From Maridesulfovibrio sp. (GTDB lineage: Bacteria; Desulfobacterota; Desulfovibrionia; Desulfovibrionales; Desulfovibrionaceae), in the NCBI RefSeq assembly GCF_963667685.1, contig NZ_OY763930.1, positions 2,215,501 to 2,279,500 on the forward strand: a stretch of DNA of 64,000 nucleotides, in the 5' to 3' direction. The notes under the pieces were generated by a model. That model had not been told where the DNA came from. It made no database searches and worked only from the letters and a program-made list of their open reading frames with translations. The position numbers were made by a program, and so were the translations under genes. The stretch's first letter is position 1; each line of letters begins with the position of its first letter. Of the stretch, positions 1 through 64,000 are shown one piece after another.

Positions 1-3000
1 TTTGGCTGTTTCATTATTTCCTACAGCCGAGAATTTGAAGGTCGCCGGGCCGAGGTCCGGTCCGGTGTTGGTGTTGAAAATGGCTGTTTTCTGTCTCCCA
101 TGAGGCACTGCAAAATCATTCATTTGTATATTCTGATGCAGGGAACCGCTGGCGTCGATAGCAATGTTGAATTTGCCGTCCTTCGGGGTGTCGTTACGAA
201 CGCTAACGGGTACGCTGAAAGTTTCATCAGGGGCCAGAAAGCGGGGCAGGGTGGGTGTAACCATGAGCGGCGAACGCACGGTTAAGATTTTCGAGGCAGA
301 CCCGAATTTTTTGCCGTCACTGACGACAGCCATGATGCGGAGCGCTCCACTGAATTCGGGAATTTGGGCATCGAATGTAGCCTTGCCGTTTTTGTCGGCT
401 GTAAGGATGCCGGACCAGAATGTGACCGGCTTGACCCTGCGGATGGCGGAACTTCCGGCAAACTGCTTCATCATGGCCAGTTCCATGCCGCCACCGGCAA
501 CGGCCTTGTTGATCGGACCGGCGTCAGGCATGAGAAGCCCGAAAGTATCGGACCAGCGTACTCCAAGCGCGCGCTTGGCATAGAAGTAATCAAACGGGTT
601 TGGAGTCTTCTGCCCGGTCAGGCGCAGGATTCCTTCATCAACAGCGGCGATGGTCAGTTTTGCCCCCGGTTTGGTCCGGATCTGCATGGTCACGATCTTT
701 TCCGGACGGGTAGTTTCAGGGCAGTTGATGTCGATGGCGAGTCTGTTGCTTTCGCGATCGACGAAAAGCGGAACTGCCCCGACAGCCCGTGCACTGGAGC
801 CTGTTTCCAGCTTATTCACTGAGCGGATAAGGGTTGCGGTTACATAGGCGTTAGTGCTGATCCCTTTCTGGACCGGAACTTTTACTGTGGCGGTGTTTCC
901 TTCCACTGTGAGAGTCTTGGTCCAGCGGATGGAATCGTCTTCAATGGCTACCAGCATCCGTCCGGCAAAGGGAGTGCGGATCTGATACTCGGCCATATCA
1001 CCGGGTTTGTAATCACCTTTACGGGTAGGGATAATTTCAAGGCGGGCCGGATTTTCCAAGGCCCACGGAGAATATCCCCAGCCACCGCAGAAGAAGTCTG
1101 CCTGAGCGGAAACACCGGATGCGGGATCACTGAGAATAACACGGTAGCTGCCGAATTCCGGCGGAGTGACCTTGAATGAACCTGCAGGAGAATCGGCGTT
1201 GATTTCCCGTGTTTCCAGCAATTGCGGATCGCGCTCGGTTACATACTTATATGAACCTGACGGCGTGGAACGCACGATGGTCTGCCAGCGATCGCGGTAA
1301 AGCTTCATGCTCAGCTTTCCGGCCTTGGTTTTATCGCCTTGCGGGGTCAGGGTTACGTAATCGAGTTTTACGGATTCTCCCAGTTCATACCCCTGTTTGG
1401 TCAGCTTTTTCAGTCCCGGGTAGAACTTTGAAATCAGTACCGGGTCGGTCTTGGTAGCAGTTACACCGCGTCCCCCGGTTTCACTTACCCGCGCAGTCAT
1501 GCGGGCCTGAATGGCTGATTCCGATTTTATGGATGCCGGTATGGTAACTTTGAAAGAAAACTTCCCGCTGTCATCAAGCTTGGCGTCGGTGTTTAAAATT
1601 TCGCGTGCTTTGAAAGAGCTTTCGTCGGTATTGAAACGATAATTTTCATATCCTGCAGGGGAGAAATGCGAAGGTTCAAGCATCACCCGGATATTTACAG
1701 GAAGGTCTTCAGCCGGAGGACCGAACAGGTAACGGCCTTCAACTTCAAAATTGAATTCCTGCCCGCTGGCAGCCTGGTTTGCGGCGATAATTTCCGCACT
1801 GATGCGGTCAGGCATGAAATCTTCAACAGAATAGTGAAAGTTGCCTATCCTTTCTTTCCCGGCCAGCAGTTTGATGTTGAATTGTCCAGTGGGTGAATAA
1901 TCGGGAATGTCTCTTTTGAATTCAACCATTCCCTGATTGTCGGTATGTCTGGTGCGGCGGAAAAGTTCCCGTCCGCGCTGATCGGAGTAGACCAGTACAA
2001 CGGGCATTTTTACAGGAGCCTGTAATTTGCGGTCGCGAACTACAGCTACGCCCTTTACGGTTTCGCCGGGGCGGTAGAGGTCGCGTTCCCCATAAGTGAA
2101 CGCGGTTAAACCCTTGGGGGATAAACGCTGCCCTGCGATGTCCAGACCTGAGCGGTCGGTGTTGAAACGGTCGATGAGCATGAAGCTCATGTCATTTTTA
2201 CGGCTGACTATTGCCATGTATGGGTGACCGAGGTCCTCGCGCATATCTTTATTTTTTAAGATCAGCATTCCCCGCGAGTTGGTTGTCCCGGAAGCCATAA
2301 CCTGATTACGGTTGCTGATCAGCTGAACTTTGGCATCTACCACAGGCTTGAGGTCGGAAAGGGATGATATCCAGAACATGGTTTCCTCGTCGCCAAGCTT
2401 AGCAACCATGCCGAGGTCGGTGATCATTACCCAGCGTTGCACGCCTTGGCTTTGACCCGGAATTGTAGCTGCAATGCGGTAAAGTCCTTTGCCACCTTCG
2501 GCTATAAAGCTTTTCAGGGAAAGCGGAGTAGTCTTCTGTTTATTTTTGGGGCCGGAAGTCTTGATACTGCCTGAGAAAATGCGGTTACCCAGTGCTGCGG
2601 AAACTCCGCCGCCGTATGTTTCTGGATCAAAGGCCATGTATCCGTAATGGGTGAAAAGCGAAAACAGGTTGTTGGGAAAGACTCTGTCCACAGTTACGTT
2701 TACTTCACGTGTGTTGACGGTCTTGATGCCGAGAGTCTGATACCCCGATTCAGACAGGAACATGCCTGCAGAAGAAAAATCAGCGCTGGGCTTGATGTCC
2801 GGGATAGCAACGTTTTCTGTGACAGTTTCTTCAAGTATGGCGCCGTCAGCAGCGGTAAGTCCTTTTTGGAGGTTGATGGTGTATTTTGTGCCCGGCTTGA
2901 ATGGACCGGAAAGGATTAACTTGTTCCCGGATGCGGCAGCGGAAATATTTACAGCGGGTTTGATTTTCAGCATCTCAAGACCCTGCGACGGTATGACCGG

Positions 3001-3840
3001 ACTGGAGAAGCCCAGCTCGACCCTTGCTCCGGAGAAGGAGCTTGCCGCTTTGTAACCTGAATATTTCAGTACGGGATTGAAAACAACTTCGATTTTCTTT
3101 TCATAATCCTTGCCTAATACCATCGCTCCGCGTCCATCGGGCAGGTTTTTGTCTATTTTGAAGGTATATGTTTTAGGTGTGGTGTCCTTTTCAATAGGGG
3201 TGCTGACGAAGCGCTGGTAGTTGTCATCATAACTGGTTGTGACGCTCAAGGGGATGTCTTGTCCATCCGGTCCGCTGAGAGAAATGTTTTTCAAAGTATT
3301 CTCAGGTGTGACATAATTGCTGAAGTTTATGTGTCCTTCAATGCGTATTTTGCGCCCCTGACCTGCGACAGGTTCGGTTCGCAGGTTAATCTCACTGACT
3401 CCAAAGCTTCCGGTCTGAACGTGGAAAGTGGATTCTCCGCTAAGGGTCTGGCCGTTAAGCAGGAAATTATCAGGCTTAAGATTTACGGTGAAGCGGGTGT
3501 CTGCCTGAAAGGCCGGATCGGCCGTGAAGCGCAGAGCATAAGGGTTGATCCAGCTCCATTCTCCTTTTACTTCCGGGGTGATGGTCGCAGGAGCTTTTTT
3601 CAGGGCAAGTGAGGACTCTTCAGGGCCGATAGGCATATCAAAGGCCAGCAGAAGCTGAGAGTATCCCTGACTGTCGAGGCTTACATCTGTTACTTTAACA
3701 CCTTCTCCGGAACTAATTCTTGCGGACACCGAGTCGTACTTGTTTTTAAGCAGACCGGCTGCCTGAATGATGCAGAGCATGAGCAGCAGGGCGATAATAA
3801 TATTCTTCTTGTCTTTGAACGGGGTAGGTCCTCTGTCCAT
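1..3840 (-). CDS. Alpha-2-macroglobulin family protein (partial, 3' end outside window)
   Basis: The frame is open without a stop from an ATG at 3840 to the first base of the window, giving 1280 residues; the C-terminal part lies to the left. A GAGG ribosome site sits about 8 bases before the ATG. The N-terminus (MDRGPTPFKDKKN) is followed by one hydrophobic segment at residues 14-32, which looks like a signal anchor or uncleaved signal peptide rather than a lipobox. Long beta-rich MG-type repeats follow, then a typical A2M core near residues 1180-1230 (VKPVTFWSGILTADKNGKAT, then IPEFSGALRIMAV). Bacterial A2Ms of the YfhM type are periplasmic protease traps of about 1600-1900 residues, often next to a PBP1C gene. 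The thioester motif (CxEQ) would lie beyond the window, so trapping ability cannot be judged here. Confidence 0.88.
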   Translation of the reverse strand, partial: MDRGPTPFKDKKNIIIALLLMLCIIQAAGLLKNKYDSVSARISSGEGVKVTDVSLDSQGYSQLLLAFDMPIGPEESSLALKKAPATITPEVKGEWSWINPYALRFTADPAFQADTRFTVNLKPDNFLLNGQTLSGESTFHVQTGSFGVSEINLRTEPVAGQGRKIRIEGHINFSNYVTPENTLKNISLSGPDGQDIPLSVTTSYDDNYQRFVSTPIEKDTTPKTYTFKIDKNLPDGRGAMVLGKDYEKKIEVVFNPVLKYSGYKAASSFSGARVELGFSSPVIPSQGLEMLKIKPAVNISAAASGNKLILSGPFKPGTKYTINLQKGLTAADGAILEETVTENVAIPDIKPSADFSSAGMFLSESGYQTLGIKTVNTREVNVTVDRVFPNNLFSLFTHYGYMAFDPETYGGGVSAALGNRIFSGSIKTSGPKNKQKTTPLSLKSFIAEGGKGLYRIAATIPGQSQGVQRWVMITDLGMVAKLGDEETMFWISSLSDLKPVVDAKVQLISNRNQVMASGTTNSRGMLILKNKDMREDLGHPYMAIVSRKNDMSFMLIDRFNTDRSGLDIAGQRLSPKGLTAFTYGERDLYRPGETVKGVAVVRDRKLQAPVKMPVVLVYSDQRGRELFRRTRHTDNQGMVEFKRDIPDYSPTGQFNIKLLAGKERIGNFHYSVEDFMPDRISAEIIAANQAASGQEFNFEVEGRYLFGPPAEDLPVNIRVMLEPSHFSPAGYENYRFNTDESSFKAREILNTDAKLDDSGKFSFKVTIPASIKSESAIQARMTARVSETGGRGVTATKTDPVLISKFYPGLKKLTKQGYELGESVKLDYVTLTPQGDKTKAGKLSMKLYRDRWQTIVRSTPSGSYKYVTERDPQLLETREINADSPAGSFKVTPPEFGSYRVILSDPASGVSAQADFFCGGWGYSPWALENPARLEIIPTRKGDYKPGDMAEYQIRTPFAGRMLVAIEDDSIRWTKTLTVEGNTATVKVPVQKGISTNAYVTATLIRSVNKLETGSSARAVGAVPLFVDRESNRLAIDINCPETTRPEKIVTMQIRTKPGAKLTIAAVDEGILRLTGQKTPNPFDYFYAKRALGVRWSDTFGLLMPDAGPINKAVAGGGMELAMMKQFAGSSAIRRVKPVTFWSGILTADKNGKATFDAQIPEFSGALRIMAVVSDGKKFGSASKILTVRSPLMVTPTLPRFLAPDETFSVPVSVRNDTPKDGKFNIAIDASGSLHQNIQMNDFAVPHGRQKTAIFNTNTGPDLGPATFKFSAVGNNETAK

Positions 3841-3878
3841 GTTGGAAACCTCTTATATAAACTATTAAAAATTACATT

Positions 3879-3888
3879 CTGTTAACAG
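3879..3888. promoter_or_regulatory. 10-bp perfect palindrome between divergent genes
   Basis: CTGTTAACAG is self-complementary and lies about 40 bases upstream of the A2M-like start codon, in the divergent gap shared with the 135-residue NAD-binding protein. It is a possible operator; no regulator was identified. Confidence 0.3.
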
Positions 3889-3979
3889 ACAGGATTATGA
3901 CATCTTTTTGCTGCACAGTCATCGTTCAAAATCTGCTGTCCCCCGTCAATAACATGTTTTTTATCGTTTTGTCTGGGTA

Positions 3980-4007
3980 TTGCCTGTTTTATGGCTTGTG
4001 CTATAGT
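3980..4007 (+). promoter_or_regulatory. Sigma-70-like promoter for the short NAD-binding protein
   Basis: TTGCCT, a 16-base spacer and TATAGT read towards the gene starting at 4063. The predicted transcript would begin near 4014 and give a leader of about 50 bases. Confidence 0.5.
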
Positions 4008-4062
4008 TGCGTCACTAATTCTGTCACTAAACAGATGTTAAGATATGCCAAAAGGAGAACTG

Positions 4063-4470
4063 ATGGAAAATCACAATATTGCGATAATAGGTTTGGGTAG
4101 GATTGGTACGGCTTTTTTGCAGAAAGCTCTTTCTGACGATTGTGTGATGAAGGTTAAAGCTGTTTGTGAAATGTTTGATACTCCGGGGCGTAAGTTCGCA
4201 GAAGAAAAAGGGATTCCTGTTCTTGATTTAACTGGAATAGTTGAGCTGGGGTTAGGTGTTGAGATTATCTTTGATCTTACAGGAGATCAAAATGTAACCC
4301 GTGTTTTACGGGAAAAATTGAGCAAATGTGGTAATACCTACACGGATGTAGCTTCCCAGCGCCTTACCCGGTTGGTCTGGACACTGATTGCCGGCGATGA
4401 ATATCTCCCCGATCTTGGCAAAAGCAAAAGTCAGGTCTATGCCGATATGATGCTGGAGGGTAATAGTTAA
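4063..4470 (+). CDS. Short Rossmann-fold NAD(P)-binding protein
   Basis: This is a 135-residue protein. The ATG at 4063 is chosen because AAAGGAG lies 6 bases before it and because it starts directly at the nucleotide-binding strand. Residues 6-14 (AIIGLGRIG) form a GxGxxG dinucleotide-binding loop. The rest (VKAVCEM at about 34-40, then EIIFDLTGD) resembles the N-terminal half of homoserine dehydrogenase or dihydrodipicolinate reductase. At 135 residues it carries only a nucleotide-binding domain and no recognisable catalytic domain, so it may be a redox or nucleotide sensor or an enzyme remnant. It converges on the histidine kinase gene with a 10-base gap and no clear terminator between them. 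Its function is unknown. Confidence 0.75.
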   Translation: MENHNIAIIGLGRIGTAFLQKALSDDCVMKVKAVCEMFDTPGRKFAEEKGIPVLDLTGIVELGLGVEIIFDLTGDQNVTRVLREKLSKCGNTYTDVASQRLTRLVWTLIAGDEYLPDLGKSKSQVYADMMLEGNS

Positions 4471-4480
4471 TATTCCGGTT

Positions 4481-6898
4481 TTATGTCAATATCGGTAATG
4501 ATATGGTGAACCTGCTCCCTTCTCCGGGGGTGGAGTCTACCGTTATTGTCCCACCATGGTTATGGGTCACGATGAAATTGGATACTGAAAGACCCAAGCC
4601 GGTTCCAATGTCTATGTTTTTGGTAGAATAAAACGGCTCGAAAATTCTTTTAAGGCTTGTTTCATCAATTCCCGGACCGTTATCTTCAATTTCTATACGT
4701 ACGAAATTCTCATCAGACGATGTTCTAATGGTTATCGTAGGTATTTTGTGGGCGTTTTTTTCTTCTGCAATGGCCTGTGCAGCGTTTTTGATGAGATTAA
4801 GTATTACCTGGCAGATCTCCATTTCGGTGAAATTGAATATTGGTGATGAATTGAAATCCCGGACAATATTTATTTTTTTGAAGTCATACTTTTTCCTGAA
4901 GTCATAATCGTTTCCAGCCAGCGAGATGGCGGTTTCAATTACCGGCTCAATGGTCCCCGAAGATTTGGCTAAGTTGCTTTTACGGCTGAAGTCGAGCATT
5001 GATTTTACAATTGACGCTGCCCGGGTTCCGGCATCCTGAATACTGTGCAGGTATTCTGTTATTCCGCGTTTATCCATGTAGTTACGCAGATTGTTGAGGT
5101 CTATGCCGCATTTTTCAGCAACCGGAAGGTTGTTCTTAAGTGTTGGAGATGTACGCCGGATGATGTTCTGGGTAACTTGCATTATGACGCCAAGCGGATT
5201 GTTGATTTCATGGGCCATGCCAGCGGCAAGCCCTCCCACGGACATCATTTTTTCGGTTTGGACCATTGTTTTTTGCATCCGGCGTCTTTCGGTCACATCC
5301 CGCATTACGATAATCAGTTTTTTCTTTCCGCCAATGGAAGCGACTCTTGCCAGATTATCAGTCCAGAATGGTTCTCCAGTACTTTTTTTTACCATCCATT
5401 CGAAGTGAACGGATTTGCCGGAAAGGGCTTTTGTGAACAATTCAGCTACGTATTTATTATCATATGGAGGACTGTTAAAGCTGATGGCTTCGGGACTCAT
5501 GCCTATTGCCTCGTTACGGTCCATATCAAAGAAATCAAGAAAGGCCTGATTTACATCAGTGAATGTGCGTTTTTGCAAATCCATTACACCGATTGCATCT
5601 TTGGTGGAGTTGAAAATTTCCCGGTAAGTTATTTCAGATTTGAGTAATTCTCTTTTGGCTGATTCCCTGCTGTCGATCATGTTATTGGCCAGTTCTGCCA
5701 AGATATCAAATTCGCTGAAACTGATTTTTGAGCGATCTATTTTTAAGCTTTCTGCGTTTCCTTTGCGGAAAAAGTTTTCAAAGTAATTAAAATTGTTGGT
5801 GAGTATTCGCTTGAATCTTCCTGAAATATAAATGCTGGACAAAGAAATAAGGACAACAATAATTGTTACTCCGCCGGTATTAAGCATCAGTGCTTCGAAC
5901 AATTCTTTTTTTCTTTCGGCAAGTTTCAGCTCCAGTTTTCCTATATCTATGCCGCAGGCCACAAACCATCCCCATTGGGGAATAGCGGAACTGTAGCTCA
6001 TTTTTTTGTAGGACCGCATGTTTTGGCTGTACGACGGTGTTTTATATGTTACGAAGCCTCCGCCGTTTTTGGCTGCCCGGATCAGGTCAGTAGTAATGAA
6101 TACACCCCCTGAGGTGTTGGTATTAAGTGTGTTTACGCCTTGCACTTTGCCTAGCAGAGGCTCTCCATTGAGAGTTCCTATGGTTATTTTGTCGTCCTGC
6201 TGGTAATCCTGCGCCAGTCGAAGCAGAATTTCTTTCTTTGTTCTATTAACAATTGTGGACTTGTATACTCCCGTACCGATTATCCAGTTCAGGGGTTCAA
6301 GAAGCTTAATGTACGAGATCTTTTGCAGCAGGGTGCTTTTACCGCCTGTACGCGGCCATGTGTATTCAATGTACCCCTCTTTTTGGTTCTTTATGAGTCT
6401 GATCATATCCCGAATCAGGAATTTGTTGTCCTTTGTTTTGAGATTCAGAACATTTGTTTGTTCAAGAGACGGCCTACCCGGGTTTAAAATAGCCTTGCCA
6501 TCCATTGAGACAATGAAAATATATGAATCAGAGAAATCGAAGACCAATGATTTCAGGGTTTCCTTGATCAGATCCTGTGCCTCAGCTGGAGACATGGTTG
6601 TTTTATATTTTTTATAAATGTAATTCGCCAGATTGTGGGCCTCGGTCACCGCAAATTTAATATTTTTAATGCTGTTGCGCTGATTGTTGTTCTGGGTGAA
6701 TTCGATAGAGTGTTTTATGCGTGTGACTTCTTTGATCAGCTGATCTTCCACCCCGCCAAAGATGATGGTCTCTGCTTCGGCGTTTTTCTTTTGGAAATCT
6801 GAAACCATGAAGTAAACAGTCAGACCTCCGAAAATAAAAATAGTTGAGAAGCATAGGGCAAGAGTGTTCCGTGATAAGGTAGAGACAATACTTTTCAT
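4481..6898 (-). CDS. Orphan sensor histidine kinase with two Cache-like modules and a PAS domain
   Basis: This is an 805-residue membrane kinase. The ATG at 6898 is preferred to a GTG at 6952 because a good promoter (-10 at 6958-6963) would start transcription downstream of the GTG. Order: membrane segment at about 10-33; a periplasmic region with two repeats of the Cache_2 kind (EGYIEYTWPR...WIIGTGVY near 174-212 and GGFVTYKTP...WGWFVACGID near 280-318); membrane segment at about 340-360; HAMP-like linker; PAS at about 425-535; HisKA with the phospho-acceptor in GMAHEINNPLG (His563); HATPase with LIKNAAQAI, EDNGPGI and GTGLGLS. Cache sensors usually bind small metabolites such as carboxylates or amino acids. 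No response regulator is adjacent, so the partner is unknown. Confidence 0.9.
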   Translation of the reverse strand: MKSIVSTLSRNTLALCFSTIFIFGGLTVYFMVSDFQKKNAEAETIIFGGVEDQLIKEVTRIKHSIEFTQNNNQRNSIKNIKFAVTEAHNLANYIYKKYKTTMSPAEAQDLIKETLKSLVFDFSDSYIFIVSMDGKAILNPGRPSLEQTNVLNLKTKDNKFLIRDMIRLIKNQKEGYIEYTWPRTGGKSTLLQKISYIKLLEPLNWIIGTGVYKSTIVNRTKKEILLRLAQDYQQDDKITIGTLNGEPLLGKVQGVNTLNTNTSGGVFITTDLIRAAKNGGGFVTYKTPSYSQNMRSYKKMSYSSAIPQWGWFVACGIDIGKLELKLAERKKELFEALMLNTGGVTIIVVLISLSSIYISGRFKRILTNNFNYFENFFRKGNAESLKIDRSKISFSEFDILAELANNMIDSRESAKRELLKSEITYREIFNSTKDAIGVMDLQKRTFTDVNQAFLDFFDMDRNEAIGMSPEAISFNSPPYDNKYVAELFTKALSGKSVHFEWMVKKSTGEPFWTDNLARVASIGGKKKLIIVMRDVTERRRMQKTMVQTEKMMSVGGLAAGMAHEINNPLGVIMQVTQNIIRRTSPTLKNNLPVAEKCGIDLNNLRNYMDKRGITEYLHSIQDAGTRAASIVKSMLDFSRKSNLAKSSGTIEPVIETAISLAGNDYDFRKKYDFKKINIVRDFNSSPIFNFTEMEICQVILNLIKNAAQAIAEEKNAHKIPTITIRTSSDENFVRIEIEDNGPGIDETSLKRIFEPFYSTKNIDIGTGLGLSVSNFIVTHNHGGTITVDSTPGEGSRFTISLPILT

Positions 6899-6957
6899 AT
6901 GGATACCGTTGTCTTTTAATCTTATGGAAGTAATAAAGAGTGCAAACGTCACTTTGG

Positions 6958-6986
6958 ATTATACCATTCCTGAAGTATGGTAACAA
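6958..6986 (-). promoter_or_regulatory. Sigma-70 promoter for the histidine kinase
   Basis: On the minus strand, TTGTTA (6986-6981), a 17-base spacer and a perfect TATAAT (6963-6958). Transcription should start near 6950, which makes the ATG at 6898 the first usable start. Confidence 0.65.
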
Positions 6987-7035
6987 GGTGGTATTGTCTT
7001 TAGGTGGTAAAATAGGCTCGTTTTCGGAAGGCAAT

Positions 7036-7071
7036 AAAAAAAGGGTTACGATCATTTGATCGTAACCCTTT
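7036..7071 (-). terminator. Intrinsic terminator of the first tRNA-Arg
   Basis: The minus strand reads AGGGTTACGATCA, a two-base turn, its complement, and then seven T residues. It lies 13 bases past the tRNA 3' end. The terminator of the second tRNA copy is an imperfect duplicate. Confidence 0.9.
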
Positions 7072-7083
7072 GACTTATCGAAG

Positions 7084-7160
7084 TGGCGCGCCTGAGAGGA
7101 TTCGAACCTCTGACCTACGGATTCGTAGTCCGGCACTCTATCCAGCTGAGCTACAGGCGC
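7084..7160 (-). tRNA. tRNA-Arg (anticodon ACG), copy 1
   Basis: The 77-base gene folds as a full cloverleaf. The acceptor stem GCGCCTG pairs with CAGGCGC, the D arm begins GCTCAGCTGGATAGAG, the anticodon loop is CTACGAA with anticodon ACG, and the T arm is AGAGG/TTCGAAT/CCTCT. The discriminator is G and the CCA end is encoded. The ACG anticodon (A34 normally deaminated to inosine) reads CGU, CGC and CGA. An identical copy lies 324 bases upstream on the same strand. Confidence 0.97.
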
Positions 7161-7174
7161 GCGTCGAGAAGAAG

Positions 7175-7203
7175 TGTTTATGTGTATTTGCCGGAACCGT
7201 CAA
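7175..7203 (-). promoter_or_regulatory. Promoter of tRNA-Arg copy 1
   Basis: The minus strand shows TTGACG, a 17-base spacer and TAAACA, ending 15 bases before the mature 5' end. This allows for a short 5' leader cut by RNase P. Confidence 0.55.
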
Positions 7204-7259
7204 GCATAAATTTAAAAAAAATAAAAAAAAGTTGTTATGAGTCAATTTTATAAAAATGG

Positions 7260-7318
7260 AATTCAAAATCTTAGAGCATCCCCGTGGGTGAGTTTTTCTT
7301 GATAATGAATTTTGAATT
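7260..7318. repeat. Inverted repeat between the two tRNA genes
   Basis: AATTCAAAAT (7260-7269) is exactly complementary to ATTTTGAATT (7309-7318), enclosing 39 bases that contain a small CCCGTGGG turn. It lies between the two tRNA units. It could be a stem-loop in RNA or a remnant of a duplication junction; no function is assigned. Confidence 0.4.
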
Positions 7319-7360
7319 TTTGTGTTTTGTACCGGGATAGAAAAAATAGGTTCTGAAACG

Positions 7361-7395
7361 AAAAAAGGATCACGATCTTATGATCGTAACCCTTT
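7361..7395 (-). terminator. Intrinsic terminator of the second tRNA-Arg
   Basis: The minus strand reads GGGTTACGATCAT, a short turn, ATGATCG-like complement with two mismatches, and then six T residues. It is clearly related to the terminator at 7036-7071, so the tRNA and its terminator were duplicated together. Confidence 0.85.
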
Positions 7396-7407
7396 GTATT
7401 TACTTAG

Positions 7408-7484
7408 TGGCGCGCCTGAGAGGATTCGAACCTCTGACCTACGGATTCGTAGTCCGGCACTCTATCCAGCTGAGCTACAGGCGC
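7408..7484 (-). tRNA. tRNA-Arg (anticodon ACG), copy 2
   Basis: This is identical over 77 bases to the gene at 7084-7160, including the encoded CCA. It has its own promoter and terminator, so the pair is not one polycistronic transcript but two separate units. Confidence 0.97.
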
Positions 7485-7496
7485 GCGTTGAAGAGG

Positions 7497-7525
7497 GTTC
7501 TATGGAGAAACGCTCTTAAGGTCAA
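7497..7525 (-). promoter_or_regulatory. Promoter of tRNA-Arg copy 2
   Basis: The minus strand shows TTGACC, a 17-base spacer and TAGAAC, ending 13 bases before the mature tRNA. Geometry matches the copy 1 promoter although the flanking bases have diverged. Confidence 0.55.
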
Positions 7526-7614
7526 GGGTTATTTTAAAACAAATTGTTTTTTTTGTGAAATAAATTTGGTTCAAGTATGGTTGTGTCAACTTAAGTAACT
7601 GTTAATATTGATCA

Positions 7615-9786
7615 TTAATGTGTAATGATCTTTGGAAAGTTCTTTGTGGTCACAATGGACATATCCGGGAGAATCCACATTGCCGAGCAGTCAGGGAAAT
7701 GTTCCTCCATGAATTTATTCCCTTTTTCCGGACCCATGATAAAAACTGTAGTGGCTAGAGCGTCTGCTGTCTCGGCATCAGGAGCTACAGTGGTGGTAGC
7801 AATGCTTTCAGATGATGATTGAAGCAGGGCAGGGTCGAAAATATGGTGCTTCCTTGTTTTATCCTCTTTGGATATCGGGATGATGAACTGATAATAATCA
7901 CCTGAACCGCAAACAGCCTTATCTTTAACCATGATGTGACCTATTATTCCGTCGCCGCGGGGATTGCGGATTCCGATAGACCAGTCTCTGTCGCCGAAGA
8001 CCATAAAATCTCCACCGGCTTCAACCATGCCCGTGCGGATGCCGGAAGATTTAAGGTAATCTGCGGCGGCATCGATGATGGTTCCTTTGGCAAGTCCGCC
8101 GAGGTCTATAGCCATTCCTTTTTTAGGGAGAAATACTTTAGTCTGTTCAGGATCAATTTTAAGAAGACGGTAGTTAATCAATTCTTTATGCCCGGCAAAT
8201 CGGCTCTTATCCAGTGCGTAGTAAAACGGTGTAGTCGTGATGGCGCCGATGGTAATATCAAAGCTGCCACCTGATTTCGCACTGATATCAAGACCGCGTT
8301 TGATAGTCTGCAGCGTCTTGTTTGAGACGTGCACCCATTTTTTGCCAGCCTCATGGTTGACCTGCCCTATAGAACCGAGCTTGTTGCGATGGTCGAGGTC
8401 CTTTTGCAGTCGGTGCATTATGGATACTGCTTCTTTGGCGATTTTTTCTGTGCGGGAATCTGTCTCCGGGATAGTCAGGTTGACTACCGTACCCATGGCT
8501 ACATCACTGTAGCGGAAAAAATCCTTGTGCGTATTCTGCTGGAGGTTCTGGGGGATGAGCATGAGCAGGCCGATAAATGTGAGCGCTGATATGGTCAGAG
8601 CACTCTTTTTGAATCCTCTTCCACTAACCCCTTCATATATAAGATGCACGGCAGCCATTGCTCCGGCAATGGCGGTCAGCTTGAATGGAGTGCCTACATG
8701 ACCGCTGCTGCTGACCATGAAACCGCAAAAAAGAGGCCCGGTAATGAAGCCGAGGTTGGCGGCCATATTGGCGTATCCCAGGTTCTTACCCTTGGCAGAG
8801 CCCAGTTCAGAACAGACAGCCATGGAAGCCGGCATGGACACGGCTGCACCTATCCCGGAGAGTATTCCGCCGCATAGAAAACCGGAGGCTGTTGAGCATC
8901 CACCCAATATGTATAGAGCGAGTGCACTGGTGAGCATCCCGGCAGATGTGGTCAGACGCCGATCGAATCCGGCCAGAAGTTTCCCGAAAATAGGGAGCAG
9001 AAGCACAGTTGTCAGGCTGGGCATACAGAAGAATATCGCAGTGCTGCCCGGGCTTAGTTGCAGGGAGGAAGTCAGCAGAACCGGATAAAATGCAATCAAG
9101 CTTCCTATACCCATTCCCCGTCCGAAAAGGGCGGTCATTATACTTATGTAATGGCTTGTACCTGTTGAATTGTGGGCTTCGTCTTTTTTTTCCGTAGTGC
9201 GGGTGGGCATATGCCGGGTGCTGAACGTGAAGATGATGAAGGCCAGTCCCATGAAAGCGGACATTGTTCCCAGTACGGGCAGGTAGTCCTTATCTATATA
9301 TAATAGTCCACCCAGCAGCGGGCCAAGTAGAAACGATGAATTCATCACTGCTGAAAGTATGGCAAAGCGGGAGGACAACTTGTCGCTTTCCATACCGGCC
9401 CCTATTGCCGCCATGCTGACAGTCCGTATTGTCCCGGCGCAAAGTCCGAGGATAAATTGAATTGCGTAGAGAGTCTCGATGGTTGGAAACAGCACGTAGA
9501 GCAGTGGAAGTAGTATTGCTGCACCACAGGCATACAGTAGGGGTTTCGCGCTTCCGTGCCGGTCAGCAAAACTCCCGGAGAGCGGTGCGATTAGCAGTTT
9601 GGCGAGGAAATATCCGGCGAAACCGGTTCCAAGCCACATGCCGCCGGCTTTTTCGTCAAGGTTCATCAGCGGCAGGGTGAATGTAAAAACCCCGGTCCCC
9701 ATGGAAGCGGCAAATACCGCCACCATAAGCATGGGCATATTGAATTTGGTCAGGATTTGGCTAAGCTTCGGGTTATAAATAGGCAT
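7615..9786 (-). CDS. MFS transporter fused to a C-terminal FAD:protein FMN transferase (ApbE) domain
   Basis: This is a 723-residue fusion. Residues 1-390 form a 12-helix major-facilitator transporter, with motif A after helix 2 (GSFADRHGSAKP, 71-82) and a charged central loop at about 191-212. A thirteenth hydrophobic helix (about 395-412) should carry the chain outward. Residues 420-723 are ApbE-like: MGTVVNLTI (431-439), DLGGLAKG (561-568), AGGDFMVFG (590-598), HHIFDP (647-652) and PDAETADALATTVF (669-682), which includes the region of the metal-binding acidic residues. ApbE uses FAD to attach FMN covalently to Thr/Ser of target proteins such as RnfG and NqrC and acts outside the cytoplasm, usually as a lipoprotein. 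Here a transporter replaces the lipid anchor. The start overlaps the TetR gene by 37 bases, so they are co-transcribed. The transported substrate is unknown; FAD or a precursor is an inference. Confidence 0.88.
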   Translation of the reverse strand: MPIYNPKLSQILTKFNMPMLMVAVFAASMGTGVFTFTLPLMNLDEKAGGMWLGTGFAGYFLAKLLIAPLSGSFADRHGSAKPLLYACGAAILLPLLYVLFPTIETLYAIQFILGLCAGTIRTVSMAAIGAGMESDKLSSRFAILSAVMNSSFLLGPLLGGLLYIDKDYLPVLGTMSAFMGLAFIIFTFSTRHMPTRTTEKKDEAHNSTGTSHYISIMTALFGRGMGIGSLIAFYPVLLTSSLQLSPGSTAIFFCMPSLTTVLLLPIFGKLLAGFDRRLTTSAGMLTSALALYILGGCSTASGFLCGGILSGIGAAVSMPASMAVCSELGSAKGKNLGYANMAANLGFITGPLFCGFMVSSSGHVGTPFKLTAIAGAMAAVHLIYEGVSGRGFKKSALTISALTFIGLLMLIPQNLQQNTHKDFFRYSDVAMGTVVNLTIPETDSRTEKIAKEAVSIMHRLQKDLDHRNKLGSIGQVNHEAGKKWVHVSNKTLQTIKRGLDISAKSGGSFDITIGAITTTPFYYALDKSRFAGHKELINYRLLKIDPEQTKVFLPKKGMAIDLGGLAKGTIIDAAADYLKSSGIRTGMVEAGGDFMVFGDRDWSIGIRNPRGDGIIGHIMVKDKAVCGSGDYYQFIIPISKEDKTRKHHIFDPALLQSSSESIATTTVAPDAETADALATTVFIMGPEKGNKFMEEHFPDCSAMWILPDMSIVTTKNFPKIITH

Positions 9787-10322
9787 GCTTCTTTGAAGAG
9801 ATTGTCAATCTGGAAAGGTGTTAAAAATTGAGTGCGGACTGCTCCGATTATGTGCCCGTAAACAAGATAAGATGTTTGCGGCAAGGGCACATCAAGGACT
9901 GAGCCGTCCTCTATCCCCTGTTTGATGTATTCATCAATGCGGTCAATCAGTCTTTTAAATTTAGCTGCGATGTGGGTGCGGTCAAGGTGGGGATATTCGT
10001 CGCTGAAGGGTGAGCTGCGCAGTAGGGTCGGGAATGTGGTCCGGTGACTTTCAGTGAAATCAAAATATGCCTGTACGAAAATTCCAAGAGCCTCAAGTCC
10101 ATTCCCACCCTTGTTTGCCTTATCTGTAAGCACTCCCAGCATTTGGTCGATTAGTTCTCCGCCTGCCTCAAGAAAGAGATTGTCCTTGTTTCCGTAGTAG
10201 TGCGATACCAGTCCAGAAGCTACTCCCGCATGGTCGGCAACCATTTTTAGTGTTGTATCAGTGTAGCCATGTTCTCCGAATTGTTCTTGTGCGGCCAGCA
10301 GGATTCTTTCTTTCTTGGTCAT
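9750..10322 (-). CDS. TetR family transcriptional regulator
   Basis: This is a 190-residue repressor-type regulator. The ATG follows CGGAG at a spacing of 5 bases. The N-terminal helix-turn-helix is typical (ILLAAQEQFGEHGYTDTTLK, then VADHAGVASGLVSHYYGNKD, residues about 7-47). The C-terminal ligand-binding domain (residues 50-190) is of the kind that senses small hydrophobic molecules. The 3' end overlaps the MFS-ApbE start, so regulator and transporter form one unit, and autoregulation that also controls the transporter is the usual arrangement. A candidate operator lies at 10410-10421. The ligand is unknown. Confidence 0.9.
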   Translation of the reverse strand: MTKKERILLAAQEQFGEHGYTDTTLKMVADHAGVASGLVSHYYGNKDNLFLEAGGELIDQMLGVLTDKANKGGNGLEALGIFVQAYFDFTESHRTTFPTLLRSSPFSDEYPHLDRTHIAAKFKRLIDRIDEYIKQGIEDGSVLDVPLPQTSYLVYGHIIGAVRTQFLTPFQIDNLFKEACLFITRSLAKS

Positions 10323-10409
10323 AGGATCTCCGTTGTTGGTCTGTCACGTTTTTAATGGAGTCCCCAGATGTGTCAGAGCCGACATTTTCTTGAACTCCCA
10401 GCCAATGTA

Positions 10410-10421
10410 ACACAAGTGTGT
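10410..10421. promoter_or_regulatory. Candidate TetR operator
   Basis: ACACA-AG-TGTGT, a dyad with 5-bp arms, lies 88 bases upstream of the tetR start codon. Position and symmetry fit an operator, but nothing ties it specifically to this regulator. Confidence 0.3.
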
Positions 10422-10901
10422 CTTCGGTTCCGCCTTAATTATGAAATAATATTTTGTGGAAGTTGGGTTCTGACTTCCATATTTTCCATTAGTACTCAAT
10501 AGAAAAATTAACAAGGTTCAATATTAATAACTTCGCTATTGTTTTTGCCATTTTTTTTAAGTGTTATTTGCTTTGCCGGTAGGTCTGAATGCAATCTTTC
10601 AGGATAAGATTATGAATTACAATCCATTATGACAGTGACACGTTTGGTGTGTTTAGTGGCACTTATGAGTGTGTGCAAAAATTCACGAAGTTGTCAACAA
10701 AAATTTCAAAATTGATTGACCAGCCAATTAAGGGGTGTTAGAAAGATTACAACGAGAAGACAAAGTGGTCTTTTATTAACATAAAAGACACATATTTGAC
10801 AGTGTGAGTTTTGGGTTTTGGTTCTGGTTCAATATAAATCTCTCCGAAGGGAATGATTGAATTCTCTCTTCGGGTGCCGGGGGATAAATGCCAGTTGTAA
10901 G

Positions 10902-11210
10902 TCAAAACATCTCCGCGAGGAATGGGGTGGGACCCGTTTCTTCGGACGCAGGAAAAAGCTGTAACATGGGTCGCTCCGACTTTTGGTTCCGGGCTTGCCT
11001 GCCTCTTTTTAACTGCCTTATGTCTTTTTCCCTTTCAAACTTATCTGCCGTACCTTTTTCCGTGTCCTGCGGGGTAATAACCGGTCCGGCTTCCATAATG
11101 CCTTTCACTACATACGACAACACGAATAGTTCGCTTACCATTCCGGAGGCGGATAATTCCATGTGCTTATTGCATAATTGCCTTGATCCATTTTCAAAAA
11201 TATTCCCCAT
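10902..11210 (-). CDS. Possible small hypothetical protein
   Basis: A 102-residue frame; a shorter ATG start (MELSASGMVSEL) gives about 86 residues. The composition is natural for a soluble protein, with a hydrophobic patch (SELFVLSYVVKGIM) followed by a charged KFEREKDIRQLKRGRQARNQ stretch. There is no convincing ribosome site and no family was recognised. An open frame on the opposite strand over the same bases is less protein-like. The call is weak; the region could equally be a non-coding leader. Confidence 0.28.
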   Translation of the reverse strand: MGNIFENGSRQLCNKHMELSASGMVSELFVLSYVVKGIMEAGPVITPQDTEKGTADKFEREKDIRQLKRGRQARNQKSERPMLQLFPASEETGPTPFLAEMF

Positions 11211-11249
11211 TAAGGGGATTATTCATTTTAAGCCGGGTATTTAGCCGGT

Positions 11250-11273
11250 GCCCGACATGCTCGGGCGGTTTTC
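11250..11273 (+). terminator. Hairpin with short T run in the sdh leader region
   Basis: GCCCGA, a five-base loop, TCGGGC, then GGTTTTC. It resembles an intrinsic terminator on the plus strand but no confident gene ends just before it. It could be an attenuator for sdhCAB or the end of a small RNA. Confidence 0.4.
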
Positions 11274-11400
11274 TGGAAGTGGAGTTGCTGCATCTTATGC
11301 GGCAGCGGTTCAGTACTACTGTATTTATCTGACTAGGTGCTGATGGGGTTGTGTTGGTAATCCATTAATTCGGGAGAAATTCCGTCAAAGGAGGATTGTT

Positions 11401-12048
11401 ATGGCTGTAGACGTAGGTATGCACTTGGCTCGACCGGGCAAAAGGGATGCGGTTCTCGACTGGCTGCAGATGCTTACCGGGGCCGGACTTGTGGCATTTA
11501 TGTGGTGCCATATGATTCTGGTGTCATCGGTTGTCCTTTCACCGAAAATCATGAATGCCATTGCACATTTTTTCGAAGCCACGTATATGGCTCAGGTCGG
11601 TGGTCCTTTGATTTTCTTAGCTTTTTTGTTACATTTCGCGCTGGCGGCCAGAAAGATTCCTTTCCGCGCGGAAGGCCAGGCAACCATATTGCAGCATGCA
11701 CAGATGCTTAAGCATCGTGATACCTGGCTTTGGGTTGTTCAGGCCGTGACCGCAATGGTTATCCTTGTGATGGGTGCCATCCACATGTGGGTTGTGCTCA
11801 ATGATCTTCCCATTACTGCCGCGAAGTCGGCGGCTCGTGTAGGTGAAGGCGGATGGACGCTTTTCTATCTGGTTCTCCTGCCTTGCGTTGAGCTTCATGT
11901 CAGCGTTGGCTTCTACCGTATTGGCGTCAAATGGGGATTCATCAGGACCGAGAACCGGAAGCAGGCCAAAAAGCTTGAATCCATTCTCTTTGCGACCTTC
12001 ATGGTCATCGGCATCCTCACCCTGATCAGGTTCATCACTTTAAGTTAA
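11401..12048 (+). CDS. sdhC: Succinate dehydrogenase/fumarate reductase, di-heme cytochrome b subunit
   Basis: This is a 215-residue integral membrane protein with five helices, starting after a strong AAAGGAGG site. It matches the B-type di-heme anchor of Wolinella FrdC. Histidines in suitable helix positions include WCHMILVSS (about 41), LLHFALAARKI (about 80), MGAIHMWVVL (about 123) and ELHVSVGFYRIG (about 163), consistent with four axial heme ligands. The protein anchors SdhAB in the membrane and exchanges electrons with menaquinone. It is the first gene of sdhCAB, followed by fumarase and malic enzyme. The direction in vivo (succinate oxidation or fumarate reduction) cannot be told from sequence. 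Confidence 0.92.
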   Translation: MAVDVGMHLARPGKRDAVLDWLQMLTGAGLVAFMWCHMILVSSVVLSPKIMNAIAHFFEATYMAQVGGPLIFLAFLLHFALAARKIPFRAEGQATILQHAQMLKHRDTWLWVVQAVTAMVILVMGAIHMWVVLNDLPITAAKSAARVGEGGWTLFYLVLLPCVELHVSVGFYRIGVKWGFIRTENRKQAKKLESILFATFMVIGILTLIRFITLS

Positions 12049-12061
12049 ACGGGGTTCTTAA

Positions 12062-13915
12062 ATGCAAACATATTACTCTGATCTCCTTGTTATCGGCGCT
12101 GGTCTTGCTGGCGAGCGCGTGGCTGTGGAGGCGGCCCAGGAAGGTTTTGATGTAATCTGTCTCTCAATTGTCCCGGCACGCCGATCTCACTCATCGGCAG
12201 CACAGGGCGGCATGCAGGCTGCTCTGGGTAACTGTGCCAAAGGCGAGGGGGACAACGTAGACGTCCACTTTGGCGACACTGTCCGTGGTTCCGACTGGGG
12301 TTGTGACCAGGAAGTGGCCCGTCTTTTCGCTGACGCTGCTCCAATTGAAATGCGTCGACTTGCGCACTGGGGTGTGCCCTGGAACCGCGTTGTTCCCGGT
12401 AAATCTTTCTATTTCAAAGGCGGCGAGAAATTTGAAAAGGAAGAAAAAGAAGAGAAGCGCGGCCTGATTACCGCCCGCTCCTTCGGCGGTACCGCTAAAT
12501 GGCGTACCTGCTATACTTCCGACGGAACCGGCCATGCGGTTATGTGTACGATGGATAACCGTTGCGCTGAACTTGGAATTGATGTTTTTGACCGCAAGGA
12601 AGCTATTTCTCTAATTCATGACGGTGACAAATGCACAGGTGCGGTTGTCCGCTGCCTACGGACTGGCGAGCTGGAAGTGTTTCTCTCCAAGGCTACTGCA
12701 ATTTGCACAGGCGGTTTCGGGCGTATCTACAAGGCAACAACAAATGCGGTCATCTGTGATGGCGGCGGGCATATCATCGCCCATGATACAGGGGTTGTTC
12801 CCATTGGTAACCCGGAAGCAATCCAGTTCCACCCCACCGGAATTGTACCTACCGATATTCTGGTAACTGAAGGGTGCCGCGGTGACGGCGGGACACTTCT
12901 CGACGTCAACGAAGAGCGGTTCATGAACATTTACGAACCGGAAAAGGCCGAACTGGCCTCCCGTGACGTTGTTTCCCGCTGGATGACTCATCACATGCGT
13001 CAGGGTAAAGGTGTTAAGTCCGCTTATGGCGAGCACCTCTGGCTGGACATCCGTCATCTCGGTGATAAACACATCTCCACTAAACTGCGTGAAGTTGATG
13101 AAATCTGCCACCATTTCCTGAATGTTGATCCCCGCAAACAGCTTATCCCGGTCCGCCCGACCCAGCATTATACCATGGCTGGTGTACGTACCAATAAAGA
13201 TGGTGCGGTTTACGGTCTCAAAGGGCTGTTCTCTGCCGGTGAGGCTGCATGTTGGGACATGCACGGTTTTAACCGCCTCGGCGGTAACTCTCTGGCTGAA
13301 ACAGTTGTCGCAGGCGGTATCATCGGTTCCAAGATTGTTGAATTCCTTAAGGGGTATGAGGTCGAAATCAAGACGGCATTGGTTAATGACGCTGTCCGTA
13401 AGCAGGAAGAACGCATTGAAAAACTGCGCAGCGGCGCAAACGGCAAAGAAAATGTCTACAAGGTTCGTGAAGAAATGCAGGATGCCCTTATGGAAGGCTG
13501 CTTTGTATTCAGAAATGATGCCGGACTCAAAAAATGTATTGAAACCCTTCAGGGTACTCTTGATAAAGCCCGCAGGGTCGGTCTTGTTTCCGACGGACTT
13601 GGCGCCAACCACGAGCTGGCTGCGGCCCTTAAGATTGAAGGTCAGGTCAAGCTCGGCCTTTGTATTGCTAAAGCTGCTCTGGAACGTACTGAAAGTCGTG
13701 GTTCCCACAACCGCGAGGATTACACCGCACGCGATGATAAGAACTGGCTGAACAGAACACTGGCTTATTGGCGCGATGGCGCAGACATGCCTGAACTGCA
13801 ATACGAGGAAGCCACTCCCTGCTACGAAATTCCTCCGGGAGACCGTGGTTACGGCGGCGGTTCCATCATCGAAGCCGACAAGGCAGAGATTGAAGCCAAA
13901 ATGATCAAGAAATAA
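12062..13915 (+). CDS. sdhA: Succinate dehydrogenase/fumarate reductase flavoprotein subunit
   Basis: This is a 617-residue catalytic subunit interconverting succinate and fumarate. Residues 7-13 (LVIGAGL) form the FAD-binding loop; SHSSAAQGGMQAALG (about 43-57) carries the histidine that binds FAD covalently; QFHPTGIVPTDILVTEGCRG is the substrate and capping region; HGFNRLGGNSLAE lies near the flavin ring. The wording RGSDWGCDQEVARLFADAAP closely follows Wolinella FrdA, agreeing with the di-heme anchor upstream. It starts 13 bases after sdhC and ends 20 bases before sdhB, so the three are co-transcribed. Confidence 0.96.
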   Translation: MQTYYSDLLVIGAGLAGERVAVEAAQEGFDVICLSIVPARRSHSSAAQGGMQAALGNCAKGEGDNVDVHFGDTVRGSDWGCDQEVARLFADAAPIEMRRLAHWGVPWNRVVPGKSFYFKGGEKFEKEEKEEKRGLITARSFGGTAKWRTCYTSDGTGHAVMCTMDNRCAELGIDVFDRKEAISLIHDGDKCTGAVVRCLRTGELEVFLSKATAICTGGFGRIYKATTNAVICDGGGHIIAHDTGVVPIGNPEAIQFHPTGIVPTDILVTEGCRGDGGTLLDVNEERFMNIYEPEKAELASRDVVSRWMTHHMRQGKGVKSAYGEHLWLDIRHLGDKHISTKLREVDEICHHFLNVDPRKQLIPVRPTQHYTMAGVRTNKDGAVYGLKGLFSAGEAACWDMHGFNRLGGNSLAETVVAGGIIGSKIVEFLKGYEVEIKTALVNDAVRKQEERIEKLRSGANGKENVYKVREEMQDALMEGCFVFRNDAGLKKCIETLQGTLDKARRVGLVSDGLGANHELAAALKIEGQVKLGLCIAKAALERTESRGSHNREDYTARDDKNWLNRTLAYWRDGADMPELQYEEATPCYEIPPGDRGYGGGSIIEADKAEIEAKMIKK

Positions 13916-13935
13916 CCCCTGAAAAGGATATTAAA

Positions 13936-14673
13936 ATGAGCAGACAACTCGAATTTGATATATTCCGCTACAATCCTCAGGATAAGGGGTCGGTTCCGCA
14001 CATGCAGACCTTTGTGCTGGATGAAACCGAGAACATGACCCTGTTCATCGCGCTGAACCGTTTGCGTGAAGAGCAGGACCCCGGCCTGATTTTTGATTTC
14101 TGCTGCCGCGCTGGTATCTGCGGAGCCTGCGCTATGGTTGTCAACGGCAAGCCCCGTCTGGCCTGTCAGACGAAGACTGTCGAGCTGCCACAGCAGATAA
14201 CCCTGCTGCCACTCCCTGTTTATAAACTCATAGGTGACCTTTCGGTGGACACCGGTGTCTGGTTCCGTGAAATGTACCAGACCACTGAATCATGGATTCA
14301 TACCAATAAGACCTTTGATCCCAACGCTATTGAAGAGCGCATGGAGAACGAGGTTGCCGAACAGATCTATGAACTGGAACGCTGCATCGAATGCGGATGC
14401 TGTGTTGCCGCCTGCGGCACAGCCCGTCTGCGTGATGACTTCCTCGGTGCTGCTGCGCTCAACCGCGTTGCCCGTTTTGTCGTAGATCCACGTGACCAGC
14501 GTACTGACCGCGATTATTTTGAAATCATCGGTAATGATGAAGGTATCTTCGGTTGTATGGGCCTGCTCGGCTGCGAAGATGTCTGTCCCAAGAATCTGCC
14601 GTTGCAGAACCAGCTCGGGTTCCTGCGCCGCAAGATGGGTATTACCGCAATCAAGGAAATATTCAGGAAGTAA
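13936..14673 (+). CDS. sdhB: Succinate dehydrogenase/fumarate reductase iron-sulfur subunit
   Basis: This is a 245-residue subunit carrying three Fe-S clusters. The N-terminal plant-type [2Fe-2S] site is CCRAGICGACAMVVNGKPRL plus a later cysteine (ACQT), at about 54-78; the [4Fe-4S] site is CIECGCCVAACG (about 150-161); the third site is CMGLLGCEDVCPKNLP (about 209-224), the usual [3Fe-4S] position. It wires electrons from the FAD of SdhA to the hemes of SdhC. An AAAAGGA site precedes the ATG. The fumarase alpha gene begins 3 bases after its stop. Confidence 0.96.
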   Translation: MSRQLEFDIFRYNPQDKGSVPHMQTFVLDETENMTLFIALNRLREEQDPGLIFDFCCRAGICGACAMVVNGKPRLACQTKTVELPQQITLLPLPVYKLIGDLSVDTGVWFREMYQTTESWIHTNKTFDPNAIEERMENEVAEQIYELERCIECGCCVAACGTARLRDDFLGAAALNRVARFVVDPRDQRTDRDYFEIIGNDEGIFGCMGLLGCEDVCPKNLPLQNQLGFLRRKMGITAIKEIFRK

Positions 14674-14676
14674 CCT

Positions 14677-15516
14677 ATGCGTACTATTAAAGCTGAACAG
14701 GTTATCGAAGCCGTGGCGAAAATGTGCGTAAGCGCAAACCGCTACCTGCCCGAAGACGTGAAAAAGCGTTTTAACGAATGTGCTGCCGCCGAAGATTCTC
14801 CAGCAGCTAAGGAAGTTTTCCGTCAGATCAAGGAAAACTGGGAACTTGCTGCTGAATCAGGGCTGCCTCTTTGTCAGGATACCGGATTGGCTGTATTCAT
14901 TGTTGAAATGGGCGAGGATGTCCGCGTGGAAGGCATGAACATCCGTGATGCCATCAATGAAGGTACCCGCAAAGGGTACGAGGAAGGATTTCTGCGCAAA
15001 TCCGCATGTGATCCTCTGACCCGTGCCAATACCAAGGATAACACCCCGGCTATCGTACATTTTGATATCGTCCCCGGTGACAAAATCAAAATCACCTTTA
15101 TGGCCAAGGGCGGGGGCTCCGAAAACATGAGTCGTGTGACCATGCTTGCCCCGGCTCAGGGCTGGGAAGGCATCAAGAAATTCGTCATTGAACGTGTTGC
15201 AGAAGCCGGTCCCAACCCGTGTCCCCCGACCATGGTCGGAATCGGTGTTGGCGGAACTTTTGAATATTCAGCACTGCTGGCTAAAAAGTCCCTGATGCGC
15301 AAAGTTGGTGAGCCGCATCCAGATCCTGAAATCGGTAAACTGGAAGCCGAACTAATGGAAGAGTTGAACAAACTCGGCATCGGCCCCATGGGACTTGGCG
15401 GCAAGACAACCGTGTTTGATGTGAAAATCGAAATGCGCCCCTGCCACATTGCGTCCCTGCCGCTGGCTGTGAACATCCAGTGCCATTCTTCAAGGCACGA
15501 GGAGGTTATACTCTAA
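14677..15516 (+). CDS. Fumarate hydratase class I, alpha (N-terminal) subunit
   Basis: This is a 279-residue subunit of the oxygen-sensitive two-subunit fumarase, which hydrates fumarate to malate with a [4Fe-4S] cluster. Cluster cysteines are likely in PLCQDTGLAVF (about 65-75), NPCPPTMVG and MRPCHIASLP. The block GGGSENMSRVTMLAPAQG is a family hallmark. It starts 3 bases after sdhB and its TAA stop shares a base with the ATG of the beta subunit (TAATG), so the two halves are translationally coupled. Direct linkage to sdhCAB makes succinate-fumarate-malate one transcription unit. Confidence 0.95.
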   Translation: MRTIKAEQVIEAVAKMCVSANRYLPEDVKKRFNECAAAEDSPAAKEVFRQIKENWELAAESGLPLCQDTGLAVFIVEMGEDVRVEGMNIRDAINEGTRKGYEEGFLRKSACDPLTRANTKDNTPAIVHFDIVPGDKIKITFMAKGGGSENMSRVTMLAPAQGWEGIKKFVIERVAEAGPNPCPPTMVGIGVGGTFEYSALLAKKSLMRKVGEPHPDPEIGKLEAELMEELNKLGIGPMGLGGKTTVFDVKIEMRPCHIASLPLAVNIQCHSSRHEEVIL

Positions 15517-16073
15517 TGGCTGAATATAAGCTGAAGACTCCGCTGACTGATGAAGATATGGTCCAGCTCAAGGCCGGGGATGTGGTTAAACTGACAGGAA
15601 CCATCTATACCGCGCGCGACGCTGCCCACAAGAGACTTTGCGACTTGCTTGATAAGGGTGAGAAACTTCCTTTCGACTTGAAAGGCTCCGTAGTCTATTA
15701 CGTCGGGCCCAGCCCGGCTCCCCCAGGCAAACCTATCGGTTCCGCCGGACCGACCACCAGCTACCGAATGGATACTTATGCCCCCCGTCTGCACGGTCTA
15801 GGACAGAAGGCAAGTATCGGTAAAGGGAAGCGTAGTGAGGAGGTCAAGCAGGCCCTGAAGGATTATAAAGCTGTATATTTTGGAGCAACAGGAGGTGCTG
15901 GTGCTCTGCTTTCCATGTGCATCAAAGAAGCGAAGGTTATCGCTTTTGATGAACTTGGTCCCGAAGCCATCCGGGAACTGACCGTTGAGGATTTTCCTCT
16001 GCTGGTCATTAATGATTCCCATGGTGGCGAACTGTATGCCGTACCTGACCGCAAAGCGGCAGGTGTTGAGTAA
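15516..16073 (+). CDS. Fumarate hydratase class I, beta (C-terminal) subunit
   Basis: This is a 185-residue partner of the preceding gene. The start at 15516 is set by a GAGGAGG site and the TAATG overlap; a GTG further upstream in frame is unlikely. Typical residues include GTIYTARDAAHKRL (about 28-41), PGKPIGSAGPTTSYRMD (about 71-87) and GATGGAGALLSMCIKEAKV, which match the C-terminal domain of single-chain class I fumarases. It works only as a complex with the alpha subunit. Confidence 0.95.
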   Translation: MAEYKLKTPLTDEDMVQLKAGDVVKLTGTIYTARDAAHKRLCDLLDKGEKLPFDLKGSVVYYVGPSPAPPGKPIGSAGPTTSYRMDTYAPRLHGLGQKASIGKGKRSEEVKQALKDYKAVYFGATGGAGALLSMCIKEAKVIAFDELGPEAIRELTVEDFPLLVINDSHGGELYAVPDRKAAGVE

Positions 16074-16114
16074 CAAGTCTGCTGCATTGCAGCTGACAAT
16101 TAAGGAGAAAACTT

Positions 16115-17434
16115 ATGGCTCTTTTTACGAAACAGGAAGCTCTTGATTATCATTCCAAAGGCAGAAAAGGGAAAATTGAGGTCGTTCCCGTAAAACCCTG
16201 CAACACTCAGAAAGACCTTTCTATGGCTTACAGCCCCGGTGTAGCCGAAGCTTGTCTTGCAATAGCCGAGGATAAGGAAAAATCGTACGAGTACACCGGG
16301 CGCGGAAACCTTGTAGCTGTGGTTTCCAACGGAACCGCAGTACTTGGTCTCGGTAATATCGGACCTGAAGCCGGCAAGCCGGTTATGGAAGGCAAGGGTG
16401 TTCTCTTCAAGGTTTTCGCAGACGTTGATGTTTACGACATCAACCTTGATGTCACCGATGCTGATGAACTCTGCAATATCGTAAAAGCTCTTGAGCCCAC
16501 CTTCGGCGGTATCAACCTTGAAGACATCAAGTCTCCTGAGTGCTTCTACATTGAAGAAAAACTCAAGAAAGAAATGAATATCCCGGTTTTTCATGATGAT
16601 CAGCACGGCACCGCTATTATTTCCGGTGCGGGTCTGATCAACGCCGCTGAAATTGCAGGCAAGAAAATCGAAGATATGCGTCTGGTTGTTTCCGGAGCAG
16701 GTGCGGCGGCTATCGCTTGCACAAACTTTTACATGTCTCTGGGCATCAAACGTGAAAATGTCGCTATGTTCGACTCCCGCGGCCATATCAATAAGAGCCG
16801 CGAAGGTCTGAATGAGCAGAAGCTCCAGTTTGCAACTGACAAGGAATATAAAGACCTTGCCGATGCAATGAAGGGTGCGGACCTGTTCCTCGGTCTTTCC
16901 GTAAAAGGAATGGTAACCAAGGATATGGTCAAATCCATGGCCGATTCTCCTATCATTTTCGCCTGCGCCAACCCTGATCCTGAAATATCTTATACCGATG
17001 CCAAAGAAGCCCGTCCCGATGCCATCATGGGTACCGGACGTTCCGACTACCCCAACCAGGTTAACAACGTCCTCGGTTTCCCCTTCATCTTCCGTGGTGC
17101 ACTTGATGTAAACGCCAGTGCCATCAATGAAGAAATGAAGATTGCAGCAGCAACTGCTCTTGCTGCTTTGGCCAAAGAACCGGCTCCGGATTACGTTTGT
17201 GAAGCCTATGGTGTCGATAAGCTCGAATTCGGTATCGACTACATTATTCCCAAACCGCTCGACCTGCGTCTGATCGAATGGGAATCCGCTGCTGTTGCAC
17301 AGGCTGCAATGGATACCGGTGTAGCCCGCAAGAAGATTGATATTGATGAGTACAAGAAAGAACTGCGCGAACGTCTGGCTGCTTCCAGAAAACGCGTAGG
17401 TGAATTTCTTGAAACTTATAGTTTCGATTCCTAA
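16115..17434 (+). CDS. Malic enzyme (oxaloacetate-decarboxylating malate dehydrogenase)
   Basis: This is a 439-residue enzyme converting malate to pyruvate and CO2 with NAD(P). The N-terminal malic domain has [18 protein letters not shown] (about 34-51) and the metal-binding region [20 protein letters not shown] (about 161-180). The Rossmann domain follows ([16 protein letters not shown]). The length fits the short bacterial form without a phosphotransacetylase tail. AAGGAG precedes the ATG. Placed after sdhCAB and fumarase, it completes a route from succinate or fumarate to pyruvate. The cofactor preference cannot be set from these motifs. Confidence 0.94.
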
Positions 17435-17522
17435 TTCCCGCTTCAAGCGCTGAAGAAAGGATTGATTCTGCCTGAGGGGGGGGAATTCCTTAGGCAAAGA
17501 TCATTTAATTTAGTTAATTACA

Positions 17523-17550
17523 CCCTCCCGGTTTTTGTTAACCGGGAGGG
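17523..17550 (+). terminator. Strong hairpin after malic enzyme
   Basis: CCCTCCCGGT and ACCGGGAGGG form a 10-bp stem with an 8-base loop. No T run follows, so it may stabilise the mRNA end or act weakly as a terminator. It separates the sdh-fum-mae unit from the symporter gene. Confidence 0.5.
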
Positions 17551-17701
17551 TACAAAACTGGTGGTGAGGTCCTGTATGTAAAGTATCGGCAGTCTGACCG
17601 GATCAAGGCAGTATGGATTGAACTGCGCTGACAACCCGCGTAGCGGGGCGGTGATACCCATTTTATCCGGCATGGCCTGCCATAAGCTCAAGTGAGGGAC
17701 T

Positions 17702-19234
17702 ATGAGCGATCAACAAGATGGTGGTAACGGTCGTAAAATTGGTTTTTTCTTAGGTCCGATAGTTTTCCTAATTATGTTAATGATGCCCGTCCCTTCCGGA
17801 ATGGAACCTGCGGCATGGAAGGTGGCGGCGGTAACAGCCTTAATGGCAATCTGGTGGATTAGCGAAGCAATTCCTATTCCCGCAACTTCTCTTATTCCTA
17901 TAGCCTTATTCCCGTTGCTGGGTATTGTTAAATCCGCAGCGGCCTGTGCTCCATATGCCAACCATCTTATTTACCTGTTCATGGGTGGCTTTTTTCTGGC
18001 CGTAACTATGGAAAGATGGAATCTGCATAGGCGCATAGCTCTGCACACAATTAAGGCTGTCGGAACCAGCCCCGGTCGCATGATCCTGGGATTCATGATC
18101 GCTACCGGTTTTCTTTCCATGTGGGTTTCCAACACCGCAACAACCATGATGATGGTTCCCATCGGTCTAGCTGTTATCCAGCAGGCCACTGGTTTTGATT
18201 CCAAAGATCTCAAAGCCTGTGCCAATGCAGGACCGGAATCCAACTTCGGTAAATGTCTTATGCTCGGTATCGCCTATGCTGCTTCCATGGGTGGTGTCGG
18301 TACCATCATCGGTACTCCGCCGAACACGGTTATGGTCGGTATGGTTGACAAAATGTATGGTGTTCACATTGGTTTCGGCCAGTGGATGCTTTACGGGGTT
18401 CCTCTTGCTACACTTATGATCGCTCTTTCCTGGTGGTTGTTAACCAAAGTGCTTTTCCCCTCAAAAGGTCTGGAACTTGCCGGCGGTGAAGCCATTATCA
18501 ACAGGGAAATCGAAGCCCTTGGGCCCATGTCCAAGGAAGAGAAATACATAGTTATTGTCGGCTGTTTCGTGGCAGCATTCTGGCTGTCCCGCGGATTCAT
18601 GAAACCTCTGGTCAAGGACTTCTGGCCCAATTTCGGTTATGTGCATGATGCTACCATCGGTATAATGGGCTCACTGATCCTGTTTGCGATTCCTACCAAT
18701 TTCAAGAAAGGGGAATTTTTGCTTGATTGGAAAACCGCAGTTAAAATTCCCTGGGATGTAATCCTGCTTTTTGGTGGTGGTCTTGCAATAGCCAACGGCT
18801 TCTCCAAGACCGGTCTGGCAGGCTACATCGCATCAAGATTGACCATGCTCGACGGTATGACCCTCTTGATGTTCGTTGCCATTGTAGTCCTGATTACTAT
18901 CTTCCTAACTGAAATTACCTCCAATACCGCCACCGCGACCCTGCTTGTCCCCATTATGGGCAGTGCGGCAATCGCCATGGGCGTGCACCCCTTTGCCACC
19001 ATCGTTAGTGCTTGTGTAGCAGCCTCCTTTGCATTCATGCTTCCGGTTGCGACTCCGCCTAACGCTGTAGTGTTCGGTTCCGGATGCGTGTCCATCAAAC
19101 AGATGGCCTCGGCAGGTTTCTGGCTGAACATTATCGGCGCGATCCTGATCACTATTTCCGTGGTCTATCTGCTGCCGGTACTCTGGGGTATAGATTTAAC
19201 AATGCTCCCTGATTGGGCAGTTATGCCTAAGTAA
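17702..19234 (+). CDS. SLC13/DASS-type dicarboxylate:sodium symporter
   Basis: This is a 510-residue membrane transporter with about 11-12 helices. It carries the two SNT motifs that form the sodium and carboxylate sites in this family (WVSNTATTMMMVPIG at about 140-154 and TEITSNTATATLLVPIMG at about 402-419), each followed by a TPPN loop (GTPPNTVMVG and ATPPNAVVFGSG). Bacterial members (VcINDY, SdcS) import succinate, fumarate or malate with Na+. It follows the enzymes that use these acids, which supports C4-dicarboxylate uptake. A 140-base leader precedes the gene. Confidence 0.92.
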   Translation: MSDQQDGGNGRKIGFFLGPIVFLIMLMMPVPSGMEPAAWKVAAVTALMAIWWISEAIPIPATSLIPIALFPLLGIVKSAAACAPYANHLIYLFMGGFFLAVTMERWNLHRRIALHTIKAVGTSPGRMILGFMIATGFLSMWVSNTATTMMMVPIGLAVIQQATGFDSKDLKACANAGPESNFGKCLMLGIAYAASMGGVGTIIGTPPNTVMVGMVDKMYGVHIGFGQWMLYGVPLATLMIALSWWLLTKVLFPSKGLELAGGEAIINREIEALGPMSKEEKYIVIVGCFVAAFWLSRGFMKPLVKDFWPNFGYVHDATIGIMGSLILFAIPTNFKKGEFLLDWKTAVKIPWDVILLFGGGLAIANGFSKTGLAGYIASRLTMLDGMTLLMFVAIVVLITIFLTEITSNTATATLLVPIMGSAAIAMGVHPFATIVSACVAASFAFMLPVATPPNAVVFGSGCVSIKQMASAGFWLNIIGAILITISVVYLLPVLWGIDLTMLPDWAVMPK

Positions 19235-19643
19235 TACTCCCTAAAGTTTCCGGGCGTTTGGCCACGCCCGGAAACGTACTTCATAAAGATATTTTAAACT
19301 TGGTTTTTCCTCTAAATTTTCTGCAATCGTATAATTGCGGGGTCTAAATTTGTGTCCGAAAACCGGACCCGGAGACACCGGATGTTCCGCAAGCATCCTC
19401 CGGCAGAGCCATGATCTGTTTGTCTCTTTAGCTCTACATTCGCGTTGAAGCATAAGATTCAAGTCAGCACGGCGGACCTCATCAGCACCTCCCCCTATTG
19501 TGGCTGCTGCCGGGTGTCTCCAAATCATAAGTTTGAGAGGTTACATCTGCTCCGTTCTATTTTCCGTGACCGCAATGACGTGATTAATGATGAAAGATTT
19601 GGTATTACTTAATTCCTATGAGTAACTGAATTCAGGAGAAAGA
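19235..19643. other. 409-base gap between the symporter and pta
   Basis: Apart from the hairpin at 19246-19275 no feature could be supported. A 95-codon open frame on the minus strand (19241-19528) has no family resemblance I trust and overlaps the terminator. The last 100 bases before pta should hold its promoter, but no convincing -35/-10 pair stands out. Confidence 0.4.
19246..19275 (+). terminator. Hairpin after the dicarboxylate symporter
   Basis: GTTTCCGGGCG and CGCCCGGAAAC form an 11-bp stem with an 8-base loop, 12 bases after the stop codon. No long T run follows. It is a probable 3' end of the transcript. Confidence 0.6.
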
Positions 19644-21758
19644 ATGTCAAAGAGCTTGTATATTGCGGCAACAGAGGCCCGGAGCGGGAAATCAGCAATC
19701 GTCCTCGGGGTGATGCAGCTGCTTCTGACCCATCTACGCAAGGTGGCTATTTTCAGACCTATCATTCATGATAATTTTCGGGATCGAGACCACGATATTG
19801 ATCTTATCCTGCGCCATTTCAAACTTCCTCAGGATTATAAAACCACTTACGCCTATACCCAGAGTGAGGCTACCCGGCTGCTTAACGACGGCAAGCATTC
19901 CCTGCTGATGGAAAAAATCCTTGAGCGTTTCAAGGCACTGGAGGAAAACTATGATTTCGTTCTTTGCGAAGGTTCGGATTACCTCGGTGGTGAGGCTGCT
20001 GTAGAGTTTGAAATCAACCTTGATGTAGCAAGCAATCTCGGCAGTCCGGTGCTGGCGGTGCTCAATGCCATGGATAGTTACGAAGATGAAATCTGTGACC
20101 TTGCAAACCGGACAGTAGCCATGTTCGAGGATAAGGGACTGGATGTTATCTCGGTCATGATCAACCGTGCATCCAGCGAATTTTCTCCGGATCTTGCCGA
20201 ACGGCTGCGTAACTGTCTGAATAGTGAAAACCATCCGCTTGTCTATGTGTTGCCGGATGATAAACGTCTGGGCAATCCGACCATGAATGATGTTGTTAAA
20301 TGGCTTGATTGCAGGGTTCTTTACGGTAAGAGCCGTCTTGATACGCCCATTGATAACTACGTGGTTGCGGCCATGCAGATTGAGAATTTTTTGAAATACG
20401 TCAAAGACGGCAGCTTGATAATCACTCCCGGAGACCGGTCGGATATAATCCTTGCCAGTCTTGCCTCTCGCCTTTCCGATTCCTATCCAAATGTCTCCGG
20501 AATTTTGCTTACCGGGGGTATTCGGCCGGCTATGACCGTTCACCATTTGATTGAGGGCTGGAAGGGGGTCCCGCTGCCTATTCTGGTGGCACCGGACCAT
20601 ACATATAAGACCGCCCAGATTCTGCGCGGTCTGCATGGTAAGATCGATCCCGAGAATCAGGCCAAAGTTCTTTCGGCCATGGGGCTTTTTGAAACATGCG
20701 TTGATTCACATGAACTGCAGCGCAAGCTGGTTTCCAGTCGCTCCACCAGAATTACGCCGTACATGTTCGAGCATACTCTGCTGCATAAAGCGCGCGAGAA
20801 TAAGCAGCATATAGTGCTGCCGGAAGGTAAGGAAGAACGCATACTCAGGGCGGCTGACATTCTCAGGCGCCGGGATGTGGTAAAACTAACCTTGCTCGGG
20901 AATGAGGATGAAGTGGCTAAAGCTGCTTCTGATATTGGAATAAGTCTCAAAGGTATTGACATTGTTGACCCTGTCAAATCGGAACATTTCGAGAGTTTTG
21001 TGGATACTTATTTCGAGTTGCGCAAGCATAAGTGCATAGTCAAGGATGATGCCCGGGACCGTATGAGTGATCCGACTTATTTCGGAACCATGATGGTTTA
21101 TACCGGTGTTGCTGACGGCATGGTTTCCGGATCCATAACTACCACAGCACAGACTATCCGCCCGGCTTTTGAGTTTATCAAAACCAAGCCCGGATTCTCC
21201 ATAGTTTCCAGTGTGTTTCTCATGTGCCAGAATGACAGGGTTATGGCCTACGGTGATTGTGCAGTGAATCCCAATCCAAATGCGCGAGAGTTGGCTGAAA
21301 TTGCAATCAGTTCCGCCAACACGGCTGAAATATTCGGTATTGAACCGCGTGTGGCTATGCTCTCCTATTCTACCGGGGAGTCCGGTAAAGGGCGTTCTGT
21401 TGATAAGGTCAAGGAGGCCACCAGACTTGTGCGTGAGCTGGCCCCGGAAATTGCGGTGGAGGGTCCTTTGCAGTTTGATGCGGCAGTGGATGAGGATGTT
21501 GCCGCTGAACTTATGCCTGATAACGATGTTGCCGGGCAGGCTACTGTACTCATTTTTCCCGACCTTAATACCGGGAACAATACCTATAAAGCCGTACAGC
21601 GGTCGCAGCCGGAATCTGTAGCAATAGGTCCGATACTGCAGGGCTTGAAAAAACCGGTCAATGACCTCAGCAGAGGCTGTACTGTGCGCGATGTTGTCAA
21701 TACCGTGGCCATCACGGCTATTCAGGCAATTGCGGAGAAGGAGAAAGAGCAGAAGTGA
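19644..21758 (+). CDS. pta: Phosphate acetyltransferase (long form)
   Basis: This is a 704-residue enzyme interconverting acetyl-CoA and acetyl-phosphate. The N-terminal third has a P-loop-like strand (IAATEARSGKSAIVLGVMQ, residues 7-25) of the dethiobiotin-synthetase-like fold, then a DRTGG-type middle domain (NPTMNDVVKWLD; TPGDRSDIILASL). The C-terminal 330 residues are the catalytic PTA domain (VLPEGKEERILRAADIL; VADGMVSGSITTTAQTIRP; SYSTGESGKGRSVDKV; LIFPDLNTGNNTYKAVQR). AGGAGAAAGA precedes the ATG. No acetate kinase gene is adjacent, unlike in many genomes. It lies upstream of pyruvate:ferredoxin oxidoreductase, whose product it uses. Confidence 0.96.
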   Translation: MSKSLYIAATEARSGKSAIVLGVMQLLLTHLRKVAIFRPIIHDNFRDRDHDIDLILRHFKLPQDYKTTYAYTQSEATRLLNDGKHSLLMEKILERFKALEENYDFVLCEGSDYLGGEAAVEFEINLDVASNLGSPVLAVLNAMDSYEDEICDLANRTVAMFEDKGLDVISVMINRASSEFSPDLAERLRNCLNSENHPLVYVLPDDKRLGNPTMNDVVKWLDCRVLYGKSRLDTPIDNYVVAAMQIENFLKYVKDGSLIITPGDRSDIILASLASRLSDSYPNVSGILLTGGIRPAMTVHHLIEGWKGVPLPILVAPDHTYKTAQILRGLHGKIDPENQAKVLSAMGLFETCVDSHELQRKLVSSRSTRITPYMFEHTLLHKARENKQHIVLPEGKEERILRAADILRRRDVVKLTLLGNEDEVAKAASDIGISLKGIDIVDPVKSEHFESFVDTYFELRKHKCIVKDDARDRMSDPTYFGTMMVYTGVADGMVSGSITTTAQTIRPAFEFIKTKPGFSIVSSVFLMCQNDRVMAYGDCAVNPNPNARELAEIAISSANTAEIFGIEPRVAMLSYSTGESGKGRSVDKVKEATRLVRELAPEIAVEGPLQFDAAVDEDVAAELMPDNDVAGQATVLIFPDLNTGNNTYKAVQRSQPESVAIGPILQGLKKPVNDLSRGCTVRDVVNTVAITAIQAIAEKEKEQK

Positions 21759-22003
21759 TGACCTCTAGGGGTATTGTATAAATCATCTGCAATTATACTG
21801 AACAAGGTTCCAGCGGGCGATCTGGTCCTCGTCTCTGGATGTAAAAAAATGGAAGCGTCTTTTTTTTCAGGTACTTTGAACGGGCGACCAATTTTTTACA
21901 TAATTCGGCCTTGAAGCAGTCAAATACGGGTAGGCAACGTGTAGGGTAGTGTGATACACTTTTCCGCGCACGCCTTCCTAACAATAAAGACACGGAGATT
22001 TAA

Positions 22004-25531
<3,528 letters not shown>

Positions 25532-25560
25532 GTTGTTTTAGGAACAGTCTGTATAATAAC

Positions 25561-25594
25561 AAGGCCCCCGCATCCACCGGATGCGGGGGCTTTT
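25561..25594 (+). terminator. Intrinsic terminator after pyruvate:ferredoxin oxidoreductase
   Basis: GCCCCCGCATCC, a short loop and GGATGCGGGGGC are followed by TTTT. It is a strong GC stem 30 bases after the stop codon. Confidence 0.9.
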
Positions 25595-25761
25595 CGCTTT
25601 TCATGTGAAAATTTTAAGTTAAGAAATCATGCTTTTTATAAAGTAAGTTTAATTCTTCTGGCTTCTCATTTTTAGGCGTATTTTGTCTTAATTCCGGCTC
25701 TGACTTGCAAAAAGAGCCGTTTCAGGCAACAAGGGAACCACTTTGAACGAAGGAGTCGGTT

Positions 25762-26466
25762 TTGACAGAAATAAACTCATCTTCACCTTTGGATGCTAAG
25801 ATTGCGCACAGTGCAGGGCTCATGTCCGGCATGTTGGAAATGTATCCGCCGGAACATATCTATGTAGCATGGACCGGTGGCAAGGACTCCACGGTGGTGC
25901 TTGCCCTGTGGCGGGAAGTGCTTAAGAGCAAGGGCAAAGAGGCTTCTCTGGTTCTGGTTCCACAGGCTGTGTCCATTGATACAGGGGTTAAGTTTCCAGA
26001 AGTCATGGGCTTTCGGGACCGGATTGCCATGCAATGGGGTGTTGACGTAAAGGTAATTCGCCCGAGCGTAGATATCTCAAGTTATCCAGTTGCCAAGGAC
26101 CCGGTTAAATGCTGTGGCGAACTCAAGATCAAACCTTTGCAGAAGGCTATCGAAGAGTTTGAAATTGACCTGCTGATCACCGGAATACGCCGCGATGAAC
26201 ATATCAGCCGGGCCGGGCGTAAATATATGGAAGTGCGTGATGATCCCGATCATACCCTGCTCAATCCGATTCTCGAATGGACTGAGATGGATATCTGGTC
26301 GTTTATTACCATGAATCAGATTCCGCATTGCGAACTATACGACCAAGGCTATCGCTCGCTGGGCTGTCAGCCCTGCACCAGCAAAGGTGAAAGTTCCGAG
26401 CGCGAAGGGCGTAATATGGAAAAAGAACGCAATCTGGAACAGCTTACTTCCATGGGTTATTTTTAA
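25762..26466 (+). CDS. CysH-family (PAPS/APS reductase-like) protein lacking the catalytic cysteine
   Basis: This is a 234-residue protein. Its TTG start is supported by GAAGGAG 8 bases before it. The PP-loop nucleotide site is AWTGGKDSTVVLAL (36-49). The [4Fe-4S] ligands of APS reductases are present: KCCGELKIKPL (116-126; Cys117-118) and LGCQPCTSKG (200-209; Cys202 and Cys205). ITGIRRDEH (139-147) and NPILEWTEMDIWSFI are also family blocks. The C-terminal segment that should read GRWWW...ECGLH reads GRNMEKERNLEQLTSMGYF, so the cysteine carrying the sulfite intermediate is missing. It may bind APS or another adenylate, or do different chemistry. Assimilatory reduction would in any case be redundant in a dissimilatory sulfate reducer. 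Confidence 0.85.
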   Translation: MTEINSSSPLDAKIAHSAGLMSGMLEMYPPEHIYVAWTGGKDSTVVLALWREVLKSKGKEASLVLVPQAVSIDTGVKFPEVMGFRDRIAMQWGVDVKVIRPSVDISSYPVAKDPVKCCGELKIKPLQKAIEEFEIDLLITGIRRDEHISRAGRKYMEVRDDPDHTLLNPILEWTEMDIWSFITMNQIPHCELYDQGYRSLGCQPCTSKGESSEREGRNMEKERNLEQLTSMGYF

Positions 26467-26469
26467 GGA

Positions 26470-26575
26470 TATGCCTTCGGCGGCCAGAGAAACTTTTTGG
26501 AAAAAGTTTCTCTGGACTCTTCAAAAACTTTTATTAGGGCTTCGCCGCGATGATTTTCAGGCCGTTCTGTTTTGA
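26470..26575. repeat. Palindromic intergenic element (REP-like)
   Basis: A 15-base arm CCAGAGAAACTTTTT at 26484-26498 is exactly complementary to 26501-26515 across two bases (GG), so the hairpin is nearly all stem. It is preceded by CTTCGGCGG and followed by ACTCTTCAAAAACTTTT. I recall very similar palindromes in intergenic regions of other Desulfovibrio genomes; copy number cannot be checked here. It can also serve as the terminator of the CysH-like gene. Confidence 0.6.
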
Positions 26576-26614
26576 TTAGGAGAACGGATTTTTTAATATA
26601 AAGAGAGTATTATT

Positions 26615-27325
26615 ATGAGAGTTAATTTTTGTTTATCAAGTTATGAAGTCCACGAGTCCTGGCGTGGATTTTTTACCCTTCCAAGAATGATGGAGCTGGA
26701 CCGCATCAGTTCATCCATCGGTAATGATTTTACCCCCAACGCAGACAAAGTATTACGCTTTTGCCAGACTGACCTTTCAAAGGTGAAGGTTATTATTCTC
26801 GGGCAGGACCCTTACCCGCAGATGGGTGTTGCTACCGGGCGTGCTTTTGAAGTTGGTGATATCCAAAACTGGGCAGAGCTTAAGCGCAATGCTTCACTGG
26901 TGAATATCCTCAAGCTGTTGCACAAGAATTATCTACAGGCTGACGATGTAGAAGGTATCGCCAAGATCAGGACTGATATTGAGTCCGGTAAATTCCCGGT
27001 TCTCCCCCCTAAAAAACTTTTTGGCCATCTCGAAGAAGAAGGCGCGCTTTTCCTGAATACTGCATTGACCTGCCAGATTGATAATTCCGGTAGCCATACT
27101 GAAATATGGAGAGAGTTCAGCAGCGCACTCCTGCAATATATTGCCCAAAAAAACATGGCCGCAAAATGGCTGCTTTGGGGCAAGGATGCACAGGAATTTG
27201 CAGCATTCGTACCCGAAGACCAGAAAAAGACCAGCTATCACCCGCGACTGTTCAACAAAACCCCCGGTTCCTTTCTTGGTGAAAATCATTTCGCCGACTG
27301 TTCGGAAATCAACTGGGTAAAATAG
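26615..27325 (+). CDS. Divergent family-1-like uracil-DNA glycosylase
   Basis: This is a 236-residue protein. Motif A reads IILGQDPYPQMGVATGRAFEV (about 60-80) where Ung has GQDPYHGPNQAHGLCFSV: the catalytic Asp is kept but the following His is Pro. Motif B is SYHPRLFNKTPGSFLGENHF, matching HPSPLSxxxGFFGxxHF with the catalytic His kept but the DNA-intercalating Leu region changed. LFLNTALTC fits the core strand of Ung. It probably removes uracil or a related base from DNA, with altered specificity or rate. It stands alone between the palindromic element and the ispG operon. Confidence 0.8.
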   Translation: MRVNFCLSSYEVHESWRGFFTLPRMMELDRISSSIGNDFTPNADKVLRFCQTDLSKVKVIILGQDPYPQMGVATGRAFEVGDIQNWAELKRNASLVNILKLLHKNYLQADDVEGIAKIRTDIESGKFPVLPPKKLFGHLEEEGALFLNTALTCQIDNSGSHTEIWREFSSALLQYIAQKNMAAKWLLWGKDAQEFAAFVPEDQKKTSYHPRLFNKTPGSFLGENHFADCSEINWVK

Positions 27326-27411
27326 AAATTTGACTCTATCGCGGTTTTTATTGCGCATAATCCTGATAATAACGAGCTCGTAGGGCAAATAAAAGGTTTT
27401 GGGATTCTAAC

Positions 27412-27433
27412 ACCCTTTAGCAAAAGGGTTTTA
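27412..27433 (+). terminator. Probable terminator after the uracil-DNA glycosylase-like gene
   Basis: CCCTTT, a short loop and AAAGGG are followed by TTTTAG, about 90 bases after the stop codon. Confidence 0.55.
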
Positions 27434-27556
27434 GCCCCTGGATGGCACCGCGGTGGCGCAGCCGGATGCAAGCCTTGGCTATCGGACCGATATATACTAT
27501 GATACCGCGCACGTTATTTTTGAATTAGCTGCCAAACTGAATAAATCAGGTGAAAA

Positions 27557-28633
27557 ATGATTAATAGAAAAAAGACCCGTGAGCTGTTCATCGGGGATGT
27601 GGGTATTGGCGGGGACAATCCGATCAGGGTTCAGTCCATGTGCAATACCGACACCCGCGATGCTCTTTCCACCCGTGCTCAGATCGACGCTCTGGCAGAG
27701 GCCGGATGTGAGATTGTACGCGTTGCCGTGCCGGACGCAGAGGCAGCCAAAGCCCTGCCGCAGATTCGTAAAGGTTCCCCGGTTCCGCTGGTGGCCGATA
27801 TCCATTTTGATTATCGCCTTGCTCTCGCAGCTCTGGAAGCTGGTATTGACGCCCTGCGCATCAACCCCGGTAACATCGGCGGTGAGGATAAGGTCGATAC
27901 TGTGGTCGCAGCAGCCAAGGAACGCAATGTCCCTATCCGCATCGGCGTGAACGGCGGTTCGCTGGACAAATCACTGCTTGCCAAGTATGGCGGTCCGACC
28001 CCGGAAGCAATGGTCGAAAGTGCTTTGCAACACGTGGCTCTGCTGGAAAAAAGGAATTTCTATAACACCAAGATTTCACTTAAATCTTCATCGGTGCTGA
28101 ACACCATTGCCGCTTACAAACTGCTTTCCGAGAAAGTGGATTACCCTCAGCACGTCGGCATCACCGAGGCCGGGACTCTGGTTCGCGGCGCGGTAAAATC
28201 TTCTGTGGGGTTGGGTATCCTGTTCTGGGAAGGACTTGGCGACACCATGCGCGTTTCGCTGACCCATGACCCGGTGGCGGAAGTCGGTGTTGCATGGGAA
28301 ATCCTGCGTTCATTGGGACTTCGTGAACGCGGCCCCGAAATTGTTTCCTGCCCGACCTGCGGCCGTACTGAAATCGACTTAATTGGGCTGGCCCAGAAAG
28401 TGGAAGACAATTTGCGCGGCGTGAAGGAAAGCTTCACCGTTGCGGTCATGGGCTGTGTTGTAAACGGTCCCGGAGAAGCCCGCGAAGCCGACATCGGCAT
28501 TGCCGGGGGCCGGGGACTTGGTATCATTTTCCGCAAGGGCGAAGTTATCCGCAAAGTCAAGGGTGACGAGAACCTGCTGCCAGAATTTATGAAAGAAATT
28601 GAAATATTCCTGAAAGAAAAGAGAGGACAATAA
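27557..28633 (+). CDS. ispG: 4-hydroxy-3-methylbut-2-en-1-yl diphosphate synthase (IspG/GcpE)
   Basis: This is a 358-residue [4Fe-4S] enzyme of the non-mevalonate isoprenoid pathway, converting MEcPP to HMBPP. The N-terminal TIM-barrel half begins with GGDNPIRVQSMCNTDTRD (about 18-35); cluster cysteines lie in the C-terminal half (VSCPTCGRTEIDL at about 264-276 and GCVVNGPGEAREADIGIAGG at about 299-318). The length is normal for the bacterial short form. The ATG follows AGGTGAAAA. It is first in a tight run with proS (no intergenic base), xseA, a peptidase, xseB, ispA and dxs. Confidence 0.96.
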   Translation: MINRKKTRELFIGDVGIGGDNPIRVQSMCNTDTRDALSTRAQIDALAEAGCEIVRVAVPDAEAAKALPQIRKGSPVPLVADIHFDYRLALAALEAGIDALRINPGNIGGEDKVDTVVAAAKERNVPIRIGVNGGSLDKSLLAKYGGPTPEAMVESALQHVALLEKRNFYNTKISLKSSSVLNTIAAYKLLSEKVDYPQHVGITEAGTLVRGAVKSSVGLGILFWEGLGDTMRVSLTHDPVAEVGVAWEILRSLGLRERGPEIVSCPTCGRTEIDLIGLAQKVEDNLRGVKESFTVAVMGCVVNGPGEAREADIGIAGGRGLGIIFRKGEVIRKVKGDENLLPEFMKEIEIFLKEKRGQ

Positions 28634-30379
28634 ATGCGTTTAAGCCGTTTCTATATTCCCACTTTGAAAGAAGACCCTTCCGAAGCGGAAGTAGTCTCCC
28701 ATAAACTGCTCATGCGTGCGGGTATGATCCGCAAGCTGACCAGCGGTATTTACAGCTATCTGCCGCTGGGCCTTAAATCCGTAAACAAGGTTGCCGCCAT
28801 CGTTCGTGAAGAAATGAACCGTGCTGGGGCATTAGAAGTGCTTCTGCCCATGGTTCAGCCCGGCGACCTCTGGCAGGAGACAGGGCGTTGGGATTACTAC
28901 GGCAAGGAACTGCTGCGCGTTAAAGACCGTCATGGTCGTGATTACTGCCTCGGACCTACTCACGAAGAAGTTATTACCGACCTTGTGCGCGGTGAAGTAA
29001 AATCCTACAAGCAGCTCCCGCTGAACCTTTACCAGATTCAGACCAAATTCCGTGACGAAATTCGTCCTCGCTTCGGCCTGATGCGTGGTCGTGAATTTAT
29101 CATGAAAGATGCTTACTCTTTTGATAAAGACGAAGCCGGCGCAGAAGAGTCCTATCGCGGAATGTTCGAAGCATATAAAAAAGCTTTCGCCCGCATCGGC
29201 CTGAACTTCCGCCCTGTACAGGCTGATTCCGGTGCTATCGGCGGTGATTTCTCCCATGAATTTCACGTGCTGGCTGAGACCGGTGAAGATACCATCGCAG
29301 TCTGCAAAGACGAAAAATGCGGTTATGCAGCGAACCTCGAAAAAGCGAAGATTGCAGCGCCTGCTGGTGAATCCATGCTTAAAGCCGAGTGTCCCGCCAT
29401 TGAAGAAGTTGCTACGCCCGGTAAGCATACTGTGGAAGAAGTCTGCGAATTCCTCGGTGTAAGTCAGGACAAGCTGGTTAAGACTCTGCTTTTCACCGTT
29501 GACGGTGAGCCTGTTGCTGCACTGGTGCGCGGTGACCGCGAACTGAACGACGTAAAGCTGCGCAACCTTGTCGGCGGAAATGAGATCGAAATGGCAAGCG
29601 AAGAGCAGGTCAAGGAATGGACCGGCGCTCCTGTCGGTTTTGCCGGACCTGTGGGTCTCAAGATTGAGCGTATTTTTGCTGACCATGAGCTGCTTTCCGC
29701 AACCGATTGGATTGCCGGTGCCAATAAGGGCGATACCCATATCAGACACCTTTCCCTCGGCCGCGACTGCAAGATCGAACAGTTTGCTGACCTGCGTGTG
29801 ATTACCGAAGCTGACCCCTGCCCCGAGTGCGGCGCAGCTATCGAGTTCACCAAGGGTATTGAAGTTGGACACGTTTTCAAACTTGGTTCCAAATACTCCA
29901 AGTCCATGGAAGCTACTTTCCTTGATGAAAACGGCAAAAGCCAGCCGATGGTTATGGGTTGCTACGGTATTGGTGTTTCCCGTATTGTTGCTTCCGCCAT
30001 TGAGCAGAACAACGACGAGAACGGTGCCATCTTCCCGCCGACCATCGCGCCTTTTGAACTCTGCGTAATCTCCCTTGGCGGTAAGGACGCGGCAGTTAAC
30101 GAAAAGGCCGAAGAGCTTTATAACGAATTGATGGAGATGGGAATCGACGCAGCTTACGATGATCGTAGTGAGCGGCCGGGCGTAAAATTTGCCGATGCCG
30201 ATCTGATCGGTTACCCTATGCAGCTGGTTATCGGCGGCAAGGGACTCAAGAACGGTATTGTGGAAGCTAAGAACCGCAAGACCGGTGAAAAGATCGAACT
30301 GCCCCTTGAAGGTTTTACTGAAGCTTTTAAAGCATGGCGTGCTGAAATATGGCAGTCCTGGGGATTGGAATCTAAGTAA
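28634..30379 (+). CDS. proS: Prolyl-tRNA synthetase, bacterial type with editing domain
   Basis: This is a 581-residue class II synthetase. Motif 1 lies around [20 protein letters not shown], and motif 2 around [20 protein letters not shown] (about 130-149) followed by [15 protein letters not shown]. The YbaK-like insertion of about 170 residues (about 225-395, with [20 protein letters not shown]) hydrolyses mischarged Ala-tRNA-Pro. Motif 3 is in [17 protein letters not shown], and the anticodon-binding domain is C-terminal. The ATG directly follows the ispG stop, with the ribosome site GAGAGG inside the end of ispG. Confidence 0.97.
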
Positions 30380-30384
30380 TTTAA

Positions 30385-30417
30385 TGGGTTTGGTGCTGCC
30401 AAACAGCACCAAACCCA
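30385..30417 (+). terminator. Perfect 14-bp hairpin between proS and xseA
   Basis: TGGGTTTGGTGCTG pairs exactly with CAGCACCAAACCCA across a 5-base loop. No T run follows; TAATAATAAT and the xseA ATG come 10 bases later. It may be a partial terminator, a processing site, or a structure limiting xseA translation. Confidence 0.5.
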
Positions 30418-30427
30418 TAATAATAAT

Positions 30428-31807
30428 ATGAAAATATTCTCAGTAACTGACATTACCCGAGCTGTTAAAGATGTTCTGGAAACAGAATTTCCTTTTATAT
30501 GGGTGCGGGGTCAGGTTACAAATTTAGCCCGGCCTGCATCCGGGCATATTTATTTTACGCTCACCGACGGTGACGCGGGACTCTCCGTGGTCTGGTTCAA
30601 AGGCAACCAGCGCACCGGCGTAGGGGACGGCGAAGAAACAATAAATCCGCTAACCGGAGAGATTGAGTCCGGCAGTCCGCTTGAGCTTGAAGACGGTATG
30701 GAGATTCTCTGCGCCGGACACATGAATGTATACCCGCCGCGCGGGGTGTACCAGCTTGTAGCAGAGCTGGTACAGGAGCAGGGCGTCGGTGATTTGAAGC
30801 TGGCCTTCGAGGCCATGAAGCGAAAGCTTGCCGAGAAAGGCTACTTTGATGATGACCGCAAAATGGAAATTCCCCGTTCCCCGAAAAGGGTTGCGGTAGT
30901 TACCGCTCCTACGGGAGCGGCAGTGCGGGACTTCCTGAAGATAGCTGAAGTCCGCGGAACCGGAGCTGAAATACGAATTTACCCGACTTTGGTTCAGGGT
31001 GATCTTGCTCCGGGCCAGATCGCGCAGGCTCTTGATGCTGTGGGCGAAGACGGATGGGCTGAGGTCGCCGTACTGATTCGAGGCGGAGGTTCACTGGAAG
31101 ACTTGTGGGCCTTTAATACCGAGCAGGTGGCTGATGCACTGTTTCGTTCCACTGTTCCGGTGGTCTGTGGTGTAGGGCATGAGGTTGATGTTTCCATTGC
31201 AGACTACGTTGCTGATAAGCGGGTGGCCACACCCAGCCATGCTGCGCAGGAACTCTGGCCCCGGCGTGAAATATTGATGCAGAGTGTCGATGAACTTGAT
31301 TTCGCTTTGAAACGAAGCTTTGAAAATTTTTTACATATACGCGAATCCAGTCTGGGAAATTTGCAGAAAGGATTGAGCTGGCTTTCTCCGGCGCAACGTA
31401 TTGAACGGCTGCTGACTTCATTTGATGAGGAATGGGCGCGCCTGGACCGTGTTGTTGCCAAGTTTGTTGAAGCTAAAAGCGATACAGTTGAGATTCTTTT
31501 GCGACGGTTATCCTTTGCCTTTGGTGAAGAGAGGATAATGCGTATGGAACAGGAATTTTCCGGACTGGAAAGCAGGTTTGCGCGTGCTGCTGATTCCTTT
31601 TTTAAAGATAAAAGGTCCGAATTTGAAAATGTGGCCACATCATTGCGTATGCTGGACCCGGAAAGTCCGCTGGAACGGGGATATTCACTCGTCACAGTGG
31701 AAAAGAGCGGTGCTTTCCTGCGCAGTCCGGGTGAAGTTGCAGATGGTGATTCCATCAGGGTGCGGGTGAAATCCGGCGAAATCCGGGCAAGAGTTACATC
31801 TGAATAA
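30428..31807 (+). CDS. xseA: Exodeoxyribonuclease VII large subunit
   Basis: This is a 459-residue subunit of the single-strand exonuclease. The N-terminal OB fold (FPFIWVRGQVTNLARPASGH at about 21-40; YPPRGVYQLVAEL) binds DNA. The catalytic domain has RVAVVTAPTGAAVRDFL, VLIRGGGSLEDLWAFN (about 215-230) and CGVGHEVDVSIADYVADKRVATPS. The C-terminal part is coiled-coil. No ribosome site is visible before the ATG (CCATAATAATAATATG), although the start fits family alignments. Its partner xseB lies one gene downstream, separated by a peptidase gene. Confidence 0.94.
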   Translation: MKIFSVTDITRAVKDVLETEFPFIWVRGQVTNLARPASGHIYFTLTDGDAGLSVVWFKGNQRTGVGDGEETINPLTGEIESGSPLELEDGMEILCAGHMNVYPPRGVYQLVAELVQEQGVGDLKLAFEAMKRKLAEKGYFDDDRKMEIPRSPKRVAVVTAPTGAAVRDFLKIAEVRGTGAEIRIYPTLVQGDLAPGQIAQALDAVGEDGWAEVAVLIRGGGSLEDLWAFNTEQVADALFRSTVPVVCGVGHEVDVSIADYVADKRVATPSHAAQELWPRREILMQSVDELDFALKRSFENFLHIRESSLGNLQKGLSWLSPAQRIERLLTSFDEEWARLDRVVAKFVEAKSDTVEILLRRLSFAFGEERIMRMEQEFSGLESRFARAADSFFKDKRSEFENVATSLRMLDPESPLERGYSLVTVEKSGAFLRSPGEVADGDSIRVRVKSGEIRARVTSE

Positions 31808-31826
31808 TTTGTGGAGATTCTTAAAA

Positions 31827-32726
31827 ATGAACCGAAATAGACAATTCCGAATCGCTTTTTTGACCCTGCTGATACTTTTAGTTTGCGCATCCTCAGCGTT
31901 TGCTTCGGTCTATCTGGCCTATCCCAAGAAAGTAGGCCTCGGAGAGCCTTTTATGGTCAGGGTAACTTCCGATAAGCCTTTTTCATCTGTGGAGATTAAC
32001 TGGAAGGGCAAAAGTGTCAACCCTGAGATCAGGAATTGGAAAGGCCGTTCTGTCGCGCTGGCAATGTTAGGTACAGATGTGCTTTCTGATAAACCCGGAC
32101 GCGATAAGATCGTGATTAAAACTGTTTCCAACGGGGAAGAGCGAAACTTCGGCCGGACGGTCAGGATTCAGAAAAAAAAGTATAAAATTCAGCGCCTGAC
32201 TCTGCCCGAGAAAATGGTTACTCCGCCGAAGGAGGTCTATGAAAAGATCGCGCGGGACCGTAAAGAGGTAAACGCAGCCAAGGCAACCATGAGTGCGGAA
32301 CGAAAATGGTATGTTCCTTTTAACCGTCCTACTAAGGGGGCGCAGTCCAGTCCTTACGGAGCGCAGCGAATCTTGAACGGAAAGCCGAAGAACCCGCACC
32401 GTGGTCTAGATTTTAGGGGTGCGAAAGGAACTTCCGTTAAGGCCATGGCCGACGGAAAAGTTGTCCTTGTCGGTAATCACTATTACGCCGGTAATTCAAT
32501 TTATGTTGACCACGGCAACGGAGTGGTCACTATGTATTTCCATCTTTCCCGGATAGATGTTAAGGAAGGCGACATGGTTGAGCGTGGTCAGCTTCTCGGA
32601 GGCATCGGCTCGACCGGAAGGGTGACCGGACCGCACCTGCACCTGAGTGTATCTGTACAGGGCAAACTGGTTGACCCTAACTACTTAATGCACAAAACAA
32701 CTGATCAACTGCTTGGTATCAAATAG
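31827..32726 (+). CDS. Secreted M23 (LytM) peptidase
   Basis: This is a 299-residue exported peptidase. The ATG at 31827 is chosen over a GTG at 31809 because GTGGAG then serves as ribosome site and the protein begins with a clean signal peptide (basic MNRNRQFR, hydrophobic core, cut after SSAFA at about 29). Residues 30-160 are a beta-rich region. The C-terminal domain has all M23 zinc ligands: HRGLDF (about 192-197), GVVTMYFHLS and GPHLHLSV (about 270-277). Such enzymes cut peptidoglycan cross-links or regulate amidases. The intact zinc site suggests it is active. Confidence 0.92.
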   Translation: MNRNRQFRIAFLTLLILLVCASSAFASVYLAYPKKVGLGEPFMVRVTSDKPFSSVEINWKGKSVNPEIRNWKGRSVALAMLGTDVLSDKPGRDKIVIKTVSNGEERNFGRTVRIQKKKYKIQRLTLPEKMVTPPKEVYEKIARDRKEVNAAKATMSAERKWYVPFNRPTKGAQSSPYGAQRILNGKPKNPHRGLDFRGAKGTSVKAMADGKVVLVGNHYYAGNSIYVDHGNGVVTMYFHLSRIDVKEGDMVERGQLLGGIGSTGRVTGPHLHLSVSVQGKLVDPNYLMHKTTDQLLGIK

Positions 32727-32734
32727 ATATATAT

Positions 32735-32971
32735 ATGGCTGATAAAACATTTGAAGAACGTCTGGACCGCTTGAAGGCGATAGTTGCATCACTTGAAAAA
32801 GGTGATTTGCCTCTCGAGGAAGGAGTGGCTCTCTTTAAAGAAGGGCAGACTCTTTCAAAGGAATGCGCCATACAGCTGGAAAAGGCCCGCAACGAAGTAA
32901 AAATAGTTACTGGCGACGAAGTTGAAGACTTTGACGTTGATACAGAAGAGGATACAGCTGATGACTGTTAA
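32735..32971 (+). CDS. xseB: Exodeoxyribonuclease VII small subunit
   Basis: This is a 78-residue helical subunit. TFEERLDRLKAIVASLEKGD (about 5-24) and LEEGVALFKEGQTLSKEC (about 27-44) are the family signature. It is needed to make active, soluble ExoVII with XseA. The acidic C-terminal tail overlaps the ispA start by 11 bases. Confidence 0.95.
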   Translation: MADKTFEERLDRLKAIVASLEKGDLPLEEGVALFKEGQTLSKECAIQLEKARNEVKIVTGDEVEDFDVDTEEDTADDC

Positions 32972-33851
32972 AGAAAAACTCGCAGTACATGCTGCGGATG
33001 TTGAAAAATATCTGGGTGGATGTCTTAAGGATAAGGGGATTCCAGAAAATCTTCTTGAATCCATGGAATACAGCCTGATGGCTGGAGGTAAGCGCCTTCG
33101 CCCTGTGCTGGTTCTGGTCTGGGCCAAGATGCTCGGAGCGGGCAAAGAAGCGGTTATGCCATTTGCTGCAAGCCTTGAGATGATTCATACTTATTCGCTG
33201 ATTCATGATGATCTTCCGGCTATGGATGATGATGATCTGCGCCGCGGTAAGCCCTCAAACCATAAGCAGTTTGACGAAGCTACCGCTATCCTTGCCGGTG
33301 ACGGGCTGCTTACCGAAGCTTTCGGTTTCATGGCCAAGGCTGATGCTCCTGCCGAGTATGTTATTGAAGCGATATCCCTTATGGCTCAATCTGCTGGCAG
33401 CGCAGGCATGGTCGGCGGTCAGGTCGTTGATATGAGTTACACCGGCCGAGAAGGTGTTACCCTTGACGAGCTTAAAATTATGCACTCCATGAAAACCGGG
33501 GCCCTCATTCTTTCTGCTTGTAAATCAGGCGCAATTCTGGCTAAAGGAGCAGAGGCGACTGAAGATGATGTCAGAAGGGCGGAGGAATATGGACGGCTCA
33601 TCGGCGTAGCATTTCAGATAGTGGATGATGTGCTGGATGTTGTCGGCGATGAAGCTACCCTGGGTAAACCTGTAGGCAGTGACATCGAACAGGGTAAATC
33701 TACTTACCCCAGCCTGATCGGACTTGAAGAAAGTAAAGAGCTGGCCCGTAAATACGTTGATGAGGCCATAGAGCTGCTTTCGCCTTATTCAGGTGAAGAG
33801 GCCGAGTTCCTCACCGAACTGGCCCGTTACATAGTAGACCGGGTTTGCTAG
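32961..33851 (+). CDS. ispA: Farnesyl/geranyl diphosphate synthase (short-chain polyprenyl synthetase)
   Basis: This is a 296-residue enzyme condensing DMAPP with IPP to C10-C15 diphosphates. The first aspartate motif is SLIHDDLPAMDDDDLRRGKP (about 75-94), the second FQIVDDVLDVVGD (about 219-231), and GKRLRPVLVL is the diphosphate-binding region. The internal ATG at 32961 is preferred because it gives the family N-terminus and couples to xseB through an 11-base overlap. The xseB-ispA-dxs order is widespread. A second polyprenyl synthase lies at 62954-63922 and probably makes longer chains. Confidence 0.94.
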   Translation: MTVKEKLAVHAADVEKYLGGCLKDKGIPENLLESMEYSLMAGGKRLRPVLVLVWAKMLGAGKEAVMPFAASLEMIHTYSLIHDDLPAMDDDDLRRGKPSNHKQFDEATAILAGDGLLTEAFGFMAKADAPAEYVIEAISLMAQSAGSAGMVGGQVVDMSYTGREGVTLDELKIMHSMKTGALILSACKSGAILAKGAEATEDDVRRAEEYGRLIGVAFQIVDDVLDVVGDEATLGKPVGSDIEQGKSTYPSLIGLEESKELARKYVDEAIELLSPYSGEEAEFLTELARYIVDRVC

Positions 33852-34012
33852 AATTTTAGCATCCCCGACACGGATCGGATTTTTATACATTACTTAGTTA
33901 ACAGTGTTAAGTAGTTTGCGCCTGGCAGCATTTTTAGAGGGAAATGGGGAGGTTGCTGCTAAACTGCTTGAAATTTACATAGATTGAAACCAGTGGTGAG
34001 GTTCTTTGGAAT

Positions 34013-35932
34013 ATGAGCAAACATGGTGATACCTGTGGTTGCGGCGATTACGCGCTTCTACAGACTATAAACAACCCTGCACAGGTCCGCGGGCTGAGTG
34101 ACGCACAGCTTACCCAGCTGGCTGATGAGCTGCGACAGTGCATAATAAATACTGTGTCAATCGGCGGTGGACATCTTGCTCCTTCCCTTGGCGTAATTGA
34201 GCTGACTCTCGCCCTGTTCAAGTGTTTTGATCTTGACCGGGACCGTCTTGTCTGGGATGTGGGCCATCAGGCTTATGCTCATAAGATTCTTACCGGTCGG
34301 TATAAAAATTTTCATACCCTGAGGCAGAAAGACGGCATCAGCGGATTCCCGCGTATGGCTGAAAGTCCCTATGACCATTTTGGAGTAGGCCACTCCAGTA
34401 CTTCCATTTCCGCCGCTCTGGGAATGGCCGTCGCCAGCGACCTTGATGGTGAAAAACGTAACTGTGTCGCAGTTATCGGTGACGGCTCAATGACCGCAGG
34501 CGAGGCTTTTGAAGGGCTCAATCAGGCCGGGGGCATGAAGCGTAATATGGTGGTCATTCTCAATGATAACGAGATGTCCATTTCCACTAACGTCGGTGCT
34601 CTTTCCGCATTCCTGAGTCGTAAGCTTTCGCATCCGGTCATGAACCGGTTCAAGAAGGATTTTGAATCAGTTCTGAAGCAGATCCCCAAAATCGGCGACG
34701 ATCTTGCCATGTATGCCAAGCGCGGGGAAGATTCTTTCAAAAGCTTCTTTACTCCGGGCATGCTGTTTGAAGCTCTCGATTTTACCTACCTAGGCCCCAT
34801 TGACGGGCACAATATTGAAGAGCTTGTCGATGTTTTGGAGCAGGTCAAGAAGATGGACGGTCCTGTTCTGGTCCATGTGTTGACCACCAAGGGCAAGGGC
34901 TATGCTCCGGCGGAAAACAATCCTACCCATTTCCATGGTGTGGGCAGTTTTGAGCCGGAAACAGGACGAGCCAAAAAATTCAAGGGTGGTCTGCCTTCTT
35001 ACACGGAAGTTTTTGGTGATACCATTTGCAAGTTGGCGGAAAAGGATGAGAAAATTGTTGCAATCACTGCCGCCATGCCCGAAGGGACAGGAACTGATAA
35101 ATTTCGTGAACAGTTCCCGGAACGTTTTGTGGATGTTGGTATCTGTGAACAGCACGCAGTGACCTTTGCAGCCGGTCTGGCAACTATGGGCTACAAGCCT
35201 GCGGTGGCGATTTATTCCACATTCCTGCAACGGTCTTATGACCAGGTCGTGCACGATGTCTGCCTTCAGAACCTGAATGTGAACTTTTTCCTTGATCGCG
35301 GCGGACTGGTAGGAGCTGACGGAGCCACTCATCACGGTGTGTTTGATATGTCTTTCATGCGCCACATTCCTAATCTGGTGTTTATGGCTCCCAAGGATGA
35401 GGCGGAACTTTCCCGCATGATAAGGACAGCCATGGATTTTGACGGTCCTGCTGCCGTGCGGTACCCGCGCGGTGTCGGTATCGGTGCCAAACTGGAAGAA
35501 ACCCCCAGCACCCTTGAAGTAGGTAGGGGAGAGTTGCTGCGTGACGGTTTTGACGGTGTGATTATAACTGTCGGCTCAAGAGTCTGGCCAGCAGTTGAGG
35601 CAGTGGAAGAGATTGATGAGAAATACGGTAAAGCCGTTGCGGTATTCAATGCGCGCTTCATCAAACCCCTGCCGGAAAAAGAAATTCTTGAGCTGGCCGC
35701 AAGGTTCAAAAAAATCCTCATTGTTGAAGAAAATGCCAAAGCAGGGGGATTCAGTTCAGCTGTGGTCGAAATGCTGGTCGATAACAATGCCATTGACGGA
35801 CACCAGATCAAACGTCTCGGTATCCCTGATGAGTTCATAGAGCATGGAACACAGCAGGAACTTCGCAATGAACTGGGTATCGACACTCAGGGCATGAAAG
35901 AAGCCATGGTGGAGATGCTTGGGCTTGAGTAA
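34013..35932 (+). CDS. dxs: 1-deoxy-D-xylulose-5-phosphate synthase
   Basis: This is a 639-residue thiamine-diphosphate enzyme joining pyruvate and glyceraldehyde-3-phosphate at the start of the isoprenoid pathway. The TPP/Mg motif is AVIGDGSMTAGEAFEGLNQA (about 151-170); the active-site region has VWDVGHQAYAHKILTGR and GHSSTSIS; the transketolase-like second half carries DVGICEQHAVTFAAGLA (about 374-390) and FLDRGGLVGADGATHHGVFD. A cysteine-bearing extension (GDTCGCGDY) precedes the usual N-terminus. It ends before a strong terminator. Confidence 0.96.
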   Translation: MSKHGDTCGCGDYALLQTINNPAQVRGLSDAQLTQLADELRQCIINTVSIGGGHLAPSLGVIELTLALFKCFDLDRDRLVWDVGHQAYAHKILTGRYKNFHTLRQKDGISGFPRMAESPYDHFGVGHSSTSISAALGMAVASDLDGEKRNCVAVIGDGSMTAGEAFEGLNQAGGMKRNMVVILNDNEMSISTNVGALSAFLSRKLSHPVMNRFKKDFESVLKQIPKIGDDLAMYAKRGEDSFKSFFTPGMLFEALDFTYLGPIDGHNIEELVDVLEQVKKMDGPVLVHVLTTKGKGYAPAENNPTHFHGVGSFEPETGRAKKFKGGLPSYTEVFGDTICKLAEKDEKIVAITAAMPEGTGTDKFREQFPERFVDVGICEQHAVTFAAGLATMGYKPAVAIYSTFLQRSYDQVVHDVCLQNLNVNFFLDRGGLVGADGATHHGVFDMSFMRHIPNLVFMAPKDEAELSRMIRTAMDFDGPAAVRYPRGVGIGAKLEETPSTLEVGRGELLRDGFDGVIITVGSRVWPAVEAVEEIDEKYGKAVAVFNARFIKPLPEKEILELAARFKKILIVEENAKAGGFSSAVVEMLVDNNAIDGHQIKRLGIPDEFIEHGTQQELRNELGIDTQGMKEAMVEMLGLE

Positions 35933-35964
35933 TGCTTGCGCCGACTCAATAAAAGAGTAGCTAC

Positions 35965-35998
35965 AAAAACCGCATTCTGTTCTGAATGCGGTTTTTTT
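35965..35998. terminator. Bidirectional terminator between dxs and the unknown minus-strand gene
   Basis: AAAACCGCATTC and GAATGCGGTTTT enclose a short loop, with a T7 run on the plus strand and a T5 run on the minus strand. It serves two converging genes. Confidence 0.92.
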
Positions 35999-36000
35999 AT

Positions 36001-36516
36001 TTAAATCTTGAGTAAAATCGGTCCGGAGTCAGGTAAGCCGCCGGGAGCTCCATCCTTTAAGTAACCACGGACATCTTCTGCAAGGGCTATCACACCCTTC
36101 TGAAGCAGTGTTTTACCGGCTTCCTGCGCGATCAGGTTGAATAGTTTCAAGTAGATCCTGGCGTCACCACCGGAGCTGGTCGCGTCAGAGGCTTTAGCAC
36201 TGATGTCAGAGCGAAATGCCCCGATTGGTGTGTCCCTGCACATAGCGATACCACTGATACCGGGTAGAGCACCTGAAAGTGAAATCTCGTCGCCGTCATT
36301 GATTTTTACCCCGTCTATGTCATCCACCGGTGAACCGTTCACGAAAATAGCCCGTACCCTTTTTTCGGCGTAATCAGGCTCAAGACCGATGGTCTTGATC
36401 ATGAATTCGCGTATGCTCATACCGGAAGTGGAATGGATAACCACTCCTTTTTGCAACAGGGTTATTGTTCCCGGAATTCCGGTCTGCATTGTGACTGTTT
36501 TGAGATCTTCCTGCAT
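36001..36516 (-). CDS. Hypothetical protein with a possible beta-grasp segment
   Basis: This is a 171-residue protein. The ATG at 36516 is chosen because GAGGGG lies 4 bases upstream; a TTG 36 bases earlier has no such site. A segment at about residues 38-87 (GLEPDYAEKRVRAIFVNG, then DGDEISLSGALPGISG) alternates strands and turns like a MoaD/ThiS-type beta-grasp, with NGxxVxD and DGDxIxL patterns, but without a C-terminal Gly-Gly. The rest has small-residue-rich stretches (AKASDATSSGGDARIYLKL) and no membrane segment. I do not recognise the family. It stands alone between dxs and the acyl-CoA ligase, converging on dxs. Confidence 0.65.
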   Translation of the reverse strand: MQEDLKTVTMQTGIPGTITLLQKGVVIHSTSGMSIREFMIKTIGLEPDYAEKRVRAIFVNGSPVDDIDGVKINDGDEISLSGALPGISGIAMCRDTPIGAFRSDISAKASDATSSGGDARIYLKLFNLIAQEAGKTLLQKGVIALAEDVRGYLKDGAPGGLPDSGPILLKI

Positions 36517-36682
36517 GCTGCCCCTCGCATATGGAAATTTGAATTGTGCCAATAATGATATAATTTGCTGTAATTATTAATAAATATGCTCTTTAAGATT
36601 GAGCTTGTCAAATTAAGGGTAAAATAAATCCTGCCTATAAATGTTACAGGCAGGATTTACATATTAGTATATTTGAATAAAA

Positions 36683-38362
36683 TTATTTCTGTCTTTTCTT
36701 CTCTTCCTCTTCACGCAGAGCGCGGCGCAGCACCTTCCCGACCATAGTTTTGGGAAGTGATTTACGGAATTCAACCTTGCGGGGAACCTTGTATCCGGCG
36801 AGCTTTTCGCGGCAGTAGCCGATAACTTCAGCCCGGTCCATGGATTGACCATCTTTGAGCACAATGTAGACTTTGATGATTTCACCACGTGTTTTGTGGG
36901 GCAGGCCCACGGTTACCGCTTCCTGAATCTTGGGGTGCTTGTAGAGAACTTCATCCACCTCGCGCGGGTAGATGTTGTACCCGCTGGAAATGATCATATC
37001 CTTTTTGCGGTCTACAATGTAGAAATATCCTTCCTCATCCATGTAGGCAATATCACCGGTGTATAGCCAGCCGTTACGCAGTGTACCAGCTGTTTCATCA
37101 GGTTTGTTGTAGTAGCCTTTCATAACCTGCGGCCCACGGATAATCAGTTCACCCATTTTCCCGGGCGGAAGGTGAACACTTCCCACTTCCATGTCAACAA
37201 TTGCGGCATCCGTAGATGGAACAGGCATGCCTATAGAACCGGGTTTTTTCTTGCCCCTCAGGGGGTTGAGGTGGGTCAAAGGCGAGGCTTCGGTAAGGCC
37301 GAAGCCTTCTACAATGGTTGCCCCGAAAACTTCTTTAAACTGTTTGATTCCTTCAACCGGCATGGGGGAGGAACCAGAAAGACAGTAATTTACGGATTTA
37401 ACATCGTATTTATCCAGCTCTTTTTGCTGGAGCAGAGAGATATAAAGAGCCGGTGCTCCGGGAAAGAGAGTCGGCTTCAGTTTGTGCATGGTTTTAAGGA
37501 CATCAAGCGGGACGTAGCGCGGGAACGGAACCATGGTTGCGCCCAGCATTGTGGGAAAGTTAAGACAGACGGTAAGTCCGTAAATATGAAAGTATGGCAG
37601 GATTCCCAGCACAATTTCTCTTTCATCGCCCAGGTGGCTAAGCATGGCGTGAGCCTGCTGTATGTTTGCTCCCAGGTTGGCGTGCGTAATGTTGCAGCCT
37701 TTGGAAAGACCTGTGGTCCCACCTGTATATTGCAGTAATGCTGTATCTTCAGGGCGGATATTAGGTGCGCTGAACCTCTCTTTGCCTGTACGCAGGCTTT
37801 CCCATTTCAGTATTGAGGAGCCATTGTAGGGAATACCGGGGATGCTTTTTTCCCGCCATGATTTCAGCTTGTAGAGTAAGTTGAGTGGAAATTTTAGAGT
37901 GTCACAAATTCTGGTGACCAGATATTTGCGTACCGGAAGCTTGTCGCGCAATTTTTCCACCTTGGACCAGAGCAGGTCTATGGTGATCAGCATTTTAGCA
38001 CCGGAATCATTGAGCTGATGAACTATTTCGGTTTCCATGTACAGCGGGTTGGTCAGGGTAACTACCCCACCTGCCTTGAGAATGGCAAAGTAGGTCATAA
38101 TCATCTGCGGTGTATTGGGTAGCATGACCGCGACACGGTCACCCGGCTCAATGCCCAATTTGCGCAGATTTGCGGCCATAATTTCCACTTCGCGCTGCAA
38201 TTTGCCGTAAGTAATTGACCAGTTTTGGAATTCAATGGCTTTACGCTTGGGCCATTTTTCAGCTGTCAGGTCCAGATACTCGAACAGCGGGCGGTATACG
38301 AAATCAATAGTTTTAGGCACCTCCGGATCGTAATGATCCAGCCACGGGCGTTTAATCTCCAC
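36683..38362 (-). CDS. Long-chain fatty acid-CoA ligase
   Basis: This is a 559-residue adenylate-forming enzyme activating fatty acids to acyl-CoA. The P-loop is LLQYTGGTTGLSKGCNITHA (about 212-231); the A5 motif is EGFGLTEASPLTHLNP; the A7/A8 region is NGWLYTGDIAYMDEEGYFYIVDR, cut here to YTGDIAYMDEEG and FYIVDRKKDMI; the C-terminal lysine lies in LPKTMVGKVLRRAL (about 537-550). It starts at a GTG with AAGG upstream. A single promoter and a structured leader precede it. The length and motif order fit the FadD group. Confidence 0.93.
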   Translation of the reverse strand: MEIKRPWLDHYDPEVPKTIDFVYRPLFEYLDLTAEKWPKRKAIEFQNWSITYGKLQREVEIMAANLRKLGIEPGDRVAVMLPNTPQMIMTYFAILKAGGVVTLTNPLYMETEIVHQLNDSGAKMLITIDLLWSKVEKLRDKLPVRKYLVTRICDTLKFPLNLLYKLKSWREKSIPGIPYNGSSILKWESLRTGKERFSAPNIRPEDTALLQYTGGTTGLSKGCNITHANLGANIQQAHAMLSHLGDEREIVLGILPYFHIYGLTVCLNFPTMLGATMVPFPRYVPLDVLKTMHKLKPTLFPGAPALYISLLQQKELDKYDVKSVNYCLSGSSPMPVEGIKQFKEVFGATIVEGFGLTEASPLTHLNPLRGKKKPGSIGMPVPSTDAAIVDMEVGSVHLPPGKMGELIIRGPQVMKGYYNKPDETAGTLRNGWLYTGDIAYMDEEGYFYIVDRKKDMIISSGYNIYPREVDEVLYKHPKIQEAVTVGLPHKTRGEIIKVYIVLKDGQSMDRAEVIGYCREKLAGYKVPRKVEFRKSLPKTMVGKVLRRALREEEEKKRQK

Positions 38363-38426
38363 TCCTAACCTTCCCTTATGCTTAATTCAAAAAGTTGAAT
38401 TCATCTTTTTTGGCACTTGTGCATAA

Positions 38427-38495
38427 CTCCCGGAGTAACCGGTAGCAGCGCAGGCTTTCGTCCCCCCGCATAGGGGACGCATCCTCCCGAAAGCT
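38427..38495 (-). ncRNA. Structured 5' leader of the acyl-CoA ligase gene
   Basis: On the minus strand GCTTTCG (start of transcript) pairs with CGAAAGC, enclosing GTCCCC/GGGGAC, so two helices nest. Further down come CCGG/CCGG and CTCC/GGAG elements around CGGTTACTCCGGGAG. The predicted transcript starts near 38493, leaving about 130 bases before the coding region. I do not recognise a known riboswitch consensus. It is a cis-regulatory RNA candidate. Confidence 0.4.
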
Positions 38496-38499
38496 GGAC

Positions 38500-38528
38500 G
38501 AGTATAGTGATCTGTTTAAATTCTTGCA
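38500..38528 (-). promoter_or_regulatory. Sigma-70 promoter of the acyl-CoA ligase gene
   Basis: On the minus strand TTGCAA (38528-38523), a 17-base spacer and TATACT (38505-38500). The -35 lies inside the palindrome CTTGCAAG, a possible operator. Confidence 0.6.
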
Positions 38529-38543
38529 AGTTTGTATATTCTA

Positions 38544-39182
38544 TCATTTCCGGGCGGATCTGGTAAAGATATCCAGTAGATAAGCGGTGAGAGCCTTATC
38601 AGCCCTTTGTCCGCATTTGGCGAAGGGGCATCCCAGCTCATAAGGGACCTCAACCGGACGCGGAGTACCGTGGTAAACCACTTCGTCACGGTCGACCACA
38701 GATTCTTTAATCAGGATCTGCATGGTGATAAAGCATGAGTCCGGCCCACTGCGTATACGTTGAATTTCGGGGGTCCACTCATCTATCAGAACTGGGTATT
38801 CATTGAAAAATGGTCCGCCAAGATAGTTGTCGTAAGCGATTCCGGTCTGCTGGGATTCTCCTGTTGCTGCCAGTTTAGCCGAAATGGAGCCAATGCGTGC
38901 TTCTATGAGGTAGTTTGCTCGGCTGTCGGGATTATACTGGTAGCCAATACCCTGCATGGCACTAATGATATTCTGCTCGATGGGAACAACTCCTGATTCG
39001 ACCTTTTGGGGCAGGCCGTTTCCTTTCAGGTCAAAGAGAACTACTTGCACATTGAATGACCCTTGAGTTGGATTGAATACTGTCATGGGAACCGTGGGTT
39101 TGGCCTCGCGTCCGGCGCAGCCGCTCGCGAGTATGAGCAGGAAAATACAAAAGAATTTTACAAGAGCGGATTTTTTTAACAT
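38544..39182 (-). CDS. Putative outer-membrane-type lipoprotein
   Basis: This is a 212-residue lipoprotein. The ATG at 39182 follows AAGGGG by 6 bases and starts the signal sequence MLKKSALVKFFCIFLLILAS with lipobox LASGC, giving a lipid-bearing Cys near residue 22. The mature part has no recognised enzyme motif; SNxxLIEARIGSISAKLAA-like text (here YLIEARIGSISAKLAATG) and a C-terminal ELGCPFAKCGQRADKALTAY with two cysteines stand out. It resembles DUF-type lipoproteins involved in envelope assembly, but the function is unknown. It lies upstream of the acyl-CoA ligase on the same strand but is separated from it by that gene's own promoter. Confidence 0.8.
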   Translation of the reverse strand: MLKKSALVKFFCIFLLILASGCAGREAKPTVPMTVFNPTQGSFNVQVVLFDLKGNGLPQKVESGVVPIEQNIISAMQGIGYQYNPDSRANYLIEARIGSISAKLAATGESQQTGIAYDNYLGGPFFNEYPVLIDEWTPEIQRIRSGPDSCFITMQILIKESVVDRDEVVYHGTPRPVEVPYELGCPFAKCGQRADKALTAYLLDIFTRSARK

Positions 39183-39411
39183 AACTACCCCTTGAGTTAG
39201 GCGAAAAGATGGTTTCAGCAGTTGTATATCAAAGCGGAGAGCCAAGCAATAACATGTCAGGACTCCTTTTATTGGATTGTGCGAGTAACAACGACCCTAG
39301 CGTTTATCGGGAAATAAGTGTATTTTGCTAGTATAGGCCGACTAGGTAGCTAGAATGCGCTTATGCTATGTCCTGATTGCTGGGCAAAGGATAGATTTCG
39401 GGGGGCACCAT

Positions 39412-40371
39412 ATGCGTGATAATGAAATTTTACTTGATGCGGGAACAAACGAGTTCGAGATTATAGAGTTTTTTATTGATGATCTCGAAGGCAGAGAAAA
39501 CGATCGAGATTACTTTGGCATAAACGTGGCCAAGGTTCTCGAAGTTGTGGAAGCTCCCGGCGGTCTGGAAGCGGGAGAGGGCGCTCCTCATCCCAGCTAT
39601 CTGGGAACCATGTCACTTCGTGATATAATTCTACCCGTGATTGATCTCGCAGTCTGGTTGGATATTGAGCGCAAAGCATCTGAAAACGAACTTATCGTCG
39701 TTACTGAGATCAATAATGTGATTACCGGGTTTCTTGTCACCGGCGTTACCCAGATTCACAGGATAGGCTGGGGAGACCTGAAGACTCCCAATAAATATAT
39801 TGCGGATATGGATACCAATTGCATTACCGGAACAGTTCATCTTGATGAACGGTTTGTATTGATGATTGATCTTGAACGTATCCTCGGCGAGCTTGATCCT
39901 GAAATGGCAGAAAGAAGTGATGGAAAGATCTATTCCGCACCGGAACAATTAAGAGCCGTACTTGTGGATGATTCTGTTTCTGTGCGAACCCTGCTCAATA
40001 AAAATTTCGAAGCCGCAAATTTTGATGTGAAAGTTTATAGCAATGGAAAGGAAGCATGGGATGCCCTGTGTGAAATGAACACCGAAGCCAAAGAAAACGG
40101 CGGCGCAATTACCGATGTTCTAGATATTGTTATCTCAGATATTGAGATGCCCCAGATGGACGGTTATACTCTGACCAAGAATATCAAGGATCATTCGGAA
40201 CTGTCCAAGCTGCCGGTAATTCTTTTTTCTTCCCTGATTACCAAGGGTTTGTACCACAAGGGAGAAGCGGTTAAAGCTGATGATCAGGTCACTAAGCCAG
40301 AATTTAATGAACTCACCGGACGGGCCATCGCTTTAATTGAAAAGTATAGAAATTCTGGGATCTCCATTTAG
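39412..40371 (+). CDS. cheV: Chemotaxis coupling protein CheV (CheW-receiver fusion)
   Basis: This is a 319-residue protein. The ATG at 39412 is chosen because the GGGGGG run lies 7 bases before it and an upstream ATG adds a non-conserved stretch. Residues 1-170 are a CheW-like domain (EIIEFFIDDLEG, YFGINVAKVLEVVE) that links receptors to CheA. Residues 185-319 are a response-regulator receiver with AVLVDDSVSVRTLL (acidic pocket), the phospho-acceptor Asp in VISDIEMPQMDGYTL (about 244) and KPEF near the end. Phosphorylated CheV tunes receptor-kinase coupling during adaptation. It is not in a chemotaxis cluster. Confidence 0.93.
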   Translation: MRDNEILLDAGTNEFEIIEFFIDDLEGRENDRDYFGINVAKVLEVVEAPGGLEAGEGAPHPSYLGTMSLRDIILPVIDLAVWLDIERKASENELIVVTEINNVITGFLVTGVTQIHRIGWGDLKTPNKYIADMDTNCITGTVHLDERFVLMIDLERILGELDPEMAERSDGKIYSAPEQLRAVLVDDSVSVRTLLNKNFEAANFDVKVYSNGKEAWDALCEMNTEAKENGGAITDVLDIVISDIEMPQMDGYTLTKNIKDHSELSKLPVILFSSLITKGLYHKGEAVKADDQVTKPEFNELTGRAIALIEKYRNSGISI

Positions 40372-40452
40372 CTCTATACCTGTTCAGCAGCGCATTTTCG
40401 AAGTTATATTGTGGGCAGGTGGATCAGTTGACATCTTATTTTTGCGGGTAGC

Positions 40453-40487
40453 AAAAAATCCCTCCAGATTTAGATCCAGAGGGATTT
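40453..40487 (-). terminator. Terminator of the small lipoprotein/gpsA unit
   Basis: On the minus strand AAATCCCTC, a 13-base loop and GAGGGATTT are followed by TTTTGC. It may also stop cheV transcription on the plus strand, though that side lacks a T run. Confidence 0.75.
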
Positions 40488-40495
40488 AGCAGCAG

Positions 40496-40774
40496 TTATT
40501 TTTTAATCCAACCGCGTTCTTTCATGCATTTCTCGAATGTTGACTCATAGGTATAGTTCTCTGAAAACTCAGCCTCATAGGTCGTTGGTTCCGGGGGCTC
40601 GCCATCAGTTTGCGCACCAACAGGAACATTCTGGTTGTCTAATTTATCGCAGAATTCGCTGTCACGCTTAAAGACTTCCTTTTCCTTGGCAGGGTCGCTG
40701 ATATCCGGGTTATGCCAGGAAGCGCATCCGCCAAGCATCATCAGGGCCGTAGTTATTAAAATGATCTTTTTCAT
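40496..40774 (-). CDS. Small lipoprotein
   Basis: This is a 92-residue protein with signal sequence MKKIILITTALMMLGGC; the lipobox LGGC places the lipidated Cys at 17. The mature part is acidic and rich in Pro, Glu and Tyr, with two further cysteines (SEFCDKLD, EKCMKERG). No family was recognised. It lies 18 bases after gpsA and shares its transcript, ending at the terminator just downstream. Confidence 0.82.
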   Translation of the reverse strand: MKKIILITTALMMLGGCASWHNPDISDPAKEKEVFKRDSEFCDKLDNQNVPVGAQTDGEPPEPTTYEAEFSENYTYESTFEKCMKERGWIKK

Positions 40775-40792
40775 TCAGAACTCCTCTAAAAA

Positions 40793-41782
40793 TTATTCCG
40801 CCTTGAGGTCACGGTTCATAAGGTCGCAAACCGCAGTCGCAGGGTCTTTGTCTTCATACAGTATTTTGTAGACCTGTTCGGTTATGGGCAGTTCCACACC
40901 TAGTTTCTGAGCCAGAAAGTGAACTGATTCAGTTGTTTTAACACCTTCGGCCACCATGCGCATTTTCAGTATTTCACTGAGTTTTAATCCCTGCCCCAGC
41001 TTAAGTCCCACCTGCCTGTTACGGGAAAGATCCCCGGTGCAGGTCAAAACAAGGTCTCCCATGCCTGAAAGACCCATGAAGGTGGACGGTTGTGCCCCCA
41101 TGGCTTCCCCCAGTCTGCTCATTTCGGCAATACCACGTGTGATCAGGGCTGCCCGGGTATTATGCCCGAATTTCAAACCGTCGGCCATACCTGCGGCAAT
41201 GGCCATAATATTTTTGATAGCACCGCCGATCTCTACTCCCCGGTAATCAGGGTTGGTGTAGATTCTCAAATATGATGTAGAGAAAAGTTCTTGAACTTCA
41301 GCGGCAAGTTTATCGTCTTCACAGCCAAGCACGATGGATGTGGGTAATTCCGAGCTGAGCTCATATGCGAAAGTGGGTCCGGAAAGGTGTGCGAATCTTG
41401 GATTTAAGCCGTCCAGGGCTTCATTGACTACCTGAGACATTGGAGCACCTGATTTAAGCTCGATGCCTTTGCTGGCGCATATTACCGCAGGATTCTGCGG
41501 GAAAAACTGCTTCATTTCAATCAGTGCGCTTCGCAGGAACTGGCTGGGCACGACAAGAATATAATAGTCTGCGCCGGTAATCACTTTCCCGGCATCACTG
41601 CTGGTTTTTAGATTTTCGGAAAGTTTGAAATCAGGCAGAAATACGCTGTTGTATCCGGTGCTGTTTATCTCATCACTAAGTTCTTTTTCACGGACCCAGA
41701 GGTGGGTATCAAGTCCTTTTTTGGCAAGGGTGTTTGCAAGGGTGGTTCCCCATGCTCCAGCTCCGATTACTGCAATTTTCAT
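40793..41782 (-). CDS. gpsA: NAD(P)-dependent glycerol-3-phosphate dehydrogenase
   Basis: This is a 329-residue cytosolic enzyme making sn-glycerol-3-phosphate from DHAP for phospholipid synthesis. N-terminal nucleotide-binding loop: AVIGAGAWGTTLANTLA (about 3-19). Further family motifs are ASKGIELKSG, LSGPTFAYEL (about 133-142), GGAIKNIMAIAAGMADGLKF with the catalytic Lys (about 185-204) and FMGLSGMGDLVLTCTGDLSRN. AAGGAGATTTATAA precedes the ATG. It is followed by the small lipoprotein. Confidence 0.96.
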   Translation of the reverse strand: MKIAVIGAGAWGTTLANTLAKKGLDTHLWVREKELSDEINSTGYNSVFLPDFKLSENLKTSSDAGKVITGADYYILVVPSQFLRSALIEMKQFFPQNPAVICASKGIELKSGAPMSQVVNEALDGLNPRFAHLSGPTFAYELSSELPTSIVLGCEDDKLAAEVQELFSTSYLRIYTNPDYRGVEIGGAIKNIMAIAAGMADGLKFGHNTRAALITRGIAEMSRLGEAMGAQPSTFMGLSGMGDLVLTCTGDLSRNRQVGLKLGQGLKLSEILKMRMVAEGVKTTESVHFLAQKLGVELPITEQVYKILYEDKDPATAVCDLMNRDLKAE

Positions 41783-41892
41783 TTATAAATCTCCTTGGAA
41801 ATACTATTCAGCGTGAGTCTAAGATCGTACCGAAGTTACATCCCGTGGAAAATTTTAGCAACCTGTTCAAAAATGAAAGGGGGTTAGCGATA

Positions 41893-41955
41893 ATGAAAAA
41901 GAAAAATTGCATGGATGGTTGGACCTGTATATTCTTATGTTGGTTTAAGAATTAA
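41893..41955 (+). CDS. Possible 20-residue cysteine-bearing peptide
   Basis: The ATG follows AAAGGGGG by 9 bases and encodes MKKKNCMDGWTCIFLCWFKN: three Lys, three Cys and a hydrophobic end. It stops 15 bases before the LpdD-like gene and could be a leader peptide or a chance frame. Confidence 0.22.
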   Translation: MKKKNCMDGWTCIFLCWFKN

Positions 41956-41970
41956 ATGTGAGGAAGGCCC

Positions 41971-42345
41971 ATGTTTTGTATTGAAAAAACAACTGCACGC
42001 TTCAAGTTAAAGCTGGCAATTGAGAAAATGGGAAAAGATTTGAATGTCAGTCTTCACGGAGGAGATGCCGCTCACATCGGTGCAGTGGCGCTTGCCGTAC
42101 CCCATGCAGGGTTGCGCGAGTCTGGCAAAACAGATGTTTCGGTATCTGTGCTCGCAGTTACAGGGCACAAAGAGGATGAGCTGGCCCGTAAGTTTGCTTA
42201 TACTCTGGCTAGTGCATTCCGGTGCATTGTCTCAGTGTCCTGCGGAATTCATCTTGAAAATGCTACGAAACAAGAGATCGTCGAGGTCCTGAAGATTGCG
42301 GACCTGTTGTTAGATCAGGCTTTGCAGGAGCTTGCTCAGCTGTAA
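41971..42345 (+). CDS. LpdD-like (prenylated-flavin chaperone-like) domain protein
   Basis: This is a 124-residue protein beginning after GAGGAAGG. The block SLHGGDAAHIGAVALAVPHA (about 28-47) and the later VSVLAVTGHKEDELARKFAYT match my memory of small proteins that accompany UbiD-type decarboxylases (LpdD), sometimes annotated as amino-acid decarboxylase. In those systems the protein is thought to help load or mature prenylated FMN. No ubiD or ubiX homologue is in the window, so here the protein either acts on a distant partner or has another role. The family call rests on recognition of one motif. Confidence 0.55.
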   Translation: MFCIEKTTARFKLKLAIEKMGKDLNVSLHGGDAAHIGAVALAVPHAGLRESGKTDVSVSVLAVTGHKEDELARKFAYTLASAFRCIVSVSCGIHLENATKQEIVEVLKIADLLLDQALQELAQL

Positions 42346-42460
42346 GGTTATTTGGGTGACCTTAAAACTGGCAAATCTAAAGTGGAGCGAAGGCTCTTCC
42401 CGGTGGGCTGAGTATGAGAATGCGGATTTAAATATTTTCCGGGAGCGATCTCCCAAAAGA

Positions 42461-42492
42461 AAAGGCCCGGAAGCACAAGCTTCCGGGCCTTT
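42461..42492 (-). terminator. Terminator of groESL
   Basis: GGCCCGGAAGC, a short loop and GCTTCCGGGCC lie 22 bases after the groL stop, followed on the minus strand by TTTTCTTTT. It may also stop the converging plus-strand gene. Confidence 0.88.
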
Positions 42493-42513
42493 AAATTTAT
42501 CTGAGATTCAGAA

Positions 42514-44145
<1,632 letters not shown>

Positions 44146-44148
44146 CTA

Positions 44149-44421
44149 TTATTCGACGATTGCGAGAATTTCGTCTTCGCGCATGATGATGAATTCGTCA
44201 GCGTCGATTTTCAGTTCATTGCCAGCATATTTGGCGAAAAGAACTACATCACCGGCTTTAACGGTCATGGGATTGTTGTCTTTACCGGGACCAGCTGCAA
44301 CAACTTCACCTTTCATGGGCTTTTCTTTTGCGGAATCGGGGATGATGATGCCGCTGGCGGTCTTCTGCTCGGTTTCTACACGCTTGATGAGTACGCGATC
44401 CTGTAAAGGCTTGAGATTCAT
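44149..44421 (-). CDS. groS: Co-chaperonin GroES
   Basis: This is a 90-residue lid of the GroEL chamber. The ATG at 44421 follows CTGGAGGAACT and starts [14 protein letters not shown], the normal family N-terminus; a longer frame upstream is not used. The mobile loop is [19 protein letters not shown] (about 17-35) and the roof segment is AGPGKDNNP. It lies 48 bases upstream of groL. No CIRCE operator is present upstream; instead a TGACATA/TATGTCA dyad overlaps the promoter. Confidence 0.98.
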
Positions 44422-44542
44422 AGTTCCTCCAGAATAAATAAACTTTTTTAGATAAGATAAGTAATCCGCGTGATTATGGCGGATCATACTTTTAAATTTC
44501 AAAGCCTGCATATCTCAGCAGGCCGGAGACTTCCGTAGAAGC

Positions 44543-44576
44543 TGACATAAATTAAGACAGTCTGCGCATATGTCAA
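44543..44576 (-). promoter_or_regulatory. groESL promoter with overlapping dyad
   Basis: The minus strand reads TTGACA at 44576-44571, and about 17 bases on an AT-rich -10 (AATTTA, or ATTTAT one base further on). TGACATA (44543-44549) and TATGTCA (44569-44575) form a 7-bp inverted repeat around the spacer. TTGACATATG at the -35 recurs exactly in the divergent hup promoter. Confidence 0.45.
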
Positions 44577-44672
44577 CACCGGAGATTAAAAAAAAAATGT
44601 CCTTTTTTGCGAGTATTTTTTTATCCGGAGTCCATAAATTTGTGAACATAATTGATTTGAGGCTTTATTCGC

Positions 44673-44701
44673 TTGACATATGTCCGCTATTCCTTGTAAT
44701 T
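44673..44701 (+). promoter_or_regulatory. Candidate promoter of the HU gene
   Basis: TTGACA, a 17-base spacer and GTAATT. The -35 forms part of the palindrome GACATATGTC (44675-44684). The leader would be about 195 bases. Confidence 0.45.
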
Positions 44702-44902
44702 CGCCCGTTCCGCCCTTTCAGCGCAGCCCGGCACCTGTTAGGTGGGACATTATCATCGTGTTGATTTATTGCCTAAATAATGTCTCCAAAGTTAAGATTT
44801 GCTTTTCACTATGGCTTTTTCCAGCTTTCTGGTGTAGTGGGCTTTAAGGGGTACGGACATCCGCCGCCAGAGCGCGGAAAAAATACTTTGAAGGAGTTAA
44901 TT

Positions 44903-45175
44903 ATGAGTAAAACTGTTCTTGTTAAGAAAATCCGGGAAAAACTGGAACTGAGTGCAAAAGATGCATCCGCCGCTCTTGAAGGCGTTCTCAGTGCTATCGA
45001 AGACGGCCTTAAAGAAGAAGGTAATGTTACCCTTACAGGTTTTGGTACATTCAAGACCGTAGAACGCTCCGCACGCACCGGACGCAATCCCCAGACTGGC
45101 GAAGCAATCCAGATTCCCGCTTCCCGTGGCGTAAAATTTACCCCCGGAAAATTTCTTAAGGACGCAGTTAAATAA
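44903..45175 (+). CDS. HU/IHF-family DNA-binding protein
   Basis: This is a 90-residue nucleoid protein. The ATG at 44903 follows GAAGGAG and yields the normal length. Helical N-terminal half (VLVKKIREKLELSAKDASAA), then GNVTLTGFGTFKTVERSART (about 42-61) and the DNA-bending arm GRNPQTGEAIQIPASRGVKF with the intercalating Pro (about 62-81). It bends and compacts DNA as a dimer. It cannot be assigned firmly to HU or IHF from sequence alone; HU is more likely. Confidence 0.95.
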   Translation: MSKTVLVKKIREKLELSAKDASAALEGVLSAIEDGLKEEGNVTLTGFGTFKTVERSARTGRNPQTGEAIQIPASRGVKFTPGKFLKDAVK

Positions 45176-45197
45176 TTCTGGTTCAGACGAAGTTTTA

Positions 45198-45235
45198 AAA
45201 GCCGTTTCCGGGTAACTCCGGAAACGGCTTTTTTT
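45198..45235 (+). terminator. Terminator of the HU gene
   Basis: AAAGCCGTTTCCG, an 8-base loop and CGGAAACGGCTTT, followed by a T run, 22 bases after the stop. Confidence 0.93.
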
Positions 45236-45369
45236 ATGTGTACAATAATTAAATATGCCCATAGCCTTCCTCCCTGACCCGTTACGCCGCTGACTGATTA
45301 ACGGTCATAAAAAGTTGGGCGCAGGACCGAGAACACCTATCAGGGTCATATGCTTTGGGAGTAAATAGT

Positions 45370-46740
45370 ATGAAAAGTTTATGGAGCGAGCCCTTCGGGT
45401 ATAAGCATGTTTTGAATATAAGCATGCCCCTTGCAGTGAGCATGGCTTCCACCACTATAATGCAGGTAACTGACCGGATTTTTCTCGGTCATTACTCAAT
45501 GGAAGCTATTGCTGCTGCATTGCCTGCCGGAATCCTTTCATTCCTGTTCATCTCCTTCTTTATGGGAGTGGCCAGTTATATTAATGTATTCATCGCCCAG
45601 TATACTGGAGCAGCTAAACCGGAGCGGGTTGCCTCCAGCCTGTGGCAGGGCATTTATTTTTCCATCGGTTCATGGCTGATACTTGTTGTCATGGGGTTCT
45701 GGCTGACTCCTCTGCTAAAGAGCGGAGGACATCCACCGGAGGTGCTTGTGTTGGAAATTCAGTACTTCCGTATCCTCATGCTTGGGGCAGGGTTGCCCGT
45801 GCTGGATACTGCGCTTTCGGGATTCTTTGCCGGGCGAGGTCTGACCCGTACTGTCATGGTGGTTAATATGATTGGTGCTGCGGTTAATATCCCTCTTGAT
45901 TACGCCTTAATCAACGGAATCTGGATCTTTCCGGAACTGGGGATTCGCGGGGCGGGTATTGCAACCATTTCAGCTATGGCAGTGATTGTATCAATTTATA
46001 TTCCGCTGATTTTCAACAGCGAAAATGAAAAAAAATTTAGAATTCGGAGTAATTTTCATTTTGAACCAGTGCTTTTCAAGCGCTTTATCAAGTTTGGAAT
46101 GTCCAACGGCGTGCAGTTTTTTCTCGATATTTTTGCAATCACTTTTTTTGTCTATATGGTTGGTCGATTGGGAACTGTTATTCTGGCAGCCAGTAATATT
46201 GTGCTTTCCATTGACGGGGTTTCTTTTTTTCCGGCCTATGGAATTGCAGTCGGTGTCAGCACATTAGTGGGGCAGGCCATCGGTCAGGGACGGCCTGATT
46301 ACGCACGGCGGGCAACCAAGTGCGCTTTCCATATTACTACCATCTGGATGCTGTTTATGGGCATTATCTATCTGGTCATACCTGAAGTGCTTCTTGACCT
46401 GTTTCGCCCGGACAACATAACCGACATTCAGTTCATGGACTTACTTGATTATGGTACACACTTCCTGCTTTTTACCGCAGCCTATATCCTATTTGACGGA
46501 ATGGCGCTGGTTTATTCCGGGGCTTTAAAGGGAGCCGGAGATATAGTGTTCGTAATGAAAAGTGTAGGACTCTGCTGCGTAGTAGTCATGGTTATTCCCT
46601 GCTATGTAGGCGTAGAGATTTATCCTTCCGGTCCCTATTTTTTGTGGTCGATATTCACGCTGTATGTGATTATTTTGAGCGCCGCCTTTTATTACCGTTT
46701 CAGAACCGGGAAATGGGAATCCATGAAGGTCATCGAATAA
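45370..46740 (+). CDS. MATE family efflux transporter
   Basis: This is a 456-residue exporter with 12 hydrophobic helices in two similar halves. The ATG at 45370 follows GGGAGTAAATAGT. The N-terminal motif MASTTIMQVTDRIFLGHYSM (about 21-40) is the family signature; VSTLVGQAIGQGRPDYARRA (about 298-317) is its counterpart in the second half. Such proteins expel cationic drugs or organic molecules using Na+ or H+. It shares a bidirectional terminator with cbiM downstream. The substrate is unknown. Confidence 0.92.
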   Translation: MKSLWSEPFGYKHVLNISMPLAVSMASTTIMQVTDRIFLGHYSMEAIAAALPAGILSFLFISFFMGVASYINVFIAQYTGAAKPERVASSLWQGIYFSIGSWLILVVMGFWLTPLLKSGGHPPEVLVLEIQYFRILMLGAGLPVLDTALSGFFAGRGLTRTVMVVNMIGAAVNIPLDYALINGIWIFPELGIRGAGIATISAMAVIVSIYIPLIFNSENEKKFRIRSNFHFEPVLFKRFIKFGMSNGVQFFLDIFAITFFVYMVGRLGTVILAASNIVLSIDGVSFFPAYGIAVGVSTLVGQAIGQGRPDYARRATKCAFHITTIWMLFMGIIYLVIPEVLLDLFRPDNITDIQFMDLLDYGTHFLLFTAAYILFDGMALVYSGALKGAGDIVFVMKSVGLCCVVVMVIPCYVGVEIYPSGPYFLWSIFTLYVIILSAAFYYRFRTGKWESMKVIE

Positions 46741-46741
46741 A

Positions 46742-46776
46742 AAAAAGCCGGGTGAAGAAATCAACCCGGCTTTTTT
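46742..46776. terminator. Bidirectional terminator between MATE and cbiM genes
   Basis: AAAAAAGCCGGGT, a short loop and its complement, then TTTTTT; it works for both converging genes. Confidence 0.92.
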
Positions 46777-46791
46777 AATGCGGAGTAGGTA

Positions 46792-47400
46792 TCAGGTGTC
46801 TTGCGTTGCAAGCAGCATTTCAGGTCGTACTTTTTGCAGAAAGCCATAAGCAGATGCACATATGAAACCTTCAATAATCATGATGGGGATGTGTCCGTAA
46901 ACAATCATCTGAGCTGCAGAAATAAAGCTTTCATCTGTGAATGAAAGGGCCAGAGCGGTCAGGATTGCAGAAAAAGCGACTGATAAGGAACCGCAAAGAA
47001 AGGCTCCTATGCTCATGTTCAGAGCATTTTTGTTAAGCATCGGCCGGAACATGTACTGGCATGCCACAGCCGGAAGGGCCATGGTCGCGGTATTAACACC
47101 AATAACTGTCAGCCCGCCATATTGGAAAAGTACAGCCTGTAAAAGCAGACCGGTCAGGATGGCCGGAAATGCTGCCCAGCCGAGCAATAGCCCCATAAGT
47201 CCGCTCATAATCAAGTGCGCACTTGAAGGACCTATTGGGATATGAATCAGCGAAGCAACGAAAAAAACTGAAGACAGAAGGGCGACGGAAATGAGCTTTT
47301 CCGAGTCCATTTTTTTTAGACCGATGATGGTTCCTGTTGCCGTTACAACTGCTCCCGTTATAAGTACGGGCAGGGAGAGAACTCCTTCAGATATGTGCAT
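46792..47400 (-). CDS. cbiM: CbiM-type cobalt (or nickel) ECF transporter S component
   Basis: This is a 202-residue membrane protein with about 6-7 helices. The N-terminus MHISEGVLSLPVLITG carries the metal-coordinating Met-His (residues 1-2) that marks CbiM/NikM. SLIHIPIGPSSAHLIMSGLMG (about 50-70) and GHIPIMIIEGFICASAYGFL are further family blocks. CbiM normally works with CbiN, CbiQ and the ATPase CbiO; none is adjacent, so the energising module must be elsewhere or the protein works alone. Cobalt fits the corrinoid needs of sulfate reducers. A dyad overlaps its promoter. Confidence 0.9.
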   Translation of the reverse strand: MHISEGVLSLPVLITGAVVTATGTIIGLKKMDSEKLISVALLSSVFFVASLIHIPIGPSSAHLIMSGLMGLLLGWAAFPAILTGLLLQAVLFQYGGLTVIGVNTATMALPAVACQYMFRPMLNKNALNMSIGAFLCGSLSVAFSAILTALALSFTDESFISAAQMIVYGHIPIMIIEGFICASAYGFLQKVRPEMLLATQDT

Positions 47401-47437
47401 TCGTTTGTTCCTACTTTTTCATTTTTAGGGATTTGTC

Positions 47438-47463
47438 TGCATACTTTTTTAGAAAGTATAGCA
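47438..47463. promoter_or_regulatory. Operator-like dyad over the cbiM -10 region
   Basis: TGCATACTTT and AAAGTATAGCA form a nearly perfect inverted repeat with about 5 bases between the arms. It overlaps TATACT (47460-47455, minus strand) in the cbiM promoter; the -35 TTGACA is at 47481-47476. A metal-responsive repressor could bind here. It does not match the E. coli NikR site. Confidence 0.4.
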
Positions 47464-47593
47464 CCCAAACCGGAGTGTCAAGCAAGCCCAAAAAATGGAA
47501 ACCTACGGTGAAGGGCATGGAAACGGCTTCTTCAGATTGGCTATAGTGCACTGTTTTTTGTGATTTTTTGTTGTTTAAGGGGGCAGCTCAATC

Positions 47594-47737
47594 TTGTACG
47601 GAAATCCTCTTCAATCCATCAATTATATGCGGGAACAGTTCTTTGAGTTGCGCTTAATAATACTGATTCTGAAATCAAGAGATAGTGAGGTCCTGCCTAC
47701 CAAGGACTTCGGGCACAATATCTGGCGTTTTGCCTAG
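47594..47737 (+). CDS. Candidate 47-residue protein
   Basis: A TTG start preceded by AAGGGGG (9-base spacing) opens a frame of 47 residues (MYGNPLQSINYMREQFFELR, then LIILILKSRD and a C-terminal DFGHNIWRFA). A terminator-like stem begins inside the last codons, at 47717. No family was recognised. It could be a true small gene or the tail of a decayed one. Confidence 0.3.
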   Translation: MYGNPLQSINYMREQFFELRLIILILKSRDSEVLPTKDFGHNIWRFA

Positions 47738-47750
47738 ATATTAATTTTTG
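47717..47750 (+). terminator. Terminator-like hairpin after the 47-residue frame
   Basis: AATATCTGGC, a 4-base loop and GCC-T-AGATATT (one bulge), then AATTTTTG. It implies that something is transcribed rightward across 47.5-47.7 kb. Confidence 0.5.
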
Positions 47751-47921
47751 TTTCGAAGTCTACGGTACTAGTGATTGCGCTAAAATTTAGTTCAAATCCA
47801 GCTTTTCAGATTTCGGCGAAGAGCGTTCCGCCAATTAAATGACAATACGTTAACTTAAGCTTAGATAAATATTAATACATTATTTCAAGTATTTATGTGA
47901 AAGAAGTGCTGCTTAATTCTC

Positions 47922-47937
47922 TGGTATGCATGTTGCT
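47922..47937 (+). promoter_or_regulatory. Possible sigma-54 promoter
   Basis: TGGTATG-CATG-TTGCT matches the -24/-12 pattern with the required GG-N10-GC spacing. The predicted start would lie at about 47948, at the edge of the ribosome site of the next gene, which is unusually close. Confidence 0.35.
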
Positions 47938-47959
47938 ATCCATGGATAGGAGGTAAACA

Positions 47960-48133
47960 ATGTCGAAAAAAAGAATCTCAGAGAAGGCAATACCTATTTT
48001 GTTTGATGTAGTCGTCTGGAGTGGTTTTGCTGCATTTATATTCGCAACTTATATCGCTTGTCAGACCTTGCTGGAAAGATTTCCCGGCCCCGTCAATACC
48101 TTGCTTGGTGTTCTCCATAAATTTGTCGCTTAA
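47960..48133 (+). CDS. Small single-pass membrane protein (57 residues)
   Basis: A consensus AGGAGGT site 6 bases before the ATG makes this very likely real. The protein begins MSKKRISEKAIPI, has one hydrophobic helix at about 11-35 (ILFDVVVWSGFAAFIFATYI) and a short amphipathic tail (TLLGVLHKFVA). It has no enzyme motif. It precedes another small membrane protein by 109 bases; both may work in the same membrane process. Function unknown. Confidence 0.7.
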   Translation: MSKKRISEKAIPILFDVVVWSGFAAFIFATYIACQTLLERFPGPVNTLLGVLHKFVA

Positions 48134-48242
48134 AAATGTCGGATTAAATTTAATTTCAACTGGCATTACATGTTGACTTAGGAGATGCTGGAATTAATAT
48201 TTGTATAGATGAAAATGAATTCCCGTATCATTGGAGAGTTTC

Positions 48243-48425
48243 ATGGAAAGTATTTTCGAAAACATAATTGTATTTGGAGTAATTGGGGTCGCGTTCGTTT
48301 ATTTATCAAAACGGTGGTTTGGTAAAAGAGGCGGAGGATGCGGATGTGGTTGCGACTGCTCGGCTTCGAAAGGGGCTGAAGGAAATGGCAATGGCACTTA
48401 CATTAAGGATCTTCGACAAAAGTAG
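48243..48425 (+). CDS. Small Gly/Cys-rich membrane protein (FeoB-associated type)
   Basis: This is a 60-residue protein; the ATG at 48243 follows TTGGAGAG by 5 bases (a TTG 12 bases upstream is less likely). One helix (about 4-24, FENIIVFGVIGVAFVYLSKR) is followed by a basic stop and GGGCGCGCDCSASKG with four cysteines in an alternating pattern. The layout matches the FeoB-associated Cys-rich membrane protein family, thought to assist Fe(II) uptake or bind metal. No feoA or feoB is in the window, so the function is open. A terminator follows at 48508-48539. Confidence 0.75.
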   Translation: MESIFENIIVFGVIGVAFVYLSKRWFGKRGGGCGCGCDCSASKGAEGNGNGTYIKDLRQK

Positions 48426-48507
48426 TAAAAAATAATAATATGCTGTTTTTATAGCTATTTTTAAGATCGCGCGCCATGTGTCGGAACATGGGGGTACGAA
48501 GATCAAT

Positions 48508-48539
48508 AAGCCGTCTGCTTTATGTAGGCGGCTTTTTTT
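48508..48539 (+). terminator. Terminator after the Cys-rich membrane protein
   Basis: AAGCCGTCT, a loop and AGGCGGCTT (one G-T pair), followed by a run of T. Confidence 0.85.
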
Positions 48540-48954
48540 GTCATTGGGGTCATTTATTTGTTCTTCATTAAGACTTTTGCAATTAATTATTTTTCCGGTC
48601 TTTCCGGAACAGGATATACATTTGTTTTTGCTTTAGGAACAAAAATGTAAATCGTTTTGTGAAAAAATGTTCAATTATGTTGTTTTAGTGCAAAATTATG
48701 TTCGAAATTGAACCTTTTGATGAGACAAAATATGGTGTTGATAAAATCTAGACCGAGATTCGGTATAACTTTATTGACTTTGAATTTCATTTTTGTGTTT
48801 CTGAAAAAACAATAATTATTGGGATGTTATGTTTGTTTAAGGATAGTTGAATAAGCACTGAAGGGGAAATTCATGTCTCAATAATGCAGCATTTTTAAAT
48901 GTAGCCATTAAAAAATTTTTTAACCACTCTTTTTTGCTGAAATTGTCAGAGTAT

Positions 48955-48966
48955 TGTGTTAACACA
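48955..48966. promoter_or_regulatory. 12-bp perfect palindrome upstream of oadA
   Basis: TGTGTTAACACA is exactly self-complementary and lies 169 bases before the oadA start. It looks like a half-spaced CRP/FNR-family or GntR-family site, but the regulator is unknown. Confidence 0.4.
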
Positions 48967-49134
48967 CTGTTACTTTCAGCTCGTCACATTGCCACATTTT
49001 ATTTCAGGCTAGACGAATTAGTTCTCGTAAACAACTGGTTTCCTTTAAAAAATTTGGGTTTTAACAAGAGTGTGTATCTGCAGGCATCCCCGCTTGCGGA
49101 GTTTTATCTCATTCTCAGACCATAGGGAGGGGAA

Positions 49135-50955
49135 GTGGCCAAAAAGAAGATTAGGTTCATGTGTACTGCCTTTCGTGACGGATTTCAGTCCGTGTACGGA
49201 GCCAGGGTAAAAACTGATGATTTTCTGCCTGCTGTAGAAGCAACAAAAGAAGCAGGAGTTAATTGGTTTGAAGCTGGCGGTGGCGCACGGTTCCAGGCTC
49301 TTTATTTCTATTCCAATGAATGTGCTTTTGAAATGATGGACAGGTTCAGGGAAACAGCAGGTCCCGATGCCGATCTCCAGACCCTCGCTCGCGGGGTAAA
49401 CGTTGTCGGACTTGAATCCCAGCCCAGTGACGTCATCAAAGCTCATGCTGATCTCTTTGCCAAACACGGCATTACCACTATTCGAAACTTCGACGCGCTC
49501 AACGACGTCAATAACCTGATCTACAGCGGCCAGTGTATTGCTGACGCCGGCCTCAAACACCAGGTAGTTGTTTCCATGATGGAACTTCCGCCTGGATGCT
49601 CCGGCGCCCATGATGCCGCATTTTACGAGAAGACTCTGCGTCAGATTCTTGATGCGGATATTCCTTTTGACTCTGTATGTTTTAAAGATGCATCCGGCAC
49701 TTCCACTCCGGCGAAGGTCTACGAGACTATTAAAGCCGCCAAGAAGATGCTGCCTGAAGATGTCCTGCTCCACTTTCACACTCATGAGACAGCAGGAATC
49801 GGCGGTCTTTGCTACCACTCTGCTATTGAAGCCGGTGCAGACGCGATTGATCTTTCCATGGCCCCTGCTTCCGGCGGTACCTGCCAGACCGACATCGTCA
49901 CCATGTGGCATATCCTGCGCGGTACTGATTACACCATTGATGTCGACATCGATAAAATCATCAAAGCTGAAGATGTGTTCCGCGATTGCATGAAGGATTA
50001 CTTCCTGCCGCCCGAAGCAACTCAGGTTGATCCTATGATCCCCTTCAGCCCCATGCCCGGCGGCGCACTGACTGCAAATACCCAGATGCTCCGCGATAAC
50101 GGCCTCATGGATAAATATCCCGAAATCATCCGTGCCATGAGTGAAGTTGTGCGCAAGGGTGGATTCGGTACTTCCGTTACCCCCGTTTCTCAGTTCTACT
50201 TCCAGCAGGCATTCAATAACGTTATGTTTGGCCCATGGAAGAAGTTTGCCGACGGTTACGGCAAAATGGTTCTGGGTTATTTCGGTAAAACTCCGGTCGA
50301 GCCTGATCCGGAAATCGTCAAGCTTGCTTCAGAGCAGATGGGTCTTGAACCTACTAAGAAGACCCCGCTTGAAATCAATGATGCTGATCCTTCCAAAGGT
50401 CTTGGACCCGCACGTGAAATCTGCGAAAAAGAAGGTTTCGAGCTTACCGATGAAAACATCTTCATCATTGCCACCTGTAAAGATAAAGGTGTCAGCTACC
50501 TTAAAGGTGAAGCCCGTATCGGTATCCGTTACAAGAAGGATGTTGAAGCCGAGCAGCTTAAAAAGCTTGGTGCCACGGTTGGCGGAGGCAGTGATTCCGG
50601 TCCTGTGCACGTTACAGTGGACGGCAAGTCCTACACCGTTAATGTGGACGGTTCCACCGCGACCATCAATGGTAAGTCCTTTAACGTCGGTATTGGCGAA
50701 GCGCCTGCCGGTGGTGCGGCTGCTCCGGCTGCAGGAACTACCGAACCTATATCCGCTCCCATGCCCGGCCTGATCATCAGACTGGCAGTCGAGCCGGGAA
50801 CACAGGTTCAGGAAGGACAGACCCTCGTTGTAATGGAAGCCATGAAGATGGAAATGGAAGTTAAGGCGCACAAGGCCGGTACTGTGAACTCGTTTTCGGT
50901 TACTGCCGGGGATCAGGTTCAGCAGGGTCAGCCCCTTGCCCAGATGACCGTTTAA
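49135..50955 (+). CDS. oadA: Oxaloacetate decarboxylase alpha subunit (biotin carboxyltransferase)
   Basis: This 606-residue protein starts at GTG after GGGAGGGG. The carboxyltransferase TIM barrel (1-460) has CTAFRDGFQSVYGARV (about 10-25; the Asp metal ligand is kept where relatives have RDAHQS), the carboxylated-Lys site SVCFKDASGTSTP (about 181-193) and the metal-binding HFHTHETAGIGG (about 211-222). A Gly/Ala-rich linker (APAGGAAAPAAG) leads to the biotinyl domain with EAMKMEM, in which Lys571 carries biotin. It transfers the carboxyl of oxaloacetate to biotin, which the membrane subunit then decarboxylates to pump Na+. The oadG and oadB genes follow directly. Confidence 0.9.
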   Translation: MAKKKIRFMCTAFRDGFQSVYGARVKTDDFLPAVEATKEAGVNWFEAGGGARFQALYFYSNECAFEMMDRFRETAGPDADLQTLARGVNVVGLESQPSDVIKAHADLFAKHGITTIRNFDALNDVNNLIYSGQCIADAGLKHQVVVSMMELPPGCSGAHDAAFYEKTLRQILDADIPFDSVCFKDASGTSTPAKVYETIKAAKKMLPEDVLLHFHTHETAGIGGLCYHSAIEAGADAIDLSMAPASGGTCQTDIVTMWHILRGTDYTIDVDIDKIIKAEDVFRDCMKDYFLPPEATQVDPMIPFSPMPGGALTANTQMLRDNGLMDKYPEIIRAMSEVVRKGGFGTSVTPVSQFYFQQAFNNVMFGPWKKFADGYGKMVLGYFGKTPVEPDPEIVKLASEQMGLEPTKKTPLEINDADPSKGLGPAREICEKEGFELTDENIFIIATCKDKGVSYLKGEARIGIRYKKDVEAEQLKKLGATVGGGSDSGPVHVTVDGKSYTVNVDGSTATINGKSFNVGIGEAPAGGAAAPAAGTTEPISAPMPGLIIRLAVEPGTQVQEGQTLVVMEAMKMEMEVKAHKAGTVNSFSVTAGDQVQQGQPLAQMTV

Positions 50956-50988
50956 TCTCCTGACCTAAAATCCATAAGGAGATATTAA

Positions 50989-51267
50989 ATGCAACAGATG
51001 CTGTTCAGCTGGGACAACGTGGCCGCAGGTAGTGGCGTATCACTCTCAATCACAGGTATGAGCATTGTGTTCGTAGCCTTGATTCTGGTGAGTCTTTATA
51101 TTGCGCTGCTGCCCAAGATTGCCGCGTTCTGCAATAAGATAATTCCGCCCTCAGCCCACCACAGCGGGCCGGTGGCCAATGCTCCTGCTCCTGTGATCAA
51201 ATCCGGTCCTTCAGAAGCTGAGATTGTAGCTGCCGCAGTGGCGTATCTGCATAAAAACAAGGGCTAG
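50989..51267 (+). CDS. oadG: Oxaloacetate decarboxylase gamma subunit
   Basis: This is a 92-residue membrane protein with one N-terminal helix (ISITGMSIVFVALILVSLYI-like, about 18-40), an Ala/Pro-rich middle and a C-terminal segment SEAEIVAAAVAYLHKNKG. It assembles the alpha and beta subunits and may bind zinc. A strong AAGGAGATATTAA site precedes the ATG. Its short length and its place between oadA and oadB identify it better than its sequence. Confidence 0.85.
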   Translation: MQQMLFSWDNVAAGSGVSLSITGMSIVFVALILVSLYIALLPKIAAFCNKIIPPSAHHSGPVANAPAPVIKSGPSEAEIVAAAVAYLHKNKG

Positions 51268-51276
51268 ACGGACGTT

Positions 51277-52404
51277 ATGGATATACTTCTGCACTTCTTA
51301 AGCACTACGGGCTTTGCAGAGATGACTCCCGGCAACTTTATTATGATTGTCATTGGGATCTTCTTCATCGCCCTTGCTATTATCAAGGACTACGAGCCGC
51401 TGCTGCTCCTGCCCATCGGGTTCGGTGCTATCGTCGGTAACATCCCGTCCATTGCCGGGATGCCGCTCAGCGTATACGACGACGGCAGTGTGCTTTATTA
51501 TATCTACTTCGGGGTCAGCAAAGGGATCTTCCCTCCGTTGATCTTCCTCGGCATCGGAGCAATGACCGACTTCTCGTGCATGCTCTCCAATCCGAGGCTG
51601 GTGCTGCTAGGTGCAGCAGCCCAGATGGGTATTTTTGCAACTCTTATTGGAGCCATGTACATGGGCTTCACTCCCAGTGAAGCCGGTGCTATCGGCATCA
51701 TCGGCGGAGCGGACGGGCCTACTGCCATCTTCCTCTCCTCCAAACTGGCACCGCATCTTCTGGGTGCAATCGCCATTGCCGCTTACTCTTACATGGCTCT
51801 TGTTCCGGTTATTCAGCCTCCTATCATGAAGCTGATGACCAGCAAAAAAGAGCGCCTTATCCGCATGAGCGCACCGCGTGAAGTTTCAACCCGCGAAAAA
51901 ATTCTTTTTCCTGTGGGCGGATTCATTATCACGGCACTTATAGCTCCGGGCTCACTCGCCCTTGTCGGTATGCTCTTTTTCGGTAACCTGCTTAAAGAAT
52001 CAGGTGTTACAGAACGTCTTGCCGAGACAGCGAGAACTGCGCTTATCGACTCGGTAACCATTCTGCTTGGATTCTCCGTTGGCGCATCCACTCAGGCTCA
52101 GACTTTCCTGACCCCTGACAGCCTGCTTATTTTCGGGCTGGGTGCAGCCTCTTTCTGTGTTGCAACCGCAAGTGGAGTGGCTTTTGCCAAACTCATGAAC
52201 TTGTTCTCCAAGGACAAGATCAATCCGCTGGTCGGAGCAGCCGGTGTATCTGCTGTACCTGACTCCGCTCGAGTTGTTCAGACGGTTGCCCGTGACGAAG
52301 ATCCGCATAACTTCCTGCTGATGCACGCCATGGCTCCAAACGTAGCCGGGGTTCTCGGTTCTGCGGTTGCAGCAGGTGTTCTCTGGTCTGTTCTGGCATT
52401 GTAG
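51277..52404 (+). CDS. oadB: Oxaloacetate decarboxylase beta subunit (Na+ pump)
   Basis: This is a 375-residue membrane protein with about nine helices. The conserved block IGIIGGADGPTAIFLSSKLA (about 143-162) holds the Asp central to Na+ and proton handling; AIAAYSYMALVPVIQPPIMK (about 170-189), LIPDSVTILLGFSVGASTQ-like text (here LIDSVTILLGFSVGAST) and AGVSAVPDSARVVQ near the end are also diagnostic. It releases CO2 from carboxybiotin while moving Na+ out. It starts 9 bases after oadG. Together the three subunits form a sodium pump driven by oxaloacetate decarboxylation. Confidence 0.95.
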   Translation: MDILLHFLSTTGFAEMTPGNFIMIVIGIFFIALAIIKDYEPLLLLPIGFGAIVGNIPSIAGMPLSVYDDGSVLYYIYFGVSKGIFPPLIFLGIGAMTDFSCMLSNPRLVLLGAAAQMGIFATLIGAMYMGFTPSEAGAIGIIGGADGPTAIFLSSKLAPHLLGAIAIAAYSYMALVPVIQPPIMKLMTSKKERLIRMSAPREVSTREKILFPVGGFIITALIAPGSLALVGMLFFGNLLKESGVTERLAETARTALIDSVTILLGFSVGASTQAQTFLTPDSLLIFGLGAASFCVATASGVAFAKLMNLFSKDKINPLVGAAGVSAVPDSARVVQTVARDEDPHNFLLMHAMAPNVAGVLGSAVAAGVLWSVLAL

Positions 52405-52415
52405 GAGATAGCCGG

Positions 52416-52526
52416 ATGAATATGCTTTCCAGCAAAACCGTGATAAAGTCTAAGCGTAAACATATAACTGCGCTTACGGCCCCCGGTAAGACGGAGAGCA
52501 AGATGACTAAAGCAGATTGCGACTGA
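52416..52526 (+). CDS. Candidate 36-residue basic protein after oadB
   Basis: An ATG at 52416 follows TAGGAGATAGCCGG and encodes 36 residues beginning MNMLSSKTVIKSKRKH and ending SKMTKADCD, just before the terminator of the oad unit. The spacing and the ribosome site suggest translation; no family was recognised. Confidence 0.4.
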   Translation: MNMLSSKTVIKSKRKHITALTAPGKTESKMTKADCD

Positions 52527-52533
52527 TCAAATC

Positions 52534-52567
52534 AAAGGCGCATTCCCTTGCAGGGAATGCGCCTTTT
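52534..52567 (+). terminator. Terminator of the oad operon
   Basis: AAAGGCGCATTCCC, a short loop and GGGAATGCGCC, then TTTT. Confidence 0.9.
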
Positions 52568-52769
52568 CATTTATGATACCCCGGCAGGGGGAAGTGTGAA
52601 CATTGTCGGCCTAATTGCCGAAAAAATTTGCGATGCCGAACAGGGAGCTGTTCAATAGGGAAAACTTATTAATTTTAAGTAAATGAACAGTGGCATTTTT
52701 TTGCAAATGAAGTTAGGCCGACTCATCAGAAGTTGTTGAGACTTACATTTTCTTTGGAGGAAAAAAACA

Positions 52770-54506
52770 GTGGCTAGTCAGTCAACCTATGAGTTTTACA
52801 AAGATGACCTTTCCAAGATTCCGCCTCTTCGCGCTGTAGCGGAAACTCTGCTCGCAGATAAAAGGGTTAGAAAAGTCAATGCGGCAGAAGCTTACGAGCT
52901 TGCCAGAAAGCAGTGGGACGTGATGGAAACAGACCATCCTGTTTATCCCGAAGCTGCAAAAAGACTCGGTCTGCCCGAGGGAGCTAAACTGCTCAATCAT
53001 TGCCATGGTAAAATTGTCGGCCGCACAGCCTTGGCCCGCCGTTTTTATAACCGTTTAAACGGGCCGGACCAGCGTAAGGTGCTCGGAGATTTGAGGGAAG
53101 CTATCTCCGACATGCAGCAGCGTCCGCTTATCAAAGCTGAAGCCATTGTAGGGATGGATCAGGACCTGATGATCAAAGCCACTATTCTTGGCGGCGAAGA
53201 TGATGCGGCGAATATTTTCAACTGGCTGGTCAACTTCACTCCTTTTGATGAAGTTGCTGAGAAATACGCCAAGAGCGCCAAACTTCCAATTCAGGACATA
53301 ATCATAATCGGCGACAATCTCTGGCGCAACGATGATCCTTTTTACCACAATCAGGGATTCCCCCAGCTGGCTCTTGTGGATGAAGAATGCAACGTTATTT
53401 ACAATTTCGGTATGCGCTATTTTGGTGAGCGTAAGAAAGGCACCCTGACTCTGGCTTGGACTTCCGGCATCCGTGTTGGTATGGCTGCCTGCCACGGTGG
53501 TATCAAGGAGATTGATTTTTCAGACTGCGCTGATGATGAGAGCAAAGCCCTGGGCAAAAGATCCATCGCATTTTTTGGTCTTTCCGGTACCGGTAAATCA
53601 TCGCACACCAATGCTCATGACAATGGCGGAACCCTGCCTGAAGGATTTGCTAAAAAAGTCCTGCATGACGATGCCTTTCAGATTGATATTGAAAACCGGG
53701 TTTGCCGTGCATGGGAACCGACCCTTTTTGATAAAACCGACTCCCGTCCCTTGGGTAACCCGGATTGGAAATATATGGTTTCCGTCATGAACCACGCTAT
53801 GCTTGAGATAGACGGGAAGGTATTGCCGTTGGGCGAAGATATCCGAAACCCGAATGGACGCGCGCTCATCGATCGTGATGTGCTTGGTGACTACGTTAAC
53901 CGTTGTTCTTTCCCTAATTCTCTTTGCTGGCTTATGAAAGATACCTGCCTGCCGCCAATCATCCGTTTTACCGACACCTACCTTGCAGTTGCAATGGGTG
54001 CGGCTTTGATGACCAAGCGCAACCTTGCAGAAAACGTTTCTGAGGAAGAGCTCAAGAAGCTGGTCTTCATTCCTTACGCCAACCCCTTCCGCGTTTACGA
54101 ACTCTGGAAAGATGTTGAAGCGTTTGCGCATGTCTTCGACAGCGGTGCATCAGGATACAGTTTCAACTCCATAGGGTTCTGGCGTTCTTCAGATACCGAT
54201 CTGCACGCTATCCCGCTTCAGACCTCACTTACACTCCAGACAATGATCCTCACCGATCAGCTGGAATGGGAAGATTGGGACCTGCTGCCCGGAGCGCAAA
54301 TTCCCAAGCGCAATTGCATGGAACGTGTTCTGCCCGGTTTCTACGATACCTACAACCCGGCTAACGTAGAACAGAGTGAAGAGTACGTTCAGACTCTCAA
54401 GGATCGCTTTGAACAGCGCAGAAATTTCCTTGAGCAGACAGAAGACCTTAACTGCAAACCTGAACTCCTCGCAAAACTGACTGATGTTCTGCATATCAAA
54501 GGCTGA
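52770..54506 (+). CDS. Divergent ATP-type phosphoenolpyruvate carboxykinase
   Basis: This is a 578-residue protein starting at GTG after TTTGGAGG. The C-terminal two-thirds match ATP-PEPCK: FGERKKGTLTLAWTSG (about 215-230) carries the equivalent of the EMKKG lysine, MAACHGGIKEID the metal-binding His, FFGLSGTGKSSHTNAHDN (about 269-286) the P-loop (the usual GTGKTT reads GTGKSS), and LHDDAFQIDIEN the second metal site. The N-terminal 190 residues differ from the E. coli enzyme. It should interconvert oxaloacetate and PEP with ATP. Lying beside oadAGB it places oxaloacetate at a branch between PEP and pyruvate. Confidence 0.85.
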   Translation: MASQSTYEFYKDDLSKIPPLRAVAETLLADKRVRKVNAAEAYELARKQWDVMETDHPVYPEAAKRLGLPEGAKLLNHCHGKIVGRTALARRFYNRLNGPDQRKVLGDLREAISDMQQRPLIKAEAIVGMDQDLMIKATILGGEDDAANIFNWLVNFTPFDEVAEKYAKSAKLPIQDIIIIGDNLWRNDDPFYHNQGFPQLALVDEECNVIYNFGMRYFGERKKGTLTLAWTSGIRVGMAACHGGIKEIDFSDCADDESKALGKRSIAFFGLSGTGKSSHTNAHDNGGTLPEGFAKKVLHDDAFQIDIENRVCRAWEPTLFDKTDSRPLGNPDWKYMVSVMNHAMLEIDGKVLPLGEDIRNPNGRALIDRDVLGDYVNRCSFPNSLCWLMKDTCLPPIIRFTDTYLAVAMGAALMTKRNLAENVSEEELKKLVFIPYANPFRVYELWKDVEAFAHVFDSGASGYSFNSIGFWRSSDTDLHAIPLQTSLTLQTMILTDQLEWEDWDLLPGAQIPKRNCMERVLPGFYDTYNPANVEQSEEYVQTLKDRFEQRRNFLEQTEDLNCKPELLAKLTDVLHIKG

Positions 54507-54620
54507 TTTCAGGTTATAAAAAGCTTTGTACGGGCGGTCTTTACGGGAGCTTCAAACCATTATGGGAATCCCCGAAATGTTATCAGTTTATCGCCGCTTC
54601 GTGTAAGAAATTACGAAATT

Positions 54621-54659
54621 AAGGCCCCGCAATATCTTAATGATATTGCGGGGCCTTGT
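54621..54659. terminator. Bidirectional terminator between pckA and the PHP-glycosyltransferase gene
   Basis: AAGGCCCCGCAATATC pairs with GATATTGCGGGGCCTT (16 bp) across a 5-base loop, then TTGTTCTT. It lies between two converging genes. Confidence 0.85.
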
Positions 54660-54742
54660 TCTTGATGTCTGTGTTGTGAGCTACCTGCAAAGCTAAGCAA
54701 TAGGTTCTGTCAATTACGCGATTATTGCTGGTTAAAGCAAAA

Positions 54743-57175
54743 TTATTGCATAGTGGAGCGCTTGGATAAATTTTCGTACATAGTCCAGGTTTTAAGAAAT
54801 TCTGCGTCAAAGGAACGTTTTTCAGTATAGGTGCGGGCACTTTTTTTCATGTACTGTAGCAGCTCCGGGTGGTCGGCAAGACGAACGATGGCCCGGGAAA
54901 GGGCATCCGCATTTCCAGCCTCAACAATCAGCCCGGTTGTGTCTTCTATCAGGTTTTCGCAAGGACCACCGCAATCGGTGACAATTACCGGCAGACCTGA
55001 CGCCTGTGCCTCCAGAACCACGTTCCCGAAGGTGTCCGTTGCTGAGGGAAAGACGAACACATCAGAACTGGCGTAGCATGTTGAAAGCTCTTCGCCACTA
55101 AGATATCCGGTGAAGGTTACCGGACATCCTTCCAGCCTTTTTTTCATTTCTTCCAGATAAGGACCGTCGCCGACGACGACCAGATGCAGTTCAGTGCGCA
55201 TGGCGGACACTGTTTTAAAAGCACTGGTCAGGACATCTAGATTTTTTTCTCGGGAAACACGTCCTACATAGAGCAGTTTAACGGATTCCTTGACTTTGAA
55301 ACGTCCGTTGTAAAAACCGTTGCGTTTATCCGGGGTGAAACGGTTGATGTCTACGCCGCGCGGATAGACCTTGATTTTGTATGGCTTAACGCCTTTTTGG
55401 GTTAGCTCATCGCCGGTTGCTTCAGAAGGAACAAATACTGTGTCCATTTGATTGTAGAACCAGATCATAAATTTCCAGGCCATGTCTTCCAGACCGGTAT
55501 CTTCAGTAAAAGCTCGTACATACTGAGGAAAAGCGGTGTGGTAGGTTCCATGTACCGGAAGCTTGAGCAATTTTGCTACGGCCAGTCCTGCGAGTCCCAC
55601 AGGACCGGGAGTTGCCAGATGGAGCAGGGTATAGTTGTTTTCAAGACAATGTGCCAGCAGTCGCAGGAAGGGTGGATATTTAAAAGACAGTTCCGGGTAT
55701 TCCGGCAGCTCGAATTCTCCGGCAGGTCTGAAGTTGACAACCTGATCACTTGTCCCTTCGGGGCCGCATGTGATCACTGTCAGCTTTTTGTCGTGTTTTC
55801 GGGCGACATCCAATTGATGTTGTAGAGTAAGGGCAACGCCGTTGACATCACTAAATGTGTCAGTAAAGTGGGCTATTTTGGTTTCCCCTTCCTGAGGATT
55901 TGCATGACCAAAAGTGTTCAGGCAGGTACAAGCAAATTCGCGTTCACTGGCAAAAAGGCCATAGGATACAAAATAAGGTGCAAGCAGGGTGTAAAGAGAA
56001 CCGGCTGCGCCGATAGTATGAAATACATCGAAGAGGTTTGCGCCCAAAGCACTGTTGATGATTTTATCACCTAGACCGGAAAGTACTTTATCGGTGGCAT
56101 TACCGACAAATCTAAACCACTCATCCTCCAACTCTTCAGGGCTGTATCTGAATCCGCAACTGATATTGCGTGCGCGCTCGTCCTTTTCAACAATACGGTT
56201 GGCTTCGCGCAGGAGGGCAGCCTGTACGGAATCAGAACTATTAAAATATTTCTTTGAACGTTGCCGGTAGATAAAATTCTGGAGTTTATCAAGAATTGAG
56301 GGACTTTCCTTGTCGCCGGGATCAAGAACGTTATCTATGTATCTGAAGCATTCCACAGAGCGCTTAAGTTTTGTGCAGTCAAAATGGCTCTTGTAAAACT
56401 GGTAGGCGATTCCATACAGGTTATGTGCCATGGTATGCGGGGTGGCGGCCTTACCTTGAACTATTGTCCGTCCTTCGCTGACTGCCTTGAGCATTTCTTG
56501 CGGAGTTGATGCGTTTACAACTTCGGTAAAAACCCGGGCGATATTAATACCGGAATGGTCGTCAGAGCCACCGGTAAGCCCCTTAATCCAAGGGGTGGAC
56601 CCGTACGGTTCAATGCCATGCTTATTGGCGAGCTCGTCTATTTTTTCAGGAGTCAGGCCGTCTACGATTGTCCGCAGGGCTGAGTTCTGCATTTCATCAC
56701 GGGTTCCGTTTTGCTCAAGAATGTTGAAGAGAAGCAGCGCCTGTTCAAAATGTTCCGGGGTGAGTCTTTCATTCACGGCAAAAAGAGGATGCGCCAGTAC
56801 GTGGATAATGCCTTGTTCGCGAAGGTAGGGGACCAAGTCAAAAACATTATCTCTTATTTTCTGAAACTCGCGATGATGTTCCTCGGTAATATCATAGGCC
56901 AGTACATGCAGTTTACAGCCGTCTTCCGGGAAATAAGTGGTGATCTCTTCACTTATAAAAGTGTTATCGAGGTGAGCAATTTCGAGACTGCCTTGAATTG
57001 TGTTGTGATCAGTGATTGTGACCATGTTCATGGACCTGGCCAGAGCGCGGTCATAAATTTTCAACGGTTCGGTAAAGCTTTCCGGGCAGCCCAGCTTTTG
57101 CAGAATCCACTGGGACGGGCGGGTTGAATATTTAGAGTGTACATGCAGGTCCACCCTCACATTAGAACCTTCCAT
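54743..57175 (-). CDS. PHP-domain phosphoesterase fused to a GT4 glycosyltransferase
   Basis: This is an 810-residue fusion after a clear AGGAGG site. The N-terminal PHP domain (about 1-265) has the metal-binding motifs VDLHVHSKYSTRP (about 8-20), TITDHNTIQG, HVLAHPLF and GGSDDHSGINIA (about 203-214). A helical linker follows. From about 430 on it is a GT-B glycosyltransferase of family 4: THGTYHTAFPQYV-like acceptor region (GTYHTAFPQYV), VYPRGVDINRFTPDKR, LYVGRVSREKNLDVL and FPSATDTFGNVVLEAQASGL, where the EX7E motif reads DX7E. The last motif resembles mannosyltransferases of the MgtA type. Coupling of a phosphoesterase to a sugar transferase suggests lipid- or polyol-phosphate glycosylation, which is an inference. 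Confidence 0.88.
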   Translation of the reverse strand: MEGSNVRVDLHVHSKYSTRPSQWILQKLGCPESFTEPLKIYDRALARSMNMVTITDHNTIQGSLEIAHLDNTFISEEITTYFPEDGCKLHVLAYDITEEHHREFQKIRDNVFDLVPYLREQGIIHVLAHPLFAVNERLTPEHFEQALLLFNILEQNGTRDEMQNSALRTIVDGLTPEKIDELANKHGIEPYGSTPWIKGLTGGSDDHSGINIARVFTEVVNASTPQEMLKAVSEGRTIVQGKAATPHTMAHNLYGIAYQFYKSHFDCTKLKRSVECFRYIDNVLDPGDKESPSILDKLQNFIYRQRSKKYFNSSDSVQAALLREANRIVEKDERARNISCGFRYSPEELEDEWFRFVGNATDKVLSGLGDKIINSALGANLFDVFHTIGAAGSLYTLLAPYFVSYGLFASEREFACTCLNTFGHANPQEGETKIAHFTDTFSDVNGVALTLQHQLDVARKHDKKLTVITCGPEGTSDQVVNFRPAGEFELPEYPELSFKYPPFLRLLAHCLENNYTLLHLATPGPVGLAGLAVAKLLKLPVHGTYHTAFPQYVRAFTEDTGLEDMAWKFMIWFYNQMDTVFVPSEATGDELTQKGVKPYKIKVYPRGVDINRFTPDKRNGFYNGRFKVKESVKLLYVGRVSREKNLDVLTSAFKTVSAMRTELHLVVVGDGPYLEEMKKRLEGCPVTFTGYLSGEELSTCYASSDVFVFPSATDTFGNVVLEAQASGLPVIVTDCGGPCENLIEDTTGLIVEAGNADALSRAIVRLADHPELLQYMKKSARTYTEKRSFDAEFLKTWTMYENLSKRSTMQ

Positions 57176-57378
57176 GGCAAAATCCTCCTGAAATATACGT
57201 CTTGGCTGTAAATGACGTATGATTATATTTTGCTTATTTAAATAAGGACAGGAGGCCGTAACAGTCCCACGGTTCGGTTACGGTTTAGAGTTTTTTCAGA
57301 GAACAAAAACAGGCGTGATTTTTTACCGGATGCGGGTTTCCACTGTCTCGAACACAGGTGTGCTAATTTCAAAAAGAA

Positions 57379-57408
57379 AGGCCGCGTCCCTTTGGGGAAC
57401 GCGGCCTT
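57379..57408 (-). terminator. Terminator of the purSL operon
   Basis: AAGGCCGCGTTCCC, a short loop and GGGACGCGGCC on the minus strand, followed by TTTCTTTTTG. Confidence 0.9.
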
Positions 57409-57428
57409 GAGCGTGTATTATCGATCTG

Positions 57429-60407
57429 CTACCAGTTCAAGGTTTCCTTGAATGCTATGGCGAGGTCTTCAACCTTGCTGCGGACAATACCTTCGGAACC
57501 TTCCATGAGTCCGAATGAGTTGCCGCCAACGGTCATACCGATGCGTTTGCAAATCTGTCCTGCGAAGAGTTCTTCGAATTTACCAGCATTCTCAGGTGCT
57601 ACAGTTACAGCAAAACGGGATGCTGACTCACTGTAGAGCACGGAAAGGGTGGACATGCCATACTCAGTGGGTACAGAACGCAGATCCACTTCACAACCGA
57701 CGCGTCCACCGAGGGACATTTCAGCAAGTGCAACGCCCAGACCGCCGTCAGAAAGGTCATGACATGAAGTCACCAGTCTTTGACGCATGGCCTGATTGAG
57801 GGTCATATAGCGTGTCTTTGCGGTGAGAGCTTCCACATGGGGGACTTTGTCGTGGATAAAGTCGAGCTGGGAAGCAATCTCGGAACCGCCCATTTCGTCG
57901 CGGGTCATACCGAGCACGTAAATGAATTCGCCGGGTTTCTTGAAGTCGGAGGTTACACACATGTTGATGTCCGGCACGATTCCGACAGCGGAGAAGAGTA
58001 CGGTCGGCGGGATGGAGATTTTTACTCCGCCGCCTTTGTAGTCGTTCTTCATGGAGTCCTTACCGGAAATGCAGGGTACTCCGAAGGCGCGGCAGAAGTG
58101 CGACAGAGCCTGGTTGGCACGAACAAGCTGTGCCAGCTTGTAATGTCCGTCAGGTGTTGATTCGGACTGAACCGGATCACACCAGCAGAAGTTGTCGATA
58201 CCGGCCATGTGAGTGATATCGCCACCGACAGCAACAGCGTTACGGATGGCTTCGTCAACTGCGTTAGCCATCATCCAGTAAGTATCGAGATCGGAGAATT
58301 TGGGGCAGATACCGTGGGATACGACCAGACCTTTGTCATCATCAAAGTCAGGACGGAGTACGCCGGCATCGGCCGGTCCGTCTTCCTTTTCACCAACCAG
58401 AGGTTTTACCACACTGCGGCCCTGAACTTCATGGTCGTACTGACGGATAACATATTCCTTGCTGCAAATGTTCAGACGGCCGAGCATATCTTTGAGCAGA
58501 GTTGTGTGGTCTGCGACTTCAGGCTCACCGGTGAACTCGATCCTGGGACGTTCCCAGACAGCTTTGAGTTTCATCTGAGGCACCCCGTCATGCAGGAAGT
58601 CCATGCGCAGGCAGGCAACTGGCTTTTCGCCGTAGCGGATGTTGTAGAGGCCGCTGTCGGTGTAAGTACCGAGGGCTGTAGCTTCTACGTCCATTTCATC
58701 TGCAAGTGCCATAAACTCGTCAAGTTTCTCGGGCGGAACAGCAAGGGTCATGCGTTCCTGTGCTTCGGAAACGAGGATTTCCCAAGGCTTAAGACCGTCA
58801 TATTTGAGCGGAGCCTTAGCGAGATCGAGATCACAACCGCCGCTGTCTTCAGCCATTTCACCTACGGAAGAGGAGAGTCCTCCCGCACCGTTGTCGGTGA
58901 TGGCGTTGTACAGACCGAGATCACGGGCGCGCATCAGGCAGTCGTACATTTTACGTTGGGTGATGGGGTCGCCGATCTGAACTGCGGTTGCCGGGGAACC
59001 TTCATGAAGTTCTTCGGAAGAAAAAGTCGCACCGTGGATTCCGTCTTTACCGATACGGCCACCGGTCATGACGATGATGTCACCGGGCATGGCTTTCTTT
59101 TCGTGGCTGGGGCGTCCTGCTGATTCAATAGGCATTGTTCCGACTGTTCCGCAGTAAACCAGAGGTTTACCGAGGTATCTTTCGTCAAAAACAATGGAAC
59201 CGTTTACAGTGGGGATACCTGATTTGTTACCACCATGTTCGACACCCTCGCGAACACCTTCGAAAACGCGGCGCGGATGCAGCAGACGCGGGGGCAACTC
59301 GCCTTCATGGAAGGGGGAAGCGAAACAGAATACATCAGTGTTGCAAAGCAGGTTTGCTCCCAGTCCTGTACCCATTGGGTCACGGTTAACGCCTACAATA
59401 CCGGTCAGCGCTCCACCATAAGGGTCGAGGGCGGAAGGGCTGTTGTGTGTTTCCATTTTTACGCAGACATTGAGTTTGTCATTGAACTTAATGACACCGG
59501 CGTTATCTTTGAACACGGAGAGACAGAAATCATCGTCGCCCTTTTCAGCGCGGATTTCTTTGGTAGTGTTCATGATGTAGCTTTTGTAGAGGCTGTCTAC
59601 TGTGGAGGAAACACCGGTTTCCTTGTTTTCATATTCTATTTTGGAGCTGAAAATTTTGTGCTTGCAGTGCTCGGACCATGTCTGGGCCAGTGCTTCAAGT
59701 TCAGCATCTGTAGGCTGGGCGGTGAGACCCATTTCTTCGCGCTGTTTAACAACTTCAGGATCAGCATAGTAATCGCGGATACAATGGAATTCTTCAAGGC
59801 TAAGCGCCAGAGTATTCTCACGGCTGAAGGCCATCATTTCATCATCAGACATTGCTGCGAGATCAATGATAACAACTTCGTCGCTTGCTTTGCCGGTAAC
59901 CCGTGCTGCCTTGGCTTCGAAACCGGGGGATTTGACCCACTCATCAGCGGAACGGATTTCGTAACGCTGGATGAGTTCGTTTGCCAGCAGATCTTTTGCA
60001 ATGTGGTTTACCTGCTCCAGACCAAGGTCTTTGGCAAACAGGTACTGAGTGGAAGTGTATACTTTGACAGCTTCCGCATTAGCGGATTCAGTAACAAGAA
60101 TCACTGATTCCTTAGCGGTGCGGCCTTCGTTATCTGTAACTCCGGGACGAAAGCCCACTTCAAGGTTCCAAGCGAAATCCTTGGCCAGAGGCTCAAGGGA
60201 AGGTGTGTGCAGAACCGGGTCGTGTAAGACGCCCAACTCGAGAACCTTCTCTATTTCGTCTTTTTCAAGACCTTCTACAGTATATACTTTGATGGTATGG
60301 ACTTCCCCGGCATCAATACCGAGTTCTTCCTTAATTTTATTGGAAACTTTGTGACCGTGAACATCACGGACGTGGCCTTTAAGTGCGACCTCGACACGCC
60401 AGAGCAT
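57429..60407 (-). CDS. purL: Phosphoribosylformylglycinamidine synthase, PurS-PurL fusion
   Basis: This is a 992-residue purine-pathway enzyme turning FGAR into FGAM with ATP and ammonia. The first about 80 residues (LWRVEVALKGHVRDVHGHKV) are a PurS-like module; the rest is PurL, with EALAQTWSEHCKHKIFSSKI (about 234-253), KMETHNSPSALDPYGGALTG (about 318-337), GDIIVMTGGRIGKDGIHGAT and CHDLSDGGLGVALAEMSLGG (about 894-913). The glutaminase domain of the 1300-residue Gammaproteobacterial form is absent, so a separate PurQ is needed, which is not in the window. AGGAGATAGCC precedes the ATG. It lies 32 bases after the diguanylate cyclase gene. Confidence 0.93.
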   Translation of the reverse strand: MLWRVEVALKGHVRDVHGHKVSNKIKEELGIDAGEVHTIKVYTVEGLEKDEIEKVLELGVLHDPVLHTPSLEPLAKDFAWNLEVGFRPGVTDNEGRTAKESVILVTESANAEAVKVYTSTQYLFAKDLGLEQVNHIAKDLLANELIQRYEIRSADEWVKSPGFEAKAARVTGKASDEVVIIDLAAMSDDEMMAFSRENTLALSLEEFHCIRDYYADPEVVKQREEMGLTAQPTDAELEALAQTWSEHCKHKIFSSKIEYENKETGVSSTVDSLYKSYIMNTTKEIRAEKGDDDFCLSVFKDNAGVIKFNDKLNVCVKMETHNSPSALDPYGGALTGIVGVNRDPMGTGLGANLLCNTDVFCFASPFHEGELPPRLLHPRRVFEGVREGVEHGGNKSGIPTVNGSIVFDERYLGKPLVYCGTVGTMPIESAGRPSHEKKAMPGDIIVMTGGRIGKDGIHGATFSSEELHEGSPATAVQIGDPITQRKMYDCLMRARDLGLYNAITDNGAGGLSSSVGEMAEDSGGCDLDLAKAPLKYDGLKPWEILVSEAQERMTLAVPPEKLDEFMALADEMDVEATALGTYTDSGLYNIRYGEKPVACLRMDFLHDGVPQMKLKAVWERPRIEFTGEPEVADHTTLLKDMLGRLNICSKEYVIRQYDHEVQGRSVVKPLVGEKEDGPADAGVLRPDFDDDKGLVVSHGICPKFSDLDTYWMMANAVDEAIRNAVAVGGDITHMAGIDNFCWCDPVQSESTPDGHYKLAQLVRANQALSHFCRAFGVPCISGKDSMKNDYKGGGVKISIPPTVLFSAVGIVPDINMCVTSDFKKPGEFIYVLGMTRDEMGGSEIASQLDFIHDKVPHVEALTAKTRYMTLNQAMRQRLVTSCHDLSDGGLGVALAEMSLGGRVGCEVDLRSVPTEYGMSTLSVLYSESASRFAVTVAPENAGKFEELFAGQICKRIGMTVGGNSFGLMEGSEGIVRSKVEDLAIAFKETLNW

Positions 60408-60439
60408 GGCTATCTCCTCTTAATGATTAAAGTCCGGAT

Positions 60440-62008
60440 CTATTTAGCCCAGACCAGTACATTTCCGCCTAAATCCTTGGCCTCATAGGTCGCCTTGTCT
60501 GCGCGGCTCAACATGCTTGTGGAAGTGTCGCCTTCCTTGAGCACGGTAAGTCCACCGCTGATGGTGACCTTGCCTGAAAATTTTTTTTCCACCCGGAGTC
60601 TTATCCTGTTGCCTATTTTTTCAAGAGCCTCGGGCCGGACTTCAGTAACAATAACTCCGAATTCATCTCCCCCGTACCGGCACGGAAAATCCATCCCGGA
60701 TCTGAGTTCATTACGCAGGATTTCGCCCACGGCTTTTAAAACTTCGTCACCAACCTGATGCCCTTCATTATCGTTGACTGCCTTGAAACCGTCCAGATCA
60801 AAGAAAAGCAGTCCAACCGGGCGGCCGGTTCGTATACTGCGCTTGATTTCCCGAACCATTAAGGAATTGAACTGGGTATGGTTATAAAGATCAGTCAAGC
60901 CGTCAAAGACTGCCTGTCGCTTGAGTTTTTCCTCAAGCCTGCGGATGGCAGTCAGGTCCCGGGCTACAATGAGACTCTTTTCTCCCGGTCCGGCCAGTTT
61001 GCTGATTCCGAACTCAAACGGACGACCGCTTGTTTCTGTCCTTTTCAGCAGAACTTCCACAATTGTTTTTTTCTTCTCGAACAATTCCGGCCCCCAACGT
61101 CCTGTGAAAGTATCACTGGGGGTTGCTATATCAAAGATATTGCGTCCTAGAAAAATTTTGGAAAAACGTGAAGATGCATAGTGAATGTTACCACGCTTAT
61201 CCACAGTCAGAACCACATCACGCATGGAGTCAACCAGCCCTTCCAGAAAATCCCGCTGTTTGAGGGCCTGAATTTGGCTTTCGGATATTTCGCGGATATC
61301 CTCCATGATCAGAGTCACCAACTCTTCTTCATCGCGCTCCTGCTTATAAGCAGAAACATAGAGGCATGCATCGCGCGGAACGCCTCCTGTTCTCAGACTG
61401 GCGCAGATTATTTTGCTGAAAGATTTCTTTGAATCGTCTTCTAGAAATTCATCCCAGCTGTTGCCGATGCTGGACCCGAGTCCTATTTTGAACAGTTCGC
61501 TGAATTGTTTGGCACCGGAGATAGTTGCTCCGCCCAGAAGCCTTGACATCTCTTCATTCATATCAATTATATCACCCTGTGAATCCAGGCTGGCTATACC
61601 CAGGGGCAGCGATTCAAGGGTTTCCGCACGGCCTTCAACAAGGTGCTGTTTTGCATAATAATGCTCATAAGCCTGACCGATAAAGCGGAAATAAAGGTTC
61701 AAACTGTCACGGTCTTCAGTTCGCATTTTTTGTTCATCAAAACGGAAATTACCGAAATGAATGTCTCGGCTGATAATGTCGTCGCCTTTGCTTCGCCTTT
61801 GCCAAGGGATTTTATCCGCAGGGCAATTAGTGGCTACCAGTTCCAGATTTTCACCTTTGTTCACCCGGTATAGTTTGTACTTATCGGTATGCGGTGATTT
61901 GAGAGTCAGCTCCCAGCTTGTGAGGTCCCAATTGAGCTTGAGGTGTCTGCCGATGGTTCTGGCTATTGAATCCATCCCGCCCTCAGCGCTGAGCAGTTCG
62001 AGACTCAT
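60440..62008 (-). CDS. Diguanylate cyclase with PAS domains
   Basis: This is a 522-residue cytosolic protein making c-di-GMP. An N-terminal region (1-130) of unknown fold is followed by PAS at about 140-250 (SLPLGIASLDSQGDIIDMNE) and a second PAS at about 250-355 (LEGLVDSMRDVVLTVDKRGN). The GGDEF domain (about 365-522) has FDGLTDLYNHTQFN, FFDLDGFKAVND and an intact active site CRYGGDEFGV. The inhibitory I-site, RxxD five residues before GGDEF, reads SGMD, so product feedback at that site is probably lost. The ATG overlaps the stop of the HDOD gene (ATGA), so they are translationally coupled. Confidence 0.92.
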   Translation of the reverse strand: MSLELLSAEGGMDSIARTIGRHLKLNWDLTSWELTLKSPHTDKYKLYRVNKGENLELVATNCPADKIPWQRRSKGDDIISRDIHFGNFRFDEQKMRTEDRDSLNLYFRFIGQAYEHYYAKQHLVEGRAETLESLPLGIASLDSQGDIIDMNEEMSRLLGGATISGAKQFSELFKIGLGSSIGNSWDEFLEDDSKKSFSKIICASLRTGGVPRDACLYVSAYKQERDEEELVTLIMEDIREISESQIQALKQRDFLEGLVDSMRDVVLTVDKRGNIHYASSRFSKIFLGRNIFDIATPSDTFTGRWGPELFEKKKTIVEVLLKRTETSGRPFEFGISKLAGPGEKSLIVARDLTAIRRLEEKLKRQAVFDGLTDLYNHTQFNSLMVREIKRSIRTGRPVGLLFFDLDGFKAVNDNEGHQVGDEVLKAVGEILRNELRSGMDFPCRYGGDEFGVIVTEVRPEALEKIGNRIRLRVEKKFSGKVTISGGLTVLKEGDTSTSMLSRADKATYEAKDLGGNVLVWAK

Positions 62009-62925
62009 GAAATAGCACGATTGCAGGCTGCGAATGGAATGATTGTAAAAATGAGTGTCGGCTTCCCTTCTGACATGCCGAGAATGTTAAGCATGGATTG
62101 GAATTTAGTCCTGCAAACCTCCCTGAACTGTTCAATTACATCCTCATCCATATCGAGGGCTCTCTGTAGCTGAACTTCAAATTGAAGGACATTGAAAGGG
62201 CTCTTTTTATTACCAAGCTCCATTTCCGCCCATTTGGTAGCCAGTATCAGGGCCTTTGTGGGCGCATCAGCGGAATCTATGTCTTCGAGTTCATGATGGT
62301 GTTGCAATGAAGGACATTCAATTGTGTTCATTTTCCAGCGGGTCAGCAGTAGCTGACTGAGTGCCCCGTGATTCATCCCCCAAGTGCTGTTTTCATCTTC
62401 AGATTGTGAGTGGTAAGAGCCTGTTATAAGCTTTTTAGATATATTCTCCGGCAGTTCTTCGGGGGCTGCACAGCGTAGGAAGAACAGTGAAATATCCTTA
62501 AGCAGGCAACACAGGTAGACTTTATCCGCCTGTTCCGGGCAGATGCGGGAGGCGATCAGCTGTGCTGAAATCGCGCCCCAGACTGTCAGCATCCAGTCGT
62601 TGAAGACTTTGTAATCATCAGTATTCAGGTTTGCGCAGATATGCTTCTGGTAAGTTACCGTGACTGCAAGATTGAGCAGTTCACGTGTTCCCAGGACCAC
62701 TGCGGCCCTTTTAAAGTCTGATATTTCTTGTGAAAGGCCGTAGAACGGGGAGTTGACCAGATTTAAAATGGTTGTGGAAAGAGCCGGGTCCATGCTGATT
62801 ATTTTACCGAGCACGGCAAAGTCAGGTTCAGACTTGCTGGCCTCTTCCATAAGCTGAAGCATTACCGGAGGAAAGCTGAGTTTCATCATCAAGCGTGGTG
62901 ATTCGAGTATCTCATCCAGACTCAT
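62005..62925 (-). CDS. HDOD domain protein
   Basis: This is a 306-residue signalling protein. The HDOD domain spans about 10-210: LSFPPVMLQLMEEASKSE, ISMDPALSTTILNLVNSPFY (about 43-62) and FKRAAVVLGTRELLNLAVTV match the family, which resembles HD hydrolases without the full metal site. HDOD proteins often act with c-di-GMP enzymes or chemotaxis systems; here it overlaps a diguanylate cyclase gene by four bases. The last 16 residues (FTIIPFAACNRAIS) are short and hydrophobic. GAGGAG precedes the ATG. Confidence 0.9.
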   Translation of the reverse strand: MSLDEILESPRLMMKLSFPPVMLQLMEEASKSEPDFAVLGKIISMDPALSTTILNLVNSPFYGLSQEISDFKRAAVVLGTRELLNLAVTVTYQKHICANLNTDDYKVFNDWMLTVWGAISAQLIASRICPEQADKVYLCCLLKDISLFFLRCAAPEELPENISKKLITGSYHSQSEDENSTWGMNHGALSQLLLTRWKMNTIECPSLQHHHELEDIDSADAPTKALILATKWAEMELGNKKSPFNVLQFEVQLQRALDMDEDVIEQFREVCRTKFQSMLNILGMSEGKPTLIFTIIPFAACNRAIS

Positions 62926-62953
62926 AGCTGCAGCTCCTCTATTAAAATCCCAT

Positions 62954-63922
62954 CTATTTTTTTCTGGTCAGCACAAAGTCAGCAGCCTGCTTGAGTACCT
63001 GCTTTTCTGCGCTTTCAGGCATGGGGACCAGGCAAGCCTTCGCTTTTTCCACATACTCAGCGGCGTAGCCTCTTGTTTTTGACCCCAGACCATGCTTTCT
63101 TATTTCGGCAAGCACTTTATCGCGCTTATCGTCAGACATCGTATGGTTTTTGATCTGGGCAAGCAGCAGCTCTGCTTCTTTATCTTGTAACATTTCAAGA
63201 TAAAGAATCAACGGTAAAGTAATTTTACCTTCTTTGAGGTCACCGCCTTCAGGTTTGCCTGTATCATCGGATGGAGATTCGTAGTCAAGTGCATCGTCGA
63301 CAAGCTGGAAAGCTATTCCCATGTTCAGGCCGAAGTTGCCGACAGCGTCTTCCATGGTCCGATCATCAGAAGCGAGGATGGCGCCGAGTCTGCATGAAGT
63401 TTCAATCAAGCGGGCAGTTTTGCCGATGATGATCTCCATATAGGTATTGCGGTCCATCAGGGGTTCGGAAATATGGGCAATCTCAAGGATTTCGCCTTCG
63501 ACTGTGGACATAATACCGGACGCGAGTACGGAACTGATGCGCGGTTTGCCGTAGTCGGCACCGATTTTGTTGGCGAGAGCCAGTAGCACGTCCCCGGCCA
63601 GAATTGTTTCAGTAGTCCCGAAAACAAGATGCGAAGCTTCAACACCACGGCGCAGGTCTGCATCATCTAAAATATCATCATGCAGAAGGGTGGCGGCGTG
63701 GAGAAGCTCCAGAGAACCGGCAAGGGGGTAGATATCATCCTTTGCATAGCCCAGGCCGCGGGCGGAAAGAATAGTTAGAACAGGGCGAATCCTCTTGCCC
63801 GGAGCAAGAAGGACGTGCCGTGCCACATCTTTGACCAAACCCTCAAGTTTTGCGGTTTCCTGATCCAGAAAACCGTTTATGAGAGGCAATTCATTTTTAA
63901 AGTAGGCTAATAACTCAATCAT
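62954..63922 (-). CDS. Long-chain polyprenyl diphosphate synthase
   Basis: This is a 322-residue trans-prenyltransferase. First aspartate motif LLHDDILDDADLRRGVEASH (about 77-96), second FQLVDDALDYESPSDDTGKP (about 207-226), and GKRIRPVLTILSARGL (about 43-58) for IPP binding. The residues before the first motif (HAATLLHDD) are small, which permits long products such as C35-C45 for menaquinone side chains. It belongs with the menaquinone-linked SdhCAB chain. It is the first gene of the run with the HDOD, diguanylate cyclase and purL genes. The ribosome site is weak. Confidence 0.92.
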   Translation of the reverse strand: MIELLAYFKNELPLINGFLDQETAKLEGLVKDVARHVLLAPGKRIRPVLTILSARGLGYAKDDIYPLAGSLELLHAATLLHDDILDDADLRRGVEASHLVFGTTETILAGDVLLALANKIGADYGKPRISSVLASGIMSTVEGEILEIAHISEPLMDRNTYMEIIIGKTARLIETSCRLGAILASDDRTMEDAVGNFGLNMGIAFQLVDDALDYESPSDDTGKPEGGDLKEGKITLPLILYLEMLQDKEAELLLAQIKNHTMSDDKRDKVLAEIRKHGLGSKTRGYAAEYVEKAKACLVPMPESAEKQVLKQAADFVLTRKK

Positions 63923-64000
63923 CCGCGTATGAATTATCCCGGTTGCGAGAGAACAAGAACAGTTTTGGAAAGTTATTTTACTAGAGTTGAGCAGATCCGT

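Follow-up and report, generated by a model that had tools for sequence, protein, structure and literature searches.

An MFS–ApbE fusion of the Desulfovibrionales as a candidate route for FAD to a flavin transferase predicted to act outside the cytoplasm

How does FAD reach an ApbE flavin transferase that acts outside the cytoplasm? A 2025 review, in the part drawn on here, calls this route "still obscure", and the question is raised anew by a gene of Maridesulfovibrio sp. in which a transporter and an ApbE domain are joined. We analyzed the 64,000-nucleotide stretch of contig NZ_OY763930.1 that holds this gene (the window). An initial annotation had described 12 transporter helices, a thirteenth helix, and a complete ApbE domain, and had proposed that the transporter exports FAD, or a flavin precursor, to the enzyme it carries. 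The features at issue are as follows.

7615..9786, minus strand: MFS–ApbE fusion gene, 723 aa (open frame; Pfam MFS_1 and ApbE)
8623..9786, minus strand: MFS half, residues 1-388, with 12 helices, invariant Q110 and R223, and K/R63 and K/R121 (model; conservation among 46 distinct members)
8548..8601, minus strand: predicted thirteenth helix (approximately residues 396-413), flanked on the inside by a K/R-rich stretch at 385-395 (model helix 396-410, low confidence; at least one K/R in the flank in 33 of 33 rows)
7633..8520, minus strand: ApbE half (approximately residues 423-718), with its catalytic residues intact (Pfam; Foldseek to FmnB with FAD; 32 of 32 fusions)
9750..10322, minus strand: TetR-family regulator gene, overlapping the fusion by 37 bases (open frame; TetR_N, E = 6.4e-14; same layout in L045, L046, L047, and L127)

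One protein with an MFS half and an ApbE half

The domain layout first proposed was borne out by Pfam, by a structural model, and by conservation among relatives. The gene is a single open frame with an ATG start and no internal stops, and its product matches two Pfam domains only, namely MFS_1 (E = 7.2e-34; 117.7 bits against a cut-off of 33.4; two stretches, the best at residues 20-235) and ApbE (PF02424; E = 2.1e-62; 211.5 bits against a cut-off of 25.6; residues 431-703, covering 265 of 266 profile positions). An AlphaFold2 model made from eight fusion sequences (mean pLDDT 78, pTM 0.60) shows 12 long helices that end by residue 388, followed by a separate helix (396-410) and an ApbE fold. 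The linker at 409-433 falls below a pLDDT of 50, helix 13 is weakly modelled, and the placing of the two halves relative to each other is unsure at this pTM. With its profile match and 12-helix fold, the first half belongs to the major facilitator superfamily (PF07690). Foldseek matched it to LmrP, NorA, and VMAT2, and by sequence, the closest solved structures are NorA and the VMATs.

The second half resembles FmnB with FAD (7esa; TM-score 0.83 by target, Foldseek), and TM1553 is also similar. Both of the ApbE blocks named at the outset are present, DLGGLAKG at 561-568 and AGGDFMVFG at 590-598, and D561, G564, K567, D593, S628, H647, H648, D675, and T679 are invariant in 32 of 32 distinct fusions. 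Among these, S628, H647/H648, and D675 align with FmnB and supply the Ser/His/Asp active site; which of these residues count in ApbE was taken from the relevant part of PMC12052999.

Between a sensor kinase gene and the fusion lie two tRNA-Arg genes (anticodon acg; window 7084-7160 and 7408-7484, minus strand), and locus L045 likewise has two tRNA genes behind its fusion.

Spread and genomic company of the fusion

The MFS–ApbE fusion is a real and conserved protein that is found widely in part of the order. A search of the family with the complete protein found near full-length fusions in 11 of 99 genomes, including the own one, and a profile of the MFS half matched 68 places in 55 of 348 genomes of the order at 1e-60 or better. 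Fifty-four of these places lie in frames of at least 696 aa (53 genomes, one of them, G701, with two) and 14 in frames of about 400-460 aa. Fusions in this count are defined by a frame length of at least 696 aa, an ApbE match having been confirmed in 31 distinct long frames, and four or five candidates per genome were scored in the order and phylum searches, so that extra copies could be missed. In addition to its two fusions, G701 (loci L118, L122, and L123) has an MFS linked to nqr, and FMN_bind is matched there six times.

Among 395 genomes sampled from the phylum, the only subfamily-like match beyond the own genome was in G441, which belongs to another family (above 370 bits, past 1e-45). 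Four more matches, at 157-166 bits, proved to be MFS proteins that do not belong to the subfamily, and the stretches fetched around them contained no ApbE. A scan of a contig collection with two MFS peptide patterns returned nine relatives, of which seven were fusions, one of them in a Desulfobulbus propionicus entry (L072), and two were unfused proteins before nqr-apbE; six of the nine (L071, L073, L075, L076, L077, and L078) add nothing to the 348-genome count, the reach of the scan is limited by its two patterns, and other phyla may hold relatives. The single window protein as query gave no matches in the same collection. The fusion is thus present in two more lineages of the phylum, and since the order has 54 long frames of this type, spread over 53 of its 348 genomes, we conclude that it is no accident.

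The TetR gene noted in the initial annotation is a feature of some members only. Its 37-base overlap here has the same layout at the four further loci given above, but the fusions in L048-L052 and L124-L126 have no adjoining TetR gene. No conserved TetR operator was seen in an alignment of seven upstream stretches, and no FMN riboswitch near the fusion or nqr genes was found at the gathering score in seven loci or in window 6900-11600; the lack of a riboswitch counts against a flavin cargo.

Unfused members of the MFS subfamily were present in 14 genomes, and in all 14 the gene adjoins nqrABCDEF-apbE, directly before nqrA in 13 cases and, in G091, facing the apbE end from the opposite side. 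A Pfam check of the nqr locus identified NqrA, B, E, and F, ApbE, and MFS in the own genome and NqrC and NqrD in G093. In a quick tree, the 14 unfused proteins formed one clade, and the fusions together with this clade stood apart from the outside MFS rows, except for one row that is no MFS (L054_12454, with a branch length of 10); this row was dropped from the residue comparison below, which leaves five outside rows. The same type of transporter thus meets ApbE both fused and as a neighbor, which commonly points to a shared task. The proposal that the transporter serves ApbE thereby gains indirect support from the gene order of its unfused relatives. A conserved 152-aa protein with no Pfam family follows nqr-apbE at L037 16838-17296, and likewise in L040, L041, and L043.

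We then asked which protein would receive the flavin. Co-occurrence with Rnf, Nqr, and FMN_bind proteins, suggested at the outset as a check, was strongly positive. In the family, ApbE (48 of 99 genomes) and FMN_bind (49 of 99) go together, and in the order they are present in 187 and 185 of 348 genomes, respectively. Every fusion genome has FMN_bind (53 of 53), and 29 of these genomes have no ApbE other than the fusion, according to per-genome counts that are complete for genomes with a match. The own genome (G000) has three ApbE and three FMN_bind matches. Its Nqr comes with an apbE; of its two Rnf operons, that on C3 has its own apbE (locus L038, 7210-8256), while the complete operon on C2 (L039) has none; and the fusion lies elsewhere.

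The same pattern extends to other fusion genomes, as an Rnf operon without its own apbE was present in nine of 11 that were examined. In eight (G048, G093, G074, G004, G072, G046, G091, and G016), rnfCDGEAB stands without ApbE, with at least about 3.9 kb fetched behind rnfB; in G022, the rnf locus ends at the contig end before rnfB. In another of the 11, G024, and also in G441, the fusion lies directly behind rnfB, in the place of apbE. According to the part of PMC4841214 drawn on here, rnfCDGEAB in Desulfovibrio (D. alaskensis) ends with RnfF/ApbE. This protein is the flavin transferase of Rnf, the role proposed here for the fusion, but it is free-standing, and Tat-like in the loci examined here, and the fusion replaces it. 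RnfG keeps a GA[ST] site in the twelve rnf loci compared, and RnfD has such a site in some only. In L072, the gene directly after the fusion (12308-13540) encodes a product of 410 aa that is hydrophobic near its N-terminus, has FMN_bind (E = 1.8e-4) as its C-terminal domain, and carries a DAISSAT site.

The apbE-less Rnf operons, the genomes with the fusion as sole ApbE, and the presence of FMN_bind in all 53 fusion genomes make Rnf the most likely target of the ApbE half, and we hold it highly probable that this half acts on Rnf from outside. Two genomes, G007 and G031, count against a strict rule, as they have Rnf without apbE and no fusion; in these, the nqr ApbE alone could serve Rnf. Self-flavinylation was also considered and rejected, as the window protein lacks [ST][GS]A[ST] and none of 32 fusion rows, which include one copy of that protein, has D-x(1-3)-[ST][GS]A[ST]. 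In trypanosomatids, ApbE is joined to fumarate reductase, as stated in the part of PMC12052999 used here. The partner there is the target of flavinylation, whereas here it is a transporter, and the form of flavinylation site that we searched for is absent.

The transporter half and its possible cargo

Conservation in the MFS half was assessed in 46 distinct members (32 fusions and 14 unfused proteins); L002, a repeat of the window protein, was dropped from this set and retained in a 33-row comparison of loop charges and flanks. Three basic positions, K/R63 (helix 2), K/R121 (helix 4), and R223 (helix 7), are kept in 45, 46, and 46 of 46 members, respectively, and residue 269, at the end of helix 8, is basic in 37 of 46. 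Of the acidic residues within the modelled helices, D75 alone is conserved; it is the aspartate of motif A and lies close to where helix 2 ends. P156 (46 of 46) and G159 (45 of 46) belong to a GPxxGG block in helix 5, which we take to be motif C of the DHA1 family, a mark of exporters. At position 110, presumably the site of the motif-B arginine in helix 4, Q was found in 46 of 46 members, versus R in 5 of 5 outside MFS rows. With the DHA1 drug/proton antiporters (NorA, LmrP, and MdfA), the subfamily therefore has the MFS fold, the motif-A aspartate, and the helix-5 GPxxGG in common, but it differs from them in the Q110 that replaces the motif-B arginine and in helices that keep basic residues but hardly any acidic ones. 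In GlpT and similar MFS carriers, phosphate is bound by paired arginines. Judged by the conserved residues of the subfamily, the positively lined path would accommodate FAD or another anion more readily than a cationic drug. Counting against FAD, an MFS protein outside the subfamily with no ApbE link in its fetched stretch (L081) has the same three basic residues.

The best explanation, to which we give a probability of about 0.6 on the strength of the linkage to ApbE, Nqr, and Rnf, is that the MFS half supplies FAD to the ApbE half. The MFS half would export FAD, an anion, from the cytoplasm, probably as an antiporter with protons; the ApbE half would be set on the periplasmic side by helix 13 and would use the exported FAD to attach FMN to RnfG, and perhaps to RnfD too, of an Rnf whose operon lacks apbE. 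Nqr would be served in the same way by the unfused relative, working with the separate lipoprotein ApbE that the nqr operon encodes.

Flavin exporters of other kinds offer a comparison. Bfe and YeeO are MATE-family exporters of flavins, FAD included, in Gram-negative bacteria; they would share flavin export with the MFS half, but have another fold. The part of PMC9973259 drawn on here describes the known Gram-negative flavin exporter as not co-located with apbE. In Listeria, by the same part of that source, EetB-FmnA is an ECF-type FAD exporter working with FmnB (an ApbE), and its gene is often found beside apbE and also beside Rnf. Like the role proposed here, EetB-FmnA brings FAD to an extracytosolic ApbE. 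However, it is an ECF system, mainly of Firmicutes, for which that part mentions no ApbE fusion, whereas the present transporter is an MFS protein, fused to ApbE or beside nqr-apbE. EetB (PF07456) had no match in 99 of 99 family genomes. In the titles and abstract openings of open-licence PubMed Central articles, we found neither an MFS–ApbE fusion nor an MFS exporter of FAD for ApbE.

Gene order misled in the case of RfnT, and the FAD reading therefore calls for caution: RfnT was named a riboflavin transporter by gene order and is in fact an MFS copper importer, according to the part of PMC6362234 used here. Proteins like RfnT and CcoA are thus also MFS proteins once tied to flavin by gene order, but they are copper importers with MxxxM and HxxxM motifs. 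Copper import was rejected for the present subfamily, in which both motifs occur within the first 400 residues in one of 46 members, and HxxxM in four of 46.

The RfnT precedent favors a different reading, in which the ApbE half flavinylates periplasmic Rnf while the MFS half is a mere anchor, or moves an unrelated metabolite or ion of Rnf or Nqr, and FAD arrives by another route. Such a route must exist, as 187 genomes of the order have ApbE and 55 have this MFS, so that most ApbE genomes do without it, a count that also weighs against our model. Yet a single helix would suffice as an anchor, and here a 12-helix body is kept with invariant polar residues in 46 of 46 members; the unfused form, moreover, anchors nothing and still adjoins apbE in 14 of 14 cases. 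We consider this reading unlikely, although it deserves to be taken seriously. Less probable still is an exchanger that takes back AMP, with or without FAD efflux. AMP is a by-product of the ApbE reaction (PMC12052999, in the part used), and the conserved basic residues fit AMP as well as FAD, but an exchanger has no direct support, the AMP output per cell is small, and the exporter-type helix-5 block is kept.

A further possibility is a TetR-controlled drug or waste pump that was joined to ApbE without a common task. TetR-linked MFS genes are often drug pumps, which speaks against FAD, and both the nearest structures matched by sequence (NorA and the VMATs) and the overlapping TetR gene in this genus point the same way. 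However, the ApbE link recurs in two arrangements and in several genera and families, the motif-B arginine of the outside MFS proteins is replaced by an invariant Q110, the membrane part has no conserved acid besides D75, and TetR is not general. A pump of this kind is thus very improbable.

As the initial annotation had supposed, helix 13 is predicted to place the ApbE half outside the cytoplasm, a topology supported by the helix count of the model and by the loop charges, with a total of 15 K/R in the inside loops versus 2 in the outside loops (helix limits set by hand). In all 33 rows, of which 32 are distinct, one or more K/R precede the hydrophobic stretch at helix 13. The flavins of RnfG and NqrC are taken as extracytosolic, and since Rnf is the likely target, the ApbE half would lie outside as well. 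Its extracytosolic position is thus a prediction from helix count, charge rule, and genetics, the last being the 29 of 53 genomes that have no other ApbE. That the ApbE half is cytoplasmic, with a helix 13 that is no membrane helix and a cytoplasmic target as for some ApbEs, would fit the low model confidence of helix 13 and the linker and the cytosolic ApbEs described in the part of PMC12052999 used here, but it is scarcely credible given the K/R-bearing inside flank and hydrophobic stretch in every row and the extracytosolic RnfG and NqrC flavins of genomes in which the fusion is the sole ApbE.

Export signals of ApbE and the supply of FAD

The idea that an ApbE outside the cytoplasm calls for an exporter may hold for only some of the ApbEs of the order. 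Tat substrates can take their cofactor in the cytosol, while Sec substrates need outside supply (PMC9973259, in the part drawn on), and NosX and NirX, kin of ApbE, are Tat-exported (PMC7660919, likewise in part). We compared the N-termini of 132 distinct ApbE frames from the fetched loci, 101 of them non-fusion, and a pattern emerged that had not been looked for. Signals were called with sequence patterns, not with SignalP, and the counts, which come from a wider pattern with a hydrophobicity rule, rest on few independent origins. When ApbEs linked to the nqr-MFS pair and those of families f110/f111 were set apart, 74 of the other 76 had a twin arginine followed by a hydrophobic stretch (Tat-like). 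A narrower pattern had given 60 Tat plus 3 fitting both Tat and lipobox. Two of the 76 fit neither signal, and one of these is the Rnf-linked ApbE of the own genome (L003). Conversely, a lipobox-like site was present in 14 of 14 nqr-MFS-linked ApbEs, and a twin arginine in none. In families f110/f111, which have no such MFS, 10 of 11 ApbEs had a lipobox-like site, two of them also fitting the Tat pattern.

Most other ApbEs examined in the order are therefore Tat-like and may need no exporter, whereas the lipobox-like nqr ApbEs adjoin the MFS in every case. Because of this split between Tat-like and lipobox-like signals, the MFS appears to accompany those ApbEs that are expected to leave the cytoplasm unfolded. 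The lipoprotein ApbEs of f110/f111 count against the model, as they indicate that an ApbE exported unfolded is not always paired with this MFS. Inspecting by eye the first residues of frames in 10 loci, we recognized no transporter beside the ordinary rnf-apbE or the f110/f111 ApbE. One genome without a fusion (G684, genus g5; loci L135 and L136) has instead a second ApbE that is free-standing, Tat-like at its N-terminus, and located apart from rnf, as though the fusion and such an ApbE were interchangeable solutions.

Tentatively, and at a little under even odds, these transporters may be the first family of MFS proteins that export FAD for ApbE in particular, as a fusion in the case of Rnf and as a separate neighbor in that of Nqr, with the rule for these Gram-negative bacteria that an ApbE folded before Tat export carries its FAD along while an ApbE exported unfolded needs an adjoining exporter. 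We regard the MFS half as a good candidate for the route by which FAD reaches ApbE. In the 29 of 53 genomes that have no ApbE besides the fusion, the loss of one gene should abolish Rnf flavinylation, and with the transporter lying within the ApbE protein or adjoining nqr-apbE, there is one gene, and one protein, through which the supply of FAD can be probed.
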